DNA of 40,477 nt from an uncultured Pelagibacteraceae bacterium (GTDB lineage Bacteria; Pseudomonadota; Alphaproteobacteria; Pelagibacterales; Pelagibacteraceae), in NCBI GenBank assembly GCA_902597055.1, contig CACJWG010000006.1, positions 1-40,477 of the forward strand, read 5' to 3'. This document shows positions 1-40,477 of the stretch, piece by piece; position 1 is the stretch's first letter; every line of letters begins with the position of its first letter. The notes below the pieces were generated by a model that saw only the letters and a program-made list of their open reading frames with translations, was not told the DNA's origin and ran no database searches. The position numbers and the translations under genes were made by a program.

Positions 1-1
1 A

Positions 2-109
2 GATCTTGATGACTTAATTTTTGGTTTCAATAATAAATCAATAAAAGTTAACAATTGGATCAGCTTGAGGAGTTTTGTTAATAAAATTTTGTCAAGTTAT
101 CCTGGATAA
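2..109 (+). CDS. 3' end of an unidentified gene (partial)
   Basis: An open frame runs from the window edge to a TAA at 107-109, giving 35 C-terminal residues that end in LSSYPG. The piece is too short for me to recognise a family. Its last 13 bases overlap the 3' end of the convergent fumC gene, a layout seen at most other convergent pairs in this window, which favours a real gene over a chance frame. No start, domain or regulatory signal is inside the window. Confidence 0.45.
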   Translation, partial: DLDDLIFGFNNKSIKVNNWISLRSFVNKILSSYPG

Positions 110-1485
110 GTCATTTTTTTTGGGTCAACGATTTTGTCAAAATCCTTCTCAGAAATTAATCCGGTTTTTGTAGCCTCAAACTTTAATGTGGTTTTATTTT
201 TAAGTGCAGATTTTGCAATTTTTGCTGCATTATCATAACCTAACTTAGGAGCTAAAGCTGTTACCAACATTAGCGAGTTATATAAATCATCATTTATTTT
301 TTCTAAATCAGCCTTAATACCTTTAATACAAAATTGTGAGAAATTTTTCGAACTGTCTGATAAAAGATCTATAGACTGAAGAATATTATGAGCAATTAAA
401 GGTTTAAAAACATTTAATTCAAATTGTCCTTGAGATCCAGCTAACGTGATACCTGTGTGATTACCAATAACTTTTACACAAACCATTGTTACAGCCTCAC
501 ATTGAGTTGGGTTCACTTTTCCAGGCATAATAGATGAGCCTGGTTCATTGGCAGGCAGAATTAATTCCCCATAACCTGCTCTAGGACCTGAACCTAAAAA
601 ACGAATATCATTAGCAATTTTCATCAGGCAAACCGCTGTAGTATTTAAAGTACCTGAAAAGTTTACTATTGCATCATGAGCTGCGAGAGCTGCAAATTTA
701 TTTTTTGCTGGATAAAATTTAATTTTAGTTAATTTACTGATCTCTTTACAAATTTTTTTATCAAAGTTTTTCTTTGAGTTAATACCTGTTCCAACGGCAG
801 TCCCCCCTTGAGCAAGAAAGAAAATCTCCTTTAAGGAGGTCTCAATTCTTAAAATACATTCATTTAATTGAGTATAATATCCTGAAAATTCTTGTCCTAA
901 AGTAAGTGGAGTTGCATCCTGGAGATGAGTTCTGCCAACTTTAACAATATTTCTAAATTTACTTATTTTTTTTTTCAATTCTTTATTGAGATTTTTTAAA
1001 GAGGGTAATAATTTTTTTTTTGTCTCTAAGGCGATCGCAATATGCATGGCTGTAGGAAAAACATCATTAGTTGATTGAGATTTATTAACATGGTCATTTG
1101 GATGAACTGGTTTTTTTGAACCTTTTTTTCCACCTAAAATTTCAACTGCTCTATTAGCAATTACCTCATTTACATTCATATTTGTCTGTGTTCCGGATCC
1201 AGTTTGCCATACTTTTAATGGAAAATTACCATCTAGCTTACCTGAAATTATTTCTTTTGAAGCTTTTACAATTGCATCACAAATTTTTGCATCAATTTGT
1301 TTATCATTTTTGTGAACTTTTGCTGCAGCAAGTTTTATCACTGTGATTGCATTTATTAAACTTTTGCTTACTAAAATTTTCCCTATATCAAAGTACTTTT
1401 TAGATCTTTCAGTTGAGGCTCCCCAATATTTGTCGTCATCAACATTAATGGTTCCCATGCTATCTGTTTCTTTTCTAAATTTCAT
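97..1485 (-). CDS. fumC: Class II fumarate hydratase (fumarase C)
   Basis: Interconverts fumarate and L-malate in the TCA cycle; a cytoplasmic, iron-independent homotetramer in this family. The 462-residue length is typical of FumC. The superfamily signature GSSIMPGKVNPTQCE lies near residue 315, GSGTQTNMNVNEV near residue 95 and GRTHLQDATPLTLGQE in the middle, all as expected for the fumarase branch rather than argininosuccinate lyase or adenylosuccinate lyase. The start gives MKFRKETDSMGTI, the normal FumC opening. It is divergent from the MazG-like gene (57 bp apart), and its 3' end overlaps the partial gene at the window edge. Confidence 0.96.
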   Translation of the reverse strand: MKFRKETDSMGTINVDDDKYWGASTERSKKYFDIGKILVSKSLINAITVIKLAAAKVHKNDKQIDAKICDAIVKASKEIISGKLDGNFPLKVWQTGSGTQTNMNVNEVIANRAVEILGGKKGSKKPVHPNDHVNKSQSTNDVFPTAMHIAIALETKKKLLPSLKNLNKELKKKISKFRNIVKVGRTHLQDATPLTLGQEFSGYYTQLNECILRIETSLKEIFFLAQGGTAVGTGINSKKNFDKKICKEISKLTKIKFYPAKNKFAALAAHDAIVNFSGTLNTTAVCLMKIANDIRFLGSGPRAGYGELILPANEPGSSIMPGKVNPTQCEAVTMVCVKVIGNHTGITLAGSQGQFELNVFKPLIAHNILQSIDLLSDSSKNFSQFCIKGIKADLEKINDDLYNSLMLVTALAPKLGYDNAAKIAKSALKNKTTLKFEATKTGLISEKDFDKIVDPKKMTYPG

Positions 1486-1542
1486 TTGGATAATGTATTA
1501 AATATTATACATTAAAAGCTATTAGAATCATATAGGAGCATT

Positions 1543-1914
1543 ATGACAAATTTTGAAAAAGTAGGTTTATTTATGAAAACTTTTGGCCAAGAGGTAAAAA
1601 CAAATGCCAGTTTTTCATCTGACAAAATTAACAAATTAAGAATTGATCTTATCGAGGAAGAACTTGAAGAACTTAAGGACGCAATTAGAAAGAAAGACCT
1701 GAAAGAAACAATAGATGCTTTAACTGACATCCTATATGTCACATATGGTGCTGGGCATGCTTTTGGGGTAAATTTAGATAAATGTTTCGACGAAGTTCAA
1801 AATTCTAACATGAGTAAATTAGGTGAGGATGGTAAACCTATATATAACGACAATGGCAAAGTGATGAAAGGACCAAATTATTTCAAACCTAATTTAAATC
1901 AATTTCTAAAATAA
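1543..1914 (+). CDS. MazG-like nucleotide pyrophosphohydrolase
   Basis: A 123-residue protein with the acidic helix pattern of the all-alpha NTP pyrophosphohydrolases (MazG / phosphoribosyl-ATP pyrophosphatase superfamily): EEELEELKDAI at residues 38-48, followed by ETIDALTDILYVTYG, i.e. E-E-x-x-E then E-x-x-D, the usual Mg-binding set. Such proteins hydrolyse (d)NTPs to monophosphate and pyrophosphate, often as house-cleaning or dNTP-pool enzymes. It lacks the second MazG domain and the HisE context, so the substrate cannot be given. A good Shine-Dalgarno AGGAG sits just before ATG 1543. One base separates its stop from that of the convergent methyltransferase. Confidence 0.8.
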   Translation: MTNFEKVGLFMKTFGQEVKTNASFSSDKINKLRIDLIEEELEELKDAIRKKDLKETIDALTDILYVTYGAGHAFGVNLDKCFDEVQNSNMSKLGEDGKPIYNDNGKVMKGPNYFKPNLNQFLK

Positions 1915-1915
1915 G

Positions 1916-2593
1916 TTAAATCTTTTTAAACAACACATCCTGATAATGAAGTGTAGGAAAAAGAAATTTCTTATGAATGATAAAACTTTGTTCTGAAAGA
2001 AATCTTCTTATATCATTAAAATTATTATTTTTGTAATGGTTACCGAATTGATTCTCGAGCAAAATAAATGGAATTTCTTTTAATTTCATTTGGGAACCCT
2101 CAATAACATTCATTTCAAAACCCTCTACGTCAATTTTTAGTAGTGCTTTTTGTAAATTTATATTCCCAAAAATTTTATCTACAGTGTTAGTTTGAACTTC
2201 ATATTCGAATTCAAAATTTGATTTTGAAAACGTTAAAAAATTTTTAATTTTTAGATATAAAGATCTTTCGTTTACTTCAGCCAAAGATGATGTCATACTG
2301 AGCCTATTAATCTTTAATTTTTTATTTGCAATCTCTTTGTCTATTGCAAAATTAAACAATGTCACTTTTTTATTCTTAGAAAATTTTTCGCTAAGTCCAT
2401 TAAATATATTCTTCTGAGGTTCAAATGCGTAAAAAGAATTTACCTTTTCTATTTTAAGCATTTTTTCAAGAAACTCGCCCTTATGAGCGCCAACATCTAT
2501 AATCTTTTCAATATCTAGTTCACTCAAATATCTTGAAATTCTTTTATGATGAAAAGAACTTAGAGGATTAAATATTTTTTCAATTAAAACCAT
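1916..2593 (-). CDS. FkbM-family SAM-dependent methyltransferase
   Basis: Probable O-methyltransferase of the FkbM family, commonly acting on sugars of surface polysaccharide; the actual substrate is unknown. Visible motifs are IIDVGAHKGEFLEKM (SAM-binding loop), FYAFEPQKNIF (acidic residue at the end of strand 2) and LLKIDVEGFEMNVIEGS, the FkbM hallmark. The frame is open up to 2650, but residues coded by 2594-2650 (including GAPGNRTPLF) are a translation of a duplicated ssrA 3' end, so I choose ATG 2593 (MVLIEKIFNP), giving 225 residues. The real start could still be 2650. It borders the ssrA-linked element. Confidence 0.82.
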   Translation of the reverse strand: MVLIEKIFNPLSSFHHKRISRYLSELDIEKIIDVGAHKGEFLEKMLKIEKVNSFYAFEPQKNIFNGLSEKFSKNKKVTLFNFAIDKEIANKKLKINRLSMTSSLAEVNERSLYLKIKNFLTFSKSNFEFEYEVQTNTVDKIFGNINLQKALLKIDVEGFEMNVIEGSQMKLKEIPFILLENQFGNHYKNNNFNDIRRFLSEQSFIIHKKFLFPTLHYQDVLFKKI

Positions 2594-2599
2594 ATTAAA

Positions 2600-2626
2600 A
2601 AGGGGCGTTCTGTTGCCAGGTGCCCC
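2600..2626. repeat. 27-bp direct repeat, copy of the ssrA 3' end (left attachment site)
   Basis: The 27 bases are identical to 4318-4344, which form the 3' terminus of the intact ssrA. On the minus strand the repeat is a G/C-rich hairpin (GGGGC ... GCCCC), and here it is followed by T6, so it reads like the original ssrA terminator. Exact duplication of an RNA-gene 3' end is the standard footprint of site-specific integration. No tmRNA body adjoins this copy. Confidence 0.85.
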
Positions 2627-2681
2627 GAACTTTGTAACATTATTCGCCAATTATTTGAATTAAAAATTAGTATTTATCAAT

Positions 2682-2705
2682 AAAATAACGCCACTAGGAC
2701 GCCAA
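2682..2705 (+). repeat. 24-bp repeat, copy 1 (AAAATAACGCCACTA-n-GACGCC)
   Basis: First of three near-identical 24-bp sequences (others at 3064-3087 and 4251-4274). The copies differ only at base 17 (G here) and near the last bases. Each contains ACGCCA, five bases, then ACGCC again, so the two half-sites are 11 bp apart, about one helical turn. It lies 56 bp inside the left attachment repeat and 41 bp before the lipoprotein gene. Confidence 0.85.
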
Positions 2706-2746
2706 ACTTTACATGGTTTTATTTTCTATTTTTGGTAAATTAAGTT

Positions 2747-3049
2747 ATGAGGTTCCTTAAAATTATAACGTTACTTACACCTTTACTTTTTTTAAGTAAC
2801 TGTACTCCTCAAGATTTTGGAGCAACAGGTAATTGTGGATGGTTTGGTTGTACTCAAGCCGAGACTGCATCAAGTCCTGGTTGGGAACAGTACACTACTC
2901 CAGTCCAAGTAGGTAAAGACAAATATATGTCAGAAGGTTATCAAGCCGGCATTGTAACAAAGGGTGCTAAATTATTCTGTGATGGCATGGGAAAGACAAT
3001 GGAATTTGAATCTTTTCAAGATAACACTTTAATCTTCAAATGTTTGTAA
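2747..3049 (+). CDS. Small cysteine-containing exported protein, possible lipoprotein
   Basis: A 100-residue protein with an N-terminal hydrophobic stretch (residues 4-17) ending in FLSNC, a possible lipobox with the modified cysteine at residue 19; Asn before the Cys is unusual, so lipidation is uncertain. Further cysteines follow at CGWFGC, LFCDG and the C-terminal KCL, so disulfides in the periplasm are possible. I do not recognise a family. It is flanked on both sides by the 24-bp repeats within the ssrA element, so it is probably cargo. No Shine-Dalgarno is visible before ATG 2747. Confidence 0.65.
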   Translation: MRFLKIITLLTPLLFLSNCTPQDFGATGNCGWFGCTQAETASSPGWEQYTTPVQVGKDKYMSEGYQAGIVTKGAKLFCDGMGKTMEFESFQDNTLIFKCL

Positions 3050-3063
3050 GATTTTTACAATAA

Positions 3064-3087
3064 AAAATAACGCCACTATGACGCCAA
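3064..3087 (+). repeat. 24-bp repeat, copy 2
   Basis: Same sequence as copy 1 except base 17 (T instead of G). It lies between the lipoprotein stop (3049) and the HNH gene start (3115), the only intergenic space between the two cargo genes. Confidence 0.85.
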
Positions 3088-3114
3088 GATAAGATATGTT
3101 AGTCTTATTTAGAT

Positions 3115-4257
3115 ATGTCTATTTTAGATAGAGTCGTTAGTTCTTTTGAGTCTTTGGGTGGGGTAGCAAAATTAAAAGATATTTATGATGTTTATAAAGA
3201 TATTTCATCAAAAGAAGAAATTTCAAAAACATTTGATAGAAGCATTCAAGCAAGAATTGAGGAAAATTCTAAAGATAGTGATGCATTTAAAGGTAAAGAT
3301 ATTTTTAGAACACTTTATGGAAAAGGCAAGGGTGTTTGGTACTTAAAAGATAAGTTTAAAAATTTAGATGAAGCTAAATTTGTTTATGAATTTAAGGAAA
3401 AAAATTTAGATTTATGGAATGAAATATCCAATAAAAAAATTCACTCAAATGATTTTGTAAGAAATGAAAAAAAAATTCATAGAGGAGAGAGAGGAATTTA
3501 TAGAGATTTATCCAAAACAAAGAAATATAGTTTTATAGATGGGATTTGCCAATCTGTTTTAGATACTGGTAGAAAATATGATGACGTTTTGACAGAAACT
3601 CATTTAACCTATTATTATCCAGACACCAGTCACAAAACCCGAGATAAAGGTGAGATTAATTCGTTAAAAAATTCTTATAAGTACAATATTCCGATTTTTG
3701 TAGTATTAGGATTGGGCAAAGATAAGACTAAAAAAGAGTTAAGATTAGGTTATGTACAAAGATTTAATGATAACCAAAAATCTTTTTTGATAAGTTTTGT
3801 AGAAAATTCTATTCAAAAAATTCTTCCTATTGATGATATTATTGAGTCGCAGAATGAGGATGAGTCCAAAGATGAGTTATTTGCCTCCGGTAGAGAGAGA
3901 AGAAAAAGAATATCTTCATCAAGAGGAAATAATCAACCAAAATTCAATTCTGACGTATTTAATTATTATCAAAACCAATGCGCAGTTTGTAATATCAAAT
4001 ACTTTCTCGATGCCGCTCATATTGTTCCTGTTAAAGACAAAGGTTCAGATAACAAAAGAAACGGACTAATCCTATGTAAAAATCATCACAAAGCTTTTGA
4101 TGATGGGTTTTTCAAAATAAATCCAAATAATCTTAAAATAGAAATAATTAAAGAAGATAAAAAAATATTGAATATAACAAGAGATAATCTAAATCACTTA
4201 ATCAATAAGCCAGGTAAAATGTATTTGGAATGGAGATACAAAAAATATAAAAAATAA
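3115..4257 (+). CDS. HNH endonuclease with N-terminal winged-helix-like domain (probable restriction enzyme)
   Basis: 380 residues. The C-terminus carries a full HNH nuclease: zinc cysteines C289-x-x-C292, AAHIVP with catalytic-type H302, NGLILCKNHH (N316, C321, H324, H325) and FDDGFF, the layout of HNH domains in McrA-like and other restriction endonucleases. The first about 80 residues (LDRVVSSFESLGGVAKLKDI) resemble a winged helix-turn-helix. Residues about 110-230 form a separate middle domain (YYYPDTSHKTRDKGEINSLK) that I cannot name; a modified-base reader is plausible. No partner methylase is nearby, which fits a modification-dependent or stand-alone nuclease. A likely role is anti-phage defence cargo. 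The stop codon overlaps repeat copy 3. Confidence 0.82.
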   Translation: MSILDRVVSSFESLGGVAKLKDIYDVYKDISSKEEISKTFDRSIQARIEENSKDSDAFKGKDIFRTLYGKGKGVWYLKDKFKNLDEAKFVYEFKEKNLDLWNEISNKKIHSNDFVRNEKKIHRGERGIYRDLSKTKKYSFIDGICQSVLDTGRKYDDVLTETHLTYYYPDTSHKTRDKGEINSLKNSYKYNIPIFVVLGLGKDKTKKELRLGYVQRFNDNQKSFLISFVENSIQKILPIDDIIESQNEDESKDELFASGRERRKRISSSRGNNQPKFNSDVFNYYQNQCAVCNIKYFLDAAHIVPVKDKGSDNKRNGLILCKNHHKAFDDGFFKINPNNLKIEIIKEDKKILNITRDNLNHLINKPGKMYLEWRYKKYKK

Positions 4258-4274
4258 CGCCACTACGACGCCTA
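4251..4274 (+). repeat. 24-bp repeat, copy 3
   Basis: Third copy, with C at base 17 and T for A at base 23. It overlaps the last codons and stop of the HNH gene, and ends 43 bp before the right attachment repeat, so copies 1 and 3 sit almost symmetrically inside the element ends. Confidence 0.85.
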
Positions 4275-4317
4275 CAAATATAAAAGATAATATTTTTAAA
4301 TGATAATAAAGGATTTT

Positions 4318-4344
4318 AAGGGGCGTTCTGTTGCCAGGTGCCCC
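4318..4344. repeat. 27-bp direct repeat within the ssrA 3' end (right attachment site)
   Basis: Identical to 2600-2626. This copy is joined to the complete ssrA, so insertion at this side kept the RNA gene intact. Downstream of it on the ssrA strand the T-run present at the other copy is replaced by TTAAAATCC. Confidence 0.85.
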
Positions 4345-4576
4345 AAAACCCCGTTACTTAATTAATAAATTAATTAAGCAGCAAGAGCAAATTTATCATT
4401 TGCAATTATAAATAGCCCGTCACGGTGGAACAATTCCGAACGAAAAAATAGCCTTTAGACATCCGTCGATCCTAGTTCACCCCCTTAAGTTGTAAATGGT
4501 GGAGGTGGTGGGTACTGCCCCCACGTCCGTAATGTTTATTACGAAATTCGTTTATCGTCATAGTTGGAAAACCAAC
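4319..4576 (-). ncRNA. ssrA: tmRNA, circularly permuted two-piece form
   Basis: Read on the minus strand, the acceptor piece comes first and ends in CACCTCC-A-CCA (4507 to 4497). A 12-base intervening loop (4496-4485) follows, then the coding piece starting GGGGGTGAACTAGGATCGAC (from 4484), the counterpart of the usual tmRNA 5' end. GGGGGTG (4484-4478) pairs with CACCTCC (4507-4501) as a 7-bp acceptor stem with a G3:U70 wobble (4482/4503), the alanyl-tRNA synthetase identity element. The tag reading frame encodes ANDKFALAA then TAA. The 3' end is the G/C hairpin at 4344-4319. Ends are estimates from the promoter and the hairpin. It rescues stalled ribosomes with SmpB. Confidence 0.95.
4374..4403 (-). 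other. tmRNA tag-peptide reading frame (ANDKFALAA)
   Basis: Minus-strand codons GCA AAT GAT AAA TTT GCT CTT GCT GCT TAA. The resume codon is GCA. The peptide begins AND and ends ALAA, the pattern of proteolysis tags recognised by ClpXP and related proteases. At nine residues it is shorter than the roughly 11-14 residue tags I recall from other alphaproteobacteria. Confidence 0.93.
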
Positions 4577-4629
4577 ACAATTAATATAAAAGTTAATGAT
4601 TAAGATTCAATAAAATTCATGAAACTTAC
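4464..4629. repeat. Duplicated ssrA 5' half, promoter and gene start, copy A
   Basis: Homologous to 6668-6827. Bases 4543-4629 (87 bp) are identical to 6741-6827; the ssrA part is diverged and copy B lacks 6 bases in the T-arm/acceptor region. The repeat ends with ATGAAACTTAC, which starts the acyltransferase gene here and thyX at copy B. Confidence 0.93.
4583..4610 (-). promoter_or_regulatory. ssrA promoter
   Basis: On the minus strand, -35 TTGAAT (4610-4605), a 16-bp spacer and -10 TATATT (4588-4583), predicting a start near 4576. An identical copy lies at 6808-6781 before the ssrA remnant. It overlaps the region that must hold the plus-strand promoter of the acyltransferase gene. Confidence 0.6.
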
Positions 4630-6610
4630 ATATCGTCCAGAAATAGACGGTTTACGAGCAATCGCTGTTGGCGCTGTTATTCTTTACCATGCTCAAATCG
4701 TCATTTTTGGTAATGAACCATTTAGAGGTGGTTTCTTAGGAGTTGATATTTTTTTTGTAATATCTGGTTATTTAATTACATCTATTATTTATAAAGAACT
4801 CGTCACCACTGGCTCTTTCTCTTTTAAAAATTTTTATGAGAGGAGAATAAGACGTATTCTTCCGGCATTATTGTTTGTAATGTTTGTATCACTTCCTTTT
4901 GCTTGGTTGTATTTATTGCCTGAAAGTTTTGTTGATTTTTCTAAGTCTATTCTTTATTCCCTTGGATTTGGTTCCAACTTTTATTTTCACTTATCAGGAC
5001 AACAATATGGAGCCGAAAGTGGATTTTTAAAACCATTTCTACACACTTGGTCACTATCTATAGAAGAACAATATTATATTTTATTTCCTGTAGTTTTATT
5101 GATTACTTTTAAGTATTTTAAAAAATATTTAATACATATTCTACTAGTCGGATTTATATTAAGTTTGGGAATAGCAGATTGGACTAGTAGAAATTATCCC
5201 TCCATTTCATTTTATTTTATTCATACAAGGATGTGGGAACTTATAGCAGGTTCTATGTTGGCATATTTTGAAATTACTAATGGTCATAGAAGCCAAAATC
5301 GAATATTAAATAAAATATTACCATTCACAGGCATAATATTAATTGGATATTCTATATTGTTTTTTAGTGATGAAATGTTTCATCCTTCGTTTTATTCATT
5401 ATCTCCCGTTTTAGGCGTCTGCCTAATTATCTGGTTTTCAAATGAGAATGAAATAATTACAAAAATATTATCAACTAAATTGTTTGTAGGAATAGGCTTA
5501 ATTTCATATTCTTTATATCTTTGGCATTACCCTATTTTTGCTTTCGCTAGAGTAACTTATTTTTTGGAGGATAATTTTGTAAAAGAATTATTAAGTGGAG
5601 TAGTTATATTAATTGTATCAATCGTATCTTTTTATTTTATAGAAAAACCTTTTAGAAATAAAAAAAATCAATTTAAGAAACTATTAATTATTCTTTTCAG
5701 TTTAATTGTTTTATTGGTCTCTTTTAATTTTTATGTAATTAATAATGGTGGATTTAATAAAAGAATGCCTGAAATTCTCCAAGTTGAACTAAGAGGGGAA
5801 AGTGTAAATTTTTTTCAAAAAGATAATACTAAAAAAGTGGTTTTAATTGGAGACTCTCACGCCAGAATGTTAGAAAACAAACTTAATGAAGAAATGAGAA
5901 AAAATGATCTAAGCTTGTTTAGATTTGAAACAGACTTATATTTAAAGGATTTTAATAAAGTTGACAGAAAAACTAAAAAGATTGATAAAACTTATTCTGA
6001 AGGAAATACCAAGATAGATAATTTCCTTGAAGAACACTCAGATTTGATAGTAATTATACATCAAAGATGGTCAGTATATTTTTTAGAAAAATATTTTGAT
6101 AATGAAGAAGGTTTCAAAGAAAACAATACATATGATGATTATTATGAACCTGCAAATACAAAAACATCATCTTTTGAAGAAAGACAGGAGTACCTTAAAC
6201 AGGGTCTTCTATCAAAAATAAGCAAAATTGTTGACCAAGGACACAAATTAATTTTAGTTTATCCGGTACCGGAAATGGGCTTTAATGTTCCAAATCATTT
6301 CAAAAACAGTTTCTTTAGACTAAGAAAATTAAATAATTTTGAAATTCCAATTCTGACTGGGAGTTATGCTGTATACAAAAAAAGAAATGAATTCGTATTT
6401 AGTGTTTTAGATAGCGCTAAAGATAAGAATATTTACAGGGTTTATCCCCATAAATCATTTTGTGATATTTTTATTAAAAATAAATGCGTAGCCAATGATG
6501 ATAAGAGTATTTTTTATAGTGATGATGATCATTTATCTTTAGATGGTTCCAAATTTGTTGTGAATGATATAATGAAAGAAATTGTAAAGCTGAGATCTAA
6601 AGTAGATTAA
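4619..6610 (+). CDS. OafA-like acyltransferase (acyltransferase 3 plus SGNH domain)
   Basis: 663 residues. The N-terminal half is an integral-membrane acyltransferase-3 domain (about 10-11 membrane segments): RPEIDGLRAIAV at the start, GGFLGVDIFFVISGYLIT, YERRIRRILPAL, HTWSLSIEEQYY, SLYLWHYPIF and FYFIEKPFR are family landmarks. After residue 380 comes a periplasmic SGNH hydrolase-like domain with VLIGDSHARM (nucleophile serine) and DDDHLSLDGS near the end. Such proteins O-acetylate lipopolysaccharide or other surface glycans. Its first codons and whole upstream region are a copy of those of thyX, so it appears to use a captured promoter. It sits between intact ssrA and the ssrA remnant. The substrate is unknown. 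Confidence 0.92.
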   Translation: MKLTYRPEIDGLRAIAVGAVILYHAQIVIFGNEPFRGGFLGVDIFFVISGYLITSIIYKELVTTGSFSFKNFYERRIRRILPALLFVMFVSLPFAWLYLLPESFVDFSKSILYSLGFGSNFYFHLSGQQYGAESGFLKPFLHTWSLSIEEQYYILFPVVLLITFKYFKKYLIHILLVGFILSLGIADWTSRNYPSISFYFIHTRMWELIAGSMLAYFEITNGHRSQNRILNKILPFTGIILIGYSILFFSDEMFHPSFYSLSPVLGVCLIIWFSNENEIITKILSTKLFVGIGLISYSLYLWHYPIFAFARVTYFLEDNFVKELLSGVVILIVSIVSFYFIEKPFRNKKNQFKKLLIILFSLIVLLVSFNFYVINNGGFNKRMPEILQVELRGESVNFFQKDNTKKVVLIGDSHARMLENKLNEEMRKNDLSLFRFETDLYLKDFNKVDRKTKKIDKTYSEGNTKIDNFLEEHSDLIVIIHQRWSVYFLEKYFDNEEGFKENNTYDDYYEPANTKTSSFEERQEYLKQGLLSKISKIVDQGHKLILVYPVPEMGFNVPNHFKNSFFRLRKLNNFEIPILTGSYAVYKKRNEFVFSVLDSAKDKNIYRVYPHKSFCDIFIKNKCVANDDKSIFYSDDDHLSLDGSKFVVNDIMKEIVKLRSKVD

Positions 6611-6667
6611 ATTTTAATTTTTCAATGACAAGTATAAGACGAGTCACTAGGTTGTATTTTAAATTTA

Positions 6668-6774
6668 CGTTGATCCTTGTTCACCCCCGTAAGTTGTAAA
6701 TGGTGCTAGGCACCGCCCCCACTTCCGTAATGTTTTTTATGAAATTCGTTTATCGTCATAGTTGGAAAACCAAC
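6668..6774 (-). pseudogene. Decayed 5' fragment of ssrA
   Basis: Homologous to the acceptor piece, 12-base loop and first about 20 bases of the coding piece of the intact ssrA (4464-4576). It stops at 6668, before the tag frame. The acceptor stem is destroyed: against GGGGGTG (6688-6682) the 3' strand (6711-6705) reads GCCTAGC, so most pairs including G3:U70 are lost. It cannot make a charged or tag-encoding tmRNA. The promoter in front of it is unchanged. Beyond 6668, bases 6611-6667 show no recognisable feature. Confidence 0.85.
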
Positions 6775-6827
6775 ACAATTAATATAAAAGTTAATGATTA
6801 AGATTCAATAAAATTCATGAAACTTAC
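6668..6827. repeat. Duplicated ssrA 5' half, promoter and gene start, copy B
   Basis: Partner of 4464-4629. This copy leads into thyX, whose family N-terminus normally reads like M-x-L-T-x-E-Q, so ATGAAACTTAC belongs natively to thyX and copy B marks the ancestral thyX-ssrA junction. Confidence 0.9.
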
Positions 6828-7764
6828 TAAAGAACAAACTCAAGAGATCCGTGACCTTCAATTGCAAAAAAATGAAACGAAAAGAGTAACAGCTCCAAAT
6901 TTAGAAAAAATTTTATATGAAGCAATACCAATATTAGATCATGGATTTATCAGGGTGATTGATTACATGGGTAACGATACATCAATTGTTCAGGCAGCTC
7001 GAGTATCTTACGGAAAAGGGACTAAACAAGTTTCTACTGATAGCGGTCTCATCAAATATTTAATGAGGCATTGGCACAGCACACCATTTGAAATGTGTGA
7101 AATAAAATATCATGTCAAATTACCAATCTTTATTGCTAGACAATGGATTAGACATAGAACTGCAAATGTTAATGAGTATTCAGCCAGATATTCAATTTTG
7201 GATAAAGAATTTTACTTACCAAAAAAGGAACATCTAGCTGCTCAATCAAAAAACAACAGACAAGGTAGAGGAGAAGTTCTTGAAGGAGAACAAGCTAATA
7301 AAGTTTTATCTTTATTGAAAGATGATGCAGAAAGAACTTACGATAATTATGAAACGATGCTTAATGAAAGATATGATGGATCAGTTGTCGACAAGAATGA
7401 ACCTGGTCTTGCAAGAGAATTAGCAAGAATGAATTTAACACTTAATACTTATACTCAGTGGTATTGGAAAACTGATCTACTAAATTTAATGAATTTCTTA
7501 AGATTGAGAGCAGATAGCCATGCACAATATGAAATTAGAGCTTATGCTGATGCAATGTTAGAAACTTTAAAAAGTTGGGTTCCTATTACTTATGATGCTT
7601 TTTTAGACTATAGAGTTGGAGGAACTGAAGTTTCATCAAAAGGTAATCTCATAATCCAAAAATTGATTAAGGGAGAAAAGATTGATCTCGAAAGTTCAGG
7701 TCTATCCAAAAGAGAGTGGAATGAATTAATGGAGGCTTTTAATTTAAAAGATAAATTGATTTAA
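6817..7764 (+). CDS. thyX: Flavin-dependent thymidylate synthase
   Basis: Makes dTMP from dUMP using methylene-tetrahydrofolate and FAD/NADPH, replacing ThyA. The ThyX motif RHR-x7-S is present as [11 protein letters not shown] at residues 112-122, followed by ARYS. Other family stretches are [13 protein letters not shown] near residue 60 and [17 protein letters not shown] towards the end. The length of 315 fits the alphaproteobacterial type. The start [15 protein letters not shown] fits the family. No Shine-Dalgarno is evident. The last 26 bases overlap the 3' end of the convergent mrp gene. Confidence 0.96.
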
Positions 7765-8536
7765 TTTTAGAGGCTAATTCTAAATATATCTTAGATACTT
7801 CATTTTCTGGATTACTTTCAACAATCGGAGTTCCTTTATCGCCTTGTTTACCTACCTCAGGATCAAGAGGTATTTCGCATAAAAAATCTTTTTTGAACTC
7901 TTCAGCAGTTTTTTTAACACCACCCTCTCCAAATATGTAATATTTCTTCCCATCATCCCCTTTGAAAAAACTCATGTTGTCAATTAATCCAATAATTTTT
8001 GTTCCGAGTTTATCAAACATTTTGATACCTCTTTTTACATCTTGTAAGGCTATCTCTTGGGGTGTAGATATTATAATTACTCCATCCATTTTTACTTCTT
8101 GAGTAAAAGTGAGTTGTGTATCGCCAGTTCCTGGTGGCATATCTACGATTATAAAATCTAAATCTTTCCAAGCAACTTTTTGAGTAAACGTTTTTATTGC
8201 ACTGGTAACCATAGGTCCTCTCCAAATCATAGGAGTTTGTTCATCTGTTAGAAATCCAATGGACATACACTGAATATCATATTTTAAAATTGGAATTAAT
8301 CTCTGACCATCGCTTTCTGGTTTGTCTCCAATATCGAATAATTTTGGTAACGAAGGACCATAAATATCAGCGTCTAATAAACCAACTTTACACCCTTGTT
8401 TTTTTAAAGCTAAAGCAAGATTAGATGCAAAAGTTGATTTACCAACCCCACCTTTTGCGCTAGATACTGCTATTGTAAATTTTGTCCCTATTATCGGCTT
8501 TTTTGTAAAGGTTTTTGCTCTTGGTTTTTCAATCAT
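7739..8536 (-). CDS. mrp: Mrp/ApbC-family P-loop ATPase (Fe-S carrier family)
   Basis: Member of the Mrp/NBP35/ApbC family that in other bacteria carries Fe-S clusters to apoproteins. It has the deviant Walker A KGGVGKST (residues 28-35), [14 protein letters not shown], and VDMPPGTGD. It is 265 residues long and lacks the N-terminal DUF59/MIP18 domain of longer Mrp proteins. Where E. coli Mrp has a cluster-binding CxxC after NMS, this protein reads [20 protein letters not shown], with no cysteines; I recall alphaproteobacterial Mrp proteins with similar loss. Cluster binding in the classic way is therefore doubtful. Divergent from hflK with an 82-bp gap. Confidence 0.92.
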
Positions 8537-8583
8537 TGCTTCATTAAGTCCACTATTTATAACGATGTTTTAGCATACTTAAC

Positions 8584-8611
8584 TTGTTTTTCACATTAAA
8601 GACACTATATA
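8584..8611 (+). promoter_or_regulatory. Candidate promoter for the hflK operon
   Basis: TTGTTT (8584-8589), a 16-bp spacer and TATATA (8606-8611). The predicted start would be at or one base before ATG 8619, so the mRNA may have almost no leader. No Shine-Dalgarno precedes the ATG, which is consistent but not proof. Confidence 0.35.
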
Positions 8612-8618
8612 CATTGTC

Positions 8619-9719
8619 ATGGTTGATGATTTTAGAGGCAGAGGCGGAAGTCCGTGGGGATCACCCCCAGGAGGAGGATCAGGAAATGGATCCGGTAGAA
8701 GAGGTCCAACTCCACCAAATATAGATGAATTAATAAAAAATCTTCAAGATAAAATAAATAAATTTCTTCCTGGCGGAGCTTCGGGCGGAGGAAAACCAAT
8801 TATTTTTGGTCTTACAATTTTAGTTATTGTATGGGCGTTGAGCGGACTTTACAGAGTTTTACCAGATGAACAAGGCGTAGTTTTAAGATTTGGAAAATTT
8901 GTTTCAACAACACAGCCTGGATTAAACTATCATATTCCTTTTCCAGTTGAGAGCGTTTTAACTCCAAAAGTAACAAAAGTTAATAGAATTGATATTGGTT
9001 TCAGATCAGAGAGAGACACTGGTTTTACATCAGGTGTTGTAGCTGATGTTCCCGAAGAGAGTTTGATGTTAACTGGAGACGAAAACATTGTGAACATAGA
9101 CTTTTCTGTTTTTTGGGTAATAAAAGATGCTGGGAACTTTTTATTTAAAATTCAAGATCCTGAGGGAACAGTGAAAGCTGCAGCAGAAACAGCAATGAGA
9201 GAAGTAATTGCTAGAAGTGACATTCAACCAATTCTAACTGAAGGAAGATCACAAATAGAGATTGATGCAAGTGAAATTATTCAAAATATTTTAGACGAAT
9301 ATCAGAGTGGAATACAAATAACACAGGTTCAAACACAAAAAGCAGACCCACCAGACCAAGTAATTGACGCATTTAGAGATGTACAGGCTGCAAGAGCTGA
9401 CATGGAAAGATCAAAAAACGAAGCCGAAGCTTACGCTAATGACGTAATCCCAAGAGCACGGGGTGAAGCTGAAAAAATCTTACAAGCGGCTGAGGCATAC
9501 AAAAAAGAGGTTGTTGCAAAAGCAGAGGGTGAAGCAAGCAGATTTACTGCAATTTTTAATGAGTATAAAAATGCAAAACAAGTTACACAAGAACGTATGT
9601 ATCTTGAAACGATGGAAAAAGTTTTAGCGGATATAGATAAAGTAATAATAGAGAAGAATGCAGGATCAGGAGTTGTTCCTTACTTGCCACTTCCAGAATT
9701 AAAAAAGAAAACAAATTAA
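8619..9719 (+). CDS. hflK: HflK, membrane protease modulator (SPFH/band-7 family)
   Basis: 366 residues. A Gly/Pro-rich cytoplasmic N-terminus (residues 8-33, GRGGSPWGSPPGGGSG...) is followed by one membrane segment (about 59-78, IIFGLTILVIVWALSGLY) and an SPFH domain (from VLPDEQGVVLRFGKF), ending in an Ala/Glu-rich coiled coil (ARADMERSKNEAEAYA). HflK with HflC forms the large membrane cage that restrains the FtsH protease. Its stop is directly followed by the hflC start, and the pair heads an operon running through degP and miaA. Confidence 0.94.
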   Translation: MVDDFRGRGGSPWGSPPGGGSGNGSGRRGPTPPNIDELIKNLQDKINKFLPGGASGGGKPIIFGLTILVIVWALSGLYRVLPDEQGVVLRFGKFVSTTQPGLNYHIPFPVESVLTPKVTKVNRIDIGFRSERDTGFTSGVVADVPEESLMLTGDENIVNIDFSVFWVIKDAGNFLFKIQDPEGTVKAAAETAMREVIARSDIQPILTEGRSQIEIDASEIIQNILDEYQSGIQITQVQTQKADPPDQVIDAFRDVQAARADMERSKNEAEAYANDVIPRARGEAEKILQAAEAYKKEVVAKAEGEASRFTAIFNEYKNAKQVTQERMYLETMEKVLADIDKVIIEKNAGSGVVPYLPLPELKKKTN

Positions 9720-10586
9720 ATGAAAAAAATTATACTTCCAATAATTGGTGTTCTAGCTTTGACGGCATTCTTTTCAATTTTTATTGTAAAAGAAGTAAAT
9801 CAAGCGATAGTACTTCAATTTGGTGATCCTAAAAGAATTTTACTGAAACCAGGTTTAAACTTTAAATTACCGTTTATACAAAACGTTGTATTTTTAGATA
9901 AAAGAATTTTGAATTTAGATGCTCCACCAGAGGAAGTTATTGCATCAGATCAAAAAAGATTAATTGTTGATGCATTTGCAAGATTTCAAATTGTGGATCC
10001 ATTAAAATTTTATATTTCTGTTGGAAATGAAAGAGTTGCTAGATCAAGATTATCAACAATTATTAACTCAAGAATAAGAAGTGTTTTAGGTACTCAAGAA
10101 CTACAAACTTTATTATCTGAAGATAGAAATAAACAAATGGCTCTTATTCAAGAGGGAGTTAATAATGAGGCACAAAACTTTGGTATAAAAATAGTTGATG
10201 TTAGAATTAAAAGAGCAGACTTACCTCAGGCAAACAGTGATGCAATTTATAGAAGAATGCAAACTGAAAGGGAGAGAGAAGCAAAAGAGTTTAGAGCAAA
10301 AGGAGCAGAGATGGCTGTAACAATTACTTCAACAGCTGATAAAGAAGTTACGGTTATTCTTGCAGAGGCACAAAAAAAATCAGAGATCATGAAGGGTGAA
10401 GGCGATGGTCAACGTAATAAAATATTCGCTGATGCTTTTGGGAAAGATGCGGAATTTTTTGCATTCTATAGAGCGATGCAAGCCTATGAAAAAGCATTAA
10501 TAGGCGGTGAAACTTCTCTTATAATGTCACCTGACAGTGAATTTTTCAAATTCTTTGGAAACGTAAAAGCACAAATTAAAAATTAG
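9720..10586 (+). CDS. hflC: HflC, membrane protease modulator
   Basis: 288 residues with an N-terminal membrane anchor (residues 3-24), an SPFH domain starting EVNQAIVLQFGDPKR, and a charged helical region (MQTEREREAKEFRAKGAE) before FGKDAEFFAFYRAMQAYE, all typical of HflC. Partner of HflK in the FtsH-regulating complex. Its ATG begins right after the hflK stop codon with no gap, implying translational coupling. Confidence 0.94.
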   Translation: MKKIILPIIGVLALTAFFSIFIVKEVNQAIVLQFGDPKRILLKPGLNFKLPFIQNVVFLDKRILNLDAPPEEVIASDQKRLIVDAFARFQIVDPLKFYISVGNERVARSRLSTIINSRIRSVLGTQELQTLLSEDRNKQMALIQEGVNNEAQNFGIKIVDVRIKRADLPQANSDAIYRRMQTEREREAKEFRAKGAEMAVTITSTADKEVTVILAEAQKKSEIMKGEGDGQRNKIFADAFGKDAEFFAFYRAMQAYEKALIGGETSLIMSPDSEFFKFFGNVKAQIKN

Positions 10587-10590
10587 TAAA

Positions 10591-10776
10591 ATGGACGACT
10601 TAATTGTCGCTTTCGGTTTATTTCTCTTTATTGAAGGAATTCTTTATGCCTTATTTCCCTCAAAAATGAAAAGTATGTTAGAGAAACTAAAAATGGTTAA
10701 TGATAAACAATTAAGATCAGGTGGAATTATATTCGCTTTAATTGGCTTCTTTATAATATGGTTTATTAAAGGATAA
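10591..10776 (+). CDS. DUF2065 small membrane protein (YjeT-like)
   Basis: 61 residues with two hydrophobic segments (about 2-20 and 44-59) around a short basic loop. The pattern LFLFIEGILYALFPSKMKSML followed by LRSGGIIFALIGFFIIWFI matches DUF2065, which in E. coli (YjeT) also lies next to hflKC. The function is unknown; conserved linkage suggests a membrane quality-control role. It is four bases after hflC and five before degP. Confidence 0.85.
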   Translation: MDDLIVAFGLFLFIEGILYALFPSKMKSMLEKLKMVNDKQLRSGGIIFALIGFFIIWFIKG

Positions 10777-10781
10777 CAATA

Positions 10782-12179
10782 ATGAGGGCTCTGAGATCAA
10801 TATTTTCAATTATAGTTTTTATATTATTCAGTCACTCAGCAATTTCACAAGAAAGACCCGCTTCATTTGCTGATTTAACTGAAAAGTTAATGCCTGCCGT
10901 TGTAAACATTTCAACATCTACAACTGTTGTTAAAAACGTAAATCCTTTTCCATTTGAATTCCCACCAGGATCACCTTTTGAAGACATGTTTAAAGAGTTT
11001 GGAGCACCTCAAAAAAGAAAATCAAGCGCACTAGGCTCAGGCTTTATAATTGATAAAAAAGGAATTGTTATAACTAACAACCACGTAATTCAAGGTGCAG
11101 AAGATATATTTATTAGAACAAATGAGAATAAAGAATATAAAGCAAAAATTTTAGGAACCGATCCTTTGTCTGATGTTGCGGTTTTACAAATTATTACTGA
11201 TGATAAATTTGAAACAGTAAAATTTGGAAATTCAGATACTGCAAGAATTGGAGATTGGGTAATAGCAATTGGAAATCCATTCGGATTAGGTGGGACAGTG
11301 ACCGCAGGAATAGTTTCAGCAAGAAATAGAAATATTGGCATGGCTCGTTATGAGGATTTTATTCAAACAGACGCATCTATTAATTCTGGAAATTCTGGAG
11401 GTCCTTTATTTAACATGAAAGGAGAAGTGGTAGGAATTAATACTGCTATATTAGGTCAATCAGGATCCATCGGTATTGGATTTGCTATACCATCTAATAG
11501 TGCCAAATTAGTAATAGATCAACTTTTAGAATTTGGTGAAACAAAAAGAGGTTGGTTAGGGGTAAGAATTCAAACAGTTACAAAAGAAATAGCAGATGTA
11601 GAAAAATTGAAAAAAGCACGAGGTGCATTAGTTGCAAGTGTTGCACCGGGTAGTCCATCAGATAAAGCCGGGATAAAGGATGGTGATATAATTCTAGAGT
11701 TTGATGGTAAAAAGATTAATGAGATGCAAGAACTACCATTAATCGTTGCACAAACAAAAGTTGGAAAAGTTGTTAATGTAAAAATTTGGAGAAATAAAAA
11801 AGAAATTACAAAAAAAATTACTTTAGGAAGATTAGAAACTTCTGAGGACTTTAAGGCAGAAAAACCAACAAAACCTAAAGCGACTTTCATAGACGGTTTA
11901 AAAATTGAAGTAAGAAAAATAACAAGAGATGACTTAGTGGAGAAAAAAATTCCATTAAACACAACCGGAGTTGTGATCACAAAGATAGATACAGAAAGTC
12001 CTATTAACTATCTTAAAGTTGGTGATTTAATTGTGGAGGCTCAAAAAAGAAATATTAAGAGTGCAACAGAACTTAATAATTTAGTAAATGCAGCTTTAAA
12101 AACATCAAGTAAAACAATTTTAATAGCTGTAATTAATGATCAAAATCAAAAAAGATATATAGGTGTCAAATTAAAATAA
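10782..12179 (+). CDS. degP: DegP/DegQ-type periplasmic serine protease (Do family)
   Basis: 465 residues. A signal peptide (residues 1-22, cleavage near SAISQ), a trypsin-like domain with catalytic triad H101 (TNNHVI), D131 (DPLSDVAVL) and S205 (NSGNSGGPL), then two PDZ domains (from GWLGVRIQTV, and a second in the last about 90 residues). It degrades or refolds damaged envelope proteins in the periplasm. It shares an operon with hflKC, giving a membrane/periplasm protein-quality unit. DegP and DegQ cannot be told apart from sequence alone. Confidence 0.94.
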   Translation: MRALRSIFSIIVFILFSHSAISQERPASFADLTEKLMPAVVNISTSTTVVKNVNPFPFEFPPGSPFEDMFKEFGAPQKRKSSALGSGFIIDKKGIVITNNHVIQGAEDIFIRTNENKEYKAKILGTDPLSDVAVLQIITDDKFETVKFGNSDTARIGDWVIAIGNPFGLGGTVTAGIVSARNRNIGMARYEDFIQTDASINSGNSGGPLFNMKGEVVGINTAILGQSGSIGIGFAIPSNSAKLVIDQLLEFGETKRGWLGVRIQTVTKEIADVEKLKKARGALVASVAPGSPSDKAGIKDGDIILEFDGKKINEMQELPLIVAQTKVGKVVNVKIWRNKKEITKKITLGRLETSEDFKAEKPTKPKATFIDGLKIEVRKITRDDLVEKKIPLNTTGVVITKIDTESPINYLKVGDLIVEAQKRNIKSATELNNLVNAALKTSSKTILIAVINDQNQKRYIGVKLK

Positions 12180-12180
12180 C

Positions 12181-13092
12181 ATGGACTACAAGTCCAAAAT
12201 TATTCTCATAGCTGGTCCCACAGCCTCTGGAAAATCAAAAATAGCAATCAACTTAGCAAAAAAAATTAACGGAGAGATTATTAATGCTGACAGTATGCAG
12301 GTTTATAAGCAGCTTAAAATACTTACAGCAAGGCCTTCAGAAAAAGATCAAAAAACTATTAAACACCATTTATTTGGTATTATTGATGTGCGAAAAAGAT
12401 TTTCAACAGGTCAATGGCTTAAAGAATGTATCAAAATAATAAATTTAATTAGAAAAAAGAAAAAGATCCCAATAATTGTAGGTGGAACTGGTCTTTATTT
12501 TAAAGCTTTAGTGGATGGGCTAGTAAAGATTCCAAAGTTCAAACTTTCAGAAAAAAACAAAATACTTAAGCTTCACAACAAATTAGGCCAAAAGCAATTT
12601 TATAAAAAGTTAGTCAAATTAGATCCTGTATCTAAAAAATTTATTAATTCAAATGATGTTAATAGATCAATAAGGGCATACGAAGTTAAAAAGCTTACAA
12701 AAAAATCATTATACAAATGGTTTAAACAAACAAAGACCTTTTTCGACAAGAATGAGTTTGTGATGACTTATGTGGATTATCCAAGAGACAAATTAATAAA
12801 GAATATAAAAAAAAGAATAGATAGGATGTTTGGCTCAGGAGCCATAAAAGAAGTTGAGAAATTCAATCTCATTAAAATTAATAAACTGAATACCGTTAAT
12901 CATGTGATTGGTATTAAAGAGATTAACTCTTATTTAAGTAAAAAAGCTGAATTGAACGATATTAAAGAACAGATATTAATAAAAACTAGACAATACGCCA
13001 AAAGACAGAGTACTTGGTCTCGAGGTCATATGATTAATTGGCACAAAATTGATCCAAAATCAAAAAATCCATTCAAAAAAATTTTAAAATAA
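12181..13092 (+). CDS. miaA: tRNA dimethylallyltransferase
   Basis: Transfers a dimethylallyl group to A37 of tRNAs that read UNN codons. The P-loop GPTASGKS is at residues 12-19; NADSMQVYKQL, VGGTGLYFKALVDGL and the C-terminal TRQYAKRQSTWSRG are family signatures. At 303 residues it is normal length. It starts one base after the degP stop, so it is read as the last gene of the hflK operon. Confidence 0.95.
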   Translation: MDYKSKIILIAGPTASGKSKIAINLAKKINGEIINADSMQVYKQLKILTARPSEKDQKTIKHHLFGIIDVRKRFSTGQWLKECIKIINLIRKKKKIPIIVGGTGLYFKALVDGLVKIPKFKLSEKNKILKLHNKLGQKQFYKKLVKLDPVSKKFINSNDVNRSIRAYEVKKLTKKSLYKWFKQTKTFFDKNEFVMTYVDYPRDKLIKNIKKRIDRMFGSGAIKEVEKFNLIKINKLNTVNHVIGIKEINSYLSKKAELNDIKEQILIKTRQYAKRQSTWSRGHMINWHKIDPKSKNPFKKILK

Positions 13093-13109
13093 TTTCTGCT
13101 AAAACTTGA

Positions 13110-13137
13110 CCAATTAGCTCAACTTCAGCTAGATTGG
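13110..13137 (+). promoter_or_regulatory. Hairpin overlapping the ilvB ribosome-binding region
   Basis: CCAATTAGCT (13110-13119), a 7-base loop, then AGCTA-G-ATTGG (13127-13137): a 10-bp stem with one bulged G, ending 4 bases before the ilvB ATG. No U-tract follows, so it does not look like a miaA terminator. It would hide the site where a ribosome would bind. Confidence 0.45.
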
Positions 13138-13141
13138 CCAA

Positions 13142-14908
13142 ATGTCTAAATTATATTCAGGTGCAGAAATTGTTTTCAAATGTCTTCAGGATCAAGATGT
13201 AGAATATATATTTGGTTATCCTGGTGGTGCGGTTCTTCCAATTTATGATGAATTAAAAAATCACGAAAGTATAAAACATATTTTAGTAAGACATGAACAA
13301 GGTGCGGGACATGCAGCAGAAGGATACGCGAGGTCTTCTGGTAAGCCTGGAGTAGTATTGGTTACTTCTGGACCTGGAGCAACTAATGCCGTTACTGCTT
13401 TAACAGATGCATACATGGACTCAATACCATTAGTTTGTATATCTGGACAAGTTCCCACTCATTTAATTGGTACAGATGCATTTCAAGAGTGTGACACAAC
13501 AGGAATTACTAGGCCATGCACAAAACATAATTGGCTTGTAAAGGATGTTAAAGACTTATCAAAAATTATACATAAGGCTTTTGAAGTTGCCACAACAGGA
13601 AGGCCAGGACCTGTTCTAGTTGATATACCAAAAGATATTCAGTTTCAAAAAACAAAATATGTTAGTTCAATCAAAAGAAAAAAACTAAATGGCAAAATTC
13701 ATAACAAATTTAATCAAAGTGAAATTGATCAACTTGTAAAGTTAATGGTAAATTCATCAAGACCAATATTATATACTGGCGGAGGCGTAATTAATTCTGG
13801 ACCAAAAGCTAGCGAGTTATTAAGAGAACTAGTATCACTTACAGGTTTTCCAATAACTTCTACTTTGCAGGGATTAGGATCATATCCTGGTGATGATAAT
13901 CAATTTTTAGGAATGCTTGGTATGCACGGAACTTATGAAGCAAATAATGCAATGCATGATTGTGATTTGATGATTAACATTGGTGCAAGGTTTGATGATA
14001 GAATAACTGGAAAGATAGATGAGTTTTCACCAAAATCGAAAAAAGTTCATATAGATATCGATCCATCATCTATCAATAAAAATGTAAAAGTTGATTTACC
14101 AATTGTCGGTGATGTTTCTGAGGTGATGCTTTCGGTAATAAAGACTTTAAAGAAAAAGAATCCAAATTTTGCAAGTTCTAATAAAGAAAAAACTTCAAAA
14201 TGGTGGGAAAAAATTTCCGAATGGAGATCGGTGAACTCACTTAATTTTATAAACAGTGATAAAACTATAAAACCACAACACGCTATTCAAAGATTGTATG
14301 AGCTTACAAAAGATAAAGATACTTATATAACTACTGAAGTAGGCCAACATCAAATGTGGGCAGCGCAACATTATAAATTTAATAAACCAAACAGATGGAT
14401 GACGTCTGGAGGTTTAGGAACAATGGGATACGGTTTGCCCGCAGCAGTTGGTGTTCAAATTGCACATCCTGATAAATTGGTGGTTGATATTGCGGGAGAG
14501 GCCTCTGTGTTAATGACAATACAAGAAATGTCTACAGCAGTTCAATATAATTTACCTATTAAAATTTTTATTTTAAACAACGAGTATATGGGAATGGTTA
14601 GACAATGGCAGGAACTTCTTCACGAAAAAAATTATTCAGAAAGTTACACTGCAGCGCTTCCAGATTTTGTAAAACTAGCTGAAGCTTATGGATGTGTCGG
14701 TATAAGGGCCAAAACTCCTGATGAACTTGATGAAAAAATAAAAGAAATGATAAATGTAAATAAACCCGTTATTTTTGATTGTCTAGTTGACAAAGAAGAA
14801 AATTGTTTTCCAATGATACCATCTGGTAAACCACATAACCAAATGTTGTTAGGTCCAAATGATCAAAAAGAAAATAAGATTACTGGAAAAGGAAAAACTT
14901 TAGTTTAA
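13142..14908 (+). CDS. ilvB: Acetolactate synthase, large (catalytic) subunit
   Basis: Condenses pyruvate with pyruvate or 2-oxobutyrate, the first shared step to Val, Leu and Ile; needs ThDP, Mg and FAD. 588 residues with three domains: N-terminal with catalytic E52 (VRHEQGAGHAAEGYAR), central FAD domain, C-terminal ThDP domain. The ThDP motif reads DIAGEASVLMTIQEM ... FILNN, with Glu where the general GDGS/GDAS form has Asp. It lies 49 bp after miaA with a hairpin over the start region, and overlaps ilvH by one base. Confidence 0.95.
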   Translation: MSKLYSGAEIVFKCLQDQDVEYIFGYPGGAVLPIYDELKNHESIKHILVRHEQGAGHAAEGYARSSGKPGVVLVTSGPGATNAVTALTDAYMDSIPLVCISGQVPTHLIGTDAFQECDTTGITRPCTKHNWLVKDVKDLSKIIHKAFEVATTGRPGPVLVDIPKDIQFQKTKYVSSIKRKKLNGKIHNKFNQSEIDQLVKLMVNSSRPILYTGGGVINSGPKASELLRELVSLTGFPITSTLQGLGSYPGDDNQFLGMLGMHGTYEANNAMHDCDLMINIGARFDDRITGKIDEFSPKSKKVHIDIDPSSINKNVKVDLPIVGDVSEVMLSVIKTLKKKNPNFASSNKEKTSKWWEKISEWRSVNSLNFINSDKTIKPQHAIQRLYELTKDKDTYITTEVGQHQMWAAQHYKFNKPNRWMTSGGLGTMGYGLPAAVGVQIAHPDKLVVDIAGEASVLMTIQEMSTAVQYNLPIKIFILNNEYMGMVRQWQELLHEKNYSESYTAALPDFVKLAEAYGCVGIRAKTPDELDEKIKEMINVNKPVIFDCLVDKEENCFPMIPSGKPHNQMLLGPNDQKENKITGKGKTLV

Positions 14909-15456
14909 TGTCAAAGCCTAAATCAGCCTATAGCATCCCTGGAAAAAAACAAAAAAATGATACACATGTTATTGTTGTTTGGGTTGATAATGAGGCAGGT
15001 GTTTTAGCAAGAGTTGTAGGTTTATTTTCTGGAAGAGGATACAACATCGAGTCTTTAGCAGTTGCTGAAGTAGACCCAAAATTAAATATTTCAAGAATTA
15101 CGATAGTTACAACAGGTACACCCCAGGTAATAGAACAGATTAAACTCCAATTAGGAAAATTAGTGCCTGTTCATAAAGTTGCTGATTTTATGAGAGGTGA
15201 TAAAAAAATCATTTTTAAAGAAATGGCTTTGCTTAAGATTGTTGGAAACAACGTAAAAAGAAAGAAAGCTATTAAGTTTTGCAAAAAATTTCATCCTGTT
15301 GTATTAGATAAAACAAACAAATCAGTAGTAATACAAATTACCGCTTTAAGAAGAGAGATAGATACTATAATGAATGATCTTAAAAAGATTGGTCTAGTGA
15401 GTGTATCGAGAACTGGTGCTGTTGCAATGACTAGGGGGGCTGAAGTTTTTAAATAA
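14908..15456 (+). CDS. ilvH: Acetolactate synthase, small (regulatory) subunit
   Basis: 182 residues. An N-terminal ACT domain (HVIVVWVDNEAGVLARVVGLFSGRGYNIESLAV, residues about 21-53) binds the feedback inhibitor valine in this family, followed by the C-terminal ALS_ss domain ending SRTGAVAMTRG. It activates and regulates IlvB. The start ATG shares its A with the ilvB stop (TAATG), implying coupled translation. Confidence 0.95.
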   Translation: MSKPKSAYSIPGKKQKNDTHVIVVWVDNEAGVLARVVGLFSGRGYNIESLAVAEVDPKLNISRITIVTTGTPQVIEQIKLQLGKLVPVHKVADFMRGDKKIIFKEMALLKIVGNNVKRKKAIKFCKKFHPVVLDKTNKSVVIQITALRREIDTIMNDLKKIGLVSVSRTGAVAMTRGAEVFK

Positions 15457-15462
15457 TTTTAG

Positions 15463-16494
<1,032 letters not shown>

Positions 16495-16530
16495 TTTAGA
16501 ACTAATAAATAACAATTTAACTCTTTTATT

Positions 16531-16558
16531 TTGCAATCTGTGCTAGAGAATGTATTAT
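16531..16558 (+). promoter_or_regulatory. Candidate promoter for leuA-mreB
   Basis: TTGCAA (16531-16536), a 16-bp spacer and TATTAT (16553-16558) in the 88-bp gap between ilvC and leuA, predicting a leader of about 18 bases. No terminator hairpin is visible after ilvC, so read-through is also possible. Confidence 0.45.
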
Positions 16559-16582
16559 CTTAATAATTAAATTTATTATTTT

Positions 16583-18157
16583 ATGAGCGACAAAGAAAAA
16601 GTTTATATATTTGACACGACAATGAGAGACGGTGAACAATCACCTGGGGCTTCGATGAGTGTTGAAGAAAAAATACAAATTTCAAGAGTATTTGATGAGA
16701 TGGGAATTGATATAATTGAAGCAGGATTTCCAATTTCATCTCCTGGTGATTTTGAGGCAGTTTCGGAAATAAGTAAAAGTGTGAAGAATTCTATACCGTG
16801 CGGTTTATCAAGAGCATTAAAAAAAGATATAGATGCTTGTCATGAGTCACTTAAGTTTGCAAAAAGATTTAGAATTCATACTTTTATCTCCACTAGTCCA
16901 GTTCACATGAAGCATAAACTCGATATGACTAACGACCAAGTTTTAGACGCAATTAAAGAAAGTGTAACTTATGCGAGAAAGTTTACCAACGATGTAGAGT
17001 GGTCTTGTGAAGATGGAACTAGGACGGATTTAGATTTTATGTGTAAAACTATCGAGCTAGCAATTAAATGTGGTGCGACTACAATTAATATTCCTGATAC
17101 CGTTGGGTATTCAATTCCTGAGGAATTTGCGCGAACAATAACACATATAAAAAACAACGTACCAAACATAGATAAAGCAATTATATCAGCACATTGTCAT
17201 AATGATTTAGGTTTAGCAGTTGCAAATGCTTTAGCAGGTTTATCTGCAGGTGTTAGACAAATTGAATGCACTATCAATGGAATTGGAGAAAGAGCAGGTA
17301 ACGCTGCTTTGGAAGAAATTGTAATGGCTATCAAAACAAGAAATGATTTAATGCCTTATGAAACAGGAATTAAAACAGAACTTATAAGCAAAGCCTCAAA
17401 GATAGTTTCAAACGCAACTGGATTTCCAGTTCAATTTAATAAAGCGATAGTTGGTAAAAATGCTTTTGCGCATGAGTCAGGAATTCATCAAGATGGAATG
17501 TTAAAAAATAGAGAAACATACGAAATTATGACACCAGAAAGTGTTGGTGTTAAAAAAACATCTTTAGTAATGGGTAAGCACTCTGGTAGGCATGCATTTA
17601 AAGATAAGTTAAGTGATTTAGGATATTCAGACTTAACAGATGATGTTGTACAAGCAGCATTTGGAAAATTTAAAGTTTTAGCTGATAAGAAAAAGCATGT
17701 TTACGATGAAGATATCATTGCTTTAGTAGATGATAGCTTAATAATTGACAATAAAATTAATGCGATCAACCTTAAGTCTTTGAAGGTTTTCGCAGGCACT
17801 GGTGAACCCCAAAAAGCTGAGATGACACTGGATGTATTTGGCGAAATTAAAAAAACTTCTCAGACAGGAGACGGCCCGGTTGATGCGACATTTAAGTGTA
17901 TCAAAGCGCTATATCCTCATGACATGAAACTTTTATTGTATCAAGTCCATGCTGTAACAGAAGGGACTGACGCTCAGGCAACAGTAAGTGTCAAGATTGA
18001 GGAAAATGATAGATCTACTGTTGGACAATCTGCAGATACTGATACACTAGTTGCTTCAGCAAATGCCTACTTGAATGCTCTGAATAAAATGTTAATAAAG
18101 CGAGAGAAAAAAGCTATGAATGAAAGTATTAAACACCAAAAAGTAAAAGGAATTTAA
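16583..18157 (+). CDS. leuA: 2-isopropylmalate synthase
   Basis: Condenses acetyl-CoA with 2-oxoisovalerate, the first committed step to leucine. 524 residues: TIM-barrel catalytic domain opening with FDTTMRDGEQSPGASM (residues 10-25), metal-binding HCHNDLGLAVANA, then GKNAFAHESGIHQDGML, and a C-terminal allosteric LeuA dimer domain (from about residue 390) for leucine inhibition. It follows the ilv genes as a pathway neighbour and is directly abutted, with zero gap, by mreB. Confidence 0.96.
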   Translation: MSDKEKVYIFDTTMRDGEQSPGASMSVEEKIQISRVFDEMGIDIIEAGFPISSPGDFEAVSEISKSVKNSIPCGLSRALKKDIDACHESLKFAKRFRIHTFISTSPVHMKHKLDMTNDQVLDAIKESVTYARKFTNDVEWSCEDGTRTDLDFMCKTIELAIKCGATTINIPDTVGYSIPEEFARTITHIKNNVPNIDKAIISAHCHNDLGLAVANALAGLSAGVRQIECTINGIGERAGNAALEEIVMAIKTRNDLMPYETGIKTELISKASKIVSNATGFPVQFNKAIVGKNAFAHESGIHQDGMLKNRETYEIMTPESVGVKKTSLVMGKHSGRHAFKDKLSDLGYSDLTDDVVQAAFGKFKVLADKKKHVYDEDIIALVDDSLIIDNKINAINLKSLKVFAGTGEPQKAEMTLDVFGEIKKTSQTGDGPVDATFKCIKALYPHDMKLLLYQVHAVTEGTDAQATVSVKIEENDRSTVGQSADTDTLVASANAYLNALNKMLIKREKKAMNESIKHQKVKGI

Positions 18158-19192
<1,035 letters not shown>

Positions 19193-19198
19193 TAAACA

Positions 19199-20059
19199 AT
19201 GCAAACAAACAGAGATGATTTCATTATTGCAATCAGATCTGCATTTCTTAAAAAAGGAAATCAACAGAGATTTTCACTAATAGCTCTTATACTTTTTTCA
19301 ATTTTTATAATAGTACTTGGTAAATATAATTTTAAAGGGGTAAACTTTTTAAAATTATCAATAAAAGAAGTTGTCTATAGAACAACGTTTATTGTATCTG
19401 TTCCAGAAAACTTTGTCATTAGTAGCTATCAAACAATACATGATCATTTTTCTCTATATTCAAATTACGAAAATCTAAAAAAAGATTATGAAAACCTTAA
19501 GGCTTCAAAGTTAAATGCCGACTTCTTAAAATCTGAAAACGAAGCGCTTAAATCAAAGATTGATGATGTATCAACACAATCATCTGAGCTATTAGCAAAA
19601 GTAATTATAGATAAAAAAAGTCCTTTTTTAAGATCTGTAATTGTAAACAGGGGAAGTAAAGATAATGTGATATTGGGTATGGCTGTTTTAGATGAAAAAT
19701 TTCTTGTTGGAAAAGTTGTAGAGGTAAATTACTCAACTTCAAGAGTCTTATTATTATCTGATTTAAATAGCAAAATTCCTGTCTCTATAGAACCAAATGG
19801 TGTTCAATCAATACTTTCAGGAAGTGGATCTAGTTATGGAGAAATTCAATACATAGAGGAGGATTATGAATTAGAGAATGACTCTGAAATTTTTACGTCT
19901 GGATCAGGAGGAATTTTTCGTTCGGGAATTCCAATTGGAAAAACGATTGCTAATGAGGAAATTGGTCTAGATACTATAAAAGTAAAATTCCACTCAAATT
20001 TTTCCCAATTGCGTTTGGTAAAAATTGTATCTTTTGAAAAGGTAAAACAAAATGATTGA
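19199..20059 (+). CDS. mreC: MreC, rod-shape scaffold protein
   Basis: 286 residues: a cytoplasmic N-terminus, one membrane segment (about 23-41, FSLIALILFSIFIIVLG), a coiled coil (YENLKKDYENLKASK ... KSENEALKSKIDDV), and the beta-rich periplasmic MreC core (SPFLRSVIVNRGSKDNVILGMAV). It bridges MreB and the periplasmic synthases. The last 8 bases overlap mreD. Confidence 0.93.
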   Translation: MQTNRDDFIIAIRSAFLKKGNQQRFSLIALILFSIFIIVLGKYNFKGVNFLKLSIKEVVYRTTFIVSVPENFVISSYQTIHDHFSLYSNYENLKKDYENLKASKLNADFLKSENEALKSKIDDVSTQSSELLAKVIIDKKSPFLRSVIVNRGSKDNVILGMAVLDEKFLVGKVVEVNYSTSRVLLLSDLNSKIPVSIEPNGVQSILSGSGSSYGEIQYIEEDYELENDSEIFTSGSGGIFRSGIPIGKTIANEEIGLDTIKVKFHSNFSQLRLVKIVSFEKVKQND

Positions 20060-20561
20060 AATATCAAAAATATCAATTTTAAGTAAAATTTTTAATTCTT
20101 TACCAATTATTATATTATTTATTTCAGTTCTTAATGAATTTGATTTTAACTATCTTAACTTTAAATATTTCTCTTTTAATTTTCCATTTATATTAATTTT
20201 TTACTGGAGTTTAAAAGGTGGAGAAAAGCTAGGATATGGCCTTGTTTTTATTGCAGGATTGATAAACGACGTCGTTGTTGGGTTACCTATGGGCATTAGC
20301 AGTCTTTCATATCTGCTAATATGTGGTTTTGCGGTATACTTAAGAAATATCACCTTGAGGCCAAACCTTATTAAAGATTGGCTCTTTTTTCTGTTCACTA
20401 TCTCACTAGTGAATTCAATACTTTATATTGTTCTAATTCTATTCTTTGGAATAGATATGAATTTTTATTTCCTATTTTTTAATATTATTTTTACATTTAT
20501 GTTTTATTATATTTTTTCATATATTTTTGATTATTATTCAAAATTTAATATTACGAGATAA
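20052..20561 (+). CDS. mreD: MreD, rod-shape membrane protein
   Basis: 169 residues, strongly hydrophobic with about five membrane segments. The central stretch GLVFIAGLINDVVVGLPMGISSLSYL is the recognisable part of MreD; the rest is poorly conserved, as usual. Identification relies on this and on its position between mreC (8-bp overlap) and mrdA. Confidence 0.88.
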   Translation: MIEISKISILSKIFNSLPIIILFISVLNEFDFNYLNFKYFSFNFPFILIFYWSLKGGEKLGYGLVFIAGLINDVVVGLPMGISSLSYLLICGFAVYLRNITLRPNLIKDWLFFLFTISLVNSILYIVLILFFGIDMNFYFLFFNIIFTFMFYYIFSYIFDYYSKFNITR

Positions 20562-20563
20562 TT

Positions 20564-22543
20564 ATGTTTGGTGGTGGAGGAGATTCAGGATACAAAAAAC
20601 TTAGCACAGTAAATAGAAGAATGTTCATTATGACTGCTGCTAAATTAATAATATTTGGTGGAATTATAACAAGACTCTTCAGTCTTCAAATAAACGAGAA
20701 TAAAAAATATTTAACTTTATCAGACAAAAATCGATTAAGAGAATGGAGATTGCCACCTGTCAGAGGAGATTTTGAAGATTTTTTTGGAAATAAAATTGCC
20801 AGTAATCTAAAAGTTTATCAGTTACATGTAGTACCCGAACAAGTAGAAGATTTTAGATATCTAATGATAAGACTAAGAGATATCTTAGATATTGACTCAC
20901 GTACTTTTAAAAAGATTTTGAAGAAAAGAAGTCAGCAAAAATCCTGGGAGACATTGATAATATCAGAAAATTTAAGCTGGGACCAGTTTGCAAAAATTAA
21001 TTTTTACCTTCATGAATTATCAGGTGCTAAACCAGTTCTTTCAGTTGCAAGAAATTATCCTTATGATGAAAAATTCACACACTTACTTGGATATGTTGCA
21101 CAAGCGAGTGAAAAAGATTTGATTGAAAATGAAGTTATTAAAAAAAGTCACGTTCCTGGTCTAAGAGTTGGTAAAATTGGCTTAGAAAAAACTTATGAAA
21201 ATCAATTAATTGGCTCAAATGGTATTCAAAGATATGAAGTTAATGCATATGGGAAACGAATTAACCAAATCGATTTTGTTGAAGGAAAAAAAGGAACCAA
21301 TATTAAACTAACTGTAGACACAGAAGTACAAGCTCAATGTAACGAACTTCTTAAAGATAAAGCTGGATCAATATGTGTTATGGATATTTATACTGGTGAA
21401 TTGATTGCAATGCATTCTTCCCCTTCTTTCAATCCAAATTTATTTTTATATGGAATAAGTCATGACAATTGGAATGAAATACTTAACAATCCAAAAAAAC
21501 CTTTAATAAATAGATCTATACAAGGTTTATATCCTCCCGGATCAACCATTAAACCGATTGTTGCACTTTCCGCACTTGAAAATGATGTGATCTCAACAAA
21601 GTTTAAAGTTAACTGCACTGGTAAAATAGAAATGTACGGGCAAACATATCACTGTTGGAAAGACACAGGTCACGGAATAGTTAACTTAAGAGATGCTCTT
21701 AAAGTGTCCTGTGATACATTTTTTTATGAAATGTCAAGAAGACTTGGAGTGGATAGATTAAACCTTACGGCAAAAAAATTTGGTTTAGGAGAAAAAGTAT
21801 TTAATGGGACTTACAATGAAGAAAAAGAAGGATTAATACCATCAACACAATGGAAAAAAAATGCTCTTGGACGAGGATGGGTTTTAGGAGAAACTTTAAT
21901 TACTGGAATAGGCCAAGGATATATGCAAACAACACCACTTCAATTGTGTCTTATGACTGCACAATTAGCCAACGGAGGATTTAAAATCAAACCAAAAATA
22001 ATCTATGACAAAAATAGCGACTCTTATGAAAAAATAAAGTCTGAAATGGAAAAAAATAGAATTGAACTATTAAGTGACTTCCAACAAGATGATGCGATGG
22101 TTGACTTTTCTTTAGAGAAGAAAAAACGTGATACAGATCTCTATAAACCTTTGTATCGAAACCAGGAAAATGTAAAATTTGTTCTTGAAGCAATGTTTGC
22201 ATCTACAAATGAAGTTAGAGGCACATCTTACTCATCTAGAATAAGTGATAAAAAATATCAATTTGCCGGAAAAACAGGTACTTCCCAGGTCAAAAAAATT
22301 ACAGAGATTCAAAGAGAACTTGATCTAGATATATCTCAAATTCCTTACGAAGAGAGAGATCATGCTTTATTTGTGGCATTCGGACCATATGTTAATCCAC
22401 GATATGCTTTAAGTGTTTTTGTGGAACACGGTGGGGCAGGAAGTTCTGCTGCAGCACCTTTAGCAAAAAAACTATTTAAAACTATTGTTGATAGACATGA
22501 AGAAAGAGAAAAAATCAGAGAAAAAAGTTTAATGGAAATATAA
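20564..22543 (+). CDS. mrdA: Penicillin-binding protein 2 (elongation transpeptidase)
   Basis: 659 residues. One N-terminal membrane anchor (about 22-42), a pedestal domain beginning RLPPVRGDFEDFFGN-like (here WRLPPVRGDFED), and a transpeptidase domain with SxxK at S327-TI-K330 (PPGSTIKP), an SxN-type motif at S382-C-D384 and KTG at 570-572 (AGKTGTSQV). It cross-links side-wall peptidoglycan together with RodA, whose gene begins directly after its stop. SCD instead of SxN also occurs in other PBP2 proteins. Confidence 0.95.
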   Translation: MFGGGGDSGYKKLSTVNRRMFIMTAAKLIIFGGIITRLFSLQINENKKYLTLSDKNRLREWRLPPVRGDFEDFFGNKIASNLKVYQLHVVPEQVEDFRYLMIRLRDILDIDSRTFKKILKKRSQQKSWETLIISENLSWDQFAKINFYLHELSGAKPVLSVARNYPYDEKFTHLLGYVAQASEKDLIENEVIKKSHVPGLRVGKIGLEKTYENQLIGSNGIQRYEVNAYGKRINQIDFVEGKKGTNIKLTVDTEVQAQCNELLKDKAGSICVMDIYTGELIAMHSSPSFNPNLFLYGISHDNWNEILNNPKKPLINRSIQGLYPPGSTIKPIVALSALENDVISTKFKVNCTGKIEMYGQTYHCWKDTGHGIVNLRDALKVSCDTFFYEMSRRLGVDRLNLTAKKFGLGEKVFNGTYNEEKEGLIPSTQWKKNALGRGWVLGETLITGIGQGYMQTTPLQLCLMTAQLANGGFKIKPKIIYDKNSDSYEKIKSEMEKNRIELLSDFQQDDAMVDFSLEKKKRDTDLYKPLYRNQENVKFVLEAMFASTNEVRGTSYSSRISDKKYQFAGKTGTSQVKKITEIQRELDLDISQIPYEERDHALFVAFGPYVNPRYALSVFVEHGGAGSSAAAPLAKKLFKTIVDRHEEREKIREKSLMEI

Positions 22544-23668
22544 ATGTTTAAAGAAACAGCATTAAGTGGACAAACAACATTCTTTCAAAAATTAAGATCT
22601 CTCGACTATATTCTTTTAGTCTGCATTTTAATATTAGGTGTTATAAGTTCTTTAGCAATGTATGCAACTGACGGAGGTGAACTTTTATACCATACAAAAA
22701 GTCATGTTTTAAGATTTATAATTTTCTTTGGAATGATGTTTGTTCTTTCTTTCTTAAATATAAGATTTTGGCATGCAACTGGTTATCTATTTTATATTAT
22801 AGTTCTGGGATTACTTATATGGGCATCTCTTTACGGAATTACTGCATCTGGTTCTCAAAGGTGGGTCGATTTGTACTTCATAAATCTTCAACCTTCAGAA
22901 TTGATGAAAATTGCTATTATAGTTTGTTTTGCAAAATTTTATCATAGAGCCCAGATAAATCAGATTAATCAATTTAAAAATTTACTTGTTCCAATGATGA
23001 TATTGATTTTACCAATATTGTTAGTCGTAAGTCAACCTGACTTAGGAACGTCGATTTTAATTGCATTAAGCGGAATTATAGTGCTGTGGCTTGCAGGTAT
23101 TAACTTAAAATATTTTATATATTCTGGTTTATTTTTATTAATTTCATTACCTTTTGTTATTGCATTTTTAAAACCTTATCAAAAACTTAGAATTTTAACT
23201 TTTTTTAATCCTGATAAAGATCCTTTAGGAGCAGGTTATCAAATTATTCAATCTAAAATAGCAATAGGATCTGGTGGTCTTACTGGAAAAGGTTTTTTAA
23301 AAGGAACACAAGGTTATCTTGAATTTTTACCTGAGAAACATACAGATTTTATTTTTACATTATTTTCTGAAGAGCATGGTTTTATTGGATCCTTAGCACT
23401 TTTATTTATTTACGGCGTTATTATTTATAGAGTGATAGATATAGGAAAAAACGCTAGAAGTTTTTTTGGTAAACTATTTTGTTTTGGGTTTGCATCATCA
23501 ATTTTTGTATTTATCAGTGTAAATATGTCTATGGTTTTAGGTTTATTACCAATAGTTGGTTCCCCTTTACCGATAATGTCTTATGGCGGTTCTTCAATGT
23601 TAGCAACGATGATAGGTTTTAGTATTGTGATGAGTACAAAAATTTATCAAAAGCAACTTATTGCTTAA
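22544..23668 (+). CDS. rodA: RodA, SEDS-family peptidoglycan polymerase
   Basis: 374 residues with about ten membrane segments. SEDS landmarks: QRWVDLYFINLQPSELMKIA, VSQPDLGTSILIAL, FLPEKHTDFIFTLFSEEHGF and LPIVGSPLPIMSYGGSSM near the end. It polymerises glycan strands for PBP2 during elongation. It is the last gene of the mreBCD-mrdA-rodA run; a 42-bp gap separates it from the next gene. Confidence 0.95.
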   Translation: MFKETALSGQTTFFQKLRSLDYILLVCILILGVISSLAMYATDGGELLYHTKSHVLRFIIFFGMMFVLSFLNIRFWHATGYLFYIIVLGLLIWASLYGITASGSQRWVDLYFINLQPSELMKIAIIVCFAKFYHRAQINQINQFKNLLVPMMILILPILLVVSQPDLGTSILIALSGIIVLWLAGINLKYFIYSGLFLLISLPFVIAFLKPYQKLRILTFFNPDKDPLGAGYQIIQSKIAIGSGGLTGKGFLKGTQGYLEFLPEKHTDFIFTLFSEEHGFIGSLALLFIYGVIIYRVIDIGKNARSFFGKLFCFGFASSIFVFISVNMSMVLGLLPIVGSPLPIMSYGGSSMLATMIGFSIVMSTKIYQKQLIA

Positions 23669-23710
23669 TTTGTCGCAATAATTTTTTACTTTGATATTGT
23701 ATCTTTAGGA

Positions 23711-24946
23711 ATGAGTAATACTAAAATTGGAATAGTAGGCGCTGGTATTCAAGGCGTTTGTAACGCTTTATTTCTTCAAAAAAAAAACTACGAAGTACAT
23801 CTTTTTGATAGAGAGGAACCTGGTTCAGCAGCATCATATGGAAATGCTGGTCATTTTTCACCATACGCATCTGTACCACTTAATAGACCAGACATATTAA
23901 CAGATGTTCCTGCTATGCTTATAAGCTCAACAGGACCACTAGCCTTAAAATGGAATTACGTTCCAAAAATGATTCCATGGTTTTTTAAATTAATTAAAAA
24001 TTGCACAACAAAAAAAATGATGCATACAGCAAAATACATGCATCAAATTTTAGATTTAGCATTACCTGCTTATGACGAACTATTTGACGAAATTGATCTT
24101 AATGGTTTGGTGAAAAAGAATGGTATAATGTATGTTTGGACCAAAAAAAATATAGCTAGTAGAGAATTAGAAATAAAAATAAGGGATCAGCTTGGCGTAG
24201 AACAACAGTTAGTTGGTCCAAAAGAAATTAGCGATCTAGAGCCAAACTTAAAAAAATTTTACCATGGTGGAGTTTTTTATCCTAATGCTAGACACACAAT
24301 AAACCCAAGAAAAGTATTATTGAAATTGTTTGACCTATTTTTAAAAAAAGGCGGTAAATTCAAAAAAACGAACGTAGAAAATATAATATTTAATGGCGAC
24401 ACACCAATTATAAAGACTATTAATGATAATATAATTTTTGATAAAGTAATTGTTGCATGTGGAGCATTTTCAAAAAAACTAACTGATAATTTAAATGAAA
24501 AGATTCCTTTAGATACTGAAAGGGGATATCATGTTCATTTTAAAAATTGTGAACATTTGATTTCAAGACCTGTTGTTTTTGCAAATAGGGGTTTCGGTAT
24601 GACACCAATGGAACAAGGTTTAAGGGTTGTTGGAACTGTCGAATTTGGAGGATTAGACAATCCACTTTCAAAATCAAGAATTAAAAATTTAATAGACAAT
24701 GCAAAATATATGCTGGATGGATTACCAGAGCACGAGGATGAATGGCTAGGTTTTAGGCCAACGCTACCAGACTTTTTACCAATTATTGGAAGTTCAAAAA
24801 ATCATAAAAATGTTTATTATTCATTTGGTCATCATCATTTAGGATGGACTTTAGGTGCAATCTCAGGAAAAATAGTATCAAAAATGATTTCTGGAGAAAA
24901 AACCAATTTAGATTTAGAACCTTACAGTTCGGTAAGGTTTAGTTAG
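23711..24946 (+). CDS. FAD-dependent D-amino-acid dehydrogenase-like oxidoreductase
   Basis: 411 residues of the DAO family. The N-terminal dinucleotide-binding motif GIVGAGIQGVCNALFLQKKNYEVHLFDRE is followed by PGSAASYGNAGHFSPYASVPL, much like DadA (where the text is SCANAG or SYGNAG). The C-terminal WLGFRPTLPDFLPIIGSS closes the FAD site. It probably oxidises an amino acid or amine to the imino acid, feeding electrons to the membrane. The natural substrate (D-amino acid, glycine derivative or other) cannot be told. The next gene starts two bases after its stop. Confidence 0.85.
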   Translation: MSNTKIGIVGAGIQGVCNALFLQKKNYEVHLFDREEPGSAASYGNAGHFSPYASVPLNRPDILTDVPAMLISSTGPLALKWNYVPKMIPWFFKLIKNCTTKKMMHTAKYMHQILDLALPAYDELFDEIDLNGLVKKNGIMYVWTKKNIASRELEIKIRDQLGVEQQLVGPKEISDLEPNLKKFYHGGVFYPNARHTINPRKVLLKLFDLFLKKGGKFKKTNVENIIFNGDTPIIKTINDNIIFDKVIVACGAFSKKLTDNLNEKIPLDTERGYHVHFKNCEHLISRPVVFANRGFGMTPMEQGLRVVGTVEFGGLDNPLSKSRIKNLIDNAKYMLDGLPEHEDEWLGFRPTLPDFLPIIGSSKNHKNVYYSFGHHHLGWTLGAISGKIVSKMISGEKTNLDLEPYSSVRFS

Positions 24947-24948
24947 AC

Positions 24949-25845
24949 TTGATAAGAAAAATTAATTTTGCTTATATATTTCTATTTTTAGCAGTTTTAT
25001 TTTGGTCTGGAAATTTTTTGGTTGGAAAATATGCTAGTTACCATGAAATTCCGCCCTTTTCTTTAAATTTTTATAGATGGCTATTTGCCTGGCTTATTTT
25101 GATACCCTTCACATATAACGAAGTTATTCTTAACAAAGATTATATAAAAAATAATTATAAATTTTTTATTTTGTTAGGAATAACAAGTGTAACAGTTTTC
25201 AATTCCATAGTTTATTATTCACTGAACTTTACTCAAGTTATTAGTGGTGTTTTAATGATTTCGACAATTCCAGTAATGATTATGTTCATCTCTTCGATAT
25301 TAAAGATCGAGAAAGCTAACAAATTTCAGTTGATTGGAGTAGCATTATCTTTTTTGGGTGTCATCACGATTATCACAAAAGCTAATTTTGATGTTTTAAG
25401 AAATCTAAATTTTAATAAAGGTGATTTAACTATGGTGGTAGCAATGCTATCTTGGGCGACATATTCAGCCTTACTTAAAGTAAAAAAACACGATGTATCT
25501 CAACTTTGTTTATTACAAATAATTATTTCTTTTGGTCTACTATTTTTAATTCCAGTTTATATTTTTGAGTTTATTTTGGGTTATCGTATTGAAATTAACT
25601 TACCCTTTACACTTACCCTTACTTATGTTGTTTTATTCCCAGGCTTATTATCATTCATTTGTTGGATAAAAGGAATTTCATTAATTGGTCCAAACAGATC
25701 AGGAATATTTTTACACTTAATGCCAATATTAAGTGCGATAATGGCAATGATTATTTTTGATGAGAGATTTATGTTTTTTCATGCATTAGGAGCTTTATTC
25801 ATTTTAAGTGGCATATTAATATCTAATAAGAGAATAAGTAATTAA
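24949..25845 (+). CDS. EamA-family (DMT) small-molecule transporter
   Basis: 298 residues with ten predicted membrane segments in two EamA halves (FLFLAVLFWSGNFLVGKYA at the start; GDLTMVVAMLSWATYSALLK in the middle). Members export amino acids or other metabolites; the substrate is unknown. The start is TTG (24949), two bases after the preceding stop, because no suitable ATG occurs before the first membrane segment. Its stop (25843-25845) is followed at once by the next ATG, so three genes form a tight operon. Confidence 0.88.
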   Translation: MIRKINFAYIFLFLAVLFWSGNFLVGKYASYHEIPPFSLNFYRWLFAWLILIPFTYNEVILNKDYIKNNYKFFILLGITSVTVFNSIVYYSLNFTQVISGVLMISTIPVMIMFISSILKIEKANKFQLIGVALSFLGVITIITKANFDVLRNLNFNKGDLTMVVAMLSWATYSALLKVKKHDVSQLCLLQIIISFGLLFLIPVYIFEFILGYRIEINLPFTLTLTYVVLFPGLLSFICWIKGISLIGPNRSGIFLHLMPILSAIMAMIIFDERFMFFHALGALFILSGILISNKRISN

Positions 25846-26739
25846 ATGAACTTACCAATAATAAATCACGATGATTATGTCGCAAAAATAAATGACGATA
25901 ATAAATTTCCCATAAAAAAATTTGGTGAGCTTGCAAAATATCTGATAAGTGAAGGTGTTACTAAAAAATTTATACAACCTGAATTTTGTTCTGTTGAAAC
26001 ATTAAGTAAAGCGCATTCAGTAGACTATATAAATAAAATTAAAAATAAGAATTTAGATACCCAATCTCAAAAAAAAATAGGCTTTCCTTTAAATGATAGC
26101 GTAGTTAATAGGTCATTTAGAGCTACAGGTGGAACAGTCTTAGCAAGTAAATTGGCTTTACAAAATCGTTTATCGTGTAACACAGCAGGTGGAAGTCATC
26201 ATGCAACACGAGATGAAGGAGCAGGTTATTGTGTTTTCAACGATGTAGCAGTTGCAGCTAAGCATGTGCTTTCAAAAAAAACTATTAAAAAAGTATTGAT
26301 AATTGACTTAGATGTTCATCAAGGAAATGGAAATTCTGAAATTTTTAAAAAAGACAGATCAGTTTTTACATTTAGTATGCATTGTAAATCAAATTACCCA
26401 GCAAAAAAATCAAATAGCGATTTGGATGTTGAATTAAAAGATAATACCGAAGATAAGGAATATATTGATGTTTTGAAAAAGAATTTACTTATTTTAAACA
26501 AAGAAAACTTCGATTTGATTTTCTACATTGCTGGAGTTGACATTCATCATAATGATAGACTAGGCAAATTAAAAATCACAGATGAAGGTATAAAAAATAG
26601 AGAAGAATTAGTAATTTCTAATTTTTTTGATAAAAAAATTCCATTATGTGGGGTTTTAGGTGGCGGATATAACAAAGATTTTAAAAAATTAGTTGAGCTT
26701 CACGCAATTTTACATAAATCTTGTGCATCAATATTATGA
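25846..26739 (+). CDS. Histone-deacetylase-family (AcuC/HDAC-like) amidohydrolase
   Basis: 297 residues. Zinc-hydrolase motifs of the HDAC superfamily: AGGSHHATRDEGAGYCVFND (paired catalytic histidines), LIIDLDVHQGNGN (Asp and His metal ligands), FYIAGVDIHHNDRLG (third metal-ligand Asp; canonical text is AGxDxHxxDxLG) and GVLGGGY at the end. Bacterial members deacetylate acetylated small molecules such as polyamines, or protein lysines. The substrate is not deducible here. The stop overlaps the msrB ATG (ATGA). Confidence 0.9.
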   Translation: MNLPIINHDDYVAKINDDNKFPIKKFGELAKYLISEGVTKKFIQPEFCSVETLSKAHSVDYINKIKNKNLDTQSQKKIGFPLNDSVVNRSFRATGGTVLASKLALQNRLSCNTAGGSHHATRDEGAGYCVFNDVAVAAKHVLSKKTIKKVLIIDLDVHQGNGNSEIFKKDRSVFTFSMHCKSNYPAKKSNSDLDVELKDNTEDKEYIDVLKKNLLILNKENFDLIFYIAGVDIHHNDRLGKLKITDEGIKNREELVISNFFDKKIPLCGVLGGGYNKDFKKLVELHAILHKSCASIL

Positions 26740-27107
26740 AAAAAATTAATTCAAAACTTTCTTCAGAACAAAAATTAGTTCTATTTGAAGAGGGTACTGA
26801 AAGACCAGGTTCAAGTATATTAAATGGAGAAAAAAGAGAAGGATCCTACCACTGTGTAAATTGTGATGTAAAATTATTCGACTCTAGTTCTAAATATGAA
26901 AGTGGTTCCGGTTGGCCTTCGTTTTACGACTCTTTACCCAACGTGTTTGAAACAAAAACTGATCATCATATTGGTTACGCAAGAACAGAATATCATTGTA
27001 AAAATTGTGGTGGTCATCATGGACATATATTTAATGATGGACCTAAACCAACTGGAAAAAGATTTTGTAACAATGGTGTCTGTCTAAACTTTAAACCTAA
27101 AAAATGA
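26736..27107 (+). CDS. msrB: Peptide-methionine (R)-S-oxide reductase
   Basis: Reduces methionine-R-sulfoxide in oxidised proteins. From ATG 26736 (overlapping the previous stop) it is 123 residues; an in-frame TTG at 26721 is a less likely start. Zinc-binding C40-x-x-C43 and C88-x-x-C91, GSGWPSFY, HHGHIF and the catalytic RFC111 are present. After the catalytic Cys the text is NNGVC rather than the common (I/V)NSA, adding a cysteine at 116 that might act in resolving. Confidence 0.93.
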   Translation: MKKINSKLSSEQKLVLFEEGTERPGSSILNGEKREGSYHCVNCDVKLFDSSSKYESGSGWPSFYDSLPNVFETKTDHHIGYARTEYHCKNCGGHHGHIFNDGPKPTGKRFCNNGVCLNFKPKK

Positions 27108-27445
27108 TTATTCAATATACACTTTTTTTATTTGGTTTAATTTGGTCATTCTCAATTATTAAAACCCAATCAATTTTTAACAAAAAAGTTGGATTAATAT
27201 TTAAAATATTTATTTCAAAAATTTCTTGGTTTTCTTTTTTAGCTGCTTGTTACTTTGGATTTAAAAATTTTTCAATTAAACTTACTTTTATTGGGATTTT
27301 TGTTAGTGTATTATTGGTTCAGTTAAGTTTTTCATTTATAAAAAATAAGCTTAAAGAAAAATTTGGTGAGCAAAAATTATATCAATTTAAAACTTTTTTT
27401 GAAATTTCTTTAATAATTTTGATACTTTATTTTATTTTATTCTAA
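27104..27445 (+). CDS. Small multi-pass membrane protein of unknown function
   Basis: 113 residues, about four hydrophobic segments (2-18, 35-49, 56-76, 95-113) separated by lysine-rich loops. I recognise no family. The ATG overlaps the msrB stop (ATGA), so it is translated as part of the same operon, and its last 9 bases overlap the convergent glutaredoxin gene. Confidence 0.7.
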   Translation: MIIQYTLFLFGLIWSFSIIKTQSIFNKKVGLIFKIFISKISWFSFLAACYFGFKNFSIKLTFIGIFVSVLLVQLSFSFIKNKLKEKFGEQKLYQFKTFFEISLIILILYFILF

Positions 27446-27691
27446 AAGCTCTTTTAGTTTATTTTCTTTTTCTAAAGCCCTTAATTCAGTGTAACCACCT
27501 ACATGGTGATCGCCAAAAAAAATTTGAGGGATGGTTCTTTGACCGTTAGATTTTTTGATCATCTCATCTCTTATGTTTTCACCAGATGAAACATCTATTT
27601 CGCTAAACTTTAATTTATTTCTTTCAAGCAATCGTTTCGCTGCATCACAAAAGTTACAAGAAGGGCCTGTATAAATGAGAATATTTTTCAT
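27437..27691 (-). CDS. grxC: Glutaredoxin 3 (GrxC-type)
   Basis: 84 residues, the normal GrxC length. Dithiol active site C12-N-F-C15 (TGPSCNFC), cis-proline segment TIPQIFFGDHHVGGYTEL for glutathione binding. A cytoplasmic thiol-disulfide reductase, for example for ribonucleotide reductase. The active site is CNFC rather than the common CPYC. It lies 3 bp after a DUF2805 gene on the same strand. Confidence 0.93.
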   Translation of the reverse strand: MKNILIYTGPSCNFCDAAKRLLERNKLKFSEIDVSSGENIRDEMIKKSNGQRTIPQIFFGDHHVGGYTELRALEKENKLKELLE

Positions 27692-27694
27692 TTC

Positions 27695-27988
27695 TTATAT
27701 ATAGTCATTTTTTTTTATTTTTCTTCTTATTTCTTTTCTAGATAATTCAAATTTTTTTCTATGTTTGATACTTTGGTTTTTAGCTCTTTTTCTCCAAAGT
27801 CTAAAAGAAGAGGGTTTCAATTTCTTTCTCATTATTTTAATTACGTCACTTTCAGAATATCCAGATTTTTTTTTTATCTCCTCAAAAGTGATGCGGTCCG
27901 CCCAGGCAGCCCACACAACCCAATCTGGACTCATAGAATTCGGCTCTGGATTTTTGACCTTTGTAATAGGCCTGTGACCTTTTTTCAT
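27695..27988 (-). CDS. DUF2805 / TIGR03643-family protein
   Basis: 97 residues, basic. WVVWAAWADRITFEEIKKKSGYSESDVIKIMRKKLKPSSFRLWRKR matches the remembered core of this family (a helix-turn-helix-like segment followed by M-R-x-x-x-K-P-S-S-F-x-x-W-R). Biochemical function is unknown; the fold suggests nucleic-acid binding. Divergent from the LysE-type gene across a 118-bp gap that holds the latter's promoter and hairpin. Confidence 0.8.
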   Translation of the reverse strand: MKKGHRPITKVKNPEPNSMSPDWVVWAAWADRITFEEIKKKSGYSESDVIKIMRKKLKPSSFRLWRKRAKNQSIKHRKKFELSRKEIRRKIKKNDYI

Positions 27989-28039
27989 AATTTATTAATA
28001 AATATCAAAAATTTGCTTAATGCAATTTTTATAGGGTGT

Positions 28040-28047
28040 GTTATATT
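28040..28047 (+). promoter_or_regulatory. Extended -10 promoter for the LysE-type exporter
   Basis: TGTTATATT (28039-28047) is a TGn extended -10. Seven bases later comes G28055, the first base of the leader hairpin, so transcription would start at the base of the stem. No well-spaced -35 is seen, as expected for an extended -10. Confidence 0.45.
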
Positions 28048-28054
28048 GGGTTCT

Positions 28055-28101
28055 GATAGTCCTATCTAGCCATCTTTAGCTCCCGGTTTTTTAGGACTAT
28101 C
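28055..28101 (+). promoter_or_regulatory. Leader hairpin masking the Shine-Dalgarno of the LysE-type gene
   Basis: GATAGTCCTA (28055-28064) and TAGGACTATC (28092-28101) form a perfect 10-bp stem closing a 27-base loop. The 3' arm contains the AGGA Shine-Dalgarno (28093-28096), 10 bases before ATG 28107. The structure is too loop-rich and lacks a U-tract for a terminator. The loop has a CCCGG stretch able to pair with upstream or downstream G/C-containing bases. It matches no riboswitch class I can recall. Confidence 0.6.
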
Positions 28102-28106
28102 TCAAA

Positions 28107-28718
28107 ATGCTTCCCCTAGATTATTTTCTTTTCTTACAAATTATACTTTTTTTATTTATTACTCCAGGTACTCCGAGAATAGTGATTATATCTTTATCTA
28201 TTAGTTTTGGTGTCCGTAATTGTGTTTGGGTAGCACTAGGCGATGTGACTGCAAACATTTTACAAGCGAGTTTAATAATATTTTTACTTCATTCTTTTTT
28301 TATTGATAATCCTAACCTATTAAACTTTATTAAATGGATTGGGGTTGCCTATCTATTTTATCTAGCGACTGATGTTTATTTTTCAAAAGTTAAAAATTTA
28401 AAAAACGTAAATTCTGAGAAGTCTAGATTATCTTTATTTAAAGATGGTTTCTTAGTTGCAGGTACAAGTCCAAAAGCTTGGGCTTTTTTTCCATTAATAT
28501 TTCCACAATTTATTAATTTTGAGACAAATTATGTTGTCCAGTTTTTAATTTTAATAATAACTTACGTTGTTTTAGATTTTTTATCTTTGATTTGTTATGC
28601 TTTCCTTGCAAATAAATTAATTGATTGGTTAAAAGCGAATCCAAAGACTATTAACACAATTTCCGCGTGTGTACTTTTTTCAATTGGAGTATTTATAGCG
28701 TTAACACAACAATATTAA
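28107..28718 (+). CDS. LysE/RhtB-family amino-acid exporter
   Basis: 203 residues with six membrane segments. Family marks: FITPGTPRIVIISLSISFG (canonical xTPGPxxxxxxxxxxxxG), and FLVAGTSPKAWAFFPLIFPQF in the middle. It is expected to export an amino acid or derivative from the cytoplasm; the substrate is unknown. TPGT replaces the usual TPGP. Expression is probably gated by the leader hairpin. The ATG is 5 bases past the stem. Confidence 0.88.
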   Translation: MLPLDYFLFLQIILFLFITPGTPRIVIISLSISFGVRNCVWVALGDVTANILQASLIIFLLHSFFIDNPNLLNFIKWIGVAYLFYLATDVYFSKVKNLKNVNSEKSRLSLFKDGFLVAGTSPKAWAFFPLIFPQFINFETNYVVQFLILIITYVVLDFLSLICYAFLANKLIDWLKANPKTINTISACVLFSIGVFIALTQQY

Positions 28719-28747
28719 AATATTTGTGGTAATAATAACTTGAGTAT

Positions 28748-29515
28748 ATGAAATTAGGATTTATAGGAACAGGTGAGATCACAAAAGCTGTGGTGATTGG
28801 TGTTTTAGGCTCTAAAATTAAATTTCAAAAAATTTATTTATCAAAAAGAAACAGTAAAATTTCCGCTTTCTTAACAAAAAAAAATAAAAAAATTCAAATT
28901 GAAAAAAATAATCAGGACTTAATAAATAAATCAGATTGGGTTTTTTTAGCAGTAACCCCCAAAGTTGGTAATAAAATTATAAAAAAATTACATTTTAAGA
29001 GAAGACAAACAATAGTAAGCTTTATTTCTACAATTCAGCTTCCAAAACTTAAAAAATTAACAAAAAACAGAACTAATATTGTTCGCGCAATTCCCTTGCC
29101 ACCAATATCTCTAAGAAAAGGCCCAATTCCAATTTTTCCACCAAATAAAAAAGTTAAAAGATTTTTTTCTAATTTAGGGACAGTAATCGAAATAAATGAT
29201 GAAAAAAAATCTCTAAATTTCTGGTCAACTTCAGGAATGATGGCCCCATTCTATGAACTTTTAAACACTTTATCCAAATGGCTTATTTCAAAAGGTGTTA
29301 AAAAAAATAACGCGCAAAGTTATATTACTTCATTATTCATAGCCCTATCTGAGAGTGCATATAGTCATTCAAATAAAGATTTATCAATTTTAGTGAAAAA
29401 CTCACAAACTCCCGGTGGACTTAATGAGCAAGCTGTGCGATCATTAAGGAAATTGAAATTTTATAGTTCCACTGATAAAATTTTAAATGAAATCCTTAAA
29501 AGATTAAAAAAATAA
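28748..29515 (+). CDS. proC: Pyrroline-5-carboxylate reductase
   Basis: Final step of proline synthesis, reducing P5C with NAD(P)H. 255 residues: Rossmann start LGFIGTGEITKAVVIGVL, RAIPLPPISLRKGPIPIFPP (family: R-x-M-P-N-x-P-x-x-x-x-x-G, here with L-P in place of M-P-N), and the C-terminal signature QTPGGLNEQAVRSL. The replacement of the usual MPN and the many lysines mark it as a diverged member, so a related imino-acid reductase role is possible. Confidence 0.83.
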   Translation: MKLGFIGTGEITKAVVIGVLGSKIKFQKIYLSKRNSKISAFLTKKNKKIQIEKNNQDLINKSDWVFLAVTPKVGNKIIKKLHFKRRQTIVSFISTIQLPKLKKLTKNRTNIVRAIPLPPISLRKGPIPIFPPNKKVKRFFSNLGTVIEINDEKKSLNFWSTSGMMAPFYELLNTLSKWLISKGVKKNNAQSYITSLFIALSESAYSHSNKDLSILVKNSQTPGGLNEQAVRSLRKLKFYSSTDKILNEILKRLKK

Positions 29516-29520
29516 ATAAA

Positions 29521-30135
29521 ATGAGAGAAATTATAAAAAACGTTAAAGAAAAACTGATTTCTAAGTACTCAAAAAGCGATAATCCAAAAAAGTTTAAACC
29601 AAGACTAAAAGCTAGAATAAGAAAAAATAAACGTTTAATTGTCAAAAATATAGATAACTTTTTTGATTGGATTAAAGGAGCGGAAATAGTTGAACTTAAA
29701 AAATGTAATACTAGCGAGGATCCTGTAAGACCTGAACTGGATAATAAATTTAGAACTAGCTATGGCAGAAAAATTTATGGAGTAAAATATAAAGGTGAAA
29801 TTCATGCTGTAATGTGTTTTGCTTTTACTAATGAAATTCCCAAAAGTGTTGAAGAATTGGATATGATGAGCAAGGATGCTTTTCTTCAAAGTATACGAAG
29901 AGAATATCAAGTAGGAAAAATAGCAATTGCATACACAGTATGGTCAAAAAAAAGGGGCGGAGGTAAATTGATTGTAAAAGAGGTATTCAAATTAATTAAG
30001 AAAACACATCATTTAAATCGGCTAATTACTTTATCACCACTCACAGAAATGGCCCGAAAGTTTCATTTAAGTAATGGAGCTGTTCAAATACAAGTCAACG
30101 AGACTACCCAAAACTTTGAATACGAAAAAGTTTGA
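29521..30135 (+). CDS. Unknown protein, possible GNAT-like acyltransferase
   Basis: 204 residues, rich in lysine. The last 80 residues (GKIAIAYTVWSKKRGGGKLIVKEVFKLIKK ... LSPLTEMARKFHLSNGAVQIQ) resemble the end of a GNAT fold: a strand, an R-G-x-G-K/G pyrophosphate loop with its helix, then a strand and a helix ending in a short L-x-x-G-A. The first 50 residues are a basic helical extension. No precise family is recognised. It lies 5 bp after proC and is probably co-transcribed. Confidence 0.6.
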   Translation: MREIIKNVKEKLISKYSKSDNPKKFKPRLKARIRKNKRLIVKNIDNFFDWIKGAEIVELKKCNTSEDPVRPELDNKFRTSYGRKIYGVKYKGEIHAVMCFAFTNEIPKSVEELDMMSKDAFLQSIRREYQVGKIAIAYTVWSKKRGGGKLIVKEVFKLIKKTHHLNRLITLSPLTEMARKFHLSNGAVQIQVNETTQNFEYEKV

Positions 30136-30194
30136 AGTTCTTTTTCAAATGAAATACGTTTAATAAGTTAATTCTTTTAATAAGGATCTAACTA

Positions 30195-31373
30195 ATGAAC
30201 AGAAACTTATTCGTACTTTTTTTTAGTCAAATTTTTAGTTTTACAGCTGCACCAGTAACAGTTTTTCTAAGCGGTATTATTGGATCACAAATAAGCCCTT
30301 TGAAATCTTTATCAACTTTACCAATGTCAATATCTGTTGTTGGTATCGCTCTGGGAGCAATTGTTGCCACCAAAACAATGAGTTTATTAGGAAGAAGGAC
30401 AGGCTTTATTATTGCAGCTATTTCTAATTCTTTAGTTTCGTTATTGGCCGCATATTCAGTTATGACTCAGAATTTTATTTTATTTTGTTTTGCAAATTTT
30501 TTTATTGGGGTTGGAATGGCTTTTACCCATCAATATCGATTTGCTGCAGCTGAAAGTGTTGATAAAGAGAAAATACCGAAAGCAATTTCAATAATTCTTT
30601 TAGGAGGTATAGTTTCTGCATTTATTGGTCCAGGCACAGCAAATTTAACAAAAAACTTTTTGTCAGAACAATTATATGTTGGTTCATACGTATCCCTTGC
30701 GGTGTATATGTTTCTGCCAGCTATTCTCTTTTTATTTTACAAAAACAATACAATTGAAAAAAAAGATATAAGTTTTATTGGTAGAGGCTATTTTGAAATT
30801 ATTTCTCAACCTAGATTTTTGCAAGCAATGGTGGCAAGTGCCTTTGGCTATGCAATAATGACTTTTTTAATGACCGCTACTCCAATAAGCATGCATGTAA
30901 TGGAAAATATGTCATTAGATAAGACAAGTTTTGTTATTCAGATGCATGTTGCATCAATGTTTTTACCATCCCTAATAACTGGAAATTTGATAAAGAAATT
31001 CGGACATAGCAAAATTATGTATGTCGGTCTGCTACTTTACAGTATAACAATTCTCTTAAGTATACTTGACCAAACTTTTTTAAATTATTTAATTGCTCTG
31101 ATTTTTCTTGGGTTTGGCTGGAATTTTTTATTCATATCAGGGACAAGTCTTCTGGTAACAACTTACAAAGAAAACGAAAAGTTTAAAGCTCAAGGTTTAA
31201 ACGATTTTGTAGTTTATTCAGTACACGCAATAGGAAGTTTATCAGCAGGTATATTGTTAGTTTTGACTAATTGGAAGTTAATGAATATCATCTGTATTCC
31301 TCTAATAGCAATTATATTGATTACAATATTAAGAGCTGAATTTATTGAAAAAAAAACTAGAAATACTTTTTAA
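30195..31373 (+). CDS. Major facilitator superfamily transporter
   Basis: 392 residues with about 12 membrane segments. The loop between segments 2 and 3 reads TKTMSLLGRRTGFIIAA, the MFS G-x-x-x-D-R-x-G-R-R/K-like motif in degenerate form. The substrate is unknown. A Shine-Dalgarno (AAGGA) precedes ATG 30195 by 8 bases. Its last 17 bases overlap the convergent TerC-family gene. Confidence 0.87.
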   Translation: MNRNLFVLFFSQIFSFTAAPVTVFLSGIIGSQISPLKSLSTLPMSISVVGIALGAIVATKTMSLLGRRTGFIIAAISNSLVSLLAAYSVMTQNFILFCFANFFIGVGMAFTHQYRFAAAESVDKEKIPKAISIILLGGIVSAFIGPGTANLTKNFLSEQLYVGSYVSLAVYMFLPAILFLFYKNNTIEKKDISFIGRGYFEIISQPRFLQAMVASAFGYAIMTFLMTATPISMHVMENMSLDKTSFVIQMHVASMFLPSLITGNLIKKFGHSKIMYVGLLLYSITILLSILDQTFLNYLIALIFLGFGWNFLFISGTSLLVTTYKENEKFKAQGLNDFVVYSVHAIGSLSAGILLVLTNWKLMNIICIPLIAIILITILRAEFIEKKTRNTF

Positions 31374-31968
31374 AATCTTCAGCTACCTTTAGTATTTCTA
31401 AATCAACAAGACCACCAATTATCAATTGAATAGCAACAATTAGAATAAAGCCTAAACCTATATAAGCAATCCACAAATGTTTTTGAATATAGTTTGCAAG
31501 ATAAGTTGCAAGAGCACCGGTTAAAATAACTGATAAAACCAAACCAAAAACCATAAAACCAAAGTTTCCCTTTGCAGCACCAACTACCCCAATAACGTTA
31601 TCGAAGCTGATTGTTATATCTGCAAAAAGAACTTTATAGACACTTTGTATGTAAGATGGCTGTTTTGATACCTTAGTTGGAGATTTAATTTTTTTGATCT
31701 CAAACAAATCTTTTCTTAAATCATTAACGATCCAGACTAAAAGTAAACCACCTAAAATTTTAATAAAATAAAATTTAAATAAGTATGTTGCAAATACAGC
31801 AAAAATAACTTTAAAAACTAAAGCGCCCGCAACACCCCACAATATAATTTGTTTTCTGTGTTTAGGAACAAAGTTAGCTGCTATTAGTCCAATTATTATT
31901 GCATTGTCCGCTGCAAGAATGATATCTATGAAGATAATTTGTAAGAGTATGATAGATTGTTCAATCAA
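31357..31968 (-). CDS. TerC-family integral membrane protein (YjbE-like)
   Basis: 203 residues, seven hydrophobic segments. IDIILAADNAIIIGLIAANF and FADITISFDNVIGVVGAAKG are the two TerC repeats with their conserved Asp-Asn pairs (ADN, FDN). Members are linked to metal (manganese/calcium) export or tellurite resistance; the specific metal is not shown. Divergent from dctP with a 115-bp gap. Confidence 0.9.
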   Translation of the reverse strand: MIEQSIILLQIIFIDIILAADNAIIIGLIAANFVPKHRKQIILWGVAGALVFKVIFAVFATYLFKFYFIKILGGLLLVWIVNDLRKDLFEIKKIKSPTKVSKQPSYIQSVYKVLFADITISFDNVIGVVGAAKGNFGFMVFGLVLSVILTGALATYLANYIQKHLWIAYIGLGFILIVAIQLIIGGLVDLEILKVAEDFKKYF

Positions 31969-32072
31969 GATTCCTTGATAATATAAAATTTTTTGTATAA
32001 TTCAATTAAAAGTAGTGAAAATTTTTATTGATTTAAATATTTAGACATAATCAAATAGGTGTTTAATAAATT

Positions 32073-32081
32073 AAGGAGGAG
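32073..32081 (+). promoter_or_regulatory. Strong Shine-Dalgarno of dctP
   Basis: AAGGAGGAG, two bases before ATG 32084, is the best Shine-Dalgarno in the window; most other genes here have a weak one or none. It fits the very high expression known for SAR11 periplasmic binding proteins. Confidence 0.7.
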
Positions 32082-32083
32082 AA

Positions 32084-33052
32084 ATGAAAATATTTAAATA
32101 TATTTTATCAATTTTTGTTGCCCTACTTGTATTTACACATTCAAATGCTGCTGAAAAATGGGATATGGCTCTGGCTTATGGTGCTGGAAACTTCCATTCA
32201 GCAAATGCTACTGAATTTGCAAATAATGTAACAAAAAAAAGTAATGGTAAGCTAACAATAGTTACTCATCCGGGTGGTTCTCTATTCAAAGGGGGAGAAA
32301 TTTTTAGAGCTGTCAGAACTGGTCAGGCTCCAATTGGAGAAAGATTTATGTCAGCTTTAGGTAAAGAAGATCCATTATTAGAAATTGACTCACTGCCATT
32401 TTTAGCAACTTCCTATTCAGATGCTATGAAACTTTACAAGGCTTCAAAAGCTGAAATTGCAAAAAGTTTAGATAAAAAAGGACTTGTGTTTTTATATGCA
32501 GTTCCGTGGCCAGCTCAAGGTTTGTACTCTAAAAAAGAAATTAATAGTGTAGCAGATCTTAAAGGTCTTAAGTTTAGAGCTTATAACAGTGCAACTGTAA
32601 GAATTGCAGAGTTAACTGGAATGGCTCCAACTAAAATTGAAGCTGCTGAGATATCTCAAGCATTTTCAACAGGAGCTGTTGAAAGTATGATTACCTCTCC
32701 AACAACCGGTAAGAACAAAAAAATTTGGGAAAATGGAGTAAAATATTTTTATGACATTGCTGCATGGTTTCCAAAAAACATGATTATAGCTAATAAAGAG
32801 GCGTGGAATAAGTTAGATAAAGCGACTCAAGATTTAATCATGAAAGAAGCAGCAGTTGCTGAGAGAAAAGGTTGGCAGCTTTCTAAAATGGGAAATAAAA
32901 ATGACAAAAAAGCTTTAGCTGATGCTGGCATGACTGTTGGTAAAGTTAACGCTGCTTTAAAATCTCATTTTGAAAAAGTCGGTCAAACAATGTCTAAAGA
33001 ATGGGCTAGCAAAGCTGGTTCAAGAGGACAAACTGTTTTATCAAAATATTAA
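32084..33052 (+). CDS. dctP: TRAP transporter substrate-binding protein (DctP type)
   Basis: 322 residues with a signal peptide (1-22, cleavage after SNA). The DctP family features are WDMALAYGAGNFHSANATEFA at the mature N-terminus, the conserved arginine segment GLKFRAYNSATVRIAELTG, then PTKIEAAEISQAFSTGAVES and KYFYDIAAWFPKNMIIANKEAWNKL. It captures a carboxylate-bearing solute in the periplasm for DctQM. The substrate is not readable; the pxpABC genes nearby make 5-oxoproline or another amino-acid-derived acid one idea. A terminator-like hairpin follows its stop. Confidence 0.94.
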   Translation: MKIFKYILSIFVALLVFTHSNAAEKWDMALAYGAGNFHSANATEFANNVTKKSNGKLTIVTHPGGSLFKGGEIFRAVRTGQAPIGERFMSALGKEDPLLEIDSLPFLATSYSDAMKLYKASKAEIAKSLDKKGLVFLYAVPWPAQGLYSKKEINSVADLKGLKFRAYNSATVRIAELTGMAPTKIEAAEISQAFSTGAVESMITSPTTGKNKKIWENGVKYFYDIAAWFPKNMIIANKEAWNKLDKATQDLIMKEAAVAERKGWQLSKMGNKNDKKALADAGMTVGKVNAALKSHFEKVGQTMSKEWASKAGSRGQTVLSKY

Positions 33053-33064
33053 TAATTTAGAATA

Positions 33065-33093
33065 AAAGGCCATCTATTAAAGATGGCCTTTTT
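33065..33093 (+). terminator. Terminator-like hairpin between dctP and dctQ
   Basis: AAAGGCCATCT (33065-33075), loop ATTAA, AGATGGCCTTT (33081-33091) and more T: an 11-bp perfect stem with a T-run. It lies in the 46-bp gap inside the TRAP operon, so partial termination or mRNA end protection would yield more DctP than DctQM. Confidence 0.85.
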
Positions 33094-33098
33094 AAATT

Positions 33099-33581
33099 AT
33101 GTTAATCAAAATAGAAAACTTCCTTCATCGAATTTATAAATTTTCAGGTATATTAGCAGCTATATTCCTCATGCTTGTTGCAGTTTTTATTTTAGTTGGA
33201 ATATCGTCTCGAATTTTTGATTTTTACATAAGAGGTTTATCAGAGTACTCAGGATATTGTATGGCTGCCTCAACCTTTTTTGCACTTGCTTATACATTTT
33301 CAGAGGGCGGCCACATAAGAATTACTTTATTTCTAGAAAAAATGGGCAGTCGATTAAAAAGAATATTTGAATTATGGTGTTTATCAATTTCGTCTATTTT
33401 TTCTGGATTTCTTTTTTTCTATTTCAGTAAGATGTTATTTGTTTCTTATAAATTTCAGGAGAGAAGTGAAGGTGCTGATGAAATTTTAATTTGGATACCT
33501 CAGACAAGTTTAGCTTTGGGATCTTTAATCTTTTTTATTTGTATTTTACACCATCTATTTAAAGCACTGAAAAATGACTGA
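33099..33581 (+). CDS. dctQ: TRAP transporter small membrane subunit (DctQ type)
   Basis: 160 residues with four membrane segments. GLSEYSGYCMAASTFFALAYTFSEGGHIRITLFLE is the typical central DctQ stretch (E-x-x-x-Y-x-x-x-W/A ... G-x-H-I-R-V). It pairs with DctM in the sodium-driven uptake system. ATG 33099 lies 5 bases after the hairpin, with no Shine-Dalgarno. The last 8 bases overlap dctM. Confidence 0.92.
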   Translation: MLIKIENFLHRIYKFSGILAAIFLMLVAVFILVGISSRIFDFYIRGLSEYSGYCMAASTFFALAYTFSEGGHIRITLFLEKMGSRLKRIFELWCLSISSIFSGFLFFYFSKMLFVSYKFQERSEGADEILIWIPQTSLALGSLIFFICILHHLFKALKND

Positions 33582-34884
33582 AATTATATTAGCAATTTTT
33601 TTTATTACTGTTTTATTGTTATTCCTAAGTAGCGGTATATGGGTTGCTTTAAGCATGATTGGTGTCTCAGCGATTGCAATGGAATTGTTTACATCAAGAC
33701 CAGTTGGTGATGCAATGGCGACAACAATTTGGGGAATGTCATCATCTTGGACTCTTACTGCCCTTCCATTATTTGTTTGGATGGGTGAAATATTATTTAG
33801 AACTAAATTATCTGAAAATCTTTTTGAAGGACTTTCTCCTTGGATGCAAAAGCTTCCAGGAGGACTTATTCATGTAAATGTAGTTGGCTGTGCAATTTTT
33901 GCAGCCATTTCGGGTTCTTCTGCAGCAACAGTTGCAACTGTAGGAAAAATGTCAATTCCTGAACTTCGTAAAAGGAATTATCCAGAAAAAATATTACTTG
34001 GAAGTTTAGCTGGATCCGGAACTTTAGGTTTGTTGATACCACCATCTATAATTTTAATAATTTACGGCGTAACAGTTCAAGAGTCTATTGCTAAGCTTTT
34101 TATTGCGGGAATTTTCCCTGGAATAATGATTGCTATTATTTTTATGACTTACGTTGTTATTTGGTCACTGATGAATAAAAATAAAATGCCTGTTTTGACG
34201 GATGAAATACCTTTTATTGAAAAAATAAAAAAATCAAGCAAACTAATTCCAGTAATATTGTTAATTGTATCTGTAATTGGATCTATTTATTCAGGCGTAG
34301 CCACTGCAACAGAAGCAGCTTCACTAGGGGTAGTTGGAGCATTAATATTATCTTTTTTTCAAAAAAGTTTAACAGTAGATTCATTTAGGAAGTCCTTATT
34401 AGGAGCAACCAAAACCTCTTGTATGATTGGATTTATTCTTGCTGGATCAACTTTTCTTTCACTAGCAATGGGCTTTACTGGATTACCAAGAAATTTAGCA
34501 ATTTGGATAGATACAATGCAGCTATCACCTTACATACTTATTGTTGTGTTAATGATTTTTTACATAATTCTTGGAATGTTTTTAGATGGAATATCTGCAG
34601 TAGTTTTAACTATGGCAATAATTGAGCCTATGATTAGACAAGCCGGCTTTGATATGATTTGGTTTGGTATATTCTTAGTTGTTGTGGTTGAAATGGCGCA
34701 AATAACTCCACCCGTTGGGTTTAATTTATTTGTTCTACAAGGAATGGCAGAAAAAGATATGGGATATATAGCAAGAAGTGCTTTTCCACTGTTTCTTTTG
34801 ATGATCTTAGCAACAGTTATAATTATTATATTTCCTGAAATAGCTTTGTGGCTTCCAGAGAAAATGATCCAGAATATAAATTAG
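33574..34884 (+). CDS. dctM: TRAP transporter large permease subunit (DctM type)
   Basis: 436 residues, about 12 membrane segments. Landmarks: ALPLFVWMGEILFR, HVNVVGCAIFAAISGSSAATVATVGKMSIPELRKRNYP, SLAGSGTLGLLIPPSIILIIYG, VATATEAASLGVVGALIL and AQITPPVGFNLFVLQG. It is the transmembrane channel part of the secondary transporter. Overlaps dctQ by 8 bases and the convergent TPR gene by 4. Confidence 0.95.
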   Translation: MTEIILAIFFITVLLLFLSSGIWVALSMIGVSAIAMELFTSRPVGDAMATTIWGMSSSWTLTALPLFVWMGEILFRTKLSENLFEGLSPWMQKLPGGLIHVNVVGCAIFAAISGSSAATVATVGKMSIPELRKRNYPEKILLGSLAGSGTLGLLIPPSIILIIYGVTVQESIAKLFIAGIFPGIMIAIIFMTYVVIWSLMNKNKMPVLTDEIPFIEKIKKSSKLIPVILLIVSVIGSIYSGVATATEAASLGVVGALILSFFQKSLTVDSFRKSLLGATKTSCMIGFILAGSTFLSLAMGFTGLPRNLAIWIDTMQLSPYILIVVLMIFYIILGMFLDGISAVVLTMAIIEPMIRQAGFDMIWFGIFLVVVVEMAQITPPVGFNLFVLQGMAEKDMGYIARSAFPLFLLMILATVIIIIFPEIALWLPEKMIQNIN

Positions 34885-35381
34885 TATTTAGATTCTTTTT
34901 TTCCTTCGATTACTAATTTAAGCTCTTTATACTCTTTGCAGTTACAATCTTTAAGAACAGCAAGTCTTTCTTTAGCTTTATCTATTCTATTAGTTACTAC
35001 AAATAATTCTCCCATATACTCGTTTATACCCACATGTTTAGGATCCAATTCAAGTCCCATCGAATAATAGATTTCTGCGTTTTCGTAATCACCAACTTTT
35101 CTATGAGTGAAGCCTAAATAATTTAGTGTGTCGGCGTCTGCTGGAAATTTTTTATTATGCTTTAATAAGTGTCCAATAGCTTTTTTGTAATGTTTTTGCG
35201 CTTTGTCTGTCTTATTTTTCTTTTCGAATTTTTTTGCTTTATTTATCATCTTCAACGCAATTTCGTACTGGGTTACTGGTTTTGCATCCCCACCACTACT
35301 ACCCCCACTACTTCCTGCTGAAAAAACAGGGCTAGTAATTAAAACAAATAATAGAAAAATTAAAATTTTTTTATACATCAT
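34881..35381 (-). CDS. Exported TPR-repeat protein
   Basis: 166 residues. Signal peptide (1-22, cleavage near VFSAG), then a Gly/Ser linker (SSGGSSGG), then two to three tetratricopeptide repeats (DKAQKHYKKAIGHLLKHNKKFPADADTLNYLGFTHRKVGDYENAEIYYSMGLELDPKHV), ending with a cysteine pair CNC. A periplasmic protein-interaction role is likely; no partner is evident. Its ATG overlaps the pxpA stop (ATGA), so it is co-translated with pxpA. Confidence 0.82.
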   Translation of the reverse strand: MMYKKILIFLLFVLITSPVFSAGSSGGSSGGDAKPVTQYEIALKMINKAKKFEKKNKTDKAQKHYKKAIGHLLKHNKKFPADADTLNYLGFTHRKVGDYENAEIYYSMGLELDPKHVGINEYMGELFVVTNRIDKAKERLAVLKDCNCKEYKELKLVIEGKKESKY

Positions 35382-36151
35382 TTAAATTTTTTTAATTCAT
35401 CCAGTGGCATTAAATCTAAATTGTTTTCTTTTAAATTTTCTTTTACTTTAATTGCCGTTTCTAAAGATGAAAGATTATCACCGTGTATACAAACTGAATC
35501 AATTTCACAAGGAATTTGTTTACCAGAGAGACAATTTAACGCTTGGTTTTTTACCATCTTTAAAACATGTTCTTGTGCTTCAATTGGGTCTGTTATTAAA
35601 GCAGTGCTTTTTTTTCTTGAAACTAAGTTTCCGTCATCTTCATAATTTCTATCTGCAAAAATTTCACAAGCCACTCTCATCCCCAATTTTTTTGCAGATT
35701 TTTCCATTTTGGAACCTGTTGGTACTAGATAAATCAAATCTTTGTTAATTTTATAAATTGTTTTTGCGATAACAGTTGCCAACTCAATATCCTCACATGC
35801 CATGTTATTTAACGCACCATGAGGCTTAATATGAGATACACTGACTTCGTTTTGTTGTGCAATGGCCTGAAGTATTCTGTATTGATCTTGAATAAGTTTC
35901 TCTATTTCAGCTGAAGAAAGATTAATCCTTTTTCTTCCAAAATTTTCAGGGTCATTAAATGATGGGTGCGCTCCAATACTTACACCATTTTTTTTTGATA
36001 TTTTTATAGTTTCTCTCATGGTATCTTCATCTCCCGCATGATAACCACAAGCAATATTTGCAGAATTAACTATACCTAATAGTTCAGGATCATATTTATT
36101 AGAGTGGAGTTTGGATTTTTCACCTAAATCACAATTAATATTAATTTCCAT
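35378..36151 (-). CDS. pxpA: 5-oxoprolinase subunit A (LamB/YcsF family)
   Basis: 257 residues, normal for the family. MEININCDLGEKS at the start, NIACGYHAGDEDTMRETIKISKKNGVSIGAHPSFNDPENFGRK and SHIKPHGALNNMACED are the family core, with VCIHGDNLSS near the end. With PxpB and PxpC it performs ATP-dependent opening of 5-oxoproline (pyroglutamate) to glutamate. The start is only 27 bp from the divergent pxpB start. Confidence 0.93.
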   Translation of the reverse strand: MEININCDLGEKSKLHSNKYDPELLGIVNSANIACGYHAGDEDTMRETIKISKKNGVSIGAHPSFNDPENFGRKRINLSSAEIEKLIQDQYRILQAIAQQNEVSVSHIKPHGALNNMACEDIELATVIAKTIYKINKDLIYLVPTGSKMEKSAKKLGMRVACEIFADRNYEDDGNLVSRKKSTALITDPIEAQEHVLKMVKNQALNCLSGKQIPCEIDSVCIHGDNLSSLETAIKVKENLKENNLDLMPLDELKKFK

Positions 36152-36178
36152 AATTTATGAGTTAAAGTATAACATGGC

Positions 36179-36856
36179 ATGATCAAAAATATATACAATC
36201 TTGGCGACGCAGCTTTATATTGTGATTTTGGCGATACTGTAAACAAAGAAACTAATCTTAAAGTAATAAATTATTTTAATGATATTAGAGAAAAAAATAT
36301 TACTGGCATAAAAAACATTGCACCTTCATATAATAAATTAATAATTTATTTTGATTTAGAACTTACCAATTATAAAAAAATAAAAGATACTGTAGAAAAT
36401 CTTGATATTTCAACTTTTGAGTCAGCTAAAACAAAAATAGTAAAGATACCGGTGTGTTTTGATGATGAGTTTGCATTTGACCTTGAAAGGGTTGAAAAAA
36501 AAGTTGGCTTAGGAAAAAAAGAAATAGTCAATCAATTAATATCTCAAAAATATTTTTGTTATATGACAGGATTTATTGCTGGTATGCCTTTTCTTGGTGA
36601 TATTAAAGAAAAAATCAGATTAGATAGGCTTGAAACTCCAAGGGTTAAAGTACCTAAGGGCTCAGTAGGTATTACAGAACAATTCTGTAACATCTATACT
36701 TTTGAAAGTCCGGGAGGGTGGAATATAATTGGTAACTCACCTAAAAAAATTTTTACTAAAGATCCAACTAAATTAACATTAATCGATCCAGGTGATGAAG
36801 TAGAGTTCTTCGAAATTTCAAAAAAGGAATATTCAAAATTTAATGAGCAAAAATAG
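36179..36856 (+). CDS. pxpB: 5-oxoprolinase subunit B (KipI / allophanate hydrolase subunit 1 family)
   Basis: 225 residues. NLGDAALYCDFGDTV at the N-terminus, IVKIPVCFDDEFAFDLERV in the middle, YMTGFIAGMPFLGDIKEKIRLDRLETPRVKVPKGSVGI and the C-terminal YTFESPGGWNIIGNSP are the usual landmarks. Works in complex with PxpA and PxpC. It overlaps pxpC by 14 bases, implying coupled translation. Confidence 0.93.
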   Translation: MIKNIYNLGDAALYCDFGDTVNKETNLKVINYFNDIREKNITGIKNIAPSYNKLIIYFDLELTNYKKIKDTVENLDISTFESAKTKIVKIPVCFDDEFAFDLERVEKKVGLGKKEIVNQLISQKYFCYMTGFIAGMPFLGDIKEKIRLDRLETPRVKVPKGSVGITEQFCNIYTFESPGGWNIIGNSPKKIFTKDPTKLTLIDPGDEVEFFEISKKEYSKFNEQK

Positions 36857-37790
36857 TTTTAAAGTATTAAGACCTGGTATAAGTACCACTTTTCAAGATT
36901 TAGGAAGAGATAACTTATATCATGTAGGCCTTCCATTTAGTGGAGCAATAGACAAAAGGAATTTTCTAATTGCTAACTCATTAATTACTAATAAAGAAGA
37001 TGATGCAGTATTAGAGTTTGCGTACCAAGGACCCTTACTCGAATTTTCTGGAAGTCAAACATCTATTGTAATCACAGGTAATGTTAATTTTAAGATAATT
37101 AAAAAAGATGCCACTGAAATAAAAGGTGAATGTTATAGAACTTACAATTTAAATAATAAAGACTGTCTTGATATTATATCAACTGAAAAGTCAGTCTATG
37201 GCTACCTTTCGGTAAAAGGTGGTTTTAAGATTAATAAATTTTGTAATAGTTATTCGACAACTGTTAGAGCTGAAGTAGGTCCTAATGATGGAAAAAAAAT
37301 AGAAAATGGACAAACAATAATCTTAAATGCTGTTGATAGTGCAATTGAAAAAAGTTTAGAATACTTAAACTCAAAAATAGAATTTATAAGAGTGATAAAG
37401 GGTACAAACTTTGATTACTTCTCAGAGGATTCAATTAAAGATTTTACGAGTAAAGATTTTATTGTTTCAAAACTTACCGATAGAATGGGAATGAGATTAA
37501 GTGGACCTAAAATCAAAAATTTAAAGAAAACAAACATCAAATCTGAAGGATTGGGAAAAGGAGTAATACAAGTTCCAGCTGATGGAGACCCCATAGTAAT
37601 GCTTTCAGACCATGGAACAATAGGCGGTTATCCAAAAATTGCTGTTGTAATAAGTGCAGATTATGACAAGTTAGCACAATGCCCTCCTGGAGAAAAAATC
37701 AAATTTAAAATTGTAAATCTTACAGAGGCAGAAAATTTATATAAAATTTATACTATGGAAACTAAGAACATAATTAATAAAATAAGATGA
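36843..37790 (+). CDS. pxpC: 5-oxoprolinase subunit C (KipA / biotin-dependent-carboxylase-like domain)
   Basis: 315 residues. FKVLRPGISTTFQDLGRDNLYHVGLPFSGAID at the start, SYSTTVRAEVGPNDGKKI in the middle and RMGMRLSGPKI ... SEGLGKGVIQVPADGDPIVMLSDHGTIGGYPKIAVV are the family signature. Third part of the 5-oxoprolinase. Overlaps both pxpB (14 bases) and the DMT gene (4 bases). Confidence 0.93.
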   Translation: MSKNSFKVLRPGISTTFQDLGRDNLYHVGLPFSGAIDKRNFLIANSLITNKEDDAVLEFAYQGPLLEFSGSQTSIVITGNVNFKIIKKDATEIKGECYRTYNLNNKDCLDIISTEKSVYGYLSVKGGFKINKFCNSYSTTVRAEVGPNDGKKIENGQTIILNAVDSAIEKSLEYLNSKIEFIRVIKGTNFDYFSEDSIKDFTSKDFIVSKLTDRMGMRLSGPKIKNLKKTNIKSEGLGKGVIQVPADGDPIVMLSDHGTIGGYPKIAVVISADYDKLAQCPPGEKIKFKIVNLTEAENLYKIYTMETKNIINKIR

Positions 37791-38662
37791 ATTTTATAAC
37801 AAGATTACCGGGTCCACTATTAGTTTTTTTTGGTGCCACTAGTTTAAGTTTTGGGGGAATGATTGTAAAATCTTTTGAGGGCGCCACATTATGGCAGATA
37901 CTTTTTTGGAGATCTCTTTTTTTTATTTTAGTTGTATCAATTTTTTTACTCATTACTTATAAAAAAAATGTTTTTCATGCTTTTAAGAAATCAGGCTTCC
38001 CCGGGCTTATTGGCGGTATAGTTTTATCTTCAGGGTTTTGTGGCTATGTTTTTGCGATGTATAATACAACAGTAGCCAATGCTAATTTTATTATTCAAAC
38101 TCAAACAATTTTCCTAGCAATCTTTGGATATTTATTTTTAAAAGAAAAAATTTCAAAATTAACTTTAATATCAATTATACTAGCTATCACTGGTATTATT
38201 TTAATGGTTGGGGGATCTTTGTCTCCAGGACAAATGTCTGGAAATATTGCAGCATTTATTATGCCTGTGTCATTTGCAATATTAATTATTATTATTAGGA
38301 AATATCCAGATGTAGACATGATACCGTTACAATTAATTGCTGGAATAGTTGCAATGTCTGTCGGTTATTTAGTTGCAGGTAAAATTAATATTTCATCATA
38401 TGATATATTTTTAGGTTTTCTAGCAGGTTTTTTTCAATTAGGTTTTGGTTTTATTTTTATAACTATTGGGGCAAGATCTACGCCCTCGGCAATTGTTGGT
38501 ATCATAATGCTCACTGAAGCTATTCTTGGACCTCTTTGGGCATGGTTATTTGTGAGTGAAAATCCACCATTTATTGTTTTAATTGGGGGGTCAATTGTAT
38601 TATTCGCAGTATTACTACAGTTTTACAATGTTATTAAACTGGAAAAAAAAACTATTTCTTGA
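37787..38662 (+). CDS. EamA-family (DMT) transporter
   Basis: 291 residues, ten membrane segments in two EamA halves (PGPLLVFFGATSLSFGGMIVKSF; NTTVANANFIIQTQTIFLAIFGYLFLKEKIS; GARSTPSAIVGIIMLTEAILGPLWAWLFVSE). The substrate is unknown. The 4-base overlap with pxpC ties it to the 5-oxoprolinase operon, so it may move a related metabolite. Confidence 0.88.
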   Translation: MNFITRLPGPLLVFFGATSLSFGGMIVKSFEGATLWQILFWRSLFFILVVSIFLLITYKKNVFHAFKKSGFPGLIGGIVLSSGFCGYVFAMYNTTVANANFIIQTQTIFLAIFGYLFLKEKISKLTLISIILAITGIILMVGGSLSPGQMSGNIAAFIMPVSFAILIIIIRKYPDVDMIPLQLIAGIVAMSVGYLVAGKINISSYDIFLGFLAGFFQLGFGFIFITIGARSTPSAIVGIIMLTEAILGPLWAWLFVSENPPFIVLIGGSIVLFAVLLQFYNVIKLEKKTIS

Positions 38663-38686
38663 TGACGATTATCAAAAATATGCTAA

Positions 38687-38692
38687 TATAAT
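38687..38692 (+). promoter_or_regulatory. -10 element of the gcvTHP promoter
   Basis: A perfect TATAAT. The best -35 with workable spacing is weak (TGACGA, 38663-38668, spacer 18). The predicted start at about 38699 coincides with the first stem of the riboswitch, so almost no RNA would precede aptamer 1. Confidence 0.55.
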
Positions 38693-38696
38693 CTGA

Positions 38697-38840
38697 TACG
38701 GGAGAGACTACATTAAGTAGCGCCGAAGGAGCAACCACCCCGGAAACTCTCAGGCAAAAGGACCGTACATATTAACTCTGGAAAGAGACAAATTCTCGCC
38801 GAAGGAGCTAAAATCTCTCAGGCACCACGACAGAGGGGGT
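38697..38840 (+). promoter_or_regulatory. Tandem glycine riboswitch
   Basis: Two glycine aptamers in series. Aptamer 1 (38697-38767) is closed by TACGG/CCGTA and contains GCGCCGAAGGAGCAA and ACTCTCAGGCAAAAGGACCG. Aptamer 2 (38776-38835) is closed by CTCTG/CAGAG and contains TCGCCGAAGGAGCTAA and TCTCTCAGGCACCACGACAG. The GCCGAAGGAGC and CTCAGGCA blocks are the family consensus. It controls gcvT, which starts 13 bases later; SAR11 is known to use glycine-activated switches of this kind. Confidence 0.95.
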
Positions 38841-38855
38841 TAGAGAGTTAATATG
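38768..38855 (+). promoter_or_regulatory. Start-codon-sequestering expression platform of the glycine riboswitch
   Basis: CATATTAACTCT in the linker (38768-38779) is perfectly complementary over 12 bases to AGAGTTAATATG (38844-38855), which ends in the gcvT ATG. The CTCT of the linker is also the 5' strand of the closing stem of aptamer 2 (CTCTG with CAGAG 38831-38835), so the two pairings compete. Glycine binding should favour the aptamer stem and free the ATG. The pairing is seen; the switch logic is inferred. Confidence 0.6.
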
Positions 38856-39956
38856 AATATAAAAAAAACTGCACTATACGAATTACATAAAAAGCACAAC
38901 GCTAAATTCGTTGAGTTTGCTGGCTATAGTATGCCGATACAATACTCTGAGGGAATTGTAAAAGAGCATAACATTACAAGAAATAAGTCTGGAATATTTG
39001 ATGTTTCCCATATGGGGCAGTTATTCATTAAATACAGTAACGACATAACAGACAAACTCCAAGAAATTTTACCAACTGATCTTAAAAATTTAAAAATTAA
39101 TCAAAGTAAGTATTCGTTTTTAATGAAAGAGAATGGGGGAATATATGATGATCTTATCATCACTAGAATGAAAGATCAGTACATGATTATTTTAAATGCT
39201 GCTTGTAAACAAAACGATCTTCAGATTATTAAAAATAAATTGAATGATCAAAATTTGGACATGAACAATAATTTGTCCCTTGTAGCGATACAAGGTCCAG
39301 AGTCTAAAACAATTCTTGAAAATGTGGTTTCAAATGTATCAAAATTAAAATTTATGAATGGAGAAAACTTTTCTTTTAAAAATAATGAAATCTTTATAAC
39401 AAGATCTGGATATACAGGTGAAGATGGCTTTGAAATATCATTACCTAATAAAGTTGCAATTTCTTTTGTAGAAGAATTAATTTCTAAAGGGTCAACTTTA
39501 ATTGGTTTGGGCGCAAGGGATACTTTAAGATTAGAGGCGGGCTTGTGCTTGTACGGTCATGACATAAACGAAAATACCAGTCCAGTTGAGGCAAATTTAA
39601 AGTGGGCAATTTCAAAAAATAGAATAAATGATAACTTTATAGGATCACATCAAATAAAAAAACAAATCAAAGAAGGCGTATCAAAATTAAGAGTTGGTAT
39701 CAAACCAGAGACTAGAGTTATAGCAAGAGAGTCAACGAAAATTTTTGATGAAAAAGACAATGAGATTGGAAAAGTAACTAGCGGAACATTTGGACCAAGC
39801 GTTAATGCTTCAATAGCGATGGGCTATATTTCAAATTCTCATTCTAAAACAGATACAAAAGTTTACTTAGAAGTAAGAGGAAAAAAAGTGCCTGCCAATG
39901 TTTGTGATTTGCCATTTTATAAAAAAAGTTATGTGAAAGGAGAAGTCAATGTCTAA
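38853..39956 (+). CDS. gcvT: Glycine cleavage system T protein (aminomethyltransferase)
   Basis: 367 residues. [78 protein letters not shown] and the C-terminal [15 protein letters not shown] are the family landmarks. It transfers the methylene unit from the lipoylated H protein to tetrahydrofolate, releasing ammonia. Translation is expected to depend on the riboswitch. Overlaps gcvH by 8 bases. Confidence 0.96.
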
Positions 39957-40329
39957 TACAAAATTTTCAAAAGAACATGAATGGATTACACTAGATGGAG
40001 AAGTTGGAACTATTGGAATTACAAAACATGCAACTGAAATGTTAGGTGACATAGTTTTTGCTGAATTACCTGAGAAAGGATCTAATGTTGAAAAAGATGG
40101 AACTGCAGGGGTTGTAGAGTCAACAAAAGCTGCAAGTGATGTCTATACGCCAGTAAGTGGTGAGGTTGTAGAAATTAATCAATCAATTGTTGATGATCCG
40201 TCAAAAATCAATGCTGATCCAGAGGGAGGAGCGTGGTTTTTTAAATTAAAGTTAAAAGATAAATCAGAACTCGATACTCTTATGAACAAAGAAGAGTACG
40301 ATAAATTTGCTAAGGAGAGCTCATCATAA
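39949..40329 (+). CDS. gcvH: Glycine cleavage system H protein
   Basis: 126 residues. The lipoyl-lysine is K60 in [51 protein letters not shown] at the N-terminus is typical. It shuttles the aminomethyl group between the P, T and L proteins. Shine-Dalgarno AAAGGAGAA precedes its ATG inside the gcvT end. The last base of its stop is the first of the gcvP ATG (TAATG). Confidence 0.96.
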
Positions 40330-40477
40330 TGTTACACGACTCGGAAAAAGATTTTATAAAAAGACACATTGGAACTTCAGAAGATGAACAAAGCAAAATG
40401 TTAAAAGTTCTTGGATATACTTCACTTGATGAACTTATATCTAAAACTGTACCAGAAAAAATTCTTTTCACAGAGAA
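40329..40477 (+). CDS. gcvP: Glycine cleavage system P protein (glycine dehydrogenase), 5' end only
   Basis: The first 49 codons are in the window: [20 protein letters not shown] then [19 protein letters not shown], the usual GcvP N-terminus (F-x-x-R-H-I-G, then M-L-x-x-L-G). The gene is cut by the window edge. It is the PLP enzyme that decarboxylates glycine. Translationally coupled to gcvH by a one-base overlap. Confidence 0.93.

What the first reader, a model, noticed from the sequence alone, without database searches (positions are those of the whole stretch)
2600..4344. A 1.7-kb integrase-less element bracketed by copies of the ssrA 3' end
Bases 2600-2626 equal 4318-4344 exactly (27 bp), and the latter is the 3' terminus of ssrA. 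Between them lie two genes (possible lipoprotein, HNH nuclease) and repeats but no recombinase. RNA-gene 3' ends are standard targets of tyrosine integrases. An element this small with a nuclease cargo and no integrase would be a satellite-like hitchhiker, comparable in idea to the tRNA- and tmRNA-targeting tycheposons reported in Prochlorococcus.
Basis: partly seen in the sequence, partly recalled or inferred. Interest (0 to 1): 0.78.

Follow-up and report, generated by a model that had tools for sequence, protein, structure and literature searches.

The report
Mobile gene cassettes at SAR11 tmRNA
In the SAR11 bacteria that dominate the ocean, small one- or two-gene cassettes without their own integration enzyme are inserted one behind another at copies of the end of the tmRNA gene, and near-identical cassettes turn up at different places in different species, which points to a shared gene-exchange system in genomes thought to have almost no mobile DNA.

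Summary
The 27-bp repeat is real and is the 3' terminus of the permuted ssrA gene. The 1.7-kb segment is an integrase-less integrated cassette. The predicted empty site exists in one relative, G008 (joined flanks 1226/1400 identical, one gap column).

It is one case of a family-wide system (Pelagibacteraceae). The core AACAGAACGCCCC occurs in 116 of 147 family genomes, in 55 at least twice. Of neighbouring listed copies within 10 kb, 51 of 51 pairs point the same way. Near-identical cassettes occur at unrelated loci (642/645 at ssrA and behind rnhA). Of 173 cassettes, 105 carry 11-12-bp-period repeats at narrow positions inside an end (shuffled mean 1.8), the layout of a lambda-type attP.

No recombinase was found in the cassette-bearing loci examined. 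In 5 of 7 single-contig genomes the only PF00589 protein is a conserved Cre-like one; serine and Y1 recombinase models matched in 0 of 30 genomes.

Best reading: satellite-like attP cassettes moved in trans by a tyrosine recombinase, resident or visiting; the catalyst is not identified. Closest known: Dehalococcoides ssrA islands, additive flexible islands, tycheposons.

The parts
4317..4614 (-). ssrA, permuted alphaproteobacterial tmRNA gene; its 3' end is the attachment gene
   Evidence: Rfam RF01849 239.1 bits; ARAGORN
4318..4344 (-). left junction (attL-like): 3'-terminal hairpin of the ssrA coding piece, with the shared core AACAGAACGCCCC
   Evidence: exact 27-bp repeat; junction versus empty site in G008
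4255..4272 (-). arm-type direct repeat near the left end, about 48-65 bp inside the cassette
   Evidence: same position range as the repeats of other cassettes
3115..4257 (+). 380-aa HNH_2 protein, probable restriction-type endonuclease (cargo), antisense to ssrA
   Evidence: Pfam HNH_2 E 9.8e-12; PADLOC HNH; NCBIfam NF045808 50.7 bits, below its cut-off of 180
3068..3085 (-). third copy of the arm-type repeat, between the two genes; suggests two cassettes fused with loss of the site between them (inference)
2747..3049 (+). 100-aa predicted lipoprotein (cargo)
   Evidence: ORF; lipobox read by eye; no Pfam match
2686..2703 (-). arm-type direct repeat near the right end, about 60-77 bp inside the cassette
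2627..2660 (-). right-end sequence of this cassette type (ATTCAAATAATTGGCGAATAATGTTACAAAGTTC)
   Evidence: similar block before the site in other genomes; pattern ACAAAGTTNGGGGCACCTGGCAACAGAACGCC in 75 stretches, all titled Pelagibacteraceae or Pelagibacterales
2600..2626 (-). right junction (attR-like): second copy of the ssrA 3' end
   Evidence: boundary matches the empty site in G008
1916..2593 (-). fkbM-type methyltransferase gene, first chromosomal gene beyond the cassette; directly follows ssrA in G008
   Evidence: Pfam Methyltransf_21 E 1.9e-18

Best explanation
The segment 2600-4344 is a non-autonomous integrated cassette. Its circular form would carry an attP-like site: a core ending in ACAGAACGCCCC, flanked on both sides by arm-type direct repeats. 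Recombination with the ssrA 3' end restores the end of ssrA at the left junction and leaves the displaced copy at the right junction. Each displaced copy is itself a site, so cassettes accumulate head to tail. Copies of the site now also lie behind rnhA, pnp and other genes (names by eye) and collect cassettes there. A site-specific tyrosine recombinase must act in trans. It is either the single Cre-like recombinase that most members of the family carry, or an arm-binding integrase of a visiting phage or element. Shown here: precise boundaries, an empty site, uniform orientation, the same cassette at unrelated loci, repeats at fixed distances inside many ends, no recombinase in the loci examined. 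Inferred: the circular intermediate, the identity of the enzyme, the role of the repeats as integrase arm sites, and HNH cargo as phage defence.
For: Empty site: G008 joined flanks 1226/1400 identical with 1 gap column, island absent. Mobility: one cassette of about 645 bp lies in an ssrA array (G025), directly behind rnhA (G066), and behind a 68-aa gene that itself follows rnhA (G087): 642/645, 621/634 and 620/634 identical inside, 300-bp flanks about as alike as random 300-mers. 21 near-identical cassette pairs from different loci (not independent of one another), 15 with no homology detected in either flank. Orientation: 51 of 51 adjacent pairs within 10 kb on the same strand, from 150 of 226 sites. 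Family-wide: 116 of 147 genomes, 13 of 14 genera, reversed-pattern control one hit. Arm repeats: tandem 7-mers in 105 of 173 cassettes against a shuffled mean of 1.8 (max 5), at narrow positions; own ends share an 8-mer in 75 of 170 against 14.5 +/- 3.3 permuted. No recombinase signal in the cassette-bearing loci then held; PF00239 and PF01797 in 0 of 30 genomes each. In 5 of 7 single-contig genomes one PF00589 gene only, and it is the conserved Cre-like one.
Against: No recombinase, circular junction or excision was observed. The resident Cre-like protein (304-325 aa) shows by eye no N-terminal arm-binding domain, and no core site lies beside its gene in the loci examined, which counts against it as an arm-dependent integrase. 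No helper with a matching attP was found in viral contigs: the 20-mer hits are phage ssrA genes and the 14-base hits look like chance. A second hairpin behind ssrA also exists in one genome of the sister family (G129; 1 of 41 with an ssrA match, 53 searched), where no close relative of the Cre-like protein was found. The repeats were not detected in 68 of 173 cassettes. Two of the three copies of the best mobility case lie in the same rnhA neighbourhood, though with different direct neighbours. Most genomes are fragmented single-cell or metagenome assemblies. A site behind rnhA is missing from 17 of 27 genomes, so how a site first reaches a new gene is unexplained.
Confidence: 0.85

Rival explanations
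1. The resident Cre-like recombinase runs the system: a domesticated chromosomal enzyme inserts and excises all cassettes, as an integron integrase does, and the end repeats bind accessory factors.
For: Orthologs (51-92% identical) in 28 of 30 recombinase loci tested from the family; found in 63 of 91 genomes of the genus, most of them incomplete. Only PF00589 protein in two single-contig genomes with cassettes (G152, G189). Genomes of the sister family have one or two other proteins at 23-37% identity, presumably XerC and XerD (not tested), and 1 of 41 with an ssrA match has a second hairpin. Catalytic R, K, HxxR, H and Y are among the invariant columns of six copies (motif recalled).
Against: No arm-binding domain seen; no core site near its gene; 135 different repeated 7-mers are hard to explain with one enzyme; it may instead replace XerC/D in chromosome dimer resolution, since P. 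ubique is said to have no dif/Xer system (PMC2731167, passages read).
Confidence: 0.35
2. Helper model: arm-binding integrases of pelagiphages or larger elements, of several specificities, move the cassettes in trans; each cassette's private repeats fit one helper.
For: Lambda-like layout of the repeats on both sides of the core; integrases with an N-terminal region resembling an arm-binding domain (by eye) occur in some of these genomes (G082, G010, G240).
Against: No ssrA-type site was found beside them (two core-like matches with 2 mismatches in the G240 locus, not at a plausible place); no viral attP found; none in the cassette-bearing loci.
Confidence: 0.45
3. Ordinary homologous recombination: short conserved sites recombine after natural transformation; no dedicated enzyme.
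For: Site homology exists; exchange of the SAR11 surface-gene region HVR2 has been ascribed to homologous recombination at flanking RNA genes (PMC2217521, passages read).
Against: Cassettes 99.5% identical with unrelated flanks share only the short site; precise edges; 51 of 51 same-strand; fixed-distance repeats.
Confidence: 0.08
4. The hairpin is only a transcription terminator or REP-like repeat, and genes between copies are coincidental.
For: Copies sit behind gene 3' ends in the sense orientation.
Against: No T tract: T is 85% and 69% at +1 and +2, then 19-47% around a background of 35%; 125 of 304 sites not classed as ssrA lack the full 5-bp stem; empty site and mobility.
Confidence: 0.02

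Closest known systems
Dehalococcoides ssrA genomic islands (PMC3146451, PMC2764846; passages read)
   Same: Tandem islands behind ssrA bounded by repeats of its 3' end (11 copies in strain VS) in a streamlined genome; strain-specific cargo.
   Different: There sixteen islands carry an integration module with the CcrB-type serine recombinase DsiB, and insertion is inferred in the T-loop region. Here no serine recombinase match in 30 genomes, the target is the coding-piece hairpin of a permuted tmRNA, sites also lie at protein genes, and many cassettes have arm-type repeats.
Additive flexible genomic islands with tRNA-end repeats (Ca. Methylopumilus tRNA-Lys, PMC10872708; Ca. Actinomarinales, PMC7771536; passages read)
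   Same: Small cassettes, often of unknown genes, inserted at an RNA gene with direct repeats of its end, in streamlined aquatic bacteria.
   Different: tRNA, not tmRNA; the passages read mention no arm-type repeats and no sites at protein genes, and the cassette transfer between genera reported there is at about 75% similarity, versus 99.5-99.8% for the best pairs here.
Tycheposons (Prochlorococcus; as described in passages of PMC10872708; original paper not seen)
   Same: Cargo elements of streamlined ocean bacteria integrated at RNA genes.
   Different: Tycheposons are given as 4-200 kb with a tRNA border and a tyrosine recombinase; here the median is 987 bp, the gene is ssrA, and no recombinase is present.
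Integrons
   Same: Arrays of mostly small cassettes in one orientation, with the recombinase acting in trans.
   Different: No IntI linked to the array, no conserved hairpin at the sites, and most cassette genes read toward ssrA with their own upstream regions. PMC2217521 reports no attC sites at SAR11 hypervariable regions (passage read).
Lambda-type attP (recalled)
   Same: Core flanked on both sides by short direct repeats with a period of 11-12 bp.
   Different: Integrase gene absent; the repeat sequence differs from cassette to cassette (135 distinct 7-mers).

Membership tests
ssrA-integrated genomic island (general) | flanked by ssrA and a direct repeat of its 3' end, with an empty site in a relative | tested here: met
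ssrA-integrated genomic island (general) | island-encoded integrase | tested here: not met
   no recombinase in the island or in the cassette-bearing loci then held
Dehalococcoides ssrA-GI | serine recombinase module (DsiB/DsiA) | tested here: not met
   PF00239 in 0 of 30 genomes, 10 of 14 control genomes positive
Tycheposon | tyrosine recombinase within the element | tested here: not met
Tycheposon | tRNA gene at the border | tested here: not met
   only a tmRNA gene in the window
Integron | array of cassettes in one orientation | tested here: met
   51 of 51 adjacent pairs
Integron | IntI integrase adjacent to the array | tested here: not met
   three copies of the resident recombinase score 26-38 bits against the integron integrase model, cut-off 265; its gene is not at the arrays
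Integron | recombination through a folded single-stranded attC hairpin | tested here: inconclusive
   125 of 304 sites not classed as ssrA lack the full terminal stem, so that hairpin is not conserved; function untested
Additive flexible genomic island | variable cassettes added at one RNA-gene site with partial repeats | tested here: met
Lambda-type attP | arm-type repeats on both sides of the core | tested here: met
   for the cassettes with detectable repeats only (left end 49, right end 87, either 105 of 173)
Lambda-type attP | bound and recombined by a heterobivalent integrase | not testable with these tools
   needs protein and DNA assays
XerC/XerD | XerC or XerD equivalog score for the resident recombinase | tested here: not met
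   63-80 bits in three copies, cut-offs 330-335

The most novel reading that the evidence does not exclude
Pelagibacteraceae run a communal, ocean-wide cassette exchange that works like an integron but evolved separately. Its attachment site was copied from the end of the tmRNA gene and re-planted behind several host genes. A single resident Cre-like recombinase, a conserved family gene in genomes without recognisable XerC/XerD, serves all cassettes. The private end repeats act as a specificity code that keeps cassettes distinct.
Probability: 0.3. Interest if true: 0.93.

Novelty: new variant of a known kind. Interest (0 to 1): 0.82.

Why it matters
SAR11 is among the most abundant bacterial groups on Earth and is the standard example of a streamlined genome with hardly any mobile DNA (general knowledge). 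A family-wide set of small exchangeable cassettes gives a concrete route by which such cells gain surface proteins, glycan genes and restriction systems. It also makes a long-standing question testable: how SAR11 keeps a large flexible gene pool without transposons or integrons. Private arm repeats around one shared core would be a natural series for studying how integrase arm specificity diversifies.

Tried and rejected
Rejected: (1) Terminator or REP repeat: no T tract, stem not conserved, mobility shown. (2) Phage attP: 8 viral contigs hold the 20-mer, all as phage-encoded permuted ssrA genes (tag ADENLALAA read by eye); the variant 20-mer gave 0; 20 contigs with a 14-base core look like chance matches with unrelated contexts and GC content. 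Deposited phages gave 6 short matches, none covering 80% of the query. (3) Serine recombinase and Y1 transposase: 0 of 30 genomes each. (4) Large helper hidden between distant sites: the 10-14-kb intervals in G210 and G242 hold glycan-type genes by eye, no integrase seen. (5) Core site beside the recombinase genes: none within 4 mismatches of the 16-mer in 20 loci. (6) XerCD/dif: not an XerC/XerD equivalog; PMC2731167 says P. ubique has no dif/Xer system (passage read). (7) The window's own HNH cassette elsewhere: among the loci held only its ends match by DNA, plus one weak protein match of 85 aa at 34% (L238).

Gene names such as rnhA, pnp, thyX and glycan genes were recognised by eye. The Pfam, PADLOC and PHROGs tables show only the first 25 of 58, 151 and 55 families, and 80 of the 132 cassette ORFs were scanned. 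One search used the 150 of 226 sites that the tool listed. The ssrA class was too strict (16 sites), so its 'other' class still holds some ssrA ends. An earlier count said 11 of 27 rnhA loci have a site; one search shows 10 of 27. Notebook entry 3 speaks of three loci; later showed that the G087 copy also lies behind rnhA.

Not in print, as far as searched: (open-licence PubMed Central only) showed no report of ssrA cassettes in SAR11; subscription papers were not searched.

Full report
1. The observation. The 27-bp repeat is exact and unique in the window. One copy is the 3' terminus of ssrA on the - strand. This ssrA is permuted: the tag ANDKFALAA comes late and the gene ends with the hairpin GGGGCACCTGGCAACAGAACGCCCC, which lies in the repeat. 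The 1718-bp interval holds a predicted lipoprotein and an HNH_2 protein, both antisense to ssrA, no recombinase, and three copies of TAACGCCACTANGACGCC.

2. The empty site. G008 is one; it is the only one seen among the loci scanned. Its ssrA hairpin is followed directly by the same fkbM gene and MazG-like gene that lie beyond 2600 in the window. With the island left out, 1226 of 1400 aligned bases are identical with one gap column.

3. A family-wide system. The 25-base hairpin was found with up to 3 mismatches in 73 of 145 relatives, all in the window's genus; the sister family's ssrA ends differ, as read from G129, so that pattern may not match there. The 13-mer AACAGAACGCCCC, which most cassette-end types share, occurs in 116 of 147 genomes of the window's family and in 13 of 14 genera; the reversed pattern gave one hit. 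Fifty-five genomes have two or more copies, 226 in all. Among the 150 copies listed, 51 of 51 neighbours within 10 kb are on the same strand, median spacing 1185 bp. One genome (G182) has seven exact copies in a row. In the fetched loci 85 cassettes have a median of 987 bp (204-5810), and 112 of 132 ORFs of 60 aa or more run antisense to ssrA. A longer pattern that includes the right end of this cassette type hit 75 stretches in a collection of 84,980 species genomes, all titled Pelagibacteraceae or Pelagibacterales.

4. Other sites. Copies also lie directly behind rnhA, pnp, a 68-aa periplasmic-type gene and others (names by eye), in the sense orientation. Of 30 genomes searched for rnhA, 27 had it. 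In 10 of these 27 a site lies within 350 bp of the stop codon, and in 17 none was found; one of the 17 (G029) shows a decayed copy by eye. Sites are therefore gained and lost. In G028 four cassettes lie between five sites at a locus where G074 has a single site.

5. Mobility. One cassette of about 645 bp encoding a 140-aa membrane-type protein sits in an ssrA array (G025), directly behind rnhA (G066), and behind a 68-aa gene that itself follows rnhA (G087). Inside, 642/645, 621/634 and 620/634 bases are identical; 300-bp flanks are about as alike as random 300-mers from these loci. So this is ssrA against rnhA, with two different settings at rnhA. A systematic comparison of 196 intervals (177 distinct) gave 21 pairs with at least 80% identity over at least 80% of the length; several pairs share members. 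Fifteen have no homology detected in either 400-bp flank, five share the upstream flank, and one had a flank too short to judge. The best is 99.8% over 1038 bp.

6. End anatomy. Right ends come in several families with unrelated sequences and different left core arms, ending in ACAGAACGCCCC apart from single changed copies. A base-paired hairpin is not conserved: 125 of 304 sites not classed as ssrA lack the full 5-bp stem. Inside the ends lie short direct repeats, nearly all of period 11 or 12. They were found in 105 of 173 cassettes (left 49, right 87), against a mean of 1.8 (max 5) in 100 shuffles of the ends; the first copy lies mostly at +46 to +62 from the left site and -90 to -55 from the right site, with 135 distinct repeated 7-mers. 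The two ends of a cassette share an 8-mer in 75 of 170 cases against 14.5 +/- 3.3 (max 23) when ends are permuted; inverted sharing is 18, and left end against middle is 12 of 120 where own ends give 58 of 120. The window's repeat at 4255-4272 and 2686-2703 is this feature. The third copy at 3068-3085, between the genes, would be left if two neighbouring cassettes recombined between repeats and lost the site between them (inference).

7. What moves them. The cassette-bearing loci then held show no tyrosine recombinase motif or similarity. Searches found no serine recombinase and no Y1 transposase match in 30 of 30 genomes, some of them incomplete. PF00589 occurs in 66 of 91 genomes of the genus and in 29 of 35 genomes chosen across the family (two of them are also). 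In 5 of 7 single-contig genomes there is one gene only; the other two (G082, G158) have a further one. In 28 of 30 loci tested it is the same Cre-like protein, which in the loci read lies beside glycosyltransferase-type genes. Genomes of the sister family have one or two distant proteins at 23-37% identity instead, presumably XerC and XerD (not tested), and only G129, 1 of 41 with an ssrA match, shows a second hairpin behind ssrA. Co-distribution favours this protein; its lack of an arm-binding domain and the absence of a nearby site speak against it. A visiting arm-binding integrase is the main alternative. I cannot decide between them.

8. Cargo. Of 80 cassette proteins scanned, the Pfam matches shown include four methyltransferases, two inverse autotransporter domains, two M23 peptidases, type I restriction subunits (the G009 cassette by its ORFs), an MrcB-like domain, a GH5 cellulase and a polysaccharide lyase. 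PADLOC finds type I restriction subunits, HNH for the window protein, a PDC-S11 candidate, and a mad2 model in 6 members. Many cassette proteins begin with nearly the same signal peptide (MKKLLGIVVLGLLLSGNAYA and variants) while the rest differs.

9. Comparison and verdict. It works like an integron array and like satellite elements, but is a member of neither. It fits additive flexible islands, and the nearest ssrA precedent is Dehalococcoides, which uses serine recombinases (PMC3146451, passages read). Not found in the literature searched: the tmRNA coding-piece site, the re-planted sites at protein genes, the private repeats, and near-identical cassettes across SAR11 species. I call it a new variant of a known kind.

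Noticed in passing
window 4504-4629 / 6658-6827 and 4619-6610: A second, partial and degraded copy of the ssrA promoter and acceptor part (166 bp, 90%) lies at the start of thyX; a 663-aa SGNH acyltransferase gene sits between it and the intact ssrA and begins with the same bases as thyX. G009 keeps a 67-bp, 78% remnant in a similar place.
   Followed up: partly
G129 (L126), sister family: ssrA is followed by the 68-aa periplasmic-type gene and a second hairpin in that genome's own variant (one base different from its ssrA end), so the copy tracks its host's ssrA.
   Followed up: partly
G028, G074, G001, G062: ssrA in these genomes reads GGGTAAC in the hairpin instead of TGGCAAC, and the extra sites in G028 and G074 carry the same variant.
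   Followed up: partly
L087-L094 (viral contigs): Marine phage contigs encode their own permuted tmRNA gene with tag ADENLALAA (by eye) and the same terminal hairpin.
   Followed up: no
L327, L328 (G210, G242): Intervals of about 10 and 13.7 kb between ssrA-type sites hold glycan biosynthesis-type genes (by eye), so the same sites may also bound large surface islands.
   Followed up: partly
cassettes in L067, L074, L080, L082, L185, L201: Unrelated cassette proteins share almost the same signal peptide (MKKLLGIVVLGLLLSGNAYA-like) while mature parts differ.
   Followed up: no
G086 (L213) behind rnhA: A gene-less stretch of roughly 115 bp with cassette-like ends and repeats but no ORF, like an empty attP left in the chromosome (read by eye).
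   Followed up: no
window 28037-28112 and 38689-38775: Rfam rhtB sRNA and a glycine riboswitch ahead of a gcvT-like gene.
   Followed up: no
L136, L137, L138: Apparent prophage integrase genes beside tRNA-Leu in three Pelagibacter genomes.
   Followed up: no
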